From contig CP072538.1 of NCBI GenBank assembly GCA_021730105.1, forward strand, positions 1,115,161 through 1,179,160: a DNA stretch of 64,000 bases. The letters run 5' to 3'. This document shows, piece after piece, positions 1-64,000 of the stretch. The stretch is from Candidatus Ruthia sp. Plio_17_S18 (lineage in GTDB: Bacteria > Pseudomonadota > Gammaproteobacteria > PS1 > Pseudothioglobaceae). Every line of letters starts with the position of its first letter. Positions within the stretch are counted from its first letter, which is position 1. The position numbers were made by a program, and so were the translations under genes. Under the pieces are notes generated by a model, which was not told where the DNA came from, did no database searches, and saw only the letters and a program-made list of their open reading frames with translations.

Positions 1-2
1 AT

Positions 3-131
3 CATCCTGTTGTTTGGATTATTGTTGCCATTATTTTGATGGTTTGGCTATTGCCAAAACTTTGGCGTGGCATTAAGCTGATTTTTAGAAAAATTGCCAA
101 TCTGTTTCAAACCAACAAAAAACCCACTTAG
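3..131 (+). CDS. C-terminal end of a DUF4126-like membrane protein (5' part outside window)
   Basis: An open frame enters from the left edge and stops at TAG 129-131. The 42 visible residues are a hydrophobic segment (HPVVWIIVAIILMVWLLPKL) followed by a basic tail (RGIKLIFRKI, then TNKKPT). A last membrane helix ending in WLLPKLWR plus basic residues is typical of DUF4126-family inner-membrane proteins of unknown function. Only the tail is visible, so the family call rests on that short motif. Confidence 0.5.
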   Translation, partial: HPVVWIIVAIILMVWLLPKLWRGIKLIFRKIANLFQTNKKPT

Positions 132-168
132 CTGAAACTTTTTTATTAATAAGTGCGTACATTAAAGT

Positions 169-633
169 ATGCACTTAACAAAAATAACCCTCTCACTATT
201 GCTTATCTTTTTTGGTGGTACTGTTTTTGCAAAAAGCTTTCACTTTGAAAGCGCCGACTATCAAAGTACCATGGCTGAGCTTTATACCTCTGAAGGCTGT
301 AGTTCTTGCCCGCCAGCGGATAAATGGCTCAGTGAATTTACGTAACCATGGCTTATATTAAATTTAAACCACAGCAAAAACGCCAGCCTTTAATAGCGCA
401 TATTGCCCTATTAGGCTTTGGATTTGAAAACAAAATTACGGCTGGTGAGAATGACAACAAAATTTTAAACCATGGTGTTGTGGTGCTCAATCACACGCAA
501 AAAATCAGCAAGGGTAATCGCTGTTCAATCAAACTACCACGCTCAACAAAATCAGCAAAACGCTTTGCACTGGCAGTATGGACACACACCACATTCATTA
601 AAACTCATTCAGGCTAGTGGCAGTTGGCTTTAG
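169..633 (+). pseudogene. broken DUF1223 (thioredoxin-like, exported) gene
   Basis: ATG 169 opens a signal peptide (KITLSLLLIFFGGTVFAKS) followed by the DUF1223 hallmark YTSEGCSSCPPADKWLS, but the frame stops at TAA 343-345. Three bases later another frame carries the middle/C-terminal part (ALLGFGFENKITAGEN, then HGVVVLNH) to 617. The family's final residues (a QASGSWL-like ending) lie in a further frame ending at 633. DUF1223 proteins are usually about 230-250 aa; here only about 155 codons remain, so there is an internal deletion around 345 plus a frameshift near 600. Clear pseudogene; biochemical role of the family is not established. Confidence 0.75.
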
Positions 634-635
634 CC

Positions 636-1274
636 TTAAACACCATAGCAATCTCGATACACCTCAATGCGCTCAATTAACGCATGGTCATTGCCTTGTT
701 TTAAATAATCAACCAAGTGCGATAAATTAATAATACTTAAAACTGAAAACCCAAAGTTCTGCTCAACTTTCTGAATAGCAGATTGCTCACCCTTGCCTTT
801 TTCCTGACGGTCAACCGCCACAATCACGCCCTTAGCAGTTGCGCCGTTTGCTTTAATAATATTCATCGCCTCGCTAATAGCCGTACCTGCCGTGATGACA
901 TCGTCAATAATTAAAATATTACCCTCAAGTGGATGTCCAACAATATCCCCACCCTCACCATGCGTTTTGGCTTCTTTGCGATTAAAACTATAATGCACAT
1001 TTTTATTAAAACCGTCATTAAGCGCCATAGCAGTAGCAGTAGCTAGTGGAATACCTTTGTAGGCTGGACCAAACAAAACATCAAAATCCAAGCCGCTATT
1101 TTCAGTCGCTGTCGCGTAGAATTTACCCAGTTGAGAAAGGTGTTGCCCCGTATTAAATGCCCCAGCATTAAAAAAATAAGGGCTAACACGACCAGATTTT
1201 AAGGTAAATTCACCAAATTTGAGCGCACCACTGCCCAACATAAAATCTACAAAGTCTTTTTGATATTGCTCCAT
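636..1274 (-). CDS. pyrE: orotate phosphoribosyltransferase
   Basis: Converts orotate and PRPP to orotidine 5'-monophosphate in de novo pyrimidine synthesis (cytosol, dimer). The 212-aa product has the family start [13 protein letters not shown], the flexible-loop region around [11 protein letters not shown] and the PRPP-binding motif [14 protein letters not shown] longer frame exists to 1532, but the ATG at 1272-1274, preceded by AGGA at a suitable distance, matches the family N-terminus exactly; the longer frame overlaps xthA. It is divergent from xthA with only 24 bp between the starts, so the two promoters must overlap or lie inside each other's coding ends. Confidence 0.95.
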
Positions 1275-1298
1275 GGGTTTTCCTATAAAATTATTTCG

Positions 1299-2069
1299 AT
1301 GAAAAGAATTATAACGGCTAATGTCAACGGAATTCGTGCAGCTGAACGAAAAGGTTTTTTTGATTGGATAAAAACCAAAAATGCAGACGTGGTTTGCTTG
1401 CAAGAAATCAAAGCACAAGAAGACCAATTGGATGAGCGATTTTATCCAAAAGAATACCACTGCTATTACCAACCTGCTGAGAAAAAAGGCTATTCTGGCA
1501 CAGCAATCTTGACCAAACAAACACCCATTCAAGTCATTAAAAAAAGCCCATGGGATGATATTAATTTTGAAGGACGATTTATTCGAGTTGACTTTGAAGA
1601 TTTTTCAGTTATTTCAATTTACATACATTCAGGCAGTGCCAAACAAGAGCGCCAAGATTTAAAAATGGCGTTTTTAACTGAGCGATTTATGCCCTATTTA
1701 CAAGAGCTTAAAACAAGCGTACGCAAGGTAATTATTTGTGGTGATGTGAATATCGTACATCAGGAAAGAGATATTAAGAACTGGAAAGCCAATCAAAAAA
1801 ATTCAGGCTGCTTGCCAGAGGAGCGCGCTTGGTTAGATGAGTTATTTTTTGAAGTTGGCTTTATTGACGGCTTTCGTGAAGTTAATCAAGAAGATAGGCA
1901 ATACACTTGGTGGAGTAATCGTGGGCAAGCATGGGCGAATAACGTCGGCTGGCGCATTGATTATCAAATCCTAACGCCAAATCTCAAAGGTGCGGTTAAA
2001 AGTGTCAATATTTATAAAGATGAGCGCTTTGCAGACCACGCACCACTTACTATGGATTATCAATTATGA
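1299..2069 (+). CDS. xthA: exodeoxyribonuclease III
   Basis: AP endonuclease and 3'-5' exonuclease of base excision repair, member of the endonuclease/exonuclease/phosphatase fold. The 256-aa length is normal. Visible motifs: N-terminal [15 protein letters not shown], the catalytic CLQEIKAQ (metal-binding Glu), IYIHSGS, the GDVNIVH block and the C-terminal [11 protein letters not shown] with catalytic Asp-His. The start is ATG 1299 ([10 protein letters not shown]); the frame is open upstream but that part overlaps the pyrE leader. The stop TGA 2067-2069 overlaps an ATG at 2066, suggesting coupling to a now broken small ORF. Confidence 0.95.
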
Positions 2070-2169
2070 GCAAACTTAATCTGCTACTGACATTGACTGC
2101 TTTTTAATAGCCACACTAATCATTATAATATTGGTTGTATGTGACATAAGGTTAAGGTATCCTGATTAA
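2066..2169 (+). pseudogene. small one-helix membrane protein ORF with homopolymer frameshift
   Basis: ATG 2066 overlaps the xthA stop (ATGA). The frame reads [13 protein letters not shown] then TAA at 2105-2107. A T5 run at 2101-2105 sits just before the stop; shifting by one base there gives FLIATLIIIILVVCDIRLRYPD and stops at 2167-2169, making a roughly 34-residue protein with one membrane helix. I cannot name it. It is either a broken remnant or a gene read by slippage. Confidence 0.35.
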
Positions 2170-2188
2170 TTGGATTGAAAAATCTGCG

Positions 2189-2355
2189 ACCTAAAAAAAG
2201 GTGGTAGGTCTCACTTATCCCAAAAAAAAGACGGGAACTTATTAGCTAAAAAGCCTATTCGGCTCTTCTCGGCCTACCATAAGCAATTTTGTCTCTATTT
2301 ATTTTAGGTACAAAAAAACCGCTATAATAACGATAAGCGGGAAACCGCTTTTTTT
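2189..2355 (+). ncRNA. candidate structured small RNA, family unknown
   Basis: Nested pairing is visible: 2189-2196 (ACCTAAAA) with 2302-2309 (TTTTAGGT), inside it 2203-2210 (GGTAGGTC) with 2271-2278 (GGCCTACC, one G-U pair), and inside that two small hairpins, TCCC 2218-2221/GGGA 2233-2236 and AGCC 2252-2255/GGCT 2261-2264. This makes a stem enclosing a three-way junction, followed by a terminator hairpin ending at about 2355. A weak promoter-like pair TTGTAT-17-TATCCT precedes it. It does not match tmRNA, RNase P, 4.5S or TPP riboswitch motifs that I know. The pairing may also serve the opposite strand, but only the plus strand has a terminator at the right end. Confidence 0.4.
2335..2355 (+). 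terminator. intrinsic terminator
   Basis: AAGCGG-GAAA-CCGCTT hairpin with a GNRA-like tetraloop followed by a T run (AAGCGGGAAACCGCTTTTTTT). A second CCGC preceded by A7 at 2312-2322 could pair with the same GCGG and act on the other strand. Confidence 0.75.
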
Positions 2356-2543
2356 GGTTTAAGACTTGCAAATATACCACATATTACTTGACTGTCAAAC
2401 GGTAAAATAAAGACCATTTTTACAGATAACTTTTATTAGAGCGCTTACTCTTTTAGATTTTTTAATAGGTATGTTGTTTTGCTTTTTTAACAACACCTTA
2501 ACTAAATGCTATTTATATTTGTGCCAATATTTTGATAAATAAA

Positions 2544-3218
2544 ATGAGAGAAATTCAAAGTTTTGTTAGCCGCCCTGGCAGATTAACACTGGGGCAAAAA
2601 ATGGGGTTGACTGAGCTTTGGGCGGATTATGGGGTTGATTTACCTAAAGGTAAAATTGATTTAAACCGTTTGTTTATCAAACAACAAAAAATTGTTTTAG
2701 AAGTAGGCTTTGGTAATGGAGATAGTTTGCTAGAGATGGCAATTAAGACACCTGGTAGAAATTTTTTGGGCATTGAGATGTATGAGGCAGGTATTGGCAG
2801 ATTAATTAACGAGGCACACAAACACCAATTAAGCAACCTTCAAATCATTAAAGCAGATGCCGTTGAGGTATTAACAAACCATATAGAAGATGACAGTTTT
2901 AATCGTTTTCAGTTGTTTTTCCCTGACCCGTGGCATAAGAAAAAACACCATAAACGCCGATTGGTGCAAACTAAGTTTTTAAATTTATTATCAAAAAAAA
3001 TAACACATGGTGGCAAAGTTCACATGGCCACTGACTGGGAACATTATGCAACTCATATGATGGTAGTTTTAGAAAATCACCCTCACTTTAAAAACACACA
3101 AAACGACCCTATCTATTCACCAAGACCTGAATACCGACCCATTACTAAATTTGAACGACGAGGTCATAGGCTGGGGCATGGCGTTTGGGATTTAATTTTT
3201 ACTAACAAAAAAACATAA
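2544..3218 (+). CDS. trmB: tRNA (guanine-N7)-methyltransferase
   Basis: SAM-dependent enzyme forming m7G46 in tRNA. The 224-aa product shows the SAM-binding motif LEVGFGNGDSL, the FLGIEMYEAGIGRL block, the family signature FFPDPWHKKKHHKRRL and the late RPITKFERRG motif. ATG 2544 (MREIQSFV) is preferred; a TTG four codons upstream at 2532 is possible. No clear Shine-Dalgarno is visible. The stop overlaps the ATG of fxsA (TAATG), so trmB-fxsA-folC form an overlapping run. Confidence 0.93.
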   Translation: MREIQSFVSRPGRLTLGQKMGLTELWADYGVDLPKGKIDLNRLFIKQQKIVLEVGFGNGDSLLEMAIKTPGRNFLGIEMYEAGIGRLINEAHKHQLSNLQIIKADAVEVLTNHIEDDSFNRFQLFFPDPWHKKKHHKRRLVQTKFLNLLSKKITHGGKVHMATDWEHYATHMMVVLENHPHFKNTQNDPIYSPRPEYRPITKFERRGHRLGHGVWDLIFTNKKT

Positions 3219-3670
3219 TGATATTTCCTTTATTTGTTGTCATGACACTGCTTGAGATTTATGTTTTAGTATCAGTGGGTGAGTCAATTGGTGGTTTTTC
3301 AACTGTATTGTTGGTTGTTGTGACTGCGCTTATTGGTTCAACACTACTTAAACAACAGGGATTTTCTACCCTTGCAAAAGTACAGCAAAAAACCATGAAC
3401 GGACAAACGCCTGCTTTTGAAATGTTTGAGGGTGTGGTCATCTTAGTCTCAGGTGTTTTGTTATTAACGCCTGGTTTTATTACGGATTTTATCGGCCTAC
3501 TTGGGCTTATACCCATTTCAAGGGCTTATTTTATTAATCAAATTTTGAAAAAGAACGCACAAAAGATATTTAGCAAAAATCACGCTGGCTTTATTCATAA
3601 AACCAAAAACACACCATCCCAACAGCGTAATAAAGACAACACCATTGAGGGTGAGTTTTGGGAAGACTAA
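3218..3670 (+). CDS. fxsA: FxsA-family membrane protein
   Basis: 150-aa inner-membrane protein of the FxsA/YjeG family. Hydrophobic helices at about residues 1-18 and 24-45 and a third pair at 72-100; the motifs FPLFVVMTLLEIYVLV, GSTLLKQQG and LLTPGFITDFIGLL are characteristic. In E. coli, FxsA affects phage F exclusion; its normal role is not settled. The C-terminal 40 residues are basic and polar. It overlaps trmB by one base and folC by 13 bases. Confidence 0.88.
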   Translation: MIFPLFVVMTLLEIYVLVSVGESIGGFSTVLLVVVTALIGSTLLKQQGFSTLAKVQQKTMNGQTPAFEMFEGVVILVSGVLLLTPGFITDFIGLLGLIPISRAYFINQILKKNAQKIFSKNHAGFIHKTKNTPSQQRNKDNTIEGEFWED

Positions 3671-4881
3671 ACACCCTAGACGACTGGCTAATTTACCAAG
3701 AAAACTTACATTTTCAGGACATTGATTTAGGACTAGAGCGTGTTAAAAAAGTTTATCAAAATCTGTTTCCAAAAGGCGTTTCTTTTAAAGTAATTAGCGT
3801 TGCTGGTACGAATGGAAAAGGCTCTACCGTGGCTTTTATTGGTAGTATTTACCAACAATCAAAGTTTAAAGTCGCTCAATTTAGCTCACCCCATATTCTT
3901 AAATACAATGAACGTTTTGTGATTAACGGCGTGCAAGCAACTGATGAGCAAATTTGCCATGCTTTTGAAAAAATTGAGTCTTTTAGAAGTAAAATATCAC
4001 TGACTTATTTTGAATTTTCAACCTTAGCTGCGCTGATTATTTTTGAGCTAGAAAAAGTTGATATAGCTGTATTAGAAGTGGGGTTGGGCGGTCGGCTAGA
4101 CTCAGTTAATGTGGTCGATAACGACGTGAGCGTCATTACCAATATTGACATTGACCATGTGGATTATTTGGGTGATACTCGTGAGCTGATTGGGCTTGAA
4201 AAAGCAGGCATTATGCGCAAAAATACGCCTTGTATTTGTGCTGATATTAACCCACCTACCTCAATTAGTCAATATGCTCATCAAATCAAAGCGCAATTAG
4301 AACTTGTTAAGGAAAAATATACAAGTGATATAGGCTTAATCGGTAAGCACCAACAGCACAATGCAGCTACGGCAATGCTTGCTGTACAAAAATTGAATAA
4401 AACCCTCACAATTAATGCCATTCAAATTAAAGCAGGTATTAAATATGCACAACTTGATGCTAGATTTCAAATAAAAACCATCAATAACAAAACTGTTATT
4501 TTTGATGTTGCACACAATGCAGCGGCTGTTAAAGTGTTATCAGCAGAATTAGCAAAGCAGCAATGTTCTACCATTGCCATATTTTCAGCTTTAAAAGATA
4601 AAAATATTAGTTTAATGATTAACGAAATTAGCATGCTTATTAATCAATGGCTACTAGTACCGCTTGATGTTAGTCGAGCAATAGACATGAAAGCACTTAG
4701 TAATGAATTCAGTCTAAATCATAATATTCACGTTTGTGATGGTATGCAAAATGCCATTAATCGCGCACTTAATGATAAGCAATATCAGCGTATTGTTATT
4801 TTTGGCTCGTTTCATGTTGTTGCAAATGCATTGAAAATACTTATACCATTTATGAAAAATGAAGAAGAAAAAATCTTGTAA
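3658..4881 (+). CDS. folC: bifunctional folylpolyglutamate synthase / dihydrofolate synthase
   Basis: ATP-dependent ligase adding glutamate to dihydropteroate and folates. The 407-aa product has the P-loop AGTNGKGST (about residue 50), the FSSPHILKYNERF folate/ATP loop, LEVGLGGRLDSVN, the ITNIDIDHVDYLG motif and a C-terminal ligase domain with IFDVAHN. The start is a TTG (3658) inside the end of fxsA, because the conserved N-terminal pattern (LDDWLIYQENLH) begins straight after it; no ATG is available. The usual accD-folC link is absent here; accD is at 48 kb. Confidence 0.93.
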   Translation: MGRLNTLDDWLIYQENLHFQDIDLGLERVKKVYQNLFPKGVSFKVISVAGTNGKGSTVAFIGSIYQQSKFKVAQFSSPHILKYNERFVINGVQATDEQICHAFEKIESFRSKISLTYFEFSTLAALIIFELEKVDIAVLEVGLGGRLDSVNVVDNDVSVITNIDIDHVDYLGDTRELIGLEKAGIMRKNTPCICADINPPTSISQYAHQIKAQLELVKEKYTSDIGLIGKHQQHNAATAMLAVQKLNKTLTINAIQIKAGIKYAQLDARFQIKTINNKTVIFDVAHNAAAVKVLSAELAKQQCSTIAIFSALKDKNISLMINEISMLINQWLLVPLDVSRAIDMKALSNEFSLNHNIHVCDGMQNAINRALNDKQYQRIVIFGSFHVVANALKILIPFMKNEEEKIL

Positions 4882-4920
4882 AATTGCAACTAATCACACA
4901 GTATCTCTAGGAGAGATTTG

Positions 4921-5769
4921 ATGGATGAGTTTTTTACAACTATCTGGTACATGATTGAACGCTTAGTTTGGTCTGACTGGATAACCATTGCTATTTTAGC
5001 AACATTCCTAGTATTAGGCTTTAAACGTGGCATGGCAAGAGAGCTTATCAATTTAGGGTTTTTATTATTAGCCATTTTAATTGCATGGCTGTTTTACCAA
5101 ACACTGACCACAAGCTCGCTCATCACTTGGCTAGTATTATCACACCAATCTCATTTAGCCATCTCATTTGGGGTGATTTTTATTGGTGTTGTGGTCATCA
5201 AAAGAGTGATTTACAAACTAACACAATTATCATCAACCGTTGATAACCCTTGTGTACTAAACAAGTTGTTTGCACTCATGGTTGTTTTGGTGGCAATTAC
5301 TATATTTAGTTGGCATTATTTAGAGACTGTGGCTGGGCTGGACATTATGGAAATGCTGATTAGCAATGAACCTGTTCGCATTGGCTTGTCATTTTCAATT
5401 GTATTTACCCTTGCCTTTAGTGTTTTAACTTTTATATCAAGCGTGTTAAATATTTCTATTGATACAACAAAACCTTGTTGCTTATCGTTTTTTTTCAAAA
5501 AAATACTTACGATTTTGCAAGCAATAGACACCAAGCTTAATGCTAGAAATATCAACAGCACTCAAAACAATTTATTAGGCTCAATTGTGGGCTTAATCAA
5601 GGGCAGCTTGGCAATTTTAATCATGGTATTGGGATTGCAAAGTATCAACTGGGTTTCACAACAATATTATTGGATTGAAACTCATGGTGCTTTAAAAGTC
5701 TTTCAAGATGTGACTTCATACATTAAACCTGAGTTGTCACAATACTTATTATTTATTGAAAACAATTAG
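4921..5769 (+). CDS. cvpA: CvpA-family membrane protein
   Basis: Polytopic protein of 282 aa with an N-terminal CvpA domain (WITIAILATFLVLGFKRGMA) and about six hydrophobic segments. In E. coli, CvpA is needed for colicin V production and is co-transcribed with purF; the same adjacency occurs here. ATG 4921 follows AGGAGAG at good spacing (a TTG directly before it is less likely). The family is normally 160-180 aa; this one has an extra C-terminal segment of about 100 residues with further membrane spans (for example LLGSIVGLIKGSLAILIMV). Confidence 0.8.
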   Translation: MDEFFTTIWYMIERLVWSDWITIAILATFLVLGFKRGMARELINLGFLLLAILIAWLFYQTLTTSSLITWLVLSHQSHLAISFGVIFIGVVVIKRVIYKLTQLSSTVDNPCVLNKLFALMVVLVAITIFSWHYLETVAGLDIMEMLISNEPVRIGLSFSIVFTLAFSVLTFISSVLNISIDTTKPCCLSFFFKKILTILQAIDTKLNARNINSTQNNLLGSIVGLIKGSLAILIMVLGLQSINWVSQQYYWIETHGALKVFQDVTSYIKPELSQYLLFIENN

Positions 5770-5779
5770 GAAATAACTT

Positions 5780-7297
5780 ATGTGTGGCATCGTTGGCATT
5801 TTATCTACCACTAAGAAAGATACTGCTGTTTATATTTATGATGCGTTGACCATTTTGCAGCATCGCGGTCAAGACGCAGCAGGCATCGTCACTGCTCATA
5901 AAGGGCGTTTTTATATGCGCAAGTCAAACGGCTTGGTTCGAAATGTCTTTAGAACTAAGCACATGACACAGTTGTTAGGAGATATGGGTATTGGCCATGT
6001 ACGTTACCCTACTGCAGGCAGCTCGTCCAATGCAGAGGCGCAGCCTTTTTATGTTAATTCGCCATACGGTATTGCGTTTGCACATAACGGCAACTTAACC
6101 AACACTGAACAACTGGCTCAAGAGTTATTTGAGCAAGACCTTCGCCATATCAACACCAACTCTGATTCAGAAATTTTACTCAATGTATTTGCCAGTGAAT
6201 TAGCCAAATTACAAAAACAACGCATTAACGAGACTGATATTTTTGCTTCTGTGACACAAGTACATAAGCGTGTACGCGGTGCTTATGCAACCATTGGCAT
6301 GATTCCAGGCTATGGTATTTTTGGCTTTAGAGACCCCAATGGTATTCGCCCATTAATTCTTGGCAAGCGCACCACTAAAGGCGGCACTAAATATATGTTA
6401 GCCTCTGAAAGCGTGGCGCTTAGCGCACTTGGTTATGAGATTACTCAAGATATCAAGCCAGGTGAAACGGTCGTTATTGACAGAGCAGGCAATACATTTA
6501 TTAAACAATGCGCAGAAAAACCCAAGCACTCACCTTGTATCTTTGAATTTGTTTATTTTGCCCGTCCAGACTCAGTCATTGATGATATTTCCGTGTACAA
6601 ATCTCGTTTAAGAATGGGAGAAAAACTAGCCATAAAAATTCGTAAAGAATGGGACATTAATGATATTGATATCGTTATTCCCATTCCTGATACTTCTAGA
6701 GTGGCTGCTTTACAACTGGCACATAAATTAGACGTTAAATACAGTGAGGGCCTAATTAAAAATCGATACATTGCTCGCACTTTTATCATGCCAGGGCAAA
6801 AACAGAGAAAAAAATCTGTGCGCCAAAAACTCAGCACAATTGAGCTTGAATTCAAAGGCAAAAATGTATTATTAGTTGATGATTCCATTGTGCGTGGCAC
6901 AACCAGTGAGCAAATTGTACAAATGGCTCGCGATGCTGGTGCTAATAAAGTGTTTTTTGCCTCAGCCGCGCCTGCTGTACGCTATCCTAATGTATATGGC
7001 ATTGATATGGCTAGCAACAAAGAATTTATTGCCCGCGATAGAGACACCAATCAAATCTGCAAAGCCATTGGTGCAGACAAGCTGATTTATCAAGATTTGA
7101 ATGACTTAATTTGGTGTGTGCAACAAGGCAATAAGGCAATTACCACGTTTGATTGCTCTTGTTTTAATGGTCAATACGTAACCGATGATATTGATAAAAG
7201 CTACCTTGCACATATTGAATCTTTACGAGGCGACCTTGCGAAAGAAGAAAACAACACCTTTGAGGTTTCTGAATTGATTGGTAATGATGTAGAATAG
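5780..7297 (+). CDS. purF: amidophosphoribosyltransferase
   Basis: First committed step of purine synthesis: PRPP + glutamine to phosphoribosylamine. The 505-aa product starts MCGIVGILS, with the catalytic Cys exposed after Met removal. It has the glutaminase motifs QHRGQDAAGI, GHVRYPTAGSSSNAEAQPF and HNGNLTN, and the PRPP loop VLLVDDSIVRGTTS. AGGAAATAACTT precedes the ATG. It follows cvpA by 10 bp and is followed by metZ after 25 bp, an arrangement seen in several gammaproteobacteria. Confidence 0.97.
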   Translation: MCGIVGILSTTKKDTAVYIYDALTILQHRGQDAAGIVTAHKGRFYMRKSNGLVRNVFRTKHMTQLLGDMGIGHVRYPTAGSSSNAEAQPFYVNSPYGIAFAHNGNLTNTEQLAQELFEQDLRHINTNSDSEILLNVFASELAKLQKQRINETDIFASVTQVHKRVRGAYATIGMIPGYGIFGFRDPNGIRPLILGKRTTKGGTKYMLASESVALSALGYEITQDIKPGETVVIDRAGNTFIKQCAEKPKHSPCIFEFVYFARPDSVIDDISVYKSRLRMGEKLAIKIRKEWDINDIDIVIPIPDTSRVAALQLAHKLDVKYSEGLIKNRYIARTFIMPGQKQRKKSVRQKLSTIELEFKGKNVLLVDDSIVRGTTSEQIVQMARDAGANKVFFASAAPAVRYPNVYGIDMASNKEFIARDRDTNQICKAIGADKLIYQDLNDLIWCVQQGNKAITTFDCSCFNGQYVTDDIDKSYLAHIESLRGDLAKEENNTFEVSELIGNDVE

Positions 7298-7322
7298 CGC
7301 TATTTAATGATTTTACAAACAC

Positions 7323-8489
7323 ATGAAAGATTTAAGCTTCGATACCAAAGCCATACGTACAGGTTATCGAACCACTGCTGAACAGGAACATTCTGAGGCA
7401 ATATTTTTAACCTCCAGTTTTGTTTTTGACTCAGCTGAACAAGCTGCCAACCGCTTTTCTAAAAAAGAACCGGGGAATATTTATGCACGTTTTACCAACC
7501 CGACGGTAGATGCCTTTGAAAAAAAATTAGCCGCACTTGAAGGTGCGCAAGCCTGTGTTGCCACTTCATCTGGCATGGCGGCAATCTTCGCCACTATTAT
7601 GGCACTGCTTAAATCGGGTGATCATATTGTTGCTTCTCGTAATATGTTTGGCACCTCAATTGTGCTATTAAACACCATTGTTGCTAAATTTAATATTGAC
7701 ATTAGTTTTGTAGACTTGTCTGACTTATCAGCATGGGAAAGTGCGGTTAAAAACAACACCAAACTTTTTTTACTTGAAACTCCATCCAATCCACTGGGTG
7801 AGATTGTAGATATTGCTACGCTTAGTAAAATATCAAAAGCCCATCATATTCTTTTGGCGGTTGACAATGCAATTTTAAGTCCTGCATTACAAAATCCTAT
7901 TGCCCTAGGTGCTGATATTGTGATTCACTCAGCCACTAAATATATTGATGGTCAAGGTAGATGCTTAGCAGGTGCCGTGGTCGGAAATGCTGATATTATT
8001 GAACAAGTTCATGGATTTGTGCGCACTACAGGCCCTAGTTTGAGTGCTTTTAATGCTTGGATTGTGCTTAAAGGACTAGACACCCTAAGTCTTAGAATGA
8101 GGGCGCACTCAGACAATGCGCTTACACTTGCCATCTGGCTTGAAGCCCAAGATCAGGTAGAAAAAGTCTATTATTTAGGCTTGCCTTCGCACCCTGATTA
8201 CAACTTAGCAATGTCCCAACAATCTGGTTTTGGTGGTATTGTATCGTTTGAAGTTAAAGGTGGACAAGAGTCGGCCTTTAAAATAATCAACGCTACCAAC
8301 GTACTTTCCATTACTGCTAATTTAGGTGATACAAAATCTACAATTACCCATTCAGCCACCACAACACACGGACGCTTAACTGATGAAGAAAGACTTGATG
8401 CTCATATAACGGATGGATTAATCAGAATATCTGTTGGACTAGAAGACATTAAAGACATCATTGCTGACATTAAGCAGACACTGGTATAA
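7323..8489 (+). CDS. metZ: O-succinylhomoserine sulfhydrylase
   Basis: PLP enzyme of the Cys/Met metabolism family; forms homocysteine directly from O-succinylhomoserine and sulfide. The 388-aa product has YARFTNPTVDAFE, the SSGMAAIFAT substrate loop, LLETPSNPLGEI and the PLP-lysine motif SATKYIDGQGR. The position right after purF is typical of metZ in gammaproteobacteria. Cystathionine gamma-synthase is the nearest alternative; context and sequence style favour MetZ. Direct sulfide use would suit a sulfur-oxidising cell. Confidence 0.9.
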   Translation: MKDLSFDTKAIRTGYRTTAEQEHSEAIFLTSSFVFDSAEQAANRFSKKEPGNIYARFTNPTVDAFEKKLAALEGAQACVATSSGMAAIFATIMALLKSGDHIVASRNMFGTSIVLLNTIVAKFNIDISFVDLSDLSAWESAVKNNTKLFLLETPSNPLGEIVDIATLSKISKAHHILLAVDNAILSPALQNPIALGADIVIHSATKYIDGQGRCLAGAVVGNADIIEQVHGFVRTTGPSLSAFNAWIVLKGLDTLSLRMRAHSDNALTLAIWLEAQDQVEKVYYLGLPSHPDYNLAMSQQSGFGGIVSFEVKGGQESAFKIINATNVLSITANLGDTKSTITHSATTTHGRLTDEERLDAHITDGLIRISVGLEDIKDIIADIKQTLV

Positions 8490-8519
8490 TCTAGGTAAAA
8501 TTTTTACATAAAAAACACA

Positions 8520-9029
8520 ATGCAAAATTCTTTTTCCTATGATGAGTTAATTAAATGTGGCAATGGCGAATTGTTTGGGTCGGGCAACGCCCAACTGCCA
8601 AAACCACCGATGTTGATGTTTGATCGCATTAGTCATATCTCTAGTGAGGGTGGTGAATATGGCAAAGGTGAGATTATTGCCGAATTAGATATTAATCCTG
8701 ACTTGTGGTTTTTTGAATGTCACTTTAATGAAGACCCTGTTATGCCTGGCTGTTTGGGACTAGATGCCATGTGGCAATTAATTGGCTTTTATTTAGGATG
8801 GTTAGGCGGCCCTGGTCGTGGTCGTGCGCTTGGCGCTGGCAATATTAAATTTGTCGGTCAAGTCTTGCCCAGTGCAAAGAAAGTCACCTATAAAATTAAT
8901 TTATCACGCGTTATTGCACGTAAATTGTACATGGGTGTAGCTGATGCAACCATGGAAGTAGATGGTAAAGTCATTTACGAAGCCACCAATCTTAAGGTTG
9001 GATTATTCACCGATACTAGCAAAATGTAA
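8520..9029 (+). CDS. fabA: 3-hydroxydecanoyl-ACP dehydratase/isomerase
   Basis: Dehydrates 3-hydroxydecanoyl-ACP and isomerises to cis-3-decenoyl-ACP, the branch point of anaerobic unsaturated fatty acid synthesis. The 169-aa length is normal. The active-site block [24 protein letters not shown] (split: catalytic His in ECHF, Asp in GLDAMW) is present, as is the FVGQVLP motif. The stop TAATG overlaps the fabB start, so the two are coupled. Confidence 0.96.
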
Positions 9030-10246
9030 TGAACAGAGTTGTTGTCACAGGAATGGGGATCATTTCTAGTTTGGGTGCAAACTGTATGGAGGTTTTAGCC
9101 TCTTTAAAAACGGCAAAATCAGGCATTAAATTTGACGAAAATCAAGCGCAAATGGGGCTTCGTTCACACATCTCTGGTGCCATTGCCGAATTAGACTATA
9201 GTGAAATCATCGACAGGAAAATGAAACGCTTTATGGCTGACGCTGCCATTTATAATGCAGTTGCCTTGGATGAGGCAATTAAACAATCAGGATTAACACC
9301 TGAACAAATCTCAAATGAACGTACTGGACTTATCATGGGCTCTGGTGGCGCTAGCAATCAAAACGTAGTAGAAGCCGCCGACATTTTAAGAGAAAAAGGC
9401 ATTAAGCGCGTTGGTCCTTATCGCGTACCACGCACGATGGGCTCTACAACATCGGCTTGCCTTTCAACCCTCTTCAAAATTAAAGGCATTAACTATTCAA
9501 TCAGCTCTGCCTGTTCAACCTCTGCACACTGCATTGGCAACGCTATGGAGCAAATTCAAATGGGCAAACAAGATGTGGTATTTGCTGGTGGTGGTGAAGA
9601 GCTAGATTGGTCGCTCACCATGTTGTTTGATGCAATGGGTGCCTTGTCTTCTAAATACAACGAAATGCCTTCAAATGCTTCTCGTGCTTTTGATACGAGT
9701 CGTGATGGTTTTGTTATTTCTGGTGGTGGTGGTGCGTTAGTACTTGAATCATTAGAACATGCCCAAGCTCGAGACGCAACTATTCTTGCAGAACTCACAG
9801 GCTATGGTGCAACATCTGATGGCTATGATATGGTTGCACCGTCAGGTGAAGGCGCTAAACGTTGCATGCAACTTGCTATTTCAACTATTAAAGGTTCGAT
9901 TGATTATATCAATGCACACGGCACTTCTACTCCTGTGGGTGATGTTAAAGAATTAGATGCCATTAAAGCAGTGTTTGGCAATAACATACCAAATGTAGGC
10001 TCAACCAAATCTCTTTCTGGACATGCATTGGGTGCAGCAGGCGTGAATGAGTCAATCTACTCATTACTAATGCTACAAAATGACTTTATGGCTGAATCTG
10101 TTAATATTGCAAATCTTGATAAGGCAGCCGAAGGCGTGCCAATTGTACGAACAACAACCAAGCAATCACTCAAACGAGTGATGTCTAATAGCTTTGGCTT
10201 TGGTGGTACAAATGCTTGTTTAGTCTTCGAAAAATTTAAGCAATAA
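9029..10246 (+). CDS. fabB: 3-oxoacyl-ACP synthase I
   Basis: Elongates the unsaturated product of FabA. The 405-aa product carries the thiolase-fold catalytic triad: Cys in [10 protein letters not shown], His in [12 protein letters not shown] and His in SGHALGAAG; the C-terminal [15 protein letters not shown] is also present. It overlaps fabA by one base. Convergent to secF; the 41-bp gap has no strong terminator. Confidence 0.96.
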
Positions 10247-10287
10247 ACGAAAGAAATTCTTAACAAAAGAAATCAAATATTACTTAA

Positions 10288-11214
10288 CTATGGTAGCGAG
10301 TCAAGCGCTTTCTTTTCTTTTTCAGATGGCAATAAATCTTCCTTAGTAATACCCAAAGCAAGAATCATTGAACTAGCAACATAAATAGAAGAATAAGTAC
10401 CTACTACCACACCAATTAGTAATGCTAAAGCAAAATTATGAATGGTTTCACCACCTAAAAAGAACAATGCTAACAACACCAATAAGGTGGTTAAAGAAGT
10501 CATGATTGTTCTAGATAGCGTTTGATTAAGCGCGCCATTAATAATCTTAGAAGAATCAACATGACGTGTTGATAAAAAATTTTCACGAATTCGGTCAAAT
10601 ACGACAATAGTATCATTCAAAGAATAGCCAGTGACGGCTAATATGGCAGCCAACACTGTTAAATCAAACTCAATTTGAAATAATGAGAAAAAGCCTAGGG
10701 TAATAATAACATCATGAATAAGGGCAGCAATTGAGCCTAATGAAAACCGATACTCAAAACGCACTGCCACATAAATCAAAATACCAATCAGTGCATACAA
10801 CATCGCCAAACCACCATCATTAGTGAGCTCTTCACCCACTTTAGGACCTACAAATTCGACCCGACGAATATCAACATCATCGCATAATAAATTGATGATT
10901 TTTGAACTTAGTTTGGCGCTAGAAATTGATTGCGGCTCTAAGCGAATTAAAACCTCATTAGTTGAACCAAAGTATTGGACATTGGCCCTTTTAAAATTTG
11001 CCTTGTCTAGCGTGGCTCTAATCTCAGCTAAATCAACACCTTGTTGATAACCTGCTTCAATTAAAGTGCCACCCGTAAAATCAATGCCTAGCTTGAGCCC
11101 GTTCATGATCAATGAAAAAGTGCTAGCAGCAACCAACAACACCGAAAATATAATGGCATAAGTGCGCTTGCCCACAAAATCAATCGTTGGAATGTTTAGT
11201 GATTTGAAACTCAT
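10288..11214 (-). CDS. secF: protein translocase subunit SecF
   Basis: Accessory Sec translocon subunit that uses the proton gradient to help late translocation. The 308-aa product has an N-terminal helix, the periplasmic domain starting GLKLGIDFTGGTLIE, and the SecD/F motifs TGYSLNDTIVVFDRIREN and LTTLLVLLALFFLGG. Six membrane helices fit the family. It overlaps secD by 4 bp (ATGA) and belongs to the serS-yajC-secD-secF run. Confidence 0.96.
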   Translation of the reverse strand: MSFKSLNIPTIDFVGKRTYAIIFSVLLVAASTFSLIMNGLKLGIDFTGGTLIEAGYQQGVDLAEIRATLDKANFKRANVQYFGSTNEVLIRLEPQSISSAKLSSKIINLLCDDVDIRRVEFVGPKVGEELTNDGGLAMLYALIGILIYVAVRFEYRFSLGSIAALIHDVIITLGFFSLFQIEFDLTVLAAILAVTGYSLNDTIVVFDRIRENFLSTRHVDSSKIINGALNQTLSRTIMTSLTTLLVLLALFFLGGETIHNFALALLIGVVVGTYSSIYVASSMILALGITKEDLLPSEKEKKALDSLP

Positions 11215-13061
11215 ATTGAAATCTCCTCTAACTTTTTGCCGCCGTATATTTTATTAATGATTGCACGTGAGACAATAATGGCTGTAAACATTGAAGTGAT
11301 AATACCAATTGATAAAGTAATCGCAAAGCCTTTAATTGATCCAGTGCCAAAACTAAACAAGACCAATGCTGCAATTAAGGTTGTAATATTAGCATCTACA
11401 ATGGTCAGTAGCGCTTTATCATAGCCGCTTGAAATGGCTTTTTGAATATTGCTATTTGTGCCTAACTCTTCTTTAATGCGCTCAAAAATTAACACATTGG
11501 CATCCACCGCCATACCCACTGTAAGTACAATACCTGCAATACCTGGCAACGTCAGAGTGGCTTGTAATAAAGATAAAACAGACACAATCATCACCAAGTT
11601 AAGCGTCAAAGCCACATTAGCCACCATACCAAATACACGGTAACGCATAGCCATAAAAAACAAAACCAAAACAAAACCAACCAATACTGATATCACGCCC
11701 TTGGTAATATTATCCACACCAAGACTTGGTCCAATGGTGCGTTCCTCAATAATTTCAATTGGTGCTGAGAGTGAACCTGCCCTCAATAATAACGCTAAAT
11801 TACGCGCTTCCCGAACACTGTCAATTCCTGTAATTTGAAACCGTGATGAAAATGTACCTTGGATTGTAGCAGCATTAATAATATCTCTCGTGGTAATGCG
11901 TTTTTTAATGGTTTTGCCATTTTTAGTTATGGTTTCAACTTTATTTTCAATAAAGACAACTGCCATACGATGGTGTAAGTATTTTTTAGTGGTATTAAGC
12001 ATCGCTCTACCGCCAACACTATCAAGTGTGATATTCACCATTGGAATGTTGTTTTCTTGGTCAATGCCAGATGCCGCACCTGTAATGTTCTCACCCGTTG
12101 TGATAACACGACTCTTTAGCAATAAAGTACGACCATCTTTAAAATAATAAAGCTTTGAGCCAATTGGCACACGCCCTGATTGAATGGCTGTTTGTGGGTC
12201 ATTTTTTTCATCAACCAGTCTAAATTCCAAAGTTGCCACCGCACCTAAAATCTCTTTTGCTCTGGCTGTATCTTGTACACCTGGCAGTTGAACCACAATA
12301 CGCTCTGAGCCTTGTTGTTGAATAATTGGTTCTGCCACGCCTAACTCATTTACTCGATTACGCAATGTGGTAATATTCTGCTTAAGTGCACTTTTCTTGG
12401 CTTGTCTTTGTGCACTCTCGCTAATGCCAATGTGTAGTGACAACTCATCCGTATTATTATCAAGCACCACTAAATCATTCAATTCTGATTTAATTAACTG
12501 AGTTGCTTTGTCTTTTAGTTCAGAGCGCTTAAAACGAATAACAATATTGCCATTTTCTTGCTTGATACTCTTATATAGTCTATCTTTACGCAATAAAACA
12601 CGAAGTTCATTATACGTCTTATCCATTGAAGCTGAAATGACCGCCTCCATATCAACTTCTAATAAGAAATGCACACCCCCCCTAAGATCCAAACCAAGCG
12701 ACATGGCCTTACCGCCAAGGCTTGCCAACCAAGTTGGCACAGAAGGTGCTAAATTTAATGCTACTACATAACGACGACCCAATGCCTGCTTAAGTGCGTC
12801 TTTAGCTAAAAGCTGTTGTGTATTGTTTTTAAAACGTGCCAAAATTCTTTGATTGGCTAATTCGACAGATTTAAACTCAATGTGTTGCGCTTTTAATGCA
12901 TTTTTAACTTTGTCCAAATCTTGATCAACAATCAAAGCATTGCCTGCACTTGACACTTGAACGGCCAAATCAGAGCCAAATATATTAGGCAGTGCATATA
13001 ACATTGAAAGCAATAAAACAAATGCAATCAATGCATTCTTAAGCCCCGAGTAATGATTCAT
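11211..13061 (-). CDS. secD: protein translocase subunit SecD
   Basis: 616-aa partner of SecF, with an N-terminal helix (NALIAFVLLLSMLYALPNI), the large periplasmic P1 region with GLDLRGGVHFLLEVD and RIVVQLPGVQDTARAKEIL, and a C-terminal RND-like membrane domain with TVGMAVDANVLIFERIKEE. Length is normal for gammaproteobacteria. The yajC gene is 16 bp upstream and secF overlaps downstream. Confidence 0.97.
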   Translation of the reverse strand: MNHYSGLKNALIAFVLLLSMLYALPNIFGSDLAVQVSSAGNALIVDQDLDKVKNALKAQHIEFKSVELANQRILARFKNNTQQLLAKDALKQALGRRYVVALNLAPSVPTWLASLGGKAMSLGLDLRGGVHFLLEVDMEAVISASMDKTYNELRVLLRKDRLYKSIKQENGNIVIRFKRSELKDKATQLIKSELNDLVVLDNNTDELSLHIGISESAQRQAKKSALKQNITTLRNRVNELGVAEPIIQQQGSERIVVQLPGVQDTARAKEILGAVATLEFRLVDEKNDPQTAIQSGRVPIGSKLYYFKDGRTLLLKSRVITTGENITGAASGIDQENNIPMVNITLDSVGGRAMLNTTKKYLHHRMAVVFIENKVETITKNGKTIKKRITTRDIINAATIQGTFSSRFQITGIDSVREARNLALLLRAGSLSAPIEIIEERTIGPSLGVDNITKGVISVLVGFVLVLFFMAMRYRVFGMVANVALTLNLVMIVSVLSLLQATLTLPGIAGIVLTVGMAVDANVLIFERIKEELGTNSNIQKAISSGYDKALLTIVDANITTLIAALVLFSFGTGSIKGFAITLSIGIITSMFTAIIVSRAIINKIYGGKKLEEISI

Positions 13062-13077
13062 AATGGTTATTTCTTAA

Positions 13078-13416
13078 CTAAATTTTAGCACTGCCTTTTG
13101 GCATTTTTTGGTTAACACCTTGCTTTTGCACCTTAATCACAACACCATCAGCAATTTCCAATGTTGCAAAAGATTCATATACAGAAACAACCTTACCAAT
13201 AACACCACCATTAGTCACAACTTCATCGCCTGTTTTTAATGCTGCTAATAATGTTTTGTGCTCCTTGGCGCGTTTTTGTTGTGGTCTGATGAGTAAAAAA
13301 TACATCAACACAAACATAATCAATAAAAATGGCAATCCGCCCCACGGACTTGAAATATCGTTTCCTACTGAACCTTCTGCAAATACTGGTGTAATTATTA
13401 AATCTAATAAACTCAT
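13078..13416 (-). CDS. yajC: preprotein translocase subunit YajC
   Basis: 112-aa single-span inner-membrane protein of the SecDF-YajC complex. It shows the helix LPFLLIMFVLMYFLLIRPQQ followed by KRAKEHKTLLAALKTGDEVVTNGGVIGKV (quoted in parts), which is diagnostic of the family. An AAGGAGATAAA ribosome site precedes ATG 13416. Commonly tgt lies upstream; here serS does. Confidence 0.95.
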   Translation of the reverse strand: MSLLDLIITPVFAEGSVGNDISSPWGGLPFLLIMFVLMYFLLIRPQQKRAKEHKTLLAALKTGDEVVTNGGVIGKVVSVYESFATLEIADGVVIKVQKQGVNQKMPKGSAKI

Positions 13417-13438
13417 TTTATCTCCTTATGTAAAAAAA

Positions 13439-14755
<1,317 letters not shown>

Positions 14756-14811
14756 TTAAACGCCTAGTTATACTAGGTTTGGCTTTAAAAACTAACTTCG
14801 GAAATTATACT

Positions 14812-15099
14812 ATGTTTAATTCATTTTCAAGCAGTGATGCTTGCAAACTATTGGCTAATGGTGCTCAATTAGTTGATGTTCGCTCTAGTAGAGAATTTGC
14901 TCAAGGTGCACTACCAAATGCAATCAATCTGCCACTGCAATCCATTATGGGTGCTGACCAAATCATCGATCGTGACAAGGCCGTTATTCTTTATTGCGTT
15001 ACGGGTGCTCGCTCATCAACTGCTAAAAATTATTTAATCCAAATGGGTTATGAGAATGTTAATGATTTAGGCTCCTTTAAGAACTACAACTGCGAGTAG
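14812..15099 (+). CDS. single-domain rhodanese (sulfurtransferase)
   Basis: 95-aa rhodanese-like protein with the N-terminal QLVDVRSSREFAQGALPNAINLP motif (in parts: LVDVRSSREF, GALPNAINLP) and the active-site loop YCVTGARS with the catalytic Cys. Such small rhodaneses move sulfane sulfur as persulfide and are common near sulfur metabolism genes. ATG 14812 is preferred over a TTG at 14779 because the shorter form matches the domain boundary. Two genes down is trxC, a possible reductant. Substrate unknown. Confidence 0.85.
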   Translation: MFNSFSSSDACKLLANGAQLVDVRSSREFAQGALPNAINLPLQSIMGADQIIDRDKAVILYCVTGARSSTAKNYLIQMGYENVNDLGSFKNYNCE

Positions 15100-15129
15100 C
15101 ACAATACAATAATGGTATAAACTGGTGCA

Positions 15130-15762
15130 ATGAGAGTTAAAAGCACTTGGCACAAAACCCAAGTTAAAACCATTGACGACATTGCCGGCGCGCTGGCATT
15201 TAACTCGTGGCGCATTACTAAAAATCATTTAGAAGATTTAATTAACGAAGCTTTCGTGATTGAAAAAGCACAGGTGTTTGATGTAATCTCTGAATACTTA
15301 TGCTTTCTAATTCAGTGCATTGATAGGCTGGTATTTGATAAATTAGATGCCAAACAACGTCAAGCATTGATTGTCAAGCTAGCCAAACAATCGGCTGATT
15401 ATTTTCACGAAAACAAACAAGAGCGTCTTGGCTCATGCGAGCACTGGAAAGACTTTATTCAAATTTATAATGTCAGGTCTCAAGACTACGCCAATTATGA
15501 ATTTACAAATGGTGAGCCTAATTATCATTTCTTAAGATACTTCGCAGAGAAAATTCAAAAGTCTATGACTCATGCTGATTCAAAATGGATTGTCCAACAA
15601 ATGATTGAAATCCAAGCGCCAAAAGCCTTTAAATCAATTAAAAAAAGTGTTAAAGATTTGGTAGCAGTTGAAAAAATAATCTTCAAAGTTGAAAAAATAA
15701 AAAATAAAGAGAACAAAATTACCAGATCCAAACGCAAATCAACCCGCCCTGACTTGCAATAA
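15130..15762 (+). CDS. conserved hypothetical protein with basic C-terminal tail
   Basis: 210-aa protein that I do not recognise. The N-terminal half is a mixed helical region (IDDIAGALAFNSWRITKNHLEDL, FVIEKAQVFDVISEYLCFLIQCIDRLVF as separate segments); there is no signal peptide and no long membrane helix. The last 45 residues are strongly basic and lysine-rich (VEKIKNKENKITRSKRKSTR). It lies 31 bp after the rhodanese and 53 bp before trxC, all on the plus strand, so they may be co-transcribed. No metal-binding cysteine pairs. Intact frame, so probably functional. Confidence 0.7.
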   Translation: MRVKSTWHKTQVKTIDDIAGALAFNSWRITKNHLEDLINEAFVIEKAQVFDVISEYLCFLIQCIDRLVFDKLDAKQRQALIVKLAKQSADYFHENKQERLGSCEHWKDFIQIYNVRSQDYANYEFTNGEPNYHFLRYFAEKIQKSMTHADSKWIVQQMIEIQAPKAFKSIKKSVKDLVAVEKIIFKVEKIKNKENKITRSKRKSTRPDLQ

Positions 15763-15814
15763 ACCCAACCCACCCATAGATAAAACCCAATGATATGAAA
15801 AAATAGGAACTAAC

Positions 15815-16237
15815 ATGATTGCAATGTGCCCAAACTGTGGCGGACTTAACAATATTCCAAAAGACAAATTAAACAACAAACCCAATTGTGGTAAATGCAA
15901 AAGTTCAATTTATAACAAAGAGTCTGTTAATATGAATGGCACACAACTCACTCGTGCAATAGAAAAAACTGATGAATTATTGGTGATTGATTTTTGGGCA
16001 GCTTGGTGCGGACCATGCAAAACATTCGCCCCTACTTTTAAACAAGTAGCAGCACAACTTGAGCCTAAAGCTCGATTTATCAAAATAGAAACTGACAAAG
16101 AACAAGCCATTTCCACAAAGTACAACATCCGCTCCATTCCAACACTAGCCATTTTTAAAAATGGTAAAGAAATAGAACGCATTTCTGGCGTATTTAGTGC
16201 GCCAGATTTTACTAATTGGGTTAATCAACATATCTAA
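15815..16237 (+). CDS. trxC: thioredoxin 2 (zinc-binding)
   Basis: 140-aa thiol-disulfide oxidoreductase. The N-terminus has two CxxC pairs (CPNC at residues 5-8, CGKC at about 25-28) forming the zinc site that distinguishes TrxC from TrxA. The thioredoxin fold follows, with DFWAAWCGPCKTFAP active site and the cis-Pro loop RSIPTLAIFKNGKE. Cytosolic. AGGAACTAAC precedes the ATG. Intact, and the last gene before the decayed region. Confidence 0.95.
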   Translation: MIAMCPNCGGLNNIPKDKLNNKPNCGKCKSSIYNKESVNMNGTQLTRAIEKTDELLVIDFWAAWCGPCKTFAPTFKQVAAQLEPKARFIKIETDKEQAISTKYNIRSIPTLAIFKNGKEIERISGVFSAPDFTNWVNQHI

Positions 16238-16271
16238 ATAAATTAGAACACTGTACTAGTTTTCAACCGTA

Positions 16272-17170
16272 TCACCAAATAAGTGCAGAAAATGCATCTT
16301 CTACTAGATAATTAACATTATCTCCAGTTAAATTTTTAAGGAAATCGACTAATGCACTTATTTCATCTCCATTCAAATTAAGTGGGAGAATCAAAGGACT
16401 TAAGAGTGAATTTTGAAAACAACCTTTGTTATAAAAATTAACCACACTCTTTAGTGTTAGTAAAGATCCATTATGCATATATGGTGCTGTTAAATTTATG
16501 TTTCTAAGTGAGGGGGTATTATATTTCCATCTATCATTTGGATTTTGGGTTATTTCACTTGCTATAGACATGGATTGCAAATAACCTACGCCCGTATTGT
16601 GCAGCTTATTGTCAGTTAATAATGCATGCTTTTTATTAATACTGTGGCAGTTATAACAACCAGCCTTTCCTGTGAACAATTCAAAACCTAATTTAGCTTG
16701 CTTACTCATTGTATCTTGATACCCGCCGTAATACCATTTGTCAAAATTTGCATTGGCAGAAATTAATGTTCTTTGATAACTAGCAAAGGCTTGACCAATA
16801 GTAACAATTGAAACAGACTTGCCATTAAATGCTCGTTTAAACAAACCTTGATAATCTTTTGAATTTTTTATTTTATTAATCACACTGGAAAAAGATGGGT
16901 TACCCATTTCGTTTTTAAACAAGAATGGACTCCATACTTGTCATAAAATGATTTATCCATATATGCTATGTTATAAATTGTTGATGTATTTCTACGAACA
17001 CTACGCCCTGCAATACCAACAGTTGTAGCCAATTCGTTACTGGTAAATCCCTGTTCTGGAATATGGCACATAGCACAAGAAATTGTATTGTTTAATGACA
17101 ATCTTCTATCAAAAAATATCTTTTTTCCTAAATCAATCTTAGCTTTGTTAATTGTATTCTTCTAATATAG
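16272..17170 (-). pseudogene. decayed di-haem cytochrome c peroxidase / MauG-type gene
   Basis: Two frames carry one protein. The upstream frame (from about 17158 to 16923) reads KIDLGKKIFFDRRLS then CAMCHIPEQGFTSNEL (first haem CxxCH); the downstream frame (16272-16922) reads FKNEMGNPSFSSVINKIK, IGQAFASYQRTLIS, then GCYNCHSINKK (second haem), NTPSLRNINLTAPYMHNGSL. The shift is at about 16915-16925, and a segment between them is missing. The signal peptide and N-terminus are lost, and a frame change with a TAG lies at about 17165. MauG-type proteins of this family act in the periplasm. It is the last gene of the decayed minus-strand operon. Confidence 0.8.
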
Positions 17171-17172
17171 AA

Positions 17173-17375
17173 CTAATTTGTTGCTGGATTTTTGTTGTAA
17201 TCAACAAGCCATATTGTGTCATCCTCCCCAATATGTTTGCTATGTTTTTTTAAAACTTCAGGCGTGTTTCTTTGGGGGTCAAAGTTCAAACTTAACAAAC
17301 GTTAAAACTATCTATTTTAGCTATTTCTGCTTTAACCTGACTGGTAACAAACATTGTTAATAGGCAGTCATTAAC
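17173..17375 (-). pseudogene. decayed SCO1/SenC copper chaperone gene fragment
   Basis: On the minus strand the frame ending TAG 17173-17175 reads LNFDPQRNTPEVLKKHS then GEDDTIWLVDYNK, matching the FDPERDTPEVL block of SCO1/SenC proteins (copper delivery to cytochrome oxidase and other copper enzymes). Just upstream, in another frame, lies TSQVKAEIAKI, which fits the preceding helix. The N-terminal domain with the CxxxC copper site is gone or unrecognisable. It sits between the fghA and mauG relics. The call rests on about 60 residues. Confidence 0.6.
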
Positions 17376-17379
17376 ATCA

Positions 17380-18192
17380 TTACAATTTAAATAGACAAAC
17401 ACCAATAAATGAAGCAACAAAGTGGTAATTATGGTCGTAACCCTTTCTCATATTTAAATCAAGTGGCACTCCTTGTTGTTGACAAATTTTGAACAAGGTT
17501 TATGAATGTAATTGCTTTCCTAAAAATTCATCTGCCCACCCCCTTGATCAATTAATATGGAATCAACGCTAGCACCATTTTGAATTAAAAAGCTAGCATC
17601 ATATGCTTGCCATTGCTTTTCATCTGCCCCTAAATAAGTTGTCAAACAATTTCTGCCCCGGTCGCATTTTGTAGGGTTGCAAATTGGAGAAAATGCTGAA
17701 ACAGACCGGTAGGCGTTTTTATTCTTTAGGGCACAAATCAAAGCGCCATGCTCACCCATTGAGCGTCCAGATATATATTTAACGCCATTAATAACAGAAA
17801 AATTACCCTCTATTAGAGCAGGTAATTCATCTACTATACATATTATAGTTCTGACTAAAAGGCGGCTGAGTAACATCCACATAAAATCCAGAACCTTTGC
17901 CTAAGTCATAACAATCAGGATAATCAACAATATTCTTACCTCTGGGCAAGGTATCTGGCATGATAACAGCAATCCCTAGTTCAGCAGTATACCTTTGCAT
18001 TCCCGCTTTGATACGCAAATTATCATAAGTGCAAGTCAAGTCAGAAAGTCAATATAAAGGCGGTACTTTTTACTTTGTCGCTTGTGGCGGTAGATAAATA
18101 GAAAAAGTCATCTCGCAATCATTAACTTTTGATTGATGCGTGTAGCGTTTTAACAACCCACCAAATTCGTTAACACTTTCAATTTCTTGCAT
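17380..18192 (-). pseudogene. fghA: decayed S-formylglutathione hydrolase (esterase D family)
   Basis: ATG 18190-18192 starts MQEIESVNEFGGLLKRYTHQS and continues to FSIYLPPQATK, then TAA. After a damaged stretch it continues with CTYDNLRIKAGMQRYTAELGIAV and PDTLPRG, a frameshift near 17850, then the nucleophile region ISGRSMGEHGALICALK (catalytic Ser; G-x-S-M-G-E-H is intact), YLGADEKQWQAYDA, ILIDQGG (catalytic Asp) and, in a third frame, MRKGYDHNYHFVASFIG (catalytic His) ending near 17380. Nearly all of the family's roughly 280 residues can be traced through at least three stops or shifts. The intact enzyme would hydrolyse S-formylglutathione to formate. Confidence 0.85.
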
Positions 18193-18201
18193 AATCAATT
18201 T

Positions 18202-18460
18202 CTAGAAAATAATCACTGAACGAATACTCTTACCTTCGTGCATTAGCTCAAAAGCATGATTAATATCTTCTAGGCCCATTGTGTGCGTGACTAATTTATC
18301 TAATTCAATCTCGCCATTCATATATCTATCGACATATCCAGGTAATTCTGTACGACCTTTGACACTACCAAAAGCCGAGCCTTTCCAGTGCGTCCAACAA
18401 CTAAATTAAACGGTCGTGTTTCAATAGTTTGCCCAGCCCCGCCCCAACACCTACTCTCAT
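18202..18460 (-). pseudogene. frmA: C-terminal remnant of S-(hydroxymethyl)glutathione dehydrogenase (class III ADH)
   Basis: The minus strand reads [17 protein letters not shown], a frameshift near 18395, then [39 protein letters not shown] and [14 protein letters not shown] before TAG 18202. These are the C-terminal third of class III alcohol dehydrogenase, which oxidises the glutathione-formaldehyde adduct. The N-terminal two thirds (zinc and NAD sites) are missing. It lies 9 bp upstream of fghA, the normal partner gene. Confidence 0.85.
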
Positions 18461-18474
18461 ATTTGTTTTTCCTT

Positions 18475-18666
18475 TTAATGTGTATAGTTGATTTTAATTG
18501 TCTTAATAGTTTTAAGGAATCTTATGTCAATACAGTCCATTAATGCCAGATTTAAAGCGTCATATGGCTCTAAATCCAAACTGCGCAATCGAGATCTATC
18601 ATATCCATATCATCTCTTGGGCAGGTGTGATGCCGTTTTATCTACGGCGGAATGTATAGTTATCAT
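18475..18666 (-). pseudogene. small ORF with in-frame TGA between mtoX and frmA relics
   Basis: ATG 18664-18666 is preceded by AAAAGGAGAATAAT, one of the best ribosome sites in this region. It reads MITIHSAVDKTASHLPKR, then TGA, then continues open as YGYDRSRLRSLDLEPYDALN and CIDIRFLKTIKTIKINYTH to TAA 18475-18477, 64 codons in all. I cannot assign a family. Position in a decayed operon suggests one more broken gene, probably shortened. Confidence 0.4.
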
Positions 18667-18685
18667 ATTATTCTCCTTTTTATTT

Positions 18686-19000
18686 TTATAATGGTGTCGA
18701 ACGGTCAACTAAAGACATTTGTACTTCTTCATTAGTGTTGCTATTATTTGCATATAACGAATAAGCACCAAGCCTCATTTGATGAGCTCTGCCCAATTTT
18801 TCCTTATAAAAATCAATGGTAAACTCATGTACTAACCCATTACCATTCCATTTATAAAGTTTTCGTCACCATCCCGTTTTTGTCCCAATTAGCAAGTAAA
18901 GATGTTGTAAAGTAAAGTCTTTTACCATCTCAACTTGATGAAACCATATTAACTTGGCTGCCAAAGTTGACTGTCATTACTACTAATTGAAATATCTAAA
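18686..19000 (-). pseudogene. mtoX: decayed selenium-binding protein 56 / methanethiol oxidase gene
   Basis: The minus strand from about 19000 reads PLLLDISISSND, then QVNMVSSS, a TGA, then DGKRLYFTTSLLANWDKNG, a frameshift, then YKWNGNGLVHEFTIDFYKEK and LGRAHQMRLGAYSLYA to TAA 18686-18688. These blocks match the last part of the SBP56/methanethiol oxidase family (DGKR-Y-TSLL-NWD and the D/EFTIDF..E.LGR-H-MRLG ending). The N-terminal two thirds are gone. MtoX is periplasmic and releases formaldehyde, sulfide and hydrogen peroxide from methanethiol. No function can remain. Confidence 0.72.
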
Positions 19001-19009
19001 AGCAACGGA

Positions 19010-19598
19010 ATTTAACACGGCAGATAAAATCTGTGAGGCTGCAATTAGATCTTTTTTATCAGCGCGGATTTTTTAACACCTCAGTACTACACCATATACA
19101 AAAAGAGTCGCAAATAAGCATATAGGTGCAATATATCATCATTTTAAAGACAAGAAAGGTATTGCTAGCGCTTTACAAAAAAATATTCTGGAGCAAATAA
19201 ATGTAGCATTTATTGATACCATCAATCAACACAAACAAAATACTTTAGTATTGTTACTCATAATGACTGAAAAAGAACCTAGAACAATGAAATTTATTTT
19301 TCATTCCAAATATTCAGAATACAGTGATTTAAATAAATCAATTTTTCAATCAAAACCATTCCAAAGTATCAGTCATAAAATGATGAATAACTGCAATAGT
19401 AGTATTCTTAATCAACAAGAACACTCAATTGATTTAATCATGGCCACTTTACTCAGTTTACCAGTTCAACTTATTCAATTGCAACTAGATGAGGCAATAA
19501 AAGATTCTATTATCGATAAAGCGGAATTAGTTTGCAACATAATATGGGGTGGTCGTTGTGATGAGTATCAAAGTGTAGGCAATAAAATAAATGATTAA
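19010..19598 (+). pseudogene. broken TetR-family regulator, divergent from the decayed operon
   Basis: Three frames compose a TetR/AcrR-type repressor: TADKICEAAIRS, then LFYQRGFFNTSVL and IQKESQ, then IGAIYHHFKDKKGIASALQKN (the recognition-helix signature), followed by an open C-terminal frame to TAA 19596-19598 (residues such as IDLIMATLLSLPVQLIQLQL). Shifts lie near 19050 and 19105. The DNA-binding domain is thus split. It starts next to the mtoX relic on the opposite strand and may once have controlled that operon. The effector is unknown. Confidence 0.65.
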
Positions 19599-19672
19599 AA
19601 TTTGCTATTTTTTACTAATAGATACCCTGCTCTTACATAAAGATTAGACCAGATACCAGCAGTAGATAAAAA

Positions 19673-19703
19673 AATACCCAAGCTTTTTAAAACTTGGGTA
19701 TTT
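19673..19703 (-). terminator. intrinsic terminator of the rRNA operon
   Basis: Inverted repeat AAATACCCAAG ... CTTGGGTATTT with a short loop, flanked by A and T runs on both sides. It lies immediately past the 5S 3' end and would end minus-strand rRNA transcripts. It is symmetric, so it could also end transcripts from the plus-strand TetR pseudogene. Confidence 0.8.
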
Positions 19704-19712
19704 TGGAATTAA

Positions 19713-19831
19713 AGCCTAGCAACGTCCTACTCTCACATGGGGAGACCCCACACTACCATCGGCGCTAAGTGGTTTCACTTCTGAGTTCGGGATGGGATCA
19801 GGTGGGTCACACTCGCTATTGTCACTAAGCA
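19713..19831 (-). rRNA. rrf: 5S ribosomal RNA
   Basis: On the minus strand, the core (CCGAACTCAGAAGTGAAAC, GCGCCGATGGTAGTGTGGGG) is classical bacterial 5S. The ends pair as GCTTAGTGAC with GTTGCTAGGC, which sets the boundaries to within one or two bases. Length about 119 nt. Confidence 0.95.
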
Positions 19832-20069
19832 AACTTGGTGTCTAATTAGACTATTTTCGGTTTTTTGGAGTTAAATTTTGAAAATAGTCAAATCGGTTAA
19901 CTTATGTTTTATAAGTTAGAGACGAATTAAAAAGCTTTTATACCTTGGCTACAAGTAACCAGAAGATATAACAATTAAATACATTCATAAATGTTTGTCG
20001 CTTATCAGCGTATTGCATGACACATCAACACAAAAATTACAGATTCACTCAAATAATTTGGGTGTTATA
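19832..20069 (-). other. 23S-5S internal spacer
   Basis: About 240 bp without genes between 23S and 5S. AT-rich. The part next to 23S (20056-20077) is complementary to the sequence around the 23S 5' end (22966-22987) and would form the processing stem. No tRNA is seen. Confidence 0.7.
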
Positions 20070-22965
<2,896 letters not shown>

Positions 22966-22977
<12 letters not shown>

Positions 22978-23433
22978 ACCCCAAACCATCTAAATGTGTT
23001 TCCATATTTTCCCTTTGTCTGTGTTGTTTTATTTCCTCAATCAGTCATTTAGCAGGGCTAAACTCCTTCAATCGTCAATAAAACACCTTGTCAAAGAAAA
23101 AATCTAAAATCACTCAAGTTTAGTGTCATACAGTTAGTATTTCACCAAGAAGCCACAAATTGTGATAAATCACAATCGGTGAATTCTTTCTTATTTCACC
23201 AGCGGTTTTGACACCGCCGATGAGAATCCATATTTTTTGAAATTGTTGTGTCAATGCAATACACCAATGAAAACTGTCATCACAACGGTCTTCGCGTTAT
23301 ATTGTATATTTACAAACTTTACTTCATGTATTAAATTGTTAAAGAGCTCCCACACCAGAAGGCGCGGTATAAAAACTTAAACAAAGCAACGATTAAAAAT
23401 TGTTTTGTTTAAGTTTTTAAATAAAAGAATATT
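22966..23433 (-). other. spacer between tRNA-Ala and 23S with 23S processing stem
   Basis: The stretch has no gene. Bases 22966-22987 pair with 20056-20077 across the 23S gene (GTTATATGGTCAAG with CTTGACCATATAAC and flanks), the expected RNase III stem. A boxA-like element lies at 23334-23348. The rest is AT-rich spacer in which I see nothing further. Confidence 0.65.
23334..23348 (-). promoter_or_regulatory. boxA antitermination element before 23S
   Basis: Minus-strand GAGCTCTTTAACAATT matches boxA (GCTCTTTAACAA), the NusB/S10 loading site that keeps RNA polymerase processive in rRNA operons. It lies downstream of tRNA-Ala and ahead of 23S, where many gammaproteobacteria keep a second boxA. 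Confidence 0.7.
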
Positions 23434-23509
23434 TGGTGGAGCCAGGGAGGATCGAACTCCCGACCTCTTGCGTGCAAGGCAAGCGCTCTCCCAGCTGAGC
23501 TATAGCCCC
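23434..23509 (-). tRNA. tRNA-Ala (anticodon UGC)
   Basis: 76-nt cloverleaf on the minus strand starting GGGGCTATAGCTCAG and ending GGCTCCACCA. The anticodon loop CTTGCACG gives UGC; the TTCGATCC T-loop is standard and CCA is encoded. It lies in the 16S-23S spacer. Confidence 0.97.
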
Positions 23510-23532
23510 TAAAACAGCATAAAAAATACTGT

Positions 23533-23613
23533 AATTTTGTTTTTTACAAAGCGGATGTGAGGGCGTTTACGAGTAGTAAACGACTAAATACCAACACTGT
23601 AAAAAACAAAATT
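23533..23613. repeat. perfect 16-bp inverted repeat between the two tRNAs
   Basis: AATTTTGTTTTTTACA at 23533-23548 is the exact reverse complement of TGTAAAAAACAAAATT at 23598-23613. Between them is a further small hairpin (GTTTAC-GAGTA-GTAAAC). In RNA this would form a long stem directly against the tRNA-Ile 3' end, probably for tRNA excision. Confidence 0.8.
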
Positions 23614-23690
<77 letters not shown>

Positions 23691-23767
23691 AAAATTACTG
23701 GTTTATTTTTCATTCTTCTTATCTTTATAATCATCAAACAACTTGTTGTGGGCACTCATACTTTTCT

Positions 23768-25312
<1,545 letters not shown>

Positions 25313-25458
25313 AATGCTAACTATTTAGAACATTGGCAACATTCAAATAAATGAATGCGCTTTGCGTTCAATTTTTTAAAAAGCTTATTTGCTTTAGTTT
25401 TTAATGTGCACTTGCACAATTTTATTGTACGAGTGCCCACACAAGTTGTTTGATAGTT

Positions 25459-25470
25459 TTTTAAAGAGCA
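25459..25470 (-). promoter_or_regulatory. boxA in the rRNA operon leader
   Basis: Minus-strand TGCTCTTTAAAA, a near-consensus boxA, about 150 bp upstream of 16S and downstream of both promoters. It recruits the NusB/NusE antitermination complex. Confidence 0.75.
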
Positions 25471-25520
25471 ACCACAACATAAACTTGCCAAGGCAATTTT
25501 TGATGCAGTTAAAGGTGTAA

Positions 25521-25548
25521 ATTATACAGTCAACTAATAACATGTCAA
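25521..25548 (-). promoter_or_regulatory. rRNA operon promoter, proximal (P2-like)
   Basis: Minus strand TTGACA (25543-25548), 16-bp spacer, TATAAT (25521-25526): both hexamers are perfect sigma-70 consensus. It lies about 210 bp upstream of 16S and ahead of boxA. Confidence 0.85.
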
Positions 25549-25625
25549 GTGTTATTTTAAACTTTTATTTTCTGACTTCCTTACATTAAAAACAAAAGCT
25601 GTTTCTGTGCAGTGAAAGCTGCAGA

Positions 25626-25653
25626 ATTATACTAATAAAACACACCGGGTCAA
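25626..25653 (-). promoter_or_regulatory. rRNA operon promoter, distal (P1-like)
   Basis: Minus strand TTGACC (25648-25653), 16-bp spacer, TATAAT (25626-25631). It is about 105 bp upstream of the proximal promoter, and its -35 is within 8 bp of the stop of the upstream rhodanese gene. Confidence 0.8.
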
Positions 25654-25660
25654 GCAAGTG

Positions 25661-26140
25661 TTAATCAACATTATTTTTGCAAGGTGTTAATTTATCTTCT
25701 GAAACCGCTCTATTAAGCCATTTATCAGCTTGATCAATATCAACAATTGTATGATTGGCATTCACCATTTCAAAATCATTATCGTTCCATCCCTTGATGC
25801 CCATTTTTAATGATCGCATTTTGGTAAAGCCCATTTGTTGCATAGTAAAGGCTGCAAGTACACTACGATTACCTGAGCGGCAGATTACAACAATATTTTG
25901 CTCTCTTGCTTGTGCTAACTTAGGCACAGTGTCGTCATAATTCCAAACACAAGCACCCTCAAGCACACCTCTAGGAACATGAATTGAATGCTTAATGTGC
26001 ATTATGTCAAATTCATCTTGCTCGCGAATATCTAGTAATATTAAATCAGTATTGTGCCTAACCTCTTCTTCCAAATCCCATGGAAACACTTCACCTACTG
26101 TTATTAATGCCTGAGCTACTAGTTTTTGATATTCATCCAT
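25661..26140 (-). CDS. rhodanese-like sulfurtransferase
   Basis: 159-aa single rhodanese domain with a longer N-terminal helix (MDEYQKLVAQALITVGEVFP). Motifs: LLDIREQDEFDIMHIKHSIHVPRG (in parts LLDIREQDEF, HIKHSIHVPRG) and the active-site loop VICRSGNRSVLAA, whose Cys is catalytic. The domain type is often found in sulfur oxidisers and may carry sulfane sulfur. It is 3 bp downstream of the toxin gene and directly upstream of the rRNA promoters. Confidence 0.87.
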   Translation of the reverse strand: MDEYQKLVAQALITVGEVFPWDLEEEVRHNTDLILLDIREQDEFDIMHIKHSIHVPRGVLEGACVWNYDDTVPKLAQAREQNIVVICRSGNRSVLAAFTMQQMGFTKMRSLKMGIKGWNDNDFEMVNANHTIVDIDQADKWLNRAVSEDKLTPCKNNVD

Positions 26141-26143
26141 TGT

Positions 26144-26419
26144 TTAATAAACTTCATTATGCGTACCAATGTCAATTAGAATTATTGTGCCATCCTTAAT
26201 CATAAAATCAACCACAATTCTGTATTTCATATTGATAGAGACGCTGTAATATTGTTTTAATTGCCCTTGTAGTTTGTTATTTCTAAGTGATGGGTGTAGT
26301 GGATTTGCACTCAATATAACAATAGTTTTCTTGTATTGTAGGGATATTTCAGAATGTTGTTTCAGAAATTTTTCTAACTTTTTTAAATAATGCTTAGTGA
26401 CAATGATTTGATAATTCAT
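26144..26419 (-). CDS. RelE/YafQ-type toxin (mRNA interferase)
   Basis: 91-aa protein of the RelE/ParE fold: basic N-terminus (HYLKKLEKFLKQH), then LRNNKLQGQLKQYYSVSINMKYRI (in parts LRNNKLQG, YYSVSINMKYRI) and a C-terminal IDIGTHNEVY. The late His and Tyr match catalytic positions of the YafQ/RelE group, which cleave mRNA on the ribosome. It overlaps the antitoxin gene by 4 bp. The frame is intact although it lies in a genome that is losing accessory genes. Exact subfamily uncertain. Confidence 0.82.
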   Translation of the reverse strand: MNYQIIVTKHYLKKLEKFLKQHSEISLQYKKTIVILSANPLHPSLRNNKLQGQLKQYYSVSINMKYRIVVDFMIKDGTIILIDIGTHNEVY

Positions 26420-26673
26420 TCTAATAAATCATTAACATATTGGATATGCTCCTCTGCGGTTTGAATTTGATAATCACCGTTTTTAATATCTTGCATAGCT
26501 TGGATATAGAGGATATCCAACTCATTTGTCATAAAATCATTATAACGGTCAATGCCCAACACAACATATTTATTTTTGCCACGAACGTTAATTACAACTT
26601 CATTGCCTTGTTTTAAGGCGTCATCAAAAACAGAAACACCCTTAGTCTTTACTTCGTTTGCGGTAATATTCAT
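26416..26673 (-). CDS. Phd/YefM-type antitoxin
   Basis: 85-aa protein with the Phd/YefM N-terminal DNA-binding fold: MNITANEVKTKGVSVFDDAL, then EVVINVRGKNKYVVLGIDRYND (quoted in parts). The acidic C-terminus (TAEEHIQYVNDLLE) would wrap the toxin. Such antitoxins repress their own operon together with the toxin. Upstream gene order antitoxin-toxin with 4-bp overlap is standard. Confidence 0.85.
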   Translation of the reverse strand: MNITANEVKTKGVSVFDDALKQGNEVVINVRGKNKYVVLGIDRYNDFMTNELDILYIQAMQDIKNGDYQIQTAEEHIQYVNDLLE

Positions 26674-26718
26674 AATAGTTTTTAAATAATACTTTTATGA
26701 ATATTATATATATAAAAT

Positions 26719-27348
26719 CTATTTGCAATAGCCTTTTTGTGTCACCATGACTGCCACTTCAACGCGTGAGCTGAGTGATAATTTTTTAAGAATTGATTTA
26801 ACATGAAGTTTAACGGTGCCATCAGAGATACCCAGTTCTCTAGCAATGACTTTATTACTATAACCGCTGGATACTTGACAAGCCACTTCTTTTTCTCGGC
26901 TGGTTAAGGAGTTAAATGAAGGTTCATTATCGGTTAATTCATCTCGTAGAGCCTTTGCTAATACGTGTGTCATATCTTGTGCAACAACAATTGAGCCTTT
27001 AACAACCTCATCTAAAGCATCAATCAGCTCATCTGGATCCATATCCTTTAATAAGTAACCTTGGGCGCCATGTTTAAGACAATTACGTAAATCATGTTCT
27101 TGAGTGCTGGTGGTTAGCATCACAATTGGTGTGGTGATGTTTTTTTCTTTGAGCATTTTTAATACTTCGAGTCCAGACATTTGTGGCATACGTAAATCTA
27201 GTAGAATAATATCCACTGATAAAGAGGGGATTTCTGCCAAACCCTGTTCTGGCGAAGCAGCGGCACTAGCACTAATTTGTTTAGATTCTAATAAGGCAAT
27301 GAGTCCGTTACGAAACAAGGCATGGTCGTCAATTATATAAATTTTCAT
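26719..27348 (-). CDS. NarL/FixJ-family response regulator
   Basis: 209-aa two-domain regulator. The receiver has the acidic pair DD (residues 7-8), phospho-acceptor Asp51 in ILLDLRMPQMSG, Thr in MLTTSTQ and the conserved Lys in YLLKDMDPDEL. The C-terminal LuxR-type helix-turn-helix has LTSREKEVACQVSSGYSNKVIARELGISDGTVKLHVKSILKKL (quoted by family signature only: LTSREKEV, GISDGTVKLHVKSI). It overlaps the kinase gene by 4 bp and is its probable partner. Targets are not visible; nitrate or redox control is a reasonable guess. Confidence 0.9.
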   Translation of the reverse strand: MKIYIIDDHALFRNGLIALLESKQISASAAASPEQGLAEIPSLSVDIILLDLRMPQMSGLEVLKMLKEKNITTPIVMLTTSTQEHDLRNCLKHGAQGYLLKDMDPDELIDALDEVVKGSIVVAQDMTHVLAKALRDELTDNEPSFNSLTSREKEVACQVSSGYSNKVIARELGISDGTVKLHVKSILKKLSLSSRVEVAVMVTQKGYCK

Positions 27349-28829
27349 AGTAGTTTAGGAAAGTTGACGATAACGCGTGTACCTTCATCGACTTCTGATT
27401 CAATTTCAATGCTGGCACCAATTCTTGTTGCTCGTTCTTTCATAATATTCATGCCGATATTATTCCCCATTACTTCGCTTTCATTTTGGTCTTTTTCAAA
27501 TCCAATACCATCATCCTCAATCAGTAATTGACAATTAGGCTCTGCCAAAAGCAAAACACGTACATTGCGAGCTTTGGCATGTTTGCGTATATTAGACAAT
27601 GCCTCTTGAGTAATGCGCACAATTTGCATTTCTACCTCTGGAGATACTTGTAGCTTACCCTCAACTTGTAAATAAGTGGCAATGCCTTCTTCTGACATAA
27701 ATCGATTGAGTAAGTTTGTCAAAGAAGTCTCAATCCCTTTAGGGTCTAATGGCACACGAAAATTACACATCAACTCACGCAATTCTTGATTTGCTTGGGT
27801 AATATTAGATTGTAAACTCAATACTTTGTCACTCGCATCAGATTTTTTACCTGCTTTAAGCATGCTCCCAAGTACCGTTACTTGCAGTTTTAAACCGTAA
27901 ATAGTTTGGGCTAACGAATCATGTATCTCTTGTGATAAAAACAAACGCTCTTGTGATAATTCCATGCGCTTAGTTTGGGCATCTAGGCGAGCTTTGTCTA
28001 GCGCAATAGCGATATTTTCAGCAATGGAGCTGAGTAGTGCACGCTCATCAAAAGCCAATGAGGGTAGTGTATCAAAAAATAAATTAAAAGTACCTAGTGT
28101 TTTGCCATGATACCTAAGTGGGATCAATATAGTACCAACACCTGCCTTGGCTTGAGACTTCTTGCCCACGCATTGTGCACAAGTATGTACACTAAATTGC
28201 ACATAAGTATCACTTGCCATAGCAACTTCACCACAAAAACAATCTGCACTTAATACATCTGTTACCTGTCCTTGTTTGTCAATAACGCCTTGTGTCGCCA
28301 TCAGATGAAGCTGACCATCATCAGACAAACTGCGCGCCGCACCTGATGAGGCGCCAGTCATATTAATAAAAATGTGTAAAAAGTGTGTAAACAGCTCATC
28401 AATCGAATGCATTTTATTCAGTTTTGATGACACGCCATAAAGCGTTTCCAAAGAGGCAGATTTTTTACTTAAACGCGGAATTTGCTTGTTTAAGATGCTT
28501 TCCATGTCATCATATAGATGTTGATTTTCATCAATCAAATGATTAATTGCTTTTGCAACGGGCTGAAATGTGGTTCTTTGATGATCACTTAAACGCACGC
28601 TTTGGCTAGACTTATATCCATCTACCCAACTTTGCAAATCACTAAATGGTGATAAGAAGTCTTGACGAATGAACAAGTAAAGACCTAAATAAACCAACAA
28701 AATGAAGACAACCAAAAACAAATCCACGATATCAGTCATTGTATAAGCAAGCACTACTTCATACATCAACAAGGGCGAGAGCAAAATCGTGACCAAGAAG
28801 TAACTATAAAATTTTATTTTAATATTCAT
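27345..28829 (-). CDS. NarX-like sensor histidine kinase
   Basis: About 494 aa. Two N-terminal hydrophobic stretches (residues 8-30 and 34-53) have almost no periplasmic loop between them, so no nitrate-binding sensor domain exists. A GAF-like region follows at about 140-285, containing DCFCGEVA and HTCAQCVGKK. Then come the HisKA_3 box SQEIHDSLAQTIYGL (phospho-His) and an HATPase_c domain with TQEALSNIRKHA (N box) and IEDDGIGF. ATG 28829 is chosen; the frame is open to 28955, but that would overlap mnmE by 92 bp. Downstream response regulator overlaps by 4 bp. The signal is unknown. Confidence 0.87.
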   Translation of the reverse strand: MNIKIKFYSYFLVTILLSPLLMYEVVLAYTMTDIVDLFLVVFILLVYLGLYLFIRQDFLSPFSDLQSWVDGYKSSQSVRLSDHQRTTFQPVAKAINHLIDENQHLYDDMESILNKQIPRLSKKSASLETLYGVSSKLNKMHSIDELFTHFLHIFINMTGASSGAARSLSDDGQLHLMATQGVIDKQGQVTDVLSADCFCGEVAMASDTYVQFSVHTCAQCVGKKSQAKAGVGTILIPLRYHGKTLGTFNLFFDTLPSLAFDERALLSSIAENIAIALDKARLDAQTKRMELSQERLFLSQEIHDSLAQTIYGLKLQVTVLGSMLKAGKKSDASDKVLSLQSNITQANQELRELMCNFRVPLDPKGIETSLTNLLNRFMSEEGIATYLQVEGKLQVSPEVEMQIVRITQEALSNIRKHAKARNVRVLLLAEPNCQLLIEDDGIGFEKDQNESEVMGNNIGMNIMKERATRIGASIEIESEVDEGTRVIVNFPKLL

Positions 28830-28863
28830 ATGTTTAGTTTCAAACCAGAATACAATCTTTTTC

Positions 28864-30207
28864 TTATTTCCCAATACAAAAAGAAGAAAATATTTCACCA
28901 AGTAAATCATCCGATGAAAACTCGCCAGTAATACTACCCATGAATTGACCAGCAAAGCGTAAATCTTCAGCCATTAGTTCTACTGCGCCGTTTTCTAATT
29001 GCATAATGGCGTTGTCAATAGACGCTAATGATGCTTCTAAGGCGATGATATGACGCTTTCTAGCAAGCACAACCCCTTCTGAGAAATCTTCTAACCCTGC
29101 AATATCAGACAGCTCTTTGCGTAACAGTTCCATGCCTTTTGAATGTTTAGCTGAAACTGACAATTGAACAATATCGTTAATCACTTCTCTTTTAACAGAG
29201 CCACTTGTTAAATCCACTTTATTTTTGATGAGCAATAAAGAGTTGTCATCCATATTTTTAGGCAATATGGAAAAATCTGGACTGCCATCTTGCGCATCAA
29301 ACACCATTAGGACCACATCAGCACGCTCAATCTCCAAATGCGCTCTTTTAATGCCTTCTTTTTCTATCTTGTCGTCACTATCATGCAAACCTGCTGTATC
29401 AATAATATTAAGTGGCCTGCTATTTACATGAATGGTTTCTTTTAACACATCACGTGTTGTGCCTGCAATATCAGTCACAATAGCGCTGGATTCTTGTGTC
29501 AGTGCATTTAGTAACGAAGACTTGCCAGCATTGGGCTTGCCAGCAATGGCAACATTCAAACCTTCTCGTAAAATCACACCTTGTGTGGCAGATTTTAAAA
29601 TGGTTTCAACCGCTTGTTTAATGCCTTTTGTTTTAAGTTTAACTTGCTCAGATTGTAAAAAATCAATCTCCTCATCTGAAAAATCAATAGTCGCTTCAAC
29701 AAAAACTCGAAGTTCAATAATGGACTTGGTAAGCGCGTTAACTTGACTAGAAAAGACGCCTGATAAAGACCTAAATGCTGATTTAGAAGCGTGTTTTGAG
29801 TTAGCATCAATCATATCTGCCACCGCTTCTGCTTGCACCAGATCCATTTTGCCGTTTAAAAAAGCACGTTTTGAAAATTCACCTGGTTCAGCTGGTTTGG
29901 CACCCATTGATATGGCAGATTCTAACACACAATGCATCACACTCATACCACCATGTCCTTGAAATTCCAATACATCTTGACCTGTAAATGAGTGTGGCTT
30001 AGGAAAAAAAATAGCAATACCTTTGTCTATTTCATCATTTTCTTGGTCAAAAAATAGACCATAATGCGCATAACGCGGTTTGGGAACAAGGCCAAGCATT
30101 TTTTTTGCAATCACTTTGCATAACGGCCCTGATACACGCACCACACCAATACCACCTTTACCAACGCTACTGGCTAATGCACAAATTGTTGTTTCGTTAC
30201 TGTTCAT
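28864..30207 (-). CDS. mnmE: tRNA uridine-5-carboxymethylaminomethyl GTPase
   Basis: 447-aa GTPase that works with MnmG to modify U34 of tRNAs. It has an N-terminal folate-binding domain (FSKRAFLNGKMDLVQAEAVADMI in parts), the G domain with GKPNAGKSSL, DIAGTTRD, IDTAGLHD and a KNKVDLT-like specificity motif, and the universal C-terminal FCIGK. Length is normal. It is 7 bp downstream of gshA on the same strand. Confidence 0.96.
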   Translation of the reverse strand: MNSNETTICALASSVGKGGIGVVRVSGPLCKVIAKKMLGLVPKPRYAHYGLFFDQENDEIDKGIAIFFPKPHSFTGQDVLEFQGHGGMSVMHCVLESAISMGAKPAEPGEFSKRAFLNGKMDLVQAEAVADMIDANSKHASKSAFRSLSGVFSSQVNALTKSIIELRVFVEATIDFSDEEIDFLQSEQVKLKTKGIKQAVETILKSATQGVILREGLNVAIAGKPNAGKSSLLNALTQESSAIVTDIAGTTRDVLKETIHVNSRPLNIIDTAGLHDSDDKIEKEGIKRAHLEIERADVVLMVFDAQDGSPDFSILPKNMDDNSLLLIKNKVDLTSGSVKREVINDIVQLSVSAKHSKGMELLRKELSDIAGLEDFSEGVVLARKRHIIALEASLASIDNAIMQLENGAVELMAEDLRFAGQFMGSITGEFSSDDLLGEIFSSFCIGK

Positions 30208-30214
30208 TAATTTT

Positions 30215-31768
30215 TTAGGTATTTTTAAAATACTCAGTTAAAAATGTATCAAAATCCACTAAATCAGAAGCTTCAATCTGTTTCTGTTTTTTGCATGAAA
30301 TCTTTGTCTGTTGATCTAAATAATCAAAGTGTTTTTGATTGATTGTATTAGATAAAAAACCTTTTCTATATTGTTTAGACAACGAATTAGTATAATCAAA
30401 AAATCCCTGATTGCGCTCTTGCATCTGACTAAGTGTTATCGCAGAAGGAGTCAAATCTGAATTATTAATACGATGCGCTATATCCCGAACAGACACTTGG
30501 TGACTTTCACTTAGTAAGGTTGCACATTTCTCAATCTTAGCCATAATATCGCTTCCCCATTTTTGAAGTGAAACCTGTTCGCCTCTACGCGTTAGCATTA
30601 ATTTAGGTTTGCGACCCTCATGAGCAACTAATTGGTCATTAGTGTCAATTTCAAATTGCTCTGAGGTAGGAATAGCGCAAGATGATTCAAGCAAACAAAA
30701 CAACATAAAAGCCTCTAAGAAATAAATTTGCGCTTTGTCGATACCCAGTGGCAAAAGTGGGTTGATATCTATTGACCTTAACTCAACATAGCCAATGCCA
30801 CTACTACTCAGTGCATCCAGAGGTTTTTTATCTGTCTCAGCCAACGGTTTTGGGCGTACAGAAGCATAATACTCATTTTCAATCTGCAAAATATTGGTAT
30901 TAAGTTGTTGATATTTCCCATGGCGCTTTAAGCCAATCATTTCATACTCAGAACAAGCCGTTTGCATACCAACTTTAAGACTATTTATATAATGACTCAA
31001 ACTATTATAATTAGCCTTAACACCTGCCTCATCCTCAGCCAAATTCTGATAGCCAATATCCCCCATACGTAAAGAGGTGGCATAAGGCTCATACAAGGTT
31101 GATTCATTAAACTCAACCAACGAATGCGCGTGATAGCCTTTTAAAAACGACTTATACACAGCGGGAGATGCGCCAAATAAATAAGTAATTATCCAGCCAT
31201 AACGTACTATATTACGGGTTAAACCCATATAGCAATTATCAATAAATGGCCTTAATACCTCTGTAGGAGCAAGCAATGTTTGATATTGCTGCCAGAACTC
31301 ATGAGAAAATGAATAATTAAAATGGATGCCTGCAATGGTTTGCATCACACTGCCGTAACGATTTGCCAACCCTTGACGATAAATTGTTTTCATTATTCCT
31401 TGGTTAGAAGCGCCATATTGAGCAATGGGAATAGTGGTTTCACCACGAATAACACAAGGCATACTTGTAGGCCAAAAGTTTTGATCCTTAGGCAAATGAT
31501 AATACAAATAATGCTGTGTATCTTTTAAAAAAGACAACATTTCTACCGCATTACCAAGCGGCGGCGTTACCAATTCTATTAATGACTCAGAAAAGTCCGT
31601 AGTGATATTAGGGTGTGTCAATGCACAACCAAAAGTTTGAGGGTGTGGCGCTTGAGAAATACCACCTTTTATTGACACGCGCAACCCTTCTTTTTCTAGG
31701 CCCATTAAATTGTCCTTCAATAGCCAACTATACGGCTTTAGTTGTTGAATTTTTTCCTGTAATTGCAA
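30215..31768 (-). CDS. gshA: glutamate-cysteine ligase
   Basis: First step of glutathione synthesis. The 517-aa product has the gammaproteobacterial GshA pattern: NLMGLEKEGLRVS at the start, FSESLIELVTPP, MQTIAGIHFNYSF, SLRMGDIGY and YVELRSIDINPL. The length equals the E. coli enzyme (518). It is divergent from the Nudix-ThiE gene with 47 bp between starts. Glutathione would also have served the now-lost formaldehyde pathway at 17-18 kb. Confidence 0.95.
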   Translation of the reverse strand: MQLQEKIQQLKPYSWLLKDNLMGLEKEGLRVSIKGGISQAPHPQTFGCALTHPNITTDFSESLIELVTPPLGNAVEMLSFLKDTQHYLYYHLPKDQNFWPTSMPCVIRGETTIPIAQYGASNQGIMKTIYRQGLANRYGSVMQTIAGIHFNYSFSHEFWQQYQTLLAPTEVLRPFIDNCYMGLTRNIVRYGWIITYLFGASPAVYKSFLKGYHAHSLVEFNESTLYEPYATSLRMGDIGYQNLAEDEAGVKANYNSLSHYINSLKVGMQTACSEYEMIGLKRHGKYQQLNTNILQIENEYYASVRPKPLAETDKKPLDALSSSGIGYVELRSIDINPLLPLGIDKAQIYFLEAFMLFCLLESSCAIPTSEQFEIDTNDQLVAHEGRKPKLMLTRRGEQVSLQKWGSDIMAKIEKCATLLSESHQVSVRDIAHRINNSDLTPSAITLSQMQERNQGFFDYTNSLSKQYRKGFLSNTINQKHFDYLDQQTKISCKKQKQIEASDLVDFDTFLTEYFKNT

Positions 31769-31815
31769 AACAAGTCCAGATGTTAAAATAACATTATTTT
31801 ACATTAGAGCAACTA

Positions 31816-32706
31816 ATGAAAACAATCAAGGCAGTCGTGGGTATTTTACGCAAAAAAGACCAATTTATGGATGGCTTTTGGGGTCTCCATGTCGGCAAAA
31901 TTGAGGCTGGCGAATCAAAAGAACAAGCCATCATAAGAGAACTAAAAAAAGAATTAGGCATACAGATTAGTCAATTAAGCCTTCATCAAACCATGATGCA
32001 TCAGTATGAAGATAGAACCGTCCAACTAAGTATTTATAACATCAATGAGTATCGAAACACGCCTTTGGGTATTGAAGGTCAAGCCATATCTTGGGTTGGT
32101 ATTAATGAGTTAAATGACTATAAACTATTGCCCACCGTGAAGACGTTTATAGATTCTATCACTCTGCCAGATAAATACTGGATAACTCCTTCTACAGACC
32201 ATCAAAGTGATAGGTGGACGGAAAAGTTTAATAAAAAACTAACACAAGACATAACACTCATACAACTTAGGAGTAAAACCAAACTTGATAATGACTTTAT
32301 TCTACAACTTTACAACAAATGCAAGCAAAATAACATCAAGTTACTGCTTAATACCGTCAATAAGACTTTTAATAAACCCTATTGTGATGGATGGCATATC
32401 ACCACTGCTGAAATGCTTAAATTGAGCAAAAGACCCTGCTCTGATAATAAACTATTGGGCGCATCCACACACAATCTAGCCGAAGCACTAAAAGCCCAAG
32501 CAATGGGCGCTAACTTTGTTGTCATCTCCCCCGTGCAAGTCACTAAAACTCATCCTGATACTCTGCCATTAGGCTGGGATAAGGCCAAAGAAGTCGTGGA
32601 TAAACTTAATATTCCTGTGTACTTTTTAGGCGGGATGGCGCTTAAAGACCTAGAAAAAACCGTTAAACTAGGTGCTCAAGGAATTGCTGGTGTTAGTGCT
32701 GTTTAA
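31816..32706 (+). CDS. Nudix (MutT-like) - ThiE-like fusion protein
   Basis: 296 aa in two domains. Residues 1-115 are a Nudix domain with GKIEAGESKEQAIIRELKKELGI at 27-49 (written in parts: GKIEAGES, RELKKELGI). Compared with the consensus box, position 45 is Lys where a metal-binding Glu is expected, and the usual FPGGKIE entry is LHVGKIE. Residues 125-296 resemble thiamine-phosphate synthase, with a GASTHNLAEALKAQAMGANF block, ISPVQVTKTHPD, LPLGWDK and YFLGGM. This fusion is known in gammaproteobacteria near mutT/secA. Whether either half is catalytic is uncertain. It is intact. Confidence 0.85.
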   Translation: MKTIKAVVGILRKKDQFMDGFWGLHVGKIEAGESKEQAIIRELKKELGIQISQLSLHQTMMHQYEDRTVQLSIYNINEYRNTPLGIEGQAISWVGINELNDYKLLPTVKTFIDSITLPDKYWITPSTDHQSDRWTEKFNKKLTQDITLIQLRSKTKLDNDFILQLYNKCKQNNIKLLLNTVNKTFNKPYCDGWHITTAEMLKLSKRPCSDNKLLGASTHNLAEALKAQAMGANFVVISPVQVTKTHPDTLPLGWDKAKEVVDKLNIPVYFLGGMALKDLEKTVKLGAQGIAGVSAV

Positions 32707-32774
32707 TAGTAACAAGCAAAATAACTTGGGGAAGTCTTATACTTGACCCTCTACTGTATATAAAAAATTTATCT

Positions 32775-32817
32775 AAATTGTTGCAACATAGAACTTGATG
32801 CCATTTTGCAACAATTT
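32775..32817. terminator. 12-bp perfect inverted repeat, likely terminator
   Basis: AAATTGTTGCAA (32775-32786) and TTGCAACAATTT (32806-32817) are exact reverse complements separated by 19 bases. It lies between the end of the Nudix-ThiE gene and the convergent DUF748 relic. The stem is AT-rich and the T run is short, so terminator function is only likely. Confidence 0.5.
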
Positions 32818-32824
32818 TGGACCG

Positions 32825-34307
32825 TTACCGCGAAACATCTAAAGATAATTTACTTTCTATCCAATGATTTTCTTGCGTCTCTACTTTTTTTAATTTAAGT
32901 AGTTTCAAACGTTTAGGACTGAGATCTTGACTTAATAAAAACTGATAAATAGATTGCGCCCTTTGTGATGCAAGTGTTGAAAGCTTTATATGGTCAATTA
33001 TAATATTGTGGCGCAACATCATCACGCAACACATAACCAAGCTGTAGGTTTTTTACCTGCTGAGTGCGTGTTTTGTTTGTGCTCTGAATACGATTAATGA
33101 CCGCTATACGCTCCTGATAATCGTCAACGCCAAAACGTTTTTCATGTGTATATCTCAATACTTTATAAGCAGTTGGGGCTTATTCCATGGCTTTTTTTTG
33201 ATAATTCTTTGTTTGTTACCAGCTAACAATGTGACCAATTCTTTCTCACACACAGTATTATAAACAGGGCAGATACCTAAAGATAATGACGGTCGTTTTT
33301 TTAATGCTTTAGCTATGGTGAGTAATTTTTCTTGTTCTTGTTGTAAAAGTCTTGAGTCTGCTAAAGCAAAGCCAATAGACTCTAATTGCGCATCGTCTGC
33401 GCCGAGCAACTTACCTAGAAAATTAAATGGTGCAGTAATAATGCCTGCAATAACACCGCCAAACGCCTTACAAACCAAATGTGCATAGCTAAAATATGGA
33501 TTATTAATATCTCCACGTACTAGTAAATCAACGCTTGATCTTGATTGTCCTACAACAATGCCCAAAGCCAAGGACAAAGGCAATTGTACTGACTCTGGGC
33601 TTTCAACCGACTACACAAGGCTAACTCTATCAAAGCGAATATCATTACTACCCTCAACCAAGTTGTCTATGAGTTTATAATCAAATGTCACATTCAACTT
33701 CCCAGATTTTATCTTTTGACCAATAAATTTAATCGTATAAGGGGGTCATACTGGCTGTAGAGATATCGCGAAAAGTTGCACGAATATCAGTGTTTAATGT
33801 CGGCTTTGTAGTATTTAACTAACCCGAAATCTTAAAATAACCACTCTTGTTGACATTGCCTTCAAGTTCTACTTTTAATACGGTATTTGGCTCTGTTGAA
33901 TAATTTAGAATTTGACCGTTTATATGATCAATGGAAGAATAAAAAGGCTCTATTAAAGATAAATCTGAGAATTGCATATGATTATCACTCAACGCAATCG
34001 CATCAATATGGATAGACAACGGCTGGTTATTTTGTTGATTAGCACCCTGTACCAACACAGTTTGCAAATTAAGTTGAGATTTTTGATCAAAAACAATCTG
34101 ACTATTTAACTCATCAATATCCACTTTTGATATGCGCAATACTTTATCGACAGATGAAAAATATATACCACTGCCTGTTATATGTTTCCAACTGAGTATA
34201 TTGTTCTTGTTCTGATTATCAAGAAATGTGTCGGTATTTTTGTCTGCAAGGTTGCCAGCAATATTAGTGTGTCCTTCTACTAAATCTGAATTGACTTGTA
34301 TGGTGTA
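32825..34307 (-). pseudogene. decayed DUF748 (AsmA-like) envelope protein gene
   Basis: Several minus-strand frames spell one protein in order: SWKHITGSGIYFSS and RISKVDIDELNSQIVFDQKS (34200-33820), then IPLSLALGIV-type and NNPYFSYAHLV with ITAPFNFLGKLLGADD and QQEQEKLLTIAKALKKRP (33583-33155), then LASQRAQSIYQFLLSQDLSPKRLKL and a final SLDVSR (33040-32825). These are the DUF748 repeats and C-terminus of large periplasm-spanning AsmA-like proteins thought to affect outer-membrane lipid or assembly. At least four stops or shifts and a missing N-terminus make it non-functional. Confidence 0.75.
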
Positions 34308-34800
34308 TTAGCTATTGGTTACTTTGGTTAAAGAATTGGCAATTAATGAGCCGTTTTTAACCATAATATCTGTTTCATTAAAAGTAGCAATATCATCAGA
34401 AAAATCAAAGGTGATTGTATGTGGTCTTGTACCTGTTGAACCACTGCATATACTCGTGATGGTGATGGTGTTAATCATAGGAGTAGAGTCAGGGTCGGAA
34501 TGACTGCTGCTACTGTTACTTACAACAACAGCAACGCCCAGAACCCCTAAAGCAATCGTCCAAGTAGAAATACCACTATTAGCGCCAACAACCGCACTGT
34601 TTGTGCCGATAGTATAACCATCATCTGAGAAGATTGAATAATCAATAAGTTGGGCTAATAATGTTTCTTCACCATATAACTTAACCAGTATTGAATTATC
34701 ATTAAGAAGCTTGCCTACGATATCTGTTGAGACTATAGTGGTATTATCAAATTCAACTGTGTTGATTTTGTCTGCTGTTTTTTCTAAAGTTTTCTTGCTG
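34308..34800 (-). pseudogene. fragment of a large repetitive adhesin (BapA-like prefix plus Ig-like domain)
   Basis: The frame reads AEDK-like KTADKINTVEFDNTTIV, VKLYGEETLLAQLIDYSIF and DDGYTIG, resembling the N-terminal prefix region of type I-secreted adhesins, then a low-complexity link with a hydrophobic run (ALGVLGVAVVVSNSSSS), then an Ig-like domain start (TITFDFSDDIATFNETDI). It ends at TAA 34308-34310, exactly where DUF748 sequence takes over in the same frame. Upstream it runs into the broken end of comF. Such proteins are usually thousands of residues; only about 165 remain. Confidence 0.55.
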
Positions 34801-34810
34801 TTTGTAAAAA

Positions 34811-35299
34811 TCAAGCAAAGATACTTTTGCACCATTGGCACAAGTAATGATGAAAGTCTTTATCTAGCTTTTTAGCAATGATTCTTAGTAATTCGTGGGT
34901 TTGGTTATAGCCTCGCTCTTTGATGCACACACGACTTATAGGCAGGGGAATAATGACATCATAATTGCCATTATCTTTAATTATTAAACGGTATAAACCA
35001 TACAACTGATGGGCAAAATAATCGCCAATACACAATTGGTGATTAAATTTAAACTGCTTAATGGGTTGTGTGCAAGCGTGGGAATAATCATAAAGAACAT
35101 AAATCTTGTAAAAAGCAGGGGAATGGCTCAAGCACTCGCCACACAAGTTTAAATTAGAGGAAAGTTTAACTGCGCAACAAAGGCAGCGATTATCATTAAC
35201 AACAAAACTGGATTCGCACGTTTTATACACACAAAACTTTACAGTTTCAAAGCAAAGTACGCAAGATTGCTTGGTAATTAACCCTTGGTAAAAACCCAT
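34811..35299 (-). pseudogene. comF: 3'-truncated ComF-family phosphoribosyltransferase gene
   Basis: 162 codons with the N-terminal zinc ribbon (CVLC, CLCC, CGEC pairs), YDYSHACTQPIKQFKF, IIPLPISRVCIKERGYNQTHEL. Normal ComF is about 220-240 aa; the C-terminal third, with the PRPP-binding loop, is missing, and the frame ends in QWCKSIFA. The ending abuts adhesin sequence, so a deletion probably fused the two. In competent bacteria ComF is needed for DNA uptake. The start overlaps the end of yaaA by 22 bp. Confidence 0.75.
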
Positions 35300-35937
35300 G
35301 TTGTGTCATCAGACATCTCAGCTCTAAATTGGTAATCTTCTTTGTCAAAACTTTGCAAATCCTCTGCATGAGTGATTCTATTTTTAATCATATAATTAAC
35401 CATCAAACCTCTAGCGCGCTTGGCATAAATACCAATAATTTTATAGGTATCGTTTTTAAACTCTTTACAAGCGATGTTAATAATTTTGGCATTCAAGACT
35501 GTTTGATCAATGCCTTTAAAATATTCATTAGAGGCAAGATTAATTATAGTATCGGCCTCATCTTCATTTAATATAGTTGAAATCTCATCACCCCAAAACT
35601 CATATAAATTTTTTCCCTTGGTGTTTTCAAGCCGAGTACCCATCTCCAAACGATAGGGCTGAATTAAGTCAAGTGGACGAATCACGCCGTATAGACCTGA
35701 CAACATGCGCAAGGTGTTTTGTGCAAACTCTAAATCTGCTATTGATAAAGAGGGTGCATCAATACCGCTATAAACATCGCCTTTGAATGCAAGTAATGCT
35801 TGCTTGGCATTGGTTGGATTAAAAGGAGTTGAAAATGTCTGAAAACGTTCATGGTTTAAATTGGCTAGTTTGTCACTAATTGACATCAGCTGTGCTATAT
35901 CATCTTGGGTTTTTGAAGGAGAAATAATGGCTAACAT
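35278..35937 (-). CDS. yaaA: peroxide stress protein YaaA (DUF328), internally shortened
   Basis: 219 aa with clear YaaA blocks: MLAIISPSKTQDD, MSISDKLANLNHERF, ALLAFKGDVYSGI, LRMLSGLYGVIRPLDLIQPYRLEMG (in parts), INLASNEYFK and YAKRARGLMVNYMI. E. coli YaaA is 258 aa; here about 35-40 residues after position 13 are absent with the frame kept. YaaA limits intracellular iron during peroxide stress. Whether the shortened protein works is open. Confidence 0.85.
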   Translation of the reverse strand: MLAIISPSKTQDDIAQLMSISDKLANLNHERFQTFSTPFNPTNAKQALLAFKGDVYSGIDAPSLSIADLEFAQNTLRMLSGLYGVIRPLDLIQPYRLEMGTRLENTKGKNLYEFWGDEISTILNEDEADTIINLASNEYFKGIDQTVLNAKIINIACKEFKNDTYKIIGIYAKRARGLMVNYMIKNRITHAEDLQSFDKEDYQFRAEMSDDTTWVFTKG

Positions 35938-36019
35938 TAGATAAAATTTAAGTAAAAATTGATTAATATTCTACCTTAATATGAGTGATAAATACATCAC
36001 TAAAAGGGTGCATTAGAGG

Positions 36020-36048
36020 CATTAATAGAGTATTTTTTACGTTATAAT
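36020..36048 (+). promoter_or_regulatory. possible promoter of gltB
   Basis: A perfect TATAAT at 36043-36048 lies 40 bp upstream of the gltB ATG, with only a weak -35 candidate (CATTAA, 36020-36025). An AGGAGG follows at 36050, too far from the ATG to be its ribosome site. Confidence 0.35.
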
Positions 36049-36088
36049 TAGGAGGTTTTTTCAATTTTTATTTTGTAGATTTTAACCT

Positions 36089-39000
36089 ATGAGTACCCAA
36101 TTATTACACCTACCTAAGGCGCACGGCCTTTATCATCCAAATAATGAAAAAGAGAACTGTGGCGTAGGTTTTATCGCCCACATTAAAGGCGAATCTTCAC
36201 ATCAAATTACCCTTGACGCTTTGGAAATGTTATCCAGAATGGACCATCGTGGTGGCTGTGGCTGTGAAACCAATACAGGCGATGGTGCTGGTATTTTAAC
36301 CAACATTCCACACGGGTTTTTCATTCAAGAAATTAAGCGTTTATTTGGTGTACCGGTTGAAAAAGGTGCTTATGGTGTTGGTAATATTTTCTTGCCACAA
36401 GACGACAAGCAAAGAGCACATTGTATGGGTTTGTTAGAACAATCTGTTGCGCGTGAGGGTCAAACTTTTATTGGCTGGCGTGATGTGCCTACTAATACTG
36501 ATAAAGCCAATATTGGCAATATTGCTAGAAAATCCCAACCCATAATCAAACAATTAATTATTGCTAGCGCTAAGGGAACTGACACGCCAGCTTTTGAGCG
36601 TGCACTATTTATTATCAGAAAACACACCTCAAATATCATTAGAACAGATGAAGCTTTGTCTCAAGCATTATTGTTCTACGTTTGTAGTCTGTCAAGTAGT
36701 GTTATTATTTACAAAGGCATGTTAATGGGCTCACAAGTGCTTGATTTTTATCAAGACTTATCTGATATTGAATATTCAACCTATTTAGCAATGGTACACT
36801 CACGTTTCTCAACCAACACATTTCCTTCATGGGATAGGGCGCAGCCTTGCCGCTATATGTCACATAATGGTGAAATTAACACTCGCCAAGGCAATTATAA
36901 CTGGATGCGTGCTAGAGAAGGTGTGCTGAAAAGCGACCTCTTTAAAGACGATTTGGGTAAAATTTTACCTGTTATTGAAACCGAAGTATCTGATTCTGGC
37001 AGTTTTGATAATGTGTTAGAGTTTTTGATGATGAATGGCCGTACCCTGCAAGAAGCGGTGCTAATGATGGTGCCTGAAGCTTGGCAAAATGACGACAACA
37101 TGAGTGCTTCAAAAAGAGCATTTTATGAATATTTCTCTAACGTTATGGAACCGTGGGATGGGCCTGCCTCTATTGCCTTTACAGATGGCTACTATATTGG
37201 TGCAATGCTTGATCGTAATGGCTTACGCCCTTCACGCTACTATCTAACACACGATGGACGTGTTATCATGGCAAGTGAAGTGGGCGTAGTTGATGTGGCA
37301 ACTGATAATATCAAAACCAAAGGTAGATTACGCCCAGGCAAGATGTTTTTGGTTGATTTTGACAAAGGTGAATTGATTGATGATGAGGCGATTAAATCTG
37401 AATTTGCCTCAAAAAACCCTTACCAAGACTGGCTAAATGATCAACAAATATATCTATCAGAACTTCTATGTGAAGTTGAAGCGCATAGCTTTCACCCAGA
37501 ATCATTAATTCATCGCCTACAAGCATTTGGCTATAGCATCGAAACCTTACAATTTATGTTATTGCCACTGGTTAACGAACTGCGTGACCCAGTGGGCTCT
37601 ATGGGTAACGACTCAGCACTGGCGTGTTTGTCTAGCCAATCACGCATTATTTATGACTACTTTAAACAATTATTTGCACAAGTCACCAACCCAGCAATTG
37701 ACTCTATTCGTGAAGAAGTGGTGATGTCATTGCGTTGTTCTATTGGACCAGAGGGCAATTTATTAAGTGACAATGCTGAAAATGCACACCGCTTAGTTAT
37801 TGAGCATCCAATTTTAACAAATGAAGAGGCCACCGCATTAAGACATTGCAACCATCGTGGTTGGACGAGCAAAACCATTGATATTACTTATGATATTAAT
37901 GAGGATAAGAAAGTATCTGAATTATTAGACAACATTTGCACCCAAGGTTCTCAAGCCATTCAAGACGGGCACAGTTTAATTGTACTGTCTGATCGTAATA
38001 TTGATAAAAATCGTGTTGCAATATCTAGCCTATTGGCCTCTTCTGCCCTACATAGATACTTAGTTGCCAGTGCTGAACGCACCCAAGTGGGTATTATTGT
38101 TGAAACGGGCGAGGCTCGTGAGGTTCATCACTTCTGCCTGATGATAGGTTTTGGTGCGGATGCAATTAATCCATACCTTGCATTTGAGGCATTATGGCAA
38201 GCACGTCGTGATGACATCATTGAAATTGAAAGTAATGATGTTATTATATCTGCTTATCGAAAAGGCATTGCTAAAGGCATGCTAAAAGTCATGGCAAAAA
38301 TGGGTATTTCTACCTTAGAGTCTTACAAAGGTGCACAAATTTTCGAAGCAGTAGGTCTAGCACCAGAAGTGATGGATAAGTGCTTTTTTGGCACAGCATC
38401 CCGCATTGATGGCGTTAATTTTGACATTTTGCAAACAGAAAGTGAAAAACGCCATCAACACGCTTACCAAACTAACTCTTTGGATAATTTAGGTCAATAC
38501 CATTGGCGCAGTGGCGGTGAAAAACACATGTGGGACCCACAAGCAATTTCCAACTTGCAATTAGCAGCACGCAATAATGATGAGTCTGCTTATTGGGCAT
38601 TTTCAAAACACGCCAACGAACAAGGTACGCGCAACTCAACATTACGTGGTTTGATGTCGTTTAAAACATCCAGCCCAATTTCTATTGATGACGTTGAAAA
38701 TGTTAAAGAAATTGTCAAACGCTTTGCCACAGGTGCAATGAGTTTTGGCTCTCTTTCAGCAGAATCACACGAATCACTAGCCATTGCTATGAACCGTTTG
38801 GGTGGTAAATCAAACACGGGTGAGGGTGGTGAAGATGCCAAACGCTGGACAGTAGATGCCAATGGTGACTCACGTCGTAGTGCTATTAAACAAGTAGCTT
38901 CAGGGCGTTTTGGTGTTACTATTGATTACTTAAATAACGCAGATGAAATTCAAATTAAAGTCTCGCAAGGCGCAAAACCTGGAGAAGGTGGCGAATTACC

Positions 39001-40588
39001 TGGTGCAAAAGTAGATGAAGGCATCGCCTCAATACGCCACTCCACGCCTGGCGTAGGACTTATTTCCCCGCCACCTCATCATGATATTTATTCAATTGAA
39101 GACTTATCGCAACTTATTTTTGACCTAAAGCGCTCTAATCCAGATGCACGCATTAGCGTGAAATTGGTTGCAGAAGTAGGTGTAGGCACAATTGCTGCAG
39201 GTGTTGTTAAAGCAAAGTCTGATCATATTGTTATCGCTGGACATGATGGTGGCACCGGCGCTTCACCGCTAACCTCAATCAAGCATGCAGGCCTGCCATG
39301 GGAGTTAGGATTAGCTGAAACTCATCAAACATTAGTAATGAATGGTTTACGCTCACGTGTGGTTATTCAAACAGATGGGCAGTTAAAAACAGGTAGAGAT
39401 GTTGCCATTGGTATTCTTTTAGGTGCTGAAGAGTTTGGATTTTCAACCGCACCACTGATCACCCTGGGCTGCATTATGATGCGTAAATGCCACCTAAATA
39501 CTTGCCCAGTCGGTATTGCCACACAAGACAAAGAACTACGTAAAAAATTTACAGGCAAGCCTGAACATGTGGTGAACTACTTATTTATGGTGGCTCAAGA
39601 GTTGCGTTTAATCATGTCAGAGCTTGGTTTTAAAACCGTTAATGAAATGATTGGCCGTGTTGATATGTTAGAAATGAATCAAGCGCTTAATCATTGGAAA
39701 CAAGAAACCATCAACCTAGATGCTTTATTAACACCCGCTAAAAAGCCTAGCAAAGATACAGGCACTTATCAAACCATTGCTCAAGACCATCAATTAGAAC
39801 AACAAATTGACAATATGTTAATCGAACAATCAAAATCAGCCATTAACAGTGCTAAAAAAGTTCGCATTGACTCTATTATTAGCAATGTTGATCGCTCTGT
39901 AGGCACAATGCTTGCATCACATATTGTAAAAACACGGGGTGGCAATAACTTAAAAGACGATACTATTCATATTAATTTTAAAGGCTCTGCAGGTCAATCT
40001 CTTGGTGCCTTCTTAGCAAAAGGCATCACTCTAGAAGTTGAAGGTGATGCTAATGATTATGTTGGCAAGGGGCTTTCAGGTGGTCATATCATTGTTTATC
40101 CACCTAAAGATTCAACCTTTAATGCTGAAAATGAAATCATTGCTGGCAACGTTTGTGGTTACGGCGCAACGGGTGGTGAACTGTATTTATCAGGTTGTGT
40201 ATCTGAGCGTTTCTGTGTACGTAATTCAGGCGCTATCGCTGTAGTAGAAGGCGTTGGTGATCATGGTTGTGAATATATGACAAGCGGTCGCGTTATTATT
40301 CTAGGCGAAGTGGGTCGTAACTTTGGTGCTGGCATGAGTGGCGGTATTGCTTATATCTATAACCCAAATCATACATTTGAATCTATGATCAATCCAATCA
40401 TGATTGATCTTGATCCGATGGATGATAAAGCGCAAATAGAATTGAAACAATACATCAACAATCACGCTAAATATACTGGCTCAAAAGTGGCTGCACGCAT
40501 TCTTGACAACTGGCATGATGAAATCAAGCATTTTATCAAAATCATGCCAAAAGGTTTCAAGCGTGTTCTAGCTCAAAATTCTAACTAA
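36089..40588 (+). CDS. gltB: glutamate synthase, large (alpha) subunit
   Basis: 1499-aa NADPH-type GOGAT. The N-terminal glutaminase starts at the processed Cys in KENCGVGF (residue about 24, short propeptide before it), with DHRGGCGCETNTGDGAGI. The central and FMN domains contain GEGGED and GGELPGAKVDEGIASIRHSTPGVGLISPPPHHDIYSIEDL (known block, quoted as GGELPGAKVDEGIASIRH). The 3Fe-4S cluster Cys are in MMRKCHLNTCPVG. The C-terminal GXGXG domain has GYGATGGELYLSG. Transfers the glutamine amide to 2-oxoglutarate. The small subunit gltD is not adjacent. Confidence 0.97.
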   Translation: MSTQLLHLPKAHGLYHPNNEKENCGVGFIAHIKGESSHQITLDALEMLSRMDHRGGCGCETNTGDGAGILTNIPHGFFIQEIKRLFGVPVEKGAYGVGNIFLPQDDKQRAHCMGLLEQSVAREGQTFIGWRDVPTNTDKANIGNIARKSQPIIKQLIIASAKGTDTPAFERALFIIRKHTSNIIRTDEALSQALLFYVCSLSSSVIIYKGMLMGSQVLDFYQDLSDIEYSTYLAMVHSRFSTNTFPSWDRAQPCRYMSHNGEINTRQGNYNWMRAREGVLKSDLFKDDLGKILPVIETEVSDSGSFDNVLEFLMMNGRTLQEAVLMMVPEAWQNDDNMSASKRAFYEYFSNVMEPWDGPASIAFTDGYYIGAMLDRNGLRPSRYYLTHDGRVIMASEVGVVDVATDNIKTKGRLRPGKMFLVDFDKGELIDDEAIKSEFASKNPYQDWLNDQQIYLSELLCEVEAHSFHPESLIHRLQAFGYSIETLQFMLLPLVNELRDPVGSMGNDSALACLSSQSRIIYDYFKQLFAQVTNPAIDSIREEVVMSLRCSIGPEGNLLSDNAENAHRLVIEHPILTNEEATALRHCNHRGWTSKTIDITYDINEDKKVSELLDNICTQGSQAIQDGHSLIVLSDRNIDKNRVAISSLLASSALHRYLVASAERTQVGIIVETGEAREVHHFCLMIGFGADAINPYLAFEALWQARRDDIIEIESNDVIISAYRKGIAKGMLKVMAKMGISTLESYKGAQIFEAVGLAPEVMDKCFFGTASRIDGVNFDILQTESEKRHQHAYQTNSLDNLGQYHWRSGGEKHMWDPQAISNLQLAARNNDESAYWAFSKHANEQGTRNSTLRGLMSFKTSSPISIDDVENVKEIVKRFATGAMSFGSLSAESHESLAIAMNRLGGKSNTGEGGEDAKRWTVDANGDSRRSAIKQVASGRFGVTIDYLNNADEIQIKVSQGAKPGEGGELPGAKVDEGIASIRHSTPGVGLISPPPHHDIYSIEDLSQLIFDLKRSNPDARISVKLVAEVGVGTIAAGVVKAKSDHIVIAGHDGGTGASPLTSIKHAGLPWELGLAETHQTLVMNGLRSRVVIQTDGQLKTGRDVAIGILLGAEEFGFSTAPLITLGCIMMRKCHLNTCPVGIATQDKELRKKFTGKPEHVVNYLFMVAQELRLIMSELGFKTVNEMIGRVDMLEMNQALNHWKQETINLDALLTPAKKPSKDTGTYQTIAQDHQLEQQIDNMLIEQSKSAINSAKKVRIDSIISNVDRSVGTMLASHIVKTRGGNNLKDDTIHINFKGSAGQSLGAFLAKGITLEVEGDANDYVGKGLSGGHIIVYPPKDSTFNAENEIIAGNVCGYGATGGELYLSGCVSERFCVRNSGAIAVVEGVGDHGCEYMTSGRVIILGEVGRNFGAGMSGGIAYIYNPNHTFESMINPIMIDLDPMDDKAQIELKQYINNHAKYTGSKVAARILDNWHDEIKHFIKIMPKGFKRVLAQNSN

Positions 40589-40647
40589 CAAACCTTTAAG
40601 AAAATGGTCGTGGCAATAACAAAAGGCATCCGCATTGTTGGTTACCT

Positions 40648-41139
40648 TTAGTCCATATTCCTTTGTAAGATGACTAAATCATAGGCATGTAGATTTTTCT
40701 CATCAGCTTGATGAGAGTCACGGCTAAGTTCGCTAAATTGAGTGCGGTCAAATTCTGGAAAGTAGGCATCGCCCTCAAATTTACCATTAACTTCGGTGAT
40801 ATAGAGTCTATCAACCTTATTTACCATTTGTTCGTAAAAAGATGCACCACCCATAATAATCAGTTCATTATCACCACTAGCCAGACTTAATGCTGCATGA
40901 ATACTATCAACAACATCACAACCGTCAGCCTTAAACTTTGTATTACGACTCACAATAATATTGCGACGATTAGGCAGTGATCTGCCAATAGAGTCATAAG
41001 TTTTGCGCCCCATTAAGACAGCCTTACCTATCGTTGTTTTTTTAAAATAAGCCAAATCAGCTGGCAAATGCCAAGGCAAAGCATTGTTTTTACCAATAAG
41101 CTGATTGTCATCCATTGCCACAATAATAGATAATTTCAT
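40648..41139 (-). CDS. folA: dihydrofolate reductase
   Basis: 163-aa enzyme reducing dihydrofolate with NADPH. Motifs: IVAMDDNQLIGKNNALPWHLPADL (in parts IGKNNALPWHLP; the active-site Asp is at LPADLAYF), VLMGRKTYDSIGRSLPNRRNIIVSR and the Ile-Met-Gly-Gly IIMGGASFY. Convergent with gltB (59-bp gap) and divergent from the Maf gene. Confidence 0.96.
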   Translation of the reverse strand: MKLSIIVAMDDNQLIGKNNALPWHLPADLAYFKKTTIGKAVLMGRKTYDSIGRSLPNRRNIIVSRNTKFKADGCDVVDSIHAALSLASGDNELIIMGGASFYEQMVNKVDRLYITEVNGKFEGDAYFPEFDRTQFSELSRDSHQADEKNLHAYDLVILQRNMD

Positions 41140-41193
41140 AGAAAAAGTTTCAATTGAAGTAAAATTATGTCTATTTTACAAATATCACTCGTT

Positions 41194-41799
41194 ATGGTGT
41201 CATTAATTCTTGCCTCAAGCTCACCCTTTAGAAAAACATTACTTACCAAGCTAGGGTTAACTTTTGAGGCGCATTCACCAAAGATTGACGAATCAAGAAA
41301 AGAGGGTGAAACACCAGAGCAGCTGGTTTATCGTCTGGCTCAAGCAAAGGCCAAAGAAATTGCAAAAACGCATCATGGATTAATCATTGCTTCTGATCAA
41401 GTCGCAACACTTGCTCATGGTAAAAACGCTGATGATGAGGTATTAACCAAGCCAAAAAACCACGAGAATGCCATTAAACAGCTACAGCAAAGTTCTGGAA
41501 ATACAGTAACTTTTCTTACAAGTTTGGCACTTTTAAATACAAGTACCAACGATATACAAACTAAAGTTGAAACCTTTAAAGTGGTTTTTAAAGATTTGAG
41601 CATTGAACAAATTGAATATTACCTTAAAAAAGAAACTCCTTATAACTGTGCTGGTAGTTTTAAATCAGAAAGCATAGGTATTAGTTTATTTAAACGTATG
41701 ATTGGCAATGACCCAAATAGTTTGATTGGCTTACCACTTATTCAACTCATCACAATGCTAGAAAATGAAGGCATTAACATTCTAACTGACAATAACTAA
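41194..41799 (+). CDS. yceF: Maf-family nucleotide pyrophosphatase (YceF-like)
   Basis: About 201 aa. It begins LILASSSPFRKTLL (N-terminal Maf motif), with FEAHSPKIDESRKEGETPEQLVYRLAQAKA (in parts), IASDQVA (catalytic Asp), TPYNCAGSFKSESIGISLF and NDPNSLIGLPL. The E-x-GSFK-ES-G pattern is that of the YceF subfamily, which hydrolyses m7GTP. An ATG at 41167 adds nine residues; I prefer ATG 41194 because the family begins immediately before LILASSS. Confidence 0.9.
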   Translation: MVSLILASSSPFRKTLLTKLGLTFEAHSPKIDESRKEGETPEQLVYRLAQAKAKEIAKTHHGLIIASDQVATLAHGKNADDEVLTKPKNHENAIKQLQQSSGNTVTFLTSLALLNTSTNDIQTKVETFKVVFKDLSIEQIEYYLKKETPYNCAGSFKSESIGISLFKRMIGNDPNSLIGLPLIQLITMLENEGINILTDNN

Positions 41800-41804
41800 A
41801 CGTT

Positions 41805-44800
41805 ATGCCATATCTCTATCATGATAAGCTTAAACGCTTTCAATCAGGTCAAAAAACTTATTGGGGTTCATTATACGGCAGTGCAGATGCACTGGCATTA
41901 ATTGAATTTGCCAATCAACAACAGCAAGTTATTTTAATCATTGCTAATGACATCACACATTTTGACAGTCTTTATAAATCTTTAAATTTCTACAACACAG
42001 GCTTAGAAATTTTAAAATTTGATAACTGGGAAGTGCTCGCCTATGATCACTTTTCGCCTCATCCTGATATCACCTCCAGTCGATTAGCAACCCTATCGAA
42101 ACTTAAACGTCTTAAACGTGGTATTGTTATCACCACATTAGAATCATTATTCTCACGTCTATGCCCGTTAGAGTTTGGCGAAAAATATATCCTTAATATT
42201 AATATTAATGACAATATTAATATTAAGGCCTTTAGTGAAGAACTACTAAAAATTGGCTACAACCGTGTAACCACCGTCATGGAGCATGGTGAGTTTAATA
42301 TTCGTAGCTCATTGATTGATTTATACCCCATGGGCGCAAAAACACCCTATCGAATTGATTTGTTTGACCAAAAAGTGGAGTCTATTCGCACCTTTGATAC
42401 CTCAACTCAACGCTCTAAAGTGCAAGTGCCTGAAATTGTGCTACTGCCTGCTAGAGAATTTGCCACAGATAATGCTAGTATTGAGCGCTTTAAAACCAAT
42501 TATCAAAAAGTATTTAATGACAATGGCTTTATTTACACCGAGGTTAGTGAAGGCAGGCTACCAGGTGGTATTGAATTTTATTTACCACTGTTTTTTAACA
42601 CAACTAATACCTTGTTTGATTATCTAGTGGATAGCGCTATTATTGCCACATCAAAAGGATTTGCAGACTTGGTGGATAAGACCTATAGCGAGATACGTGA
42701 ACGATTCGAGCATGCTAAAAAATCATTAGATAGAGCGCCCCTTGATATTCCCCAAGTTTTCCTGTCCCAAGAGTTGCTGTTTAGTGAAATTAAAAAAAAA
42801 TCACAGCTCATCATCAGTACATCAAAACTAAAAGATAAAAACCAACACTTTAATTTTAACTCAAGCGTATTGCCCACAATACTCATTGAACCACAAACGA
42901 AAAACCCGTTAAGCAAATTTTCAGCTTTTGTTAAAAGATTTACCAACAAAAAAATATTAGTTGTTTGTGAATCACGTGGCAGGCAAGATGTACTCAGTGG
43001 TTTATTCACCAACCATCAACTTGATACCCATAGCATTAAAAACTGGCATGAATTTAATAAGAGCAGCAAACTTCTCAATATTACCCATGAAAATCTTGCC
43101 CATGGCTTACTCACTAGTGATATTGCCATTGTTACTGAAGATGATTTATTCGGCCAAGAAGTGGTTCAGCAACAGCGTCGTCGTGCCAAACACAAAGATT
43201 TTGACGAGGCAATTAAAAGCCTAGTTGAAATTAAAATGGGTGATGCAATTGTGCATGAAAACTATGGTGTGGGTAGGTATTTATGGCTTAAAACCCAAAC
43301 CTTTGATGGCCAATCACAAGATTTTCTTGCCTTAGAATATGCTGATAACGCAAAGTTAATGGTACCAATCACCTCACTTAACCTAATCTCCAGATACTCT
43401 GGCATTTCAGATAGTGCACCATTACACAAACTAGGCACAAATCAATGGATCAAGGCTAAGAAAAAAGCAGGCGAAGCTTTGTTTGACGTGGCAGCTGAAT
43501 TATTAGAAATTTATGCCAAACGAGCACCTCAAACAGGCTTTGCTTTTCCTGAACCGAATGATGCTTACTCCTCATTTGTTGCCAGCTTTCCCTTTGAGGA
43601 AACACCAGACCAACTAAAAACTATGGGCGAAGTTTTAGCAGACATGCAATCACACAGGCCAATGGACAGATTGGTATGTGGCGATGTTGGTTTCGGCAAA
43701 ACTGAAATTGCCATGCGTGCAGCGTTTTTAGCAGTTGAAGCAGGCAAGCAAGTGGCAATTTTGGTACCAACCACACTATTATCTAACCAGCACTATCAAT
43801 CGTTTATTGACCGTTTTGCAAACCACCCTGTTGAAATTGCAGCGCTTTCAAGGTTTCAAACCCCAAAAGAGCAAAAACTAATTATTGCAAAATTAAACCA
43901 AGGAACAATTGACATTGTCATTGGCACGCACAAAATTATTCAAGGCACTATTAAATACAAAAACCTTGGATTGATTATTATTGACGAAGAACATCGCTTC
44001 GGCGTTAAACAAAAAGAGGCGTTGAAAAAATTACGGGGCGAAAGTGACATTCTAACCATGACTGCCACTCCTATTCCGCGCACATTAAATATGGCGTTAG
44101 GCTCATTAAGAGAATTGTCCATTATTGCCACGCCACCTGCCAAACGAAGCGCCATCCAAACGTTTGTACAAGAGTGGAATAACAACAACATCAAAGAGGC
44201 CATCACACGTGAAATGCATCGTGGCGGTCAGGTGTTTGTACTACACAACGATATTGATTCAATTGACAATATGGCAGAAAACCTCAAACAAATTATGCCA
44301 AAAGTTCACGTTCGTATCGCTCACGGACAAATGCCAACACGTGAACTAGAAAGAATCATGAATGATTTTTATCACGCACGTTTCCAAATTTTAGTTTGCA
44401 CCACGATTATCGAAACAGGGATTGACATTCCCAATGCCAATACCATCATTATTAATAATGCACAAAATTTTGGTCTAGCACAACTACACCAACTACGAGG
44501 TCGTGTTGGTCGTTCCCACCATAGGGCTTATGCCTATTTAATTATTAAGTCTCATAAATCGCTATCCAAAACAGCCAAAAAACGCCTCGATGCCATTGAG
44601 TCTTTAGAAGAACTTGGTGCTGGATTTATGTTAGCTAATCACGACCTTGAAATTCGTGGTGCGGGTGATTTATTGGGTGATAACCAATCTGGAAAAATTA
44701 GCGAAATTGGCTTTAATCTTTACCATGATTTATTAAAACGCACCATTGATGCCATGCGCTCTGGTAGAAAAATTAACCTTGATGACCCCATCAATCATGA

Positions 44801-45230
44801 AGTGCAAATTGATTCTGGCTTGCCATCTATCATTCCAGAGGCGTATATTTTTGACGTACACGAACGACTTGTACTCTACAAGCGTATTGCCAGTTGTCAA
44901 AATAATAAAGAACTTAAAGCTCTACAAATTGAGATGATTGACCGCTTTGGATTATTACCAGATTCAACCAAAAATTTATTCGCCAATACCAAACTCAAGC
45001 TCTTTTCACAAAAAGTTGGCATTGATAAAATTAACCTCTATGAAGACAAAGCCATTATCACCTTTGGTAATAAAAATACCATTGAGCCGATAAAAATCAT
45101 CCGTCTTATTCAAAAGCAAGCAAAAAAATATCAACTAAAGGGTCAAAATCAACTAATTGTTAAACAGGATGTGCCTGAAGATATTAGACGAATCGAATTG
45201 ATAGAAAGCCTACTAAAAACATTAAATTAA
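41805..45230 (+). CDS. mfd: transcription-repair coupling factor
   Basis: 1141-aa ATP-dependent translocase that removes RNA polymerase stalled at lesions and recruits UvrA. N-terminal UvrB-like modules (YGSADALALIEF, DNWEVLAYDHFSPHPD), an RNAP-interacting CarD-like domain (GDAIVHENYGVGRYLWL), then the RecG-like motor: Walker A CGDVGFGKTEIAMRA, DEEH in IIIDEEHRFGV, TATPIPRTL, and motif VI QLRGRVGRS. The TRCF C-terminal domain follows. Full length. Confidence 0.97.
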   Translation: MPYLYHDKLKRFQSGQKTYWGSLYGSADALALIEFANQQQQVILIIANDITHFDSLYKSLNFYNTGLEILKFDNWEVLAYDHFSPHPDITSSRLATLSKLKRLKRGIVITTLESLFSRLCPLEFGEKYILNININDNINIKAFSEELLKIGYNRVTTVMEHGEFNIRSSLIDLYPMGAKTPYRIDLFDQKVESIRTFDTSTQRSKVQVPEIVLLPAREFATDNASIERFKTNYQKVFNDNGFIYTEVSEGRLPGGIEFYLPLFFNTTNTLFDYLVDSAIIATSKGFADLVDKTYSEIRERFEHAKKSLDRAPLDIPQVFLSQELLFSEIKKKSQLIISTSKLKDKNQHFNFNSSVLPTILIEPQTKNPLSKFSAFVKRFTNKKILVVCESRGRQDVLSGLFTNHQLDTHSIKNWHEFNKSSKLLNITHENLAHGLLTSDIAIVTEDDLFGQEVVQQQRRRAKHKDFDEAIKSLVEIKMGDAIVHENYGVGRYLWLKTQTFDGQSQDFLALEYADNAKLMVPITSLNLISRYSGISDSAPLHKLGTNQWIKAKKKAGEALFDVAAELLEIYAKRAPQTGFAFPEPNDAYSSFVASFPFEETPDQLKTMGEVLADMQSHRPMDRLVCGDVGFGKTEIAMRAAFLAVEAGKQVAILVPTTLLSNQHYQSFIDRFANHPVEIAALSRFQTPKEQKLIIAKLNQGTIDIVIGTHKIIQGTIKYKNLGLIIIDEEHRFGVKQKEALKKLRGESDILTMTATPIPRTLNMALGSLRELSIIATPPAKRSAIQTFVQEWNNNNIKEAITREMHRGGQVFVLHNDIDSIDNMAENLKQIMPKVHVRIAHGQMPTRELERIMNDFYHARFQILVCTTIIETGIDIPNANTIIINNAQNFGLAQLHQLRGRVGRSHHRAYAYLIIKSHKSLSKTAKKRLDAIESLEELGAGFMLANHDLEIRGAGDLLGDNQSGKISEIGFNLYHDLLKRTIDAMRSGRKINLDDPINHEVQIDSGLPSIIPEAYIFDVHERLVLYKRIASCQNNKELKALQIEMIDRFGLLPDSTKNLFANTKLKLFSQKVGIDKINLYEDKAIITFGNKNTIEPIKIIRLIQKQAKKYQLKGQNQLIVKQDVPEDIRRIELIESLLKTLN

Positions 45231-45289
45231 TTCAGTTATAACAAAAACCAGCTATCCAAATAGAAAAACAAAAAATAACGGTTAATTAA

Positions 45290-46231
45290 CTAAAACAACG
45301 ATTCTCCATAACTATTTTGATAGCGATTTTCAATATCAGCCATATCAAACTTATGGTTCTGCGTACCTAGATGCGCCACCTTAATAGCACCCAATAGTCC
45401 TGCTAATTGGCCAATCGTTTTCCAATCCATATCATGCATTAAGCCATACAACAACCCAGCGCGATAAGCATCACCACAACCTGTAGGATCTTGTACAGTA
45501 TCTGCCTTGGCAGGGGCAATATTGATTAATTTGCCATCGATATGCATTTCTGAACCTTCGCTACCTTTGGTAATAATCAAAGTGTCAACTTTGGCAGCAA
45601 TGGTTGACAAATCTAGCCCAGTTTTGGCTTGTAACATTTGTGATTCATAATCATTGACTGCTATATAGGTGGCTTGGTCAATAAAGTTAACCAACTCTTC
45701 GCCTGAAAACATTGGCATACCCTGACCCGGATCAAAAATAAATGGAATTTTTAATTGTTTAAATTGCATCGCATGTTCAATCATGCCAACACGTCCATCA
45801 GGTGACACAATGCCAATATCAACCGCACTGGCATCGGATACCTTATTTTGGTGCGACTGATCCATCGCACCAGGATGAAAAGAAGTAATTTGATTATCAC
45901 TCGTATCAGTGGTGATAAATGCTTGTCCTGTATATTGATCTTTGAGAATTTTGATATATGAGGTGTTCATATGATGCTTTTCCATCCACGCTAAATAGGG
46001 CGTGAAATCACTGCCTACTGTTGCCATGGGCACTGAATTAGCACCCAATAAATGCAAATTATAAGCAATATTACCAGCACAGCCACCAAATTCTTTGCGT
46101 ATGGTTGGTACTAAAAATGACACATTGAGCATATGCACCTTGTCAGGCAAAATGTGATTTTTAAAATGGTCATGAAACACCATAATGCTATCAAAAGCGT
46201 ACGAACCACAAATCAATGCTATTTTTTTCAT
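45290..46231 (-). CDS. PfkB-family carbohydrate/nucleoside kinase (adenosine kinase-like)
   Basis: 313-aa member of the ribokinase family. GGCAGNIAYNLHLLG (substrate-binding), ATVGSDFTPYL, and the C-terminal signature VQDPTGCGDAYRAGLLYGL with catalytic Asp. The short lid and overall pattern resemble bacterial adenosine kinase-like proteins common in purple sulfur bacteria and relatives. The exact substrate cannot be set from sequence. It is convergent with mfd and stands alone. Confidence 0.85.
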   Translation of the reverse strand: MKKIALICGSYAFDSIMVFHDHFKNHILPDKVHMLNVSFLVPTIRKEFGGCAGNIAYNLHLLGANSVPMATVGSDFTPYLAWMEKHHMNTSYIKILKDQYTGQAFITTDTSDNQITSFHPGAMDQSHQNKVSDASAVDIGIVSPDGRVGMIEHAMQFKQLKIPFIFDPGQGMPMFSGEELVNFIDQATYIAVNDYESQMLQAKTGLDLSTIAAKVDTLIITKGSEGSEMHIDGKLINIAPAKADTVQDPTGCGDAYRAGLLYGLMHDMDWKTIGQLAGLLGAIKVAHLGTQNHKFDMADIENRYQNSYGESLF

Positions 46232-46313
46232 ATTATTTTTTCCTGTTTATTTTTAATAAGAGGGGAGAGGAGTGTCTTTGTCCAAACTTAGCTGACTTAT
46301 TAAATATAATATC

Positions 46314-47240
46314 CTATCTTAATTCTTTTGGTACTGGAAAATGAATATTCTCCTTTGCACCACTCACTTCAATAACTTTAGTAACACCCCTATCACACAA
46401 ATAATGAATGACCTCTTGAACCAAAACTTCTGGTGCTGAAGCACCTGCAGTGACACCTATTGTGTTCACACCTGTAAGCCACAATTCATCAATTTCATCA
46501 GCACTATCAATCAGATAGGCGGGAATGCCCATTTTTTCAGCAATTTCTCTAAGACGATTTGAATTAGATGAATTGCTAGAACCTAATACCAACAATACAT
46601 CAGAAGATTTCATCAAAATTTTAACGCCGTCTTGACGATTTTGTGTAGCATAGCAAATATCATCTTTCTTAGGTGCATCAATAGTGGGGAATTTTGATTT
46701 TAAATAATCCACAATATATCGGGTATCATCAATCGAAAGTGTGGTTTGTGTTGTATAAGAAATAGGGGTATTTTTTGATAAATTCAAACGTTCAACATCC
46801 TCAATTGTTTCCACTAATTGAACATGCTCACCCCCATTAGATTGCCCTAACGTGCCTTCAACCTCTGGATGCCCTTTGTGTCCAATCAAAATAACTTGAT
46901 GATTTTGTTTTTGTTTCTTAGTCACTTCTTTATGCACCTTAGTCACCAAAGGACAAGTGGCGTCATAAATAGTTGCGCCTATATCCTGAGTTTGCTTACG
47001 CACTGCCATTGACACTCCATGTGCACTAAAAATAACCACTTGGTCATTAGGCACATCGGCAATATCTTCAACAAAAACAGCACCTTTAGCCTTTAGCCCG
47101 TCAACCACAAATTTATTATGCACTACTTCATGACGAACATAGACAGGTGCGCCGTGCAATTTTAATGCACGTTCCACAATTTCAATTGCACGGTCAACAC
47201 CAGCACAGAAGCCACGTGGGTTTGCCAATAAAACTTTCAC
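46314..47240 (-). CDS. ispH: 4-hydroxy-3-methylbut-2-enyl diphosphate reductase
   Basis: Last step of the MEP isoprenoid pathway, an iron-sulfur enzyme. The 308-aa product has the three cluster Cys in [23 protein letters not shown] and [10 protein letters not shown], and the catalytic Glu region [11 protein letters not shown]. It overlaps fkpB by 4 bp, the usual fkpB-ispH pair. Confidence 0.96.
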
Positions 47241-47644
47241 TGTTTTTGAAGGATTTTTACCTGAAAAGAGACATCGCTACCTGCCAATGGATGATTAAAA
47301 TTAACGGTAATATCATTACCCTTAATTTTATCAATACAACCCACGTAAGAATCCCCTATAGGCGTTTTAAACTCAACAACGGCATCTAACTTAATTGCTA
47401 TGATTCGTGGAAAATCTGAACGCTTCATAATTTGAAAGGCTGCTTCTGTTTCATTTCCAAATGCCTCTGATGCACTTAAAAGAAAGGTTTGCAATTGACC
47501 CACTTGAGCATCAATAACACAGGACTCTAAGCACGAATCTAACTGACCATCCCCCAACTCAAACTCAAGTGGTTCATCCCAAGATTCGTCAACCAAAGCA
47601 CCATTTGCATGGCTAAGTCTGTATAGGATTTTGTATTTAGCCAT
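47237..47644 (-). CDS. fkpB: FKBP-type peptidyl-prolyl isomerase (SlpA/FkpB)
   Basis: 135-aa small FKBP with the insert-in-flap architecture: [26 protein letters not shown] (parts), [24 protein letters not shown] and [17 protein letters not shown] at the end. Acts as chaperone and prolyl isomerase in the cytosol. Start overlaps the end of accD by 8 bp and the stop overlaps ispH, so accD-fkpB-ispH form a run. Confidence 0.9.
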
Positions 47645-48485
47645 TATTAAAGGTCATGGCGCTTAATATCTTATGTACTTGAGTGCGCAACTCAGATCGG
47701 TGCACAATCATATCAATCGCACCTTTTTCTAGCAAAAACTCACTACGCTGAAAGCCTTCTGGTAATGATTCTCGCACGGTTTGTTCAACCACTCTAGGGC
47801 CAGCAAAACCAATCAACGCATTTGGCTCAGCAATATGAACATCGCCTAACATGGCAAAACTAGCAGAAACACCGCCCATGGTTGGGTCGGTTAAAATCGA
47901 AATAAAAGGTACTTTTTTATCACTCAGTAACTTAATCATTAAAGCTGTTTTGCTCATTTGCATCAGTGATAACAGACCTTCTTGCATGCGCGCACCACCT
48001 GAGGCTGAAAAGCAAATCAGTGGTGCGTTGGTTTCAATGCTGATTTTTGCAGCGCGAACAAACTTCTCGCCAACTACAGAACCCATAGAGCCACCCATAA
48101 ATTTAAATTCAAAAGCAGCGACCGCAACTTTTATGCCGTTAAGCGTGCCTGTTTTAACAACAAGCGCATCTTTTTCATGGGTGGTTTTTTGTGCTTGTAA
48201 ATAACGATCTTTGTATTTTTTTTGATCCTTAAATTTTAAAGGATCAACCGCACTTAAATTAGCAGCAATCTCTTCCTGTCCATCTTCGTCCAAGAAACCA
48301 TCAAGACGTGCCCTAGCAGTAAGACGCATGTGATAATCACACTTAGGACAAACATAATTCAACGCCTTTAACTCTTCTGAATAAAGCGTGGTTTCACACT
48401 TAGGGCACTTACTCCACAAACCTTCTGGAATATTTTTCTTTACTACACTGGTAATAGAGGGTAAGATTTTTTCTAGCCAGCTCAT
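47637..48485 (-). CDS. accD: acetyl-CoA carboxylase carboxyltransferase subunit beta
   Basis: 282 aa. N-terminal zinc ribbon CPKC...CPKC (residues about 23-45), then the carboxyltransferase core [52 protein letters not shown] and the [12 protein letters not shown] acetyl-CoA/biotin region. It works with AccA. 20 bp downstream of trpA, a widely kept linkage. Confidence 0.96.
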
Positions 48486-48505
48486 ACGACTTTTCCTTAT
48501 TTTAA

Positions 48506-49303
48506 TTATTTAATTGCAGTAGAAATTTCATCTGCCAAATGCCCAACACTTGTTAACATTTTATCCCTATCATTTGCATATTGTTCAACAAATGCAACCA
48601 GTGATGAGCCTACAATAACTGCATCTGCATACTCAGACACTGCCTTTGCGCTTTGAGCGTCTTTAATACCAAAGCCCACCCCAATAGGCAAATCAACCAT
48701 TCGACGAATTCTTAAAAGATGTGTTTTAACCAAATCAACATCCAAATGCTCTGCACCTGTCACTCCTTTCAGGGAGACAAAATAAATAAAACCTGAGGCA
48801 ATGGTGGCTAAAAATGTTAAGCGCTCATCCGTTGTTGTTGGTGCAACCAAAAAGATAAAATCAATGTTAACATCATCAAGATTTTGCTTTAAATCATGCG
48901 CTTCTTCCGGCGGCATATCTACTACTAACACACCATCAACACCACTTTCACTAGCAACATTAGCAAAGGCTTGATACCCAAAAACCTCAATCGGATTTAA
49001 ATAACCCATCAGTACAATGGCTGTTGTGTCATTGCTTTGTCTAAATTTTTTAACTAAAACAAGCACATCAGATAGACTTACACCATCCTTCACTGCACGC
49101 TCGTGCGACTTAGCAATTGTAGGACCATCAGCCATCGGGTCTGAGAACGGCACACCCAGTTCAATCACATCTGCACCATTTTTAACCAAAACTTGCATCA
49201 ATTCAAAGGTATTATCAAGCCCGCTATCTCCAGCAGTAATAAAAGGAATAAATGCTTTTTTTCCAGCGGAAGGCTGGGTAAAAATTGTACTTAGCCTTGA
49301 CAT
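48506..49303 (-). CDS. trpA: tryptophan synthase alpha subunit
   Basis: 265-aa TIM-barrel lyase releasing indole from indole-3-glycerol phosphate. Motifs: [28 protein letters not shown] (catalytic Glu and Asp), [29 protein letters not shown] and [11 protein letters not shown]. Its partner trpB is about 9 kb away (58.3 kb) rather than directly upstream. Confidence 0.96.
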
Positions 49304-49309
49304 TATGCG

Positions 49310-50353
49310 TTATCTTTTGCTAAATTCATGTACAGCATCTACCAGAACTTTCATATGCTCAGGGTTGACATCAGGAGAAATGCCATGACCTAGATTAAAC
49401 ACATGGCCTGTGTCACCTTGGAATTGTGATAAGATTTTTTTAACTTCTTCGCGTATTTTTTCAGGTGATGCGTACAAAACACAAGGGTCTAAATTACCCT
49501 GAAGTGCTACCTTAGCGCCAATACGTTGTTGTGCATCATTCAACTCTACTGTCCAATCCAATGCTACACCATCACAACCACTGTTTGCAATTTGCTCTAA
49601 CCACATGGCGCCACCTTTGGTAAATAGAGTCACTGGAATGATCTTGCCATGAAACTCACGCTTGATGCCATCAACAATTTTGGTCATATATTGAAGTGAA
49701 AAATCTTCATAGCTTTGTTTATTTAACAAGCCACCCCAAGTGTCAAAAATCATAACTGAATCTGCACCAGACTGAATTTGACCATTCAAATAATCAATAA
49801 TAGTGTCTGCTAATTTGTCTAATAATTGATGCATGTGCGCGGGATTTTCATACATCAGCCCTTTAACTTTAGCAAAGTTCTTGCTTGAACCGCCTTCAAC
49901 CATATACGTGGCTAATGTCCACGGACTGCCCGTAAAACCAATTAATGGCACCTTGTTATTTAAAGCTTTTGTAATAACTGATACAGCATCAGTGACATAA
50001 GACAACTCATTACCCACATTAGGCTTTTTTAATTGCTTAATGGAGGCTAATGTATTAAGTGGGTTTGAAAATTTAGGACCTTCGCCTTCTGAGAAATACA
50101 AACCTAAACCCATTGCGTCAGGAATGGTGAGAATATCAGAGAATAAAATCGCTGCATCTAAATCAAATCTATCAATCGGTTGCATAGTAACTTCACAGGC
50201 TAATTCTGGGTTTTTGCACAGCGATAAAAAATCGCCCGCCTGTTTTCTAGTAGCGCGATATTCTGGTAAATAACGGCCCGCTTGGCGCATCACCCAAATA
50301 GGTGTGCGTGAGGTGATTTTTTTTAATAAGGCATTAATATAATCAAATGACAT
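49310..50353 (-). CDS. hemE: uroporphyrinogen decarboxylase
   Basis: 347-aa enzyme of haem synthesis. Motifs: [54 protein letters not shown] and [15 protein letters not shown]. Cytosolic, cofactor-free decarboxylase. It lies 6 bp upstream of trpA on the same strand, which suggests a hemE-trpA-accD-fkpB-ispH transcript. Confidence 0.97.
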
Positions 50354-50469
50354 GATCCTTCAATATAAAAAAGTAAATGCTGTAATTATAATGATTTTGT
50401 TCGTATATCCTTGCCAATTAGGTATAAAAAAAGCGGCTTTAGCGGCTTTTTTTATTGAATTTTGTATAC

Positions 50470-50682
50470 TTATCTCTTAAAGTTAGCATAACGCGATTTA
50501 AACTTCTCAACACGACCAGCGCTGTCCATAATCTTTTGCTTGCCTGTATAAAAAGGATGGCAACTAGAGCATACATCTAAGTGTAATGCTTCTTTGTCAA
50601 CGGTTGAACGTGTCTCAAAAGCATTGCCACATGAACAAACGACTTTAACGTCATTGTAATTAGGATGAATATCTGTTTTCAT
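50470..50682 (-). CDS. rpmE: 50S ribosomal protein L31
   Basis: 70-aa zinc-type L31: [21 protein letters not shown] and [12 protein letters not shown] carry the Cys set, and the end is [10 protein letters not shown]. The Cys-containing (C+) form is the zinc-bound one. It is separated from hemE by 116 bp containing an A/T-flanked GCGGC repeat that I cannot prove to be a terminator. Confidence 0.95.
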
Positions 50683-50731
50683 GTTATGTGAACCACTTCT
50701 AAAATCATAAAAGAGGACAAATTATATACTA

Positions 50732-50803
50732 TTTAAAACTTATGCGTATGCTGTTTTTACTTGTTTCTTTAAAACTTATGCGTATGCTGTTTTTACTTGT
50801 TTC
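50732..50803. repeat. 36-bp perfect tandem duplication over the copper ATPase stop codon
   Basis: 50732-50767 and 50768-50803 are identical 36-mers (each contains TTATGCGTATGCTG). On the minus strand each copy carries AGA AAC AAG TAA, so the last three codons and stop of the ATPase are repeated beyond the gene. Confidence 0.9.
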
Positions 50804-53195
50804 TTAGACGTGCGGCATTACCAATCACAATTAATGAACTAATGGGCATAACAATGGCTGCAAATAGTGGTGTAACCTTTGCCATCATCGCCAGTGGCAC
50901 CATAAAAGCATTGTATAGTAACGCAAAAGTGATATTTTGTTTAATGGTGCTGTTGGTACGCTTTGCTAAATTAATCAGCTCAATAATTGGACTAAGCGTG
51001 GATTTTAAAATAACCAAATCTGCGCTATTAACCGATACATCACTGCCTGAGCCAATCGCAATACTGGTATCAGCTTGCACCAAGGCAGGTGCATCATTCA
51101 CACCATCGCCCACCATAAGCACTGTATGATTTTGCTGCAATTGTTTTATATAATCAGCCTTATCTTTTGGCAAAGAATGCGCAATTACATGTTCAATCCC
51201 TAGTTTTGAGGCAATCGTTTGGGTGACTACTTTACTATCACCACTTAATATACTTACTTGCTTGCCCATGTATTTAAGCCGATTAACAACCTCAGTAGCA
51301 TCTGATTTAATTTGGTCTTTTAAGGCAATAAAACCCAACACGCCAGATTTGTTGGCACACCAAATACAGCTCGCACCTTGCCGCTCTAATAGTCTAGATT
51401 TATTTAATAAATCAGCATCCACTTGATGTTTGATATCCACATAAGACAAATGACCAATTTTATAACTTTGCTGATTAATAGCACCACGTACACCTTGACC
51501 ATGGTCAGCATAAAACCCACTCACTTCTAAAGTACTATTGGCCATATCAGCGCCAACAATTGCTTTAGCCAAAGGGTGTTCAGAATGCCTTTCAATGCTA
51601 GCCATGATATTGATAAAATTGGTTTTATCAATCAAAGCTTCAATATGATTAATGCTCAATTCACCTTTGGTGAGTGTGCCAGTTTTATCAAAAACCACCC
51701 AATCTACTTTGTCTAGCACTTCAAGTGCATCGCTATTTTTAATGAGTATTTTTTTCTTAATTGCCACGCCACTTGCAACTGCAATACTCATTGGTGTAGC
51801 CAGCCCAAATGCACAAGGACAAGTGATAATCAACACGCTAGTGGCACTTAACAATGCTAAATCAAAATCGTATGGATACCAATAAATAAAAGTCGCTATC
51901 GCCAAAAAAATGGTCGTACCAACAAAATAGGGGATGATCTTATCAAGTGTGCAAATGATTGAGTTTTTGTTGTATTGCGTACTCTCAACCAAACTAACAA
52001 TTTGTCCTAAAGCCGAATTCTTTAAGGTTTTTGTCACCTTAATCACAAGACTACCACTGGCATTAACCGAGCCAGCAAATACCTCATCACCAGATTGTTT
52101 TCTAACCAATAAAGACTCTCCTGTTAATAGTGATTCATCCACTTCACTATCGCCTGATAAAACAATACCGTCCATTGCTAAACGCTCTGCAGGTTTAATC
52201 AACACAGTCTCACCTATTTTAATTGCACCTACTGGTGTAATTTTTTCCTCGCCTTTACTAACCACGTAGGCAACTTTAGGTTGCAACTGCTGCAAAGCAC
52301 TAGAGGCTGATAGCGTTGATTTTTTGGCTGAACCTTCAAGATAACGGCCAATTAAAATCACAAAGATAAAATTAACCACCGTATCAAAATACACCTCATT
52401 TTTAGTAGACAACCCTAATAGCACATACACGGAATAAAAATACGTACTCAACGCGCCAATACTAATCGGCACATCCATATTCATAAAACGGTTTTTAAGC
52501 CCAAAATAAGCATTTTTAAGAAACGGCATACCCGCATAAAATAAAGTAGGCGTAGCCAATGCAAAACCCAGCCACTGAAAATAATGATGATACTTCCCAT
52601 CTGCTGCACCTGTGTACATGGCAACTGAAATCCATAATAAATTCATCATTGTAAATGCGCTAAAACTAATACGATAAAGCATGGATTTATTGGCTTTATT
52701 GGCGATAGACTCAGCCATATTTTGTTCGTACGGCATGGCTGTATACCCAAGATCTGCTAATCTTTTCATAATGACAGACAGTTGAATATCAGCATCAGTC
52801 CAACTAAGACGAATGCGCTTATCAGTCAAACTGACTCGCACCCAAACAACCCCATCAAATGCGCCAATTACTCTTTCAATCAGCCACACACAAGCAGCAC
52901 AATGAATGGTATCGCTAATTAGGGTGATGGCTTTAGCACCCTCATCAGCAGGCTCTAAAAAAGGCTGCTGAAAAGCATCTGCATCATAAAATTCTATTGG
53001 ATATTCCAACTCAACAGCAGGCAACAATGAATTGGTTTGTTGATGATAAAAAGAATCCATCCCACTCAAATAAATGGTTTGACACACGCTTGCACAACCA
53101 GTACAACAAAAGTCTTTGCACTCACCTTCAATCGACGCTTGGACTTTGTTATGGCTCGTCACTTCTAATCCGCAGTGATAACAGGCATTGCTCAT
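50793..53195 (-). CDS. ccoI: copper-transporting P-type ATPase, CcoI/FixI type
   Basis: 800 aa. A Cys-rich N-terminus (CYHCGLEV, CKDFCCTGC) marks the CcoI/FixI group, followed by an HMA domain with HCAACVWLIERV. Eight membrane spans include the transport motif TCPCAFGLATP. The P domain has DKTGTLTKG (phospho-Asp) and MVGDGVNDAPAL. CcoI exports copper for assembly of the cbb3-type cytochrome oxidase. No cco genes lie next to it. The stop is in the second copy of a 36-bp duplication. Confidence 0.92.
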   Translation of the reverse strand: MSNACYHCGLEVTSHNKVQASIEGECKDFCCTGCASVCQTIYLSGMDSFYHQQTNSLLPAVELEYPIEFYDADAFQQPFLEPADEGAKAITLISDTIHCAACVWLIERVIGAFDGVVWVRVSLTDKRIRLSWTDADIQLSVIMKRLADLGYTAMPYEQNMAESIANKANKSMLYRISFSAFTMMNLLWISVAMYTGAADGKYHHYFQWLGFALATPTLFYAGMPFLKNAYFGLKNRFMNMDVPISIGALSTYFYSVYVLLGLSTKNEVYFDTVVNFIFVILIGRYLEGSAKKSTLSASSALQQLQPKVAYVVSKGEEKITPVGAIKIGETVLIKPAERLAMDGIVLSGDSEVDESLLTGESLLVRKQSGDEVFAGSVNASGSLVIKVTKTLKNSALGQIVSLVESTQYNKNSIICTLDKIIPYFVGTTIFLAIATFIYWYPYDFDLALLSATSVLIITCPCAFGLATPMSIAVASGVAIKKKILIKNSDALEVLDKVDWVVFDKTGTLTKGELSINHIEALIDKTNFINIMASIERHSEHPLAKAIVGADMANSTLEVSGFYADHGQGVRGAINQQSYKIGHLSYVDIKHQVDADLLNKSRLLERQGASCIWCANKSGVLGFIALKDQIKSDATEVVNRLKYMGKQVSILSGDSKVVTQTIASKLGIEHVIAHSLPKDKADYIKQLQQNHTVLMVGDGVNDAPALVQADTSIAIGSGSDVSVNSADLVILKSTLSPIIELINLAKRTNSTIKQNITFALLYNAFMVPLAMMAKVTPLFAAIVMPISSLIVIGNAARLRNK

Positions 53196-53391
53196 GGTGG
53201 TTGATTTTATTGTATTTATGCCTCTAAGCGTTTACAATATCAACCCAGATTACTTATTAACTTGATACAATTTATGCAACACATAAAAACAACGATTTTT
53301 TAATAATGACCAGTCACGCCTCTTGCTTTTTAAACAAAAATTTATATTATGCACTTTTCAGGCGTATAAATCACACGTTGCACCTATCATT

Positions 53392-54063
53392 GTGAATAAA
53401 TTTTCAATAAAACTTGTCACACTACTTGGCTTGTTATTAGTGAGTGCCCAGAGTATCTCCGAATCGCCAATTCGCCTTTATAAACAACACCTAATTGGCA
53501 CATCAAAAGTATATTTACAAAAGTCACTCCCGTTAGAAGATTGTTCTGTCAAATACGAAAAAGGCACATTGTGTATGCAAAAACATTCATTAGCAGGCGA
53601 GGAGGCTGAAATTGCTTTTCGGTTCTTAAACGACAGGCTCGTCTCCATTGTATTGATAATGCCACTAACTAATGTCAGTAAAATTAAGAAAATATTCTAT
53701 GCGCTGAAAACGCAGTTTGATTTAGTCTTAATTGAACAAGGTAATAATAAATTAGACATTATACAAATTAGCGCCAACACTTTTAATAAACGTGAATTTA
53801 CTAAAATAATCGCTGATTTTGAAAACGAGGCCTATCAAAAACACAATATTAAATACACATTCATCAGTAAAGAAGATTTTATTACCCAATCGCGCAAATC
53901 ACGCAACTTTGCTGATATTTTTAAGAACGCACCCATGCAAATGCGCGCCGCAACCTACAGCGTAGGTCGAAAAAATGGGCAAGTAATTGGCACTATTAGT
54001 TTTATTGTGCCTAGCATTACCCAGTCTTATCTTGACCAAAACCCAATTGTAGAGGATTTTTAA
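53392..54063 (+). CDS. exported protein of unknown function
   Basis: About 223 aa from GTG 53392 (VNKFSIKLVTLLGLLLVSAQSIS), which gives a regular signal peptide; an ATG at 53323 would place 23 more residues in front of it. The mature part is mixed alpha/beta, with two Cys (CSVKYEKGTLCMQK) that could form a disulfide, IAFRFLNDRLVSIVLIMPL and a C-terminal block of RAATYSVGRKNGQVIGTISF. I recognise no family. It is 9 bp upstream of glmU on the same strand. Confidence 0.6.
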   Translation: MNKFSIKLVTLLGLLLVSAQSISESPIRLYKQHLIGTSKVYLQKSLPLEDCSVKYEKGTLCMQKHSLAGEEAEIAFRFLNDRLVSIVLIMPLTNVSKIKKIFYALKTQFDLVLIEQGNNKLDIIQISANTFNKREFTKIIADFENEAYQKHNIKYTFISKEDFITQSRKSRNFADIFKNAPMQMRAATYSVGRKNGQVIGTISFIVPSITQSYLDQNPIVEDF

Positions 54064-54072
54064 GTTATTTTT

Positions 54073-55431
54073 ATGAATCACATTCACGCTATTATTTTGG
54101 CCGCAGGTAAAGGCTCGCGCATGCACTCATCCAAGCCAAAAGTTTTACAAATCTTATCAAATAATACTTTATTAGGACATGTTTTATCTCAAGCCAAACC
54201 CTTGTGCGATAAAATTCATGTGGTTTATGGTTTTAAAGGCAGACAAGTACAACAACAAATTAACGACCCTGATATCAACTGGGTAGAACAGGTTAAACAA
54301 CTGGGTACTGGACACGCCGTAGCGCAAGCAATGCCACATATTGAGGACAATTCAACCTCACTCATCTTATATGGCGATGTGCCGCTGATTAAAAAAGCCA
54401 CACTGGCTGATTTAATTCACCAAGCACAGCAAAGTGGCATTTCTTTGTTGTCTGTGATTTTAAATAATCCAACTGGCTATGGGCGTATCATTCGCAAAGA
54501 CGAGCAAATACAAGCCATTGTTGAACAAAAAGATGCAAGCGATGTACAACTAAGTATTAATGAAGTGAACACGGGCATCATGTCTATTCGCTCACAATTA
54601 TTAAAGCAATATTTAAGAAAAATCAACTCAAGCAACGCACAAGGGGCGCTTTATTTAACCGATATTATTGCTTGTGCAGTCGCTGATGGGCAAACTGTTT
54701 CATCCATCATTAGCAAAAATCAATTTGAGGTAGCGGGTGTGAATGACAAAGTACAACTGGCAGAATTAGAACGTATTTTCCAAAAAAATCAAGCAACACA
54801 ATTTATGCAACAAGGGCTTGGCTTAAAAGACCCAAATAGATTTGATTGTCGAGGCATACTCACCTTTGGGCAAGATTGTGTTTGTGATATTAACGTACTT
54901 ATTGAGGGCAATGTAGTATTAGGAAACAACACTACCATTGAACCAAATTGTATTATAAAAAACGCTAAAATTGGCAATCATGTATCAATCTTGCCAAACT
55001 GCGTTATTGAAGATTGCGTTATTGAAGAAGGTGCTACTATTGGTCCATTTGCGCGCATTCGCCCACAAACTCACATCAAAACCCATGCCAAAATTGGTAA
55101 TTTTGTTGAAATTAAAAAGTCCACCATTGGTGAAAACAGCAAAGTTTCTCATTTAAGCTATGTGGGCGATGCCATTATCGGCGAGAACGTCAACATTGGT
55201 GCTGGCGTCATTACTTGTAATTATGATGGCGTTAACAAACATCAAACCATTATTGGCGATGGCGCCTTCATTGGTTCTGATTCTCAACTAGTTGCACCCA
55301 TAAAAATTGGTAAAAATGCCACAATTGGTGCAGGCTCTACCATCACCAAAACAGTGCCTGATAATCAATTAAATTTAAGTCGTACTAAGCAAACTAGCTT
55401 AAAAAATTGGCAACGCCCGACTAAAAAATAA
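54073..55431 (+). CDS. glmU: bifunctional UDP-GlcNAc pyrophosphorylase / glucosamine-1-P acetyltransferase
   Basis: 452 aa. The N-terminal uridylyltransferase has IILAAGKGSRMHSSKPKVLQ, QLGTGHAVAQAMPHI and YGDVPLI. The C-terminal left-handed beta-helix has many hexapeptide repeats (for example VLGNNTTIEPNCIIKNAKIG) and the catalytic YVGDAIIGENVNIGAGVITCNYDG region. Makes UDP-GlcNAc for peptidoglycan and LPS. The stop is immediately followed by the ATG of the MFS gene. Confidence 0.97.
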   Translation: MNHIHAIILAAGKGSRMHSSKPKVLQILSNNTLLGHVLSQAKPLCDKIHVVYGFKGRQVQQQINDPDINWVEQVKQLGTGHAVAQAMPHIEDNSTSLILYGDVPLIKKATLADLIHQAQQSGISLLSVILNNPTGYGRIIRKDEQIQAIVEQKDASDVQLSINEVNTGIMSIRSQLLKQYLRKINSSNAQGALYLTDIIACAVADGQTVSSIISKNQFEVAGVNDKVQLAELERIFQKNQATQFMQQGLGLKDPNRFDCRGILTFGQDCVCDINVLIEGNVVLGNNTTIEPNCIIKNAKIGNHVSILPNCVIEDCVIEEGATIGPFARIRPQTHIKTHAKIGNFVEIKKSTIGENSKVSHLSYVGDAIIGENVNIGAGVITCNYDGVNKHQTIIGDGAFIGSDSQLVAPIKIGKNATIGAGSTITKTVPDNQLNLSRTKQTSLKNWQRPTKK

Positions 55432-56607
55432 ATGCACTCACTGCCTCGTAATGTCTGGTTGTTGACAATTAGTTTGTCGCTGTTTATGTCCCTAGGCGTT
55501 TTTGTTATTTTTCTAGGTGGTATTATTGGTCAATCTTTAGCACCCTATGCCAGTTTATCAACCTTACCAGTAGCAATGATTGTGCTGGGCACTGCTGCTA
55601 GTATCATTCCTGTTGTCTACATGATGTCTAAAATTGGCAGAAGACGCACTTTTTTGGGTATTTGTATCTATACAATTGCTGTCATTGCACTTGCCATCAC
55701 TGCCTTACAAGTAGAATCGTTTTATTTGTTTTGTCTGTCCACTTTCCTATTTGGCGCCACCACAGCAACCATGCATCAGTTTAGATTTGCCGCCATTGAA
55801 AGTGTTGATGAAAACCTCAGTACAACAGCAACCTCGGCCGTGCTTATTGGCGGTTTGGTTTCTGCTTTTTTAGGACCAGAGCTTGCAATTCTAGGAAAGG
55901 ATTGGTTTGATGCCGCCTTTGTCGGATCATTTTTACTACTCAGCACCTGTTTTGTACTTGCGTTCTTATTGCTGTGGTTTTATCAACCAAACTACGCACC
56001 TAAAGCCAAACACAAGCAAACAGGCAGACGTTTAAAACATATTATCAAACAACCTGTATTTATCGTTGCCATGTCCAGTGCTGCAGTAGGTTACGTTATT
56101 ATGAATTATATCATGACTGCCACACCAGTGAGTATGCATGTTATTGATGGCTTTGCATTAACACAAACTAAATTTGTTATTCAATCTCACGTTATTGCCA
56201 TGTTTCTGCCATCTTTATTTGCGCCAATTATTGTCAAACTATTTGGGCTTAGCAAAATGATGATAATTGGCATCATGCTATATTTAGTCTGTATCGTAAT
56301 TGGCTATACCAATAATAGTTTAAATAATTACTGGATGGCGTTAATCCTCTTGGGGCTTGGCTGGAACTTTCTATTTATCGGTGGTACTAGTTTATTACCA
56401 CGTGCTTATCACAAGGATGAAAAGTTTAAAGTACAATCCATCAATGACTTCCTAATTTTTGGTATGCAGGCCATGGCCTCATTATCAGCAGGTTGGTTTG
56501 TGTTTAATTTTGGCTGGGAAGTTATGCTATTGTCAACCGTCCCATTGTTACTACTCCAACTATTGATATTATTGTGGTGGCTAAGAAAAAAACCAACACA
56601 ACTCTAA
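55432..56607 (+). CDS. MFS-type transporter
   Basis: 391 aa with 12 predicted membrane helices. The loop 2-3 motif is KIGRRRTFLG, and helix 4-5 has FLFGATTATMHQFRFAAIE. Central loop FYQPNYAPKAKHKQTGRRLK is basic, which agrees with a cytosolic loop. The gene begins directly after the glmU stop (TAAATG), so they are probably co-transcribed. Substrate unknown; the frame is intact. Confidence 0.85.
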   Translation: MHSLPRNVWLLTISLSLFMSLGVFVIFLGGIIGQSLAPYASLSTLPVAMIVLGTAASIIPVVYMMSKIGRRRTFLGICIYTIAVIALAITALQVESFYLFCLSTFLFGATTATMHQFRFAAIESVDENLSTTATSAVLIGGLVSAFLGPELAILGKDWFDAAFVGSFLLLSTCFVLAFLLLWFYQPNYAPKAKHKQTGRRLKHIIKQPVFIVAMSSAAVGYVIMNYIMTATPVSMHVIDGFALTQTKFVIQSHVIAMFLPSLFAPIIVKLFGLSKMMIIGIMLYLVCIVIGYTNNSLNNYWMALILLGLGWNFLFIGGTSLLPRAYHKDEKFKVQSINDFLIFGMQAMASLSAGWFVFNFGWEVMLLSTVPLLLLQLLILLWWLRKKPTQL

Positions 56608-56757
56608 ATAAAACTCTGATTTAAAATAACAATACTCTCACAAAGTCACGTGTCTTTTTTTTATTGGACGTATGTATAAAAACCTTCATAACAGGACCTT
56701 TGACCAATATAAAACCATATTTAGTATGGTTATCATTAATTCAAGTGTGACAACAAC

Positions 56758-57371
56758 GTGATAAATATAATGCACTCTAGTAACACTAACATCAATATTA
56801 TGACTAGAATGTTTCATTGGTTCCTAATTGTTTTATTTATTACTCTTTTTATGACAGGTAATAACAATAATGGGGGTGATGCAATACACATTGTCTCGGG
56901 CTATTTATTAACCAGATTTGTACTAACAAGAATTATTTGGGGCTTTATGGATGATGAAAATGCCTTGTTGGGTAATTACTTGCATAGCCCAAAATCAATA
57001 CTCAATTACTTACTTAAACTGTTTAGTTCAACACCAACAGAGTTCAAAATACACAATCCTGCTGGCAGCATAATGATTTTAATAATGATGACTATGCTTG
57101 TCGCTATAGTTATAAGCGGCTTATTAATACAAGGTCTATTTGAATTAATGGTATATTTTTGTCGTTTGTTACTTATGTTAATGACCCGCAAGCCCTTATC
57201 GCAAACGAAATACACCTTATTTTGTCATACACCATGTTGATTGCAATTAGTTTCCACATTGTTAACGTTCTTTACTCAAGTTATATTTATAAAGCAAACC
57301 TTCCAATGATGATTACTGGAGAAACTACAGTTTTTAACAAAAAAAAGAAACCCAATAATGAAACTATATAA
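56758..57371 (+). pseudogene. frameshifted cytochrome b561-family gene
   Basis: The first frame (to 57240) carries MTRMFHWFLIVLFITLFMTG and HIVSGYLLTRFVLTRIIWGF (haem-ligand His in HWF and HIVSG) and GSIMILIMMTMLVAIVISGL; the final helix EIHLILSYTMLIAISFHIVNVLY lies in another frame (57159-57371). The shift is near 57165. This is the di-haem membrane cytochrome b that carries electrons to the SHP/DHC cytochromes, relics of which follow downstream. Confidence 0.75.
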
Positions 57372-57479
57372 ATACATGGTTATGCTGCATTTATACGTCT
57401 TTAATGTCCACTCTGAAACAATAGATTTCATTGTATCGCTCATGGGACGTTGATATTACAATGATAGGTACAACTACTT

Positions 57480-57560
57480 TGGAAACAAGAATTAACCTCC
57501 AATAAAAGCTGTACAAGTTGCCATACTAATAATCTTAAAAAAATACTTAACAATTACGCC
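57480..57560 (+). pseudogene. relic of a mono-haem cytochrome c (SHP-like)
   Basis: A short frame reads ELTSNKSCTSCHTNNLKK with one CxxCH haem site (57510-57524). An SNKSCTSCHT motif with a Lys-rich follow-on fits the sphaeroides haem protein family. Only about 25 residues are readable. The identification leans on the b561 and DHC relics on either side. Confidence 0.45.
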
Positions 57561-57589
57561 ATTATTCACTTTATAGTCAAACAGATAAT

Positions 57590-57951
57590 ATCTTTAGTAA
57601 CTTTTTTGGCAAAGAGCTGGATGTTACTCCAGTTAAAAATTCGTTATATTTAGAAGAATGTGGTGACTGTCACTTGCCTTATCAGCCTGGGTTATTGCCA
57701 GCCAGATCTTGGCAGAAAATGATGAAGTCTCTATCATATGATGATGTACCGTTGAGCATATTAAAAACACCTTACATGCGTAGAAAATATAGCGACATAT
57801 CCCAAAGACTGATTACCCAGCCCAGCCATAAGTAGGGCCGTTCTCAAACTGTGAAGCATGCCATAAACAAGCCTCAAAAGGTAATTATGATGACGATCAG
57901 ATACGTATACCTAATGCTAATTTTTACTGGAAATTAACAGCATACGATTAG
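57590..57951 (+). pseudogene. decayed dihaem cytochrome c (DHC-like)
   Basis: The frame reads LDVTPVKNSLYLEECGDCHLPYQPGLLPARSWQK (in parts; CGDCH is haem 1), and LKTPYMRRKYSDISQRLI, then a TAG at about 57833. In another frame GPFSNCEACHKQASKGNYDDDQIRIPNA carries haem 2 and ends at TAG 57949-57951. PGLLPARSW and FSNC-ACH are typical of DHC. About 50 residues between are missing compared with the family. Confidence 0.7.
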
Positions 57952-58349
57952 GCAGACTTTGTACTGTGCCGTTTCTTGAAAACAAATCTTCAAGAAAATA
58001 GGCTGATAGCTCGTGTTTACTTAAAGACCACTCTTTAAATTGAGTTTCTAGAACTGTAAATAACTCATTCTTAAAAAATTTTACTTTGTTTGGAATAGGT
58101 TTTTTATCCTTATTTGCTTGTTGCAAATCCTGCGTATAACGGCTATTAATCACAATTTCACGCCAAGCAATATAGATTGTAATAATACACAAAAAAGCAA
58201 TAACACCTTCGTGCAGTAAGTGCATAAGGCCTATCACCCCCTATAATATCCTTAACAGATGGTATGGCATTTGAAAACAAGATATAAATTAATGTTATCA
58301 AAACAATCTGCTTAGAGGGTGTATTCTGAGTTTTTTGGGTTCTATTCAT
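57917..58349 (-). pseudogene. LuxR-type regulator gene missing its DNA-binding domain
   Basis: Frame 1 (from ATG 58349) encodes a membrane helix IVLITLIYILFSNAIPSVKD; a shift at about 58238 leads into LMHLLHEGVIAFLCIITIYIAWRE, then QFKEWSLSKHE, directly followed by LSAYFLEDLFSRNG, the extreme C-terminus of LuxR-type proteins of this type. The helix-turn-helix between WSLS-E and LSAYFLEDL is deleted. The start overlaps the trpB stop (TAATG). The end overlaps the DHC relic by 35 bp on the opposite strand. Confidence 0.6.
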
Positions 58350-59554
58350 TAAAACTCAATGCCTTCAATTTGTGCAATGGTATGGATATCTTTATCACCA
58401 CGCCCTGAAAGGTTAATGATGATATTTTTATCTTTGCCCAGTTCTTTTGCAAACTTAATACCATAAGCCACAGCGTGGGAAGATTCCAGTGCCGGCAAAA
58501 TACCTTCAACTTTAGTAAGTGTATGAAACGCCTTTAATGCCTCTTTGTCAGTGATTGCCACGTACTGCGCACGACCACTGTCTTTTAAATAGGCATGTTC
58601 TGGACCAACACCAGGATAATCCAAACCTGCTGAGATCGAATGTCCTTCAATAATTTGCCCATTCTCATCTTCCATTAAATAAGTGCGATTGCCATGCAAC
58701 ACACCTACACTGCCTGCACAAAGTGGAGCAGCATGTGCAGTTGGGCCTTTTTCTAATCCATATCCTGCCGCCTCAACACCATAGAGTTCAACTGAAGTAT
58801 CATCAATGAACGCATGGAATAAGCCAATCGCATTTGAACCGCCACCCACACAAGCCACCAAAGCATCAGGCAGGCCACCCACTTGTGCAGCAAATTGTGA
58901 TTTTGCTTCTTTGCCAATAATGCTTTGAAAATCTCGCACCATCATTGGGTAAGGGTGCGGGCCTGCAACTGTGCCAATAATATAAAACGTATCATCAATA
59001 TTAGTCACCCAATCGCGCATCGCTTCATTAAGTGAGTCTTTGAGTGTTTTTGAGCCTGAAGTAACTGGAATAACCGTAGCACCTAACAACTTCATACGAA
59101 ACACATTCAATGCTTGGCGAGCCACATCCACTTCGCCCATATAAACCACACATTCCAGACCCAAACGCGCCGCAACCGTTGCCGTTGCCACGCCATGCTG
59201 ACCAGCACCTGTTTCAGCAATAATGCGTGTTTTACCCATACGCTTAGCAAGTAACGCCTGACCAATGGTGTTGTTAATTTTATGTGCGCCCGTATGATTT
59301 AAATCTTCACGTTTAAGATAAATCTGAGCACCGCCAAGCTTCTTACTTAAATTTTGTGCATGGTAAAGTGGTGTTTCACGACCTACATAATACTTTAAAT
59401 CCTGCTCAAACTCATGAATAAAATTCTTATCATCTTTATATTTAGCATAGGCATCTTTAAGTTCAGTAACGGCTGTCATTAGTGTTTCTGCAATGAAAAC
59501 ACCACCATATTGCTCAAAATGACCTTTATTATCTGGTAAATTGTAATTACTCAT
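58349..59554 (-). CDS. trpB: tryptophan synthase beta subunit
   Basis: 401-aa PLP enzyme joining indole and serine. PLP-lysine motif [34 protein letters not shown], the PLP-phosphate loop [12 protein letters not shown] and the C-terminal [10 protein letters not shown]. Overlaps trpF by 4 bp upstream. The usual downstream trpA is not here; a LuxR-type pseudogene follows instead. Confidence 0.97.
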
Positions 59555-60174
59555 ATTTTGGGAATGGTTTTTTTAATATTGGCTAAAAATTGTTTAATCT
59601 TGTTAATATCTTTAATACCTTTTGCACTTTCAACACCACTTGACACATCAACTGCATAAGGGTGTACTTGGTTAATAGCATCAGCTACTGTATTAGGGTT
59701 AAGCCCACCCGCTAAAATAATAGGCAGGTCAATATCAACCTTGGCCAAGTGCCAATCAAAATGCTCACCTGTACCGCCGTAAATATCTTTGTTAAACGCA
59801 TCTAATAACAAACCACTAGCCTGATGATACTCATCTGCCATTTTGGTGATATTAGTCTGAACATTCACACGTAGCGCCTTAATAAACGGTATGGCATATT
59901 GGGCACACTCATGTGCTGGCTCGTCGCCATGGAATTGCAAAGTATCCAGTGGCACTTCGCACAACACCTCATCAATAAAACCAGAGTCAGCATTTACAAA
60001 CAAGCCCACACGAGCTACAAAGGGTGGCAATGCACTAACAATATCAATCGCAGTCTCTATATCAACACAACGCGGGGATTTGTCATAAAACACCAAGCCA
60101 ATTGCATCAATACCAAGCATGGCAGATTGATTGGCATTATCTGCATTGGTGAATCCACAAACCTTAATCTTCAT
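59551..60174 (-). CDS. trpF: phosphoribosylanthranilate isomerase
   Basis: 207-aa TIM barrel. Motifs: [11 protein letters not shown] (catalytic Cys), [41 protein letters not shown] (catalytic Asp and phosphate loop) and [23 protein letters not shown]. Normal length. It directly follows the unknown 235-aa gene (1-bp gap) and overlaps trpB. Confidence 0.96.
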
Positions 60175-60882
60175 TTACTTGTCCTCAGCATCTAATGTTG
60201 CTTGAATCTTGTCTCTATCAACCCACCAATCATCAGCCACTAATTGGTCAACAGCACCTGAAAGTTTTTTTAAAAACACTTCTGGCTTATCTAATTGCAA
60301 AGTTTTACGCCATAAATCAAACGTTGACTGATCAGTCACATGCGAATGCTCATCCGCAACAGATGCCATCATTTGTGAGGAAAAAAAAGTTAAATCATCA
60401 TCTACACCACAACGCATAGAAGTAATATAATGCGCCGTTGCAGCAGCAATAGCACGAGTATCCGCCTCTTTTGGCGACTCCTCGATCAAATGTTGTAGCA
60501 TTGCAACAGTCAATTCTGGATCAATTGGAAAAGTCACACCTAACCACAACGCATGGCCTAATGCCTTCAAAGCATCTGGTCCTTCGGATAAAAACATCAC
60601 ATCACAGGCCTCAACTGCCAACTCCCAGAGCTCATTATCTATTGCCATATCAAAAGCACTAAAGACCTGGTCCAAAGCATCTGACCCCTTATAACGCTCA
60701 ACTTGAATTCTGCCGATCTCTAATAAATTCTTAATTTGTTCCTCAGCAGGCGTATCCTCAGTTTGTGCTTGGATTTGTTTTTCAAAATAATCCAGCCTGG
60801 ACTGAAGTTGCTCTTCATTGGCATATAAATCCTCACCACCTTCAGCATCAAAAACCTGCTCTTTATTTAAGTATTTTCCCAT
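60175..60882 (-). CDS. conserved hypothetical acidic protein in the trp operon
   Basis: 235 aa, strongly acidic, mostly helical, no signal peptide and no membrane segment. It begins MGKYLNKEQVFDAEGGEDLY, with a coiled-coil-like QSRLDYFEKQIQAQ region, and ends DDWWVDRDKIQATLDAEDK. No Cys pairs or nucleotide loops are visible. I cannot name it. It lies between the small 60-aa gene (10 bp) and trpF (immediately adjacent), with regular frame use, so it is probably expressed with them. Confidence 0.7.
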   Translation of the reverse strand: MGKYLNKEQVFDAEGGEDLYANEEQLQSRLDYFEKQIQAQTEDTPAEEQIKNLLEIGRIQVERYKGSDALDQVFSAFDMAIDNELWELAVEACDVMFLSEGPDALKALGHALWLGVTFPIDPELTVAMLQHLIEESPKEADTRAIAAATAHYITSMRCGVDDDLTFFSSQMMASVADEHSHVTDQSTFDLWRKTLQLDKPEVFLKKLSGAVDQLVADDWWVDRDKIQATLDAEDK

Positions 60883-60892
60883 CAGCTATCTC

Positions 60893-61075
60893 CTAATAAA
60901 AGGCCGCTTCTAAGCGGTCCTCCCAATTATCAGGCACATCCACATAATCAGGCTTCACATCCATCCTAAAAAACCGCTCATCAGACCCCTTGGACACCTG
61001 TTTCAAAACCACAACCAACGTCTCAAAATTCTCCACTTGAGGATTGGCAATAATTACTTCACTCAATAATAACAT
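60893..61075 (-). CDS. small hypothetical protein upstream of the trp operon
   Basis: 60 aa: LSEVIIANPQVENFETLVVVL, then KQVSKGSDERFFRMDVKPDY and a DNWEDRLEAAF end. No membrane helix and no known motif. It shares the strand and close spacing (10 bp) with the 235-aa gene and trpF-trpB. A TTG at codon 4 is a possible alternative start. Real-gene status rests on spacing and clean amino-acid composition. Confidence 0.6.
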   Translation of the reverse strand: MLLLSEVIIANPQVENFETLVVVLKQVSKGSDERFFRMDVKPDYVDVPDNWEDRLEAAFY

Positions 61076-61095
61076 AATCTTTTAGATGTAAAAAT

Positions 61096-61754
61096 CTAGC
61101 ATTTTACGCTCACATTAGAATCAACACTTACGATAAAAAGGTTTTTACTATCAGTATTTTTAAAGATTGCTGCGGTCAATTTTCCACCATACACACAACC
61201 TGTGGTCAATATCGAGAGCATATTGGCTGATTTTCACCTCGTTAAATTGTTGATGCCCATAAACCACAAAACCTTAATTTCCATCATATATCTGCAAAAA
61301 AAATCGATTTATCGCTTTCCTCGCCAAAGGCTAAAAAATTATGATCTTGATCTAAGAAACGCAATCTAAGAATTTTTGGTGATTCTGTAGACCGACATGC
61401 AAAATAGTAATTTTTCCGAATTGCATAAATAACGGCATATTTTTTAAATAACTCATATCTGAATTGTTTAAATTTAAAATAATACTTTGTTCGTCATTAT
61501 CCAATATAATCGGGCTCTTCTTGGTGCTTTACAATGCTGTAAATAACGAATAACCTTATCTTCATGATTGCCTAGAACAGATTAATATTGTTGGCTTGTA
61601 AATACCTAAGTGTTTTAATAGAGTCCTTGCCGCGAGTAATAATATCTCCAACACAAACCTCTGTATCATTTTTTACTGGGTTTATTTTTTGTCGTAATTT
61701 CGCCAATTCATCCTAGCAACCATGAATATCACCATAAACAATTAGTCTGCTCAT
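61096..61754 (-). pseudogene. decayed calcineurin-like metallophosphatase (PPP/ApaH-like)
   Basis: ATG 61754 starts MSRLIVYGDIHGC, then TAG, then DELAKLRQKINPVKNDTEV and VGDIITRGKDSIKTLRYL; a shifted frame gives VLGNHEDK. These are the metal-binding GDxHG, GDxxxRG and GNHE motifs of the family. Further blocks to the C-terminus (a CVYGGKLTAAIF and VSVDSNVSV ending at TAG 61096) follow after several stops. Its ATG overlaps the TGA of the DGQHR gene (ATGA), so it was translationally coupled to it. Confidence 0.75.
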
Positions 61755-62967
61755 GAACTAAGTTCAAAATGATCGTGTATGTTTTTAAGAAAGTTCACCT
61801 CTTCCTTGTTAAGTCCTTTTTCTTTGGTTGCCTTATGAGCCCATAAGTTTCTGTATTTGTTAAACTGTGAAATCCATTTCACTTTATCTGATTTGCCATT
61901 AAACCCTAGACCAGCATCAATAGAAAACAAATCTTGAGATGATTTAAATCGATTATCGTCTGGCAAGTTTTTAGACCAGTGTTTTTCTATAATTGCCTTA
62001 TAGTCGTTGATATTAAACATTCCCTGCCAGTCGACTTCTTCATTTCCAAGTCCATCTTTATAATTTTTCTGTTTCTCTTGTTCTGCACACTCCAGGAACT
62101 TATTCCTAACATGACATAACTCCGCAATCCCAGTCTTTACCAAATAACTTTTTTAAATTGCATAAGCATTTGGAATCTTCAACACCCCCAGTTTTGAAGA
62201 CGAACCCTCTGTTCTTTTGATAAAATAAAAACCTAATTTACTGTGCTTTGTTTGACTAAAATTAACAATGATTGAGTTTGGAAAATATCGGCCTTCATCA
62301 ATAAAGTTAGTAATTCCTTTTAGTCTAGAAGGAACTAATAATCGCTGATAGGTTGAAAAGTCTGATTCATTAGCCTTTGCTCTATGTAATATATACCCGA
62401 CTTTTAATAATAAACTTGGTTCAATAGCAAGTACCTCTATTTTTTATCATTAATTTTTGCATTTTTAAACACCAGTACTAAAAATTGATACCGAGCAGCA
62501 TTTTTATAGTTTTTAATTAAATTTTGAATGTAGAGATAGGTATTGTCATTGTAATAAAAGGATCTTGCTTCTTTTAACCTTTTTAAATCGTAACTATCCA
62601 CACCCATTCTTAGATTCTTTGTGGCAAAAACATACTTAATCTTAATTTTTCTATTTAACACCTGCTCCATTGACTTTTTAAACCAGTTTAAGCAAATCAA
62701 ATTCATCTTTATAAGAGGGTGCTTTTTTTGACTTCTCACTAGATTTGCATTCAACAATAAACACTGTGTCATCGTCAATAGCAATAATATCTATTTGCTT
62801 TTTGTTTTTAACTCTTTATCTAGTTCCCCACCCTTTGCCTAAAGAATGGTCAACGCTTTTGGATTGGTATGGGTTTTTCTTTGCTCTATATATTTTGCCA
62901 AGTTGTGATGGATCGCTTGTTAATTTTTTTGTAACTTAACTTAATTGATGCAGTTCTAAAAAGCTCA
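61751..62967 (-). pseudogene. decayed DGQHR-domain protein with nuclease-like N-terminus and Swt1-type HEPN C-terminus
   Basis: ATG 62967 begins 3 bp after the methyltransferase stop. Fragments in order: MSFLELHQLS; QIDIIAIDDDTVFIVECKSS (D...ECK, PD-(D/E)XK-like); KYVFATKNLRMGVDSYDLKRLK; LIKNYKNAARYQFLVLVF; EPSLLLKVGYILHRA; YQRLLVPSRLKGITNFIDEG; RYFPNSIIVNFSQ; KLGVLKIPNAYAI, after which the core DGQHR motif itself is deleted; then LFGKDWDCGVMS, and after a frameshift the HEPN part WISQFNKYRNLWAHKATKEKGL (RNxxAH-like RNLWAH). DGQHR proteins include DndB-type factors of DNA modification. At least four frame breaks. Confidence 0.7.
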
Positions 62968-62970
62968 TTT

Positions 62971-63850
62971 TCACACTCCATTTGTCATAATTATTTCCGA
63001 ATATTTTCCACGTTCTGCTCCAATACCACCAATTGAACTATTTCTTTCCATGATGGTAGTCTTGTCTTTATGAATTCCAAATATTAACTTCAGACTTTCA
63101 TGGTTAGCATTAGTCATAATATAAAAAGCGTTAGTCTCTTTTATTTGTCCAATCATATCTGACAATCTTCTTTGATCATCAAGTGAAAATATTTTTTTGT
63201 TATACTCAATAAAGCCGTTATTGTTGTGAGTTACTGTATAAGGAGGATCAATAAATACTAAATCACCCTCTTTTATATTGGACATTGTTTCTTGAAAATC
63301 TCCACTATTAATAGCCACATTTTTCAAAACTTGACTCACTTTTTTTAAGTTATCGTAATCAAATTGATATTTTTCTCTATATCCGTAGGGTACATTGTAT
63401 TCTCCCATTGAATTTACCCTGTAAATACCATTAAAAGACATTTGATTTAAATAGATAAACTGGGCGGCTTGTTGATACGAGTTTTTATACTTAGCTCCTC
63501 TTACTTTGTAATAGTAGTCTTTAGAGTTTTTAAATTTTTTTAAATGTTCTACAATTAAATCTACACAATCCTTAACCATGGCGGCGTAGGCATTGATTAA
63601 ATCTTGGTTAGAATCTGAAATAAAAGGTTTTTCTGGATGTAGATGAAAAAAAAATAGAACCGCCACCAATAAAAGGCTCATGATATTGATTAAAGCCATT
63701 TTTTGGCAAGAAATGATCTAAGTGTTTTTTTAACCATCTTTTGCCTCCAGCCCACCTCAAAAAAGGATGACAAGAGTCGATCTGATGAAACAAAACATGG
63801 TCAGATATGACCTTCTTATTTAAAGAAGCACTACCTATTATATTTTGCAT
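62971..63850 (-). pseudogene. D12-class DNA adenine-N6 methyltransferase with a single frameshift in a T9 tract
   Basis: The N-terminal frame (63850 to about 63648) carries [15 protein letters not shown] (motif X) and [13 protein letters not shown] (motif I, SAM); the C-terminal frame carries [48 protein letters not shown] (motif IV, DPPY) and a complete end to TGA 62971. The only damage is a minus-strand T9 run (plus-strand A9 at 63646-63654): T8 would give one continuous ORF of about 292 aa, a normal size. All catalytic motifs are intact. It could be a recent pseudogene, or be expressed by polymerase slippage, or be phase-variable. Confidence 0.85.
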
Positions 63851-63873
63851 TGTTTGTGTAAATTTAAAATAAT

Positions 63874-64000
63874 CTAAAAAAATTTTACAATATTTTTTTT
63901 AGTACTGGGCTTGGCTTTGGCTTTTATTTTACCAGCAACTGCTTTTTTGCATTCTTCAAGGGTTAGATCGGCTGGGGTTTTATCACCGAAGACTTTTTTG
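63874..64000 (-). CDS. C-terminus of a larger protein, possibly DNA topoisomerase I (5' part outside window)
   Basis: An open minus-strand frame enters from the right edge and ends at TAG 63874-63876. It reads [20 protein letters not shown], then a basic Lys-rich tail ([18 protein letters not shown]). A P-x-DLTLEE-type block followed by a basic tail is seen at the end of some topoisomerase I proteins. Only 41 residues are visible, so the identity is a suggestion. Confidence 0.4.

Follow-up and report, generated by a model that had tools for sequence, protein, structure and literature searches.

Remnants of a methyltransferase–DGQHR gene pair beside topA in a Candidatus Ruthia genome, and its intact relatives in other bacteria

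The window analysed here is a stretch of 64,000 nucleotides (positions 1115161–1179160) from the single-contig genome of Candidatus Ruthia sp. Plio_17_S18, which contains 1,231,801 bases and most likely belongs to a genome-reduced symbiont of clams. Between positions 63850 and 61114 it carries three broken genes on the minus strand, in the order adenine DNA methyltransferase (MTase), DGQHR gene and metallophosphatase (MPE), directly preceded by the 3' end of topA at 63874 (Table 1). The initial annotation had described three coupled genes in the course of being lost. Both points hold: all three genes lie on the minus strand and all are decayed, with a frameshift, stops, frame breaks and deletions across them. 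Read from the DNA, the DGQHR stop overlaps the MPE start as ATGA, exactly as annotated, and the MTase–DGQHR junction is TGA-AA-ATG; the close junction is thus real, but stop and start are separated by 2 nt and not, as had been stated, by 3 bp. An intact open frame from a genome of the same family matches the window at E = 3.0e-105, which is far beyond chance. The window cluster is a dead copy of a cassette, and the locus is being lost in this genome. Elsewhere in the window, at 56758–57371, two overlapping ORFs in different frames resemble a single membrane gene broken by a frameshift, perhaps of cytochrome b561 type, as a further sign of decay near the cluster.

Table 1. Features at the topA-proximal end of the window
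Feature	Positions	Strand	Basis
topA 3' end, one border of the variable slot	63874..64000	-	Synteny in relatives
Dam-family (D12 class) adenine DNA MTase pseudogene, DPPY motif present	62971..63850	-	PF02086, TIGR00571
DGQHR-protein pseudogene (PD-(D/E)XK, ParB/Srx core, HEPN-like C-terminus)	61751..62968	-	Piecewise alignment to the 784-aa protein of G019
PD-(D/E)XK remnant with QID...ECK motif (QIDII...VECKSS)	62681..62815	-	Sequence; conservation; fold match of a relative
DndB/DGQHR (ParB/Srx) core remnant, to 'KIPNAYAI'	62156..62443	-	65% identity to the G019 protein from residue 245
C-terminal HEPN-like segment	61754..62122	-	59% identity to G019 residues 661–782
RNLWAH (HEPN Rx4H) motif	61835..61852	-	Sequence; R and H invariant in 22/22 same-subtype relatives
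PPP-family metallophosphatase pseudogene	61114..61754	-	tblastn with the intact L011 protein; sub-cut-off NCBIfam PPP matches
Conserved 60-aa ORF, other slot border	60893..61075	-	Order same in relatives examined

The assignment of the first gene to the adenine methyltransferases is borne out by domain models. PF02086 matches its two pieces at 5e-8 and 6e-34, and the pieces joined with X score 209.5 bits against TIGR00571 (dam; cut-off 114.85), to which intact MTases score 213 and 238 bits. Identity to the intact MTase of L012 is 67–73%, and the related MTase of genome G025 has M.DpnIIA (2dpm, 171 bits) as its best match of solved structure. The window gene is split by a single frameshift, located where the coding strand has nine consecutive T (63654–63646). 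Because this is a nine-base homopolymer, slippage or a sequencing or assembly error could hide a working frame, and methylation by the product of this gene could in principle remain in the window symbiont.

The DGQHR gene is interrupted by stops and frame breaks, has two internal deletions, and aligns piecewise to an intact relative at 49–77% identity. The decayed copy reaches 36.8 bits with TIGR03187, under the cut-off of 58.85; intact relatives score 120–124 bits for the DGQHR domain (TIGR03187/PF14072). The annotated sequence of a PD-(D/E)XK-like ECK site, a DndB-like core and a HEPN end stands as a reading of the domains, with HEPN a moderate call. The core itself is present in the window as a remnant only; the DGQHR motif, expected right after 'KIPNAYAI', has gone with one deletion of approximately 300 aa. 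The other deletion has shortened the N-terminal domain by approximately 50 aa.

An AlphaFold2 model of the G025 protein (mean pLDDT 87.5) gives a fuller picture of the intact form. Residues 71–208 match PD-(D/E)XK folds (1y88, Z 11.4; N.BspD6I, 8.3; FokI, 7.8; Card1/Can2, around 8), and residues 240–390 match ParB with CDP (Z 8.5) and sulfiredoxin (Srx; Z 6.0). Across 71 full-length relatives, the putative nuclease residues are D112 (100%), E125 (99%), C126 (100%) and K127 (97%; the G025 protein itself has R there). The DGQHR motif is invariant in 71/71, and the QR pair and FxxxN vary little or not at all; these three motifs have been given for GmrS/DUF262 and the DGQHR domain (PMC4619093). 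The second protein of the cassette is thus modelled as a PD-(D/E)XK nuclease domain followed by a ParB/Srx domain, which is predicted from fold and motif to bind a nucleotide. The C-terminal half, which is helical, carries RNxxxH in the window subtype, with N nearly always present in addition to the R and H; this motif is lost in 24 of the 71 full-length relatives. HEPN fold matches are weak (Csm6, Z 5.4 and 4.2), and since unrelated helical proteins score equally high, we make no fold claim for this half. Pfam HEPN families, including the Swt1-like one, match below threshold only, so that the HEPN assignment is of moderate strength. Searching PDB sequences with the DGQHR protein or its profile gave no match.

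A scan of approximately 85,000 GTDB species genomes found 331 stretches that encode relatives, and the best 80 of these yielded the 79 related loci considered below. Their record titles name Gamma-, Beta- and Alphaproteobacteria, Bacteroidota, Sulfurovum, Clostridia and others. In genome G019, of the same family as the window genome, the trio is intact, its genes being distributed over two contigs (L012 and L011), and the junctions overlap; the intact three-gene cluster that the initial annotation had proposed to look for therefore exists. It had also asked whether intact homologues are neighbours elsewhere, and for two of the genes they are: a Dam-family MTase gene adjoins the DGQHR gene in 71 of the 79 loci, nearly always upstream and on the same strand. 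Of the other eight, five lie at contig edges; L095 carries a D12 MTase of a different kind (72 bits), L070 combines R.DpnII with an N6_N4 MTase, and L038 is the sole non-edge locus of the 79 at which no MTase gene was seen beside the DGQHR gene. Among 60 clean pairs the two genes lie -4 to 113 nt apart in 48, around 450–490 nt in nine and around 900 nt in three, the larger gaps containing a DUF7226 gene or R.DpnII. Relatives drawn from unselected surveys (G025, G154, G167 and G573) have the MTase as well, and the MTase and DGQHR proteins co-diverge, with a matrix correlation of 0.63 that was reached by none of 2000 permutations.

The DGQHR gene appears split or interrupted also in L023, L051, L054, L080 and L092, as if the cassette had been lost repeatedly. 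In the G025 cassette the MTase is preceded, at a distance of approximately 360 nt, by an HTH plus ImmA/IrrE-type protease gene (L017, 229–1353). On plasmid pNL1 (L014, 5692–12190) and an Agrobacterium plasmid (L016, 5665–12369), distantly related proteins with the architecture of the DGQHR protein are encoded near a conserved trio of small DGQHR protein, radical SAM protein and HSP90-like ATPase, which may be a further unnamed system and has no MTase gene beside it. Plasmids otherwise gave only distant or partial relatives. A tblastn search of 50,697 phage records with the window protein found nothing, the same search with an intact relative covered only 30% of it, over the DGQHR domain, and a scan of viral contigs found no relative.

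The relatives fall into three subtypes. Subtype A (43 full-length loci) consists of the MTase and an effector with RNxxxH. Subtype B (24 loci) has the MTase and an effector without RNxxxH; most members add an SF2/ResIII helicase, and some a DUF7226 gene or an N6_N4 MTase. Subtype C (L070 and L089–L091) combines R.DpnII, an effector that keeps RNxxxH and an N6_N4 MTase. The helicase is found beside 21 of 24 motif-less full-length relatives and none of 47 motif-bearing ones. However, because the motif-less proteins form one clade, restricted to Bacteroidota and Clostridia, this split is one evolutionary event and not repeated evidence.

The interval between topA and the 60-aa gene is a slot whose contents differ among sister genomes, the window genome (G000) holding the present cluster. 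In G004, a clam symbiont, it holds an intact D12 MTase, R.DpnII (308 bits) and a second MTase; this operon (L126, 2678–6029) runs M.DpnII-like gene, 204-aa protein with no Pfam match, R.DpnII, short ORF and second MTase. Broken, decaying versions of the same M/R.DpnII system occupy the slots of G007 and G011. G008 has an MTase fragment together with a PLD nuclease fused to a DpnI_C (Dam-replacing HTH) domain (L128, 4038–4781), which from its sequence looks like a nuclease dependent on G6mATC. A phosphatase remnant lies in the slot of G024, several hundred bases with no recognisable restriction gene in those of G001, G002, G003, G005 and G010, and in G013 and G015 the slot is reduced to an almost direct junction. 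These contents suggest that the topA slot is a site of DpnI/DpnII-like exchange in clam symbionts, resembling the choice between DpnI and DpnII systems in pneumococci as outlined in PMC3573125.

Since the slot of sister symbionts holds a DpnII system or a PLD-DpnI-type reader of GATC, the cassette is probably GATC-linked too. The circumstantial case is that the MTase–DGQHR pair does the same kind of job at the same site as the systems of its slot-mates, and the target of the MTase, judged from its sequence relationships, is probably GATC. At L089–L091, R.DpnII (PF04556, 316 bits) sits between the MTase and the DGQHR gene. At these loci and at L070, where R.DpnII is present, restriction cannot be the work of the DGQHR protein alone.

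We consider it somewhat probable that the pair is a two-gene defence cassette of restriction-modification (RM) type, with a nucleotide-gated DNase, perhaps also an RNase, and a rare accessory phosphatase. The host chromosome would be marked by the MTase through adenine methylation at a short sequence, probably GATC. The ParB/Srx (DGQHR) domain would bind a nucleotide as a switch or sensor of DNA state and, on unmarked DNA, activate the PD-(D/E)XK DNase at the N-terminus. Where RNxxxH is kept, the C-terminal HEPN-like domain may also cleave RNA and so arrest growth as a back-up; the motif-less subtype lacks RNxxxH, and an SF2 helicase gene stands alongside in most of its members. We infer the defence function, site specificity, direction of gating and nuclease activities from sequence, predicted fold and gene order. 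Counting against this reading are the weak HEPN fold match, the loci that also have R.DpnII, the many cassette neighbourhoods that resemble ordinary chromosomal genes and not defence islands, and the distant same-architecture proteins of pNL1 and the Agrobacterium plasmid, which have no MTase next door. A bolder form, which we hold to be doubtful, would see a widespread undescribed RM class in which one protein joins a ParB-like switch, a PD-(D/E)XK DNase and a HEPN RNase under the control of GATC methylation, a helicase replacing the lost RNase motif in the second subtype.

The direction of gating could also be the reverse. In an SspE-like, mark-licensed effector the methylated host site would stimulate an NTPase and prime cutting or nicking of the unmarked invader, so that the MTase would be needed for activation too. 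The DGQHR domain shares its QR, DGQxR and FxxxN motifs with GmrS/DUF262 (PMC4619093); SspE, with a related domain, needs the host's own modification, which stimulates it, and nucleotide hydrolysis (PMC9646914), which counts against simple RM gating; and for Dazbog, recognition of methylated DNA by its DUF262 has been reported to be likely (PMC10952713). However, the nuclease of the cassette is PD-(D/E)XK and not HNH, and lies at the opposite end of the protein; no modification-binding pocket was identified; and a plain DpnII system can occupy the same slot, which favours simple restriction. We regard licensing by the mark as unlikely.

A HEPN-like segment fused to a DNase also brings to mind abortive infection. 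PrrC guards EcoprrI, and the DGQHR protein might likewise be a suicide nuclease, acting on DNA, RNA or both, that fires when a phage inhibits or titrates the MTase or a partner R-M system. This would fit the invariance of R and H of RNxxxH in one subtype (22/22) and the co-occurrence of R.DpnII at four loci. It would not explain why the PD-(D/E)XK residues are better conserved than the HEPN motif, nor why a whole clade without that motif still keeps the MTase pair, and we find such a guard improbable.

That the pair has no part in defence, and consists of an orphan Dam-type MTase and a DndB-like transcriptional regulator that together regulate by methylation, is very improbable: DndB has been described as regulating the modification genes of its own system (PMC4507180; PMC12707154), but the cassette protein has a conserved nuclease active site within a three-part architecture of 780 aa, is paired with R.DpnII or a helicase, and belongs to a slot that holds other restriction systems.

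The initial annotation had treated the three genes as the system. The intact trio of G019 agrees with that proposal as far as gene content goes; the three as a unit are not supported, because of the distribution of MPE. The window MPE has PPP-type motifs and several breaks, and its best NCBIfam match is symmetrical Ap4A hydrolase (75 bits, below cut-off). It recurs in only two of the 79 related loci, L045 (which is G019) and Sulfurovum L088, and as a 105-aa remnant adjoining the slot border in G024. L088 has MTase, DGQHR gene and MPE in the same order, with 57.6% identity for MPE; in this otherwise complete cassette, DNA that includes an ISAzo13-type transposase ORF interrupts the DGQHR gene at a point separating the nuclease domain from the ParB/Srx domain (6510–8001). 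On this rarity we reject MPE as a core component and read it as a rare accessory to a two-gene core of MTase and DGQHR protein; it looks like an accessory common to a few genomes of the symbiont family and Sulfurovum. A functional three-gene system, for example with an RNA-end or nucleotide phosphatase serving the HEPN-like nuclease, would suit the overlapping or nearly overlapping genes of the window and G019, the shared order in Sulfurovum and the MPE remnant in the G024 slot, yet it has very little probability when 77 of 79 related loci keep the pair without MPE.

If the RM-type reading is true, a recurrent unnamed cassette (331 stretches in approximately 85,000 species genomes) links classical restriction-modification to ParB/Srx NTPase effectors such as SspE and GmrSD, and perhaps also to suicide RNases of the HEPN type. 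The cassette would explain many proteins annotated only as 'DGQHR domain-containing' beside Dam, and offers two-gene constructs that can be tested. The symbiont genomes would document how GATC systems replace one another in a single chromosomal slot and decay as the lineage becomes host-bound.

The statement that no named system has this gene set agrees with what we found: PADLOC, NCBIfam and Pfam supply only domain-level names and no model that names the cassette. The papers found, including those on DndB, GmrSD, SspE and HEPN proteins, neither name nor describe the MTase–DGQHR pair, subscription papers, preprints and REBASE lying outside the search. A methylome paper on Prevotella intermedia reports two GATC MTases and no DndB homologue. 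As for particular families, R.DpnII (PF04556) occurs at only four of the related loci and not in the window cluster. GmrSD type IV was rejected, GmrSD_N matching only one of 29 members (E around 0.08) and DUF1524 being absent from the 25 families listed; so were Dnd (DndB score 30 of 328 bits, no recurrent dnd-like gene family among the neighbours) and Dpd (DpdB score 62.8 of 300 bits). No PADLOC model of PD-T4-2 matches the cassette.

The cassette nevertheless has likenesses to several known systems. With Type II R-M it shares an MTase gene paired with a nuclease gene (71 of 79 loci), the nuclease being recognised by its PD-(D/E)XK fold and conserved D, E and K. To the DpnII/MboI (GATC) systems it is tied by an MTase closest to M.DpnIIA, by the common slot in sister symbionts and by loci that combine both, whereas its partner protein is not R.DpnII but a 780-aa protein of PD-(D/E)XK, ParB/Srx and HEPN-like parts. 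SspE of SspABCD-SspE likewise brings together a ParB/Srx-type NTPase domain with DGQxR motif, a nuclease and a host DNA mark; however, SspE consists of DUF262 and a DUF1524 nuclease and goes with a phosphorothioate mark, in contrast to the DGQHR domain, PD-(D/E)XK nuclease and putative adenine methylation of the cassette. GmrSD/BrxU have the QR, DGQxR and FxxxN motifs and the single-chain NTPase–nuclease design in common with it, but GmrSD has no partner MTase, cuts modified DNA and belongs to different domain families. DndB (Dnd) and DpdB (Dpd) contain the same DGQHR/PF14072 domain, whereas the cassette protein has extra nuclease domains and an MTase gene as neighbour in place of dnd or dpd genes. 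PD-T4-2 has been described with both DUF262 and a HEPN domain, and is set apart by that description, which gives neither an MTase link nor PD-(D/E)XK. The individual domains are already known, and their pairing with the MTase looks like an unnamed, RM-like cousin of the restriction-modification systems.
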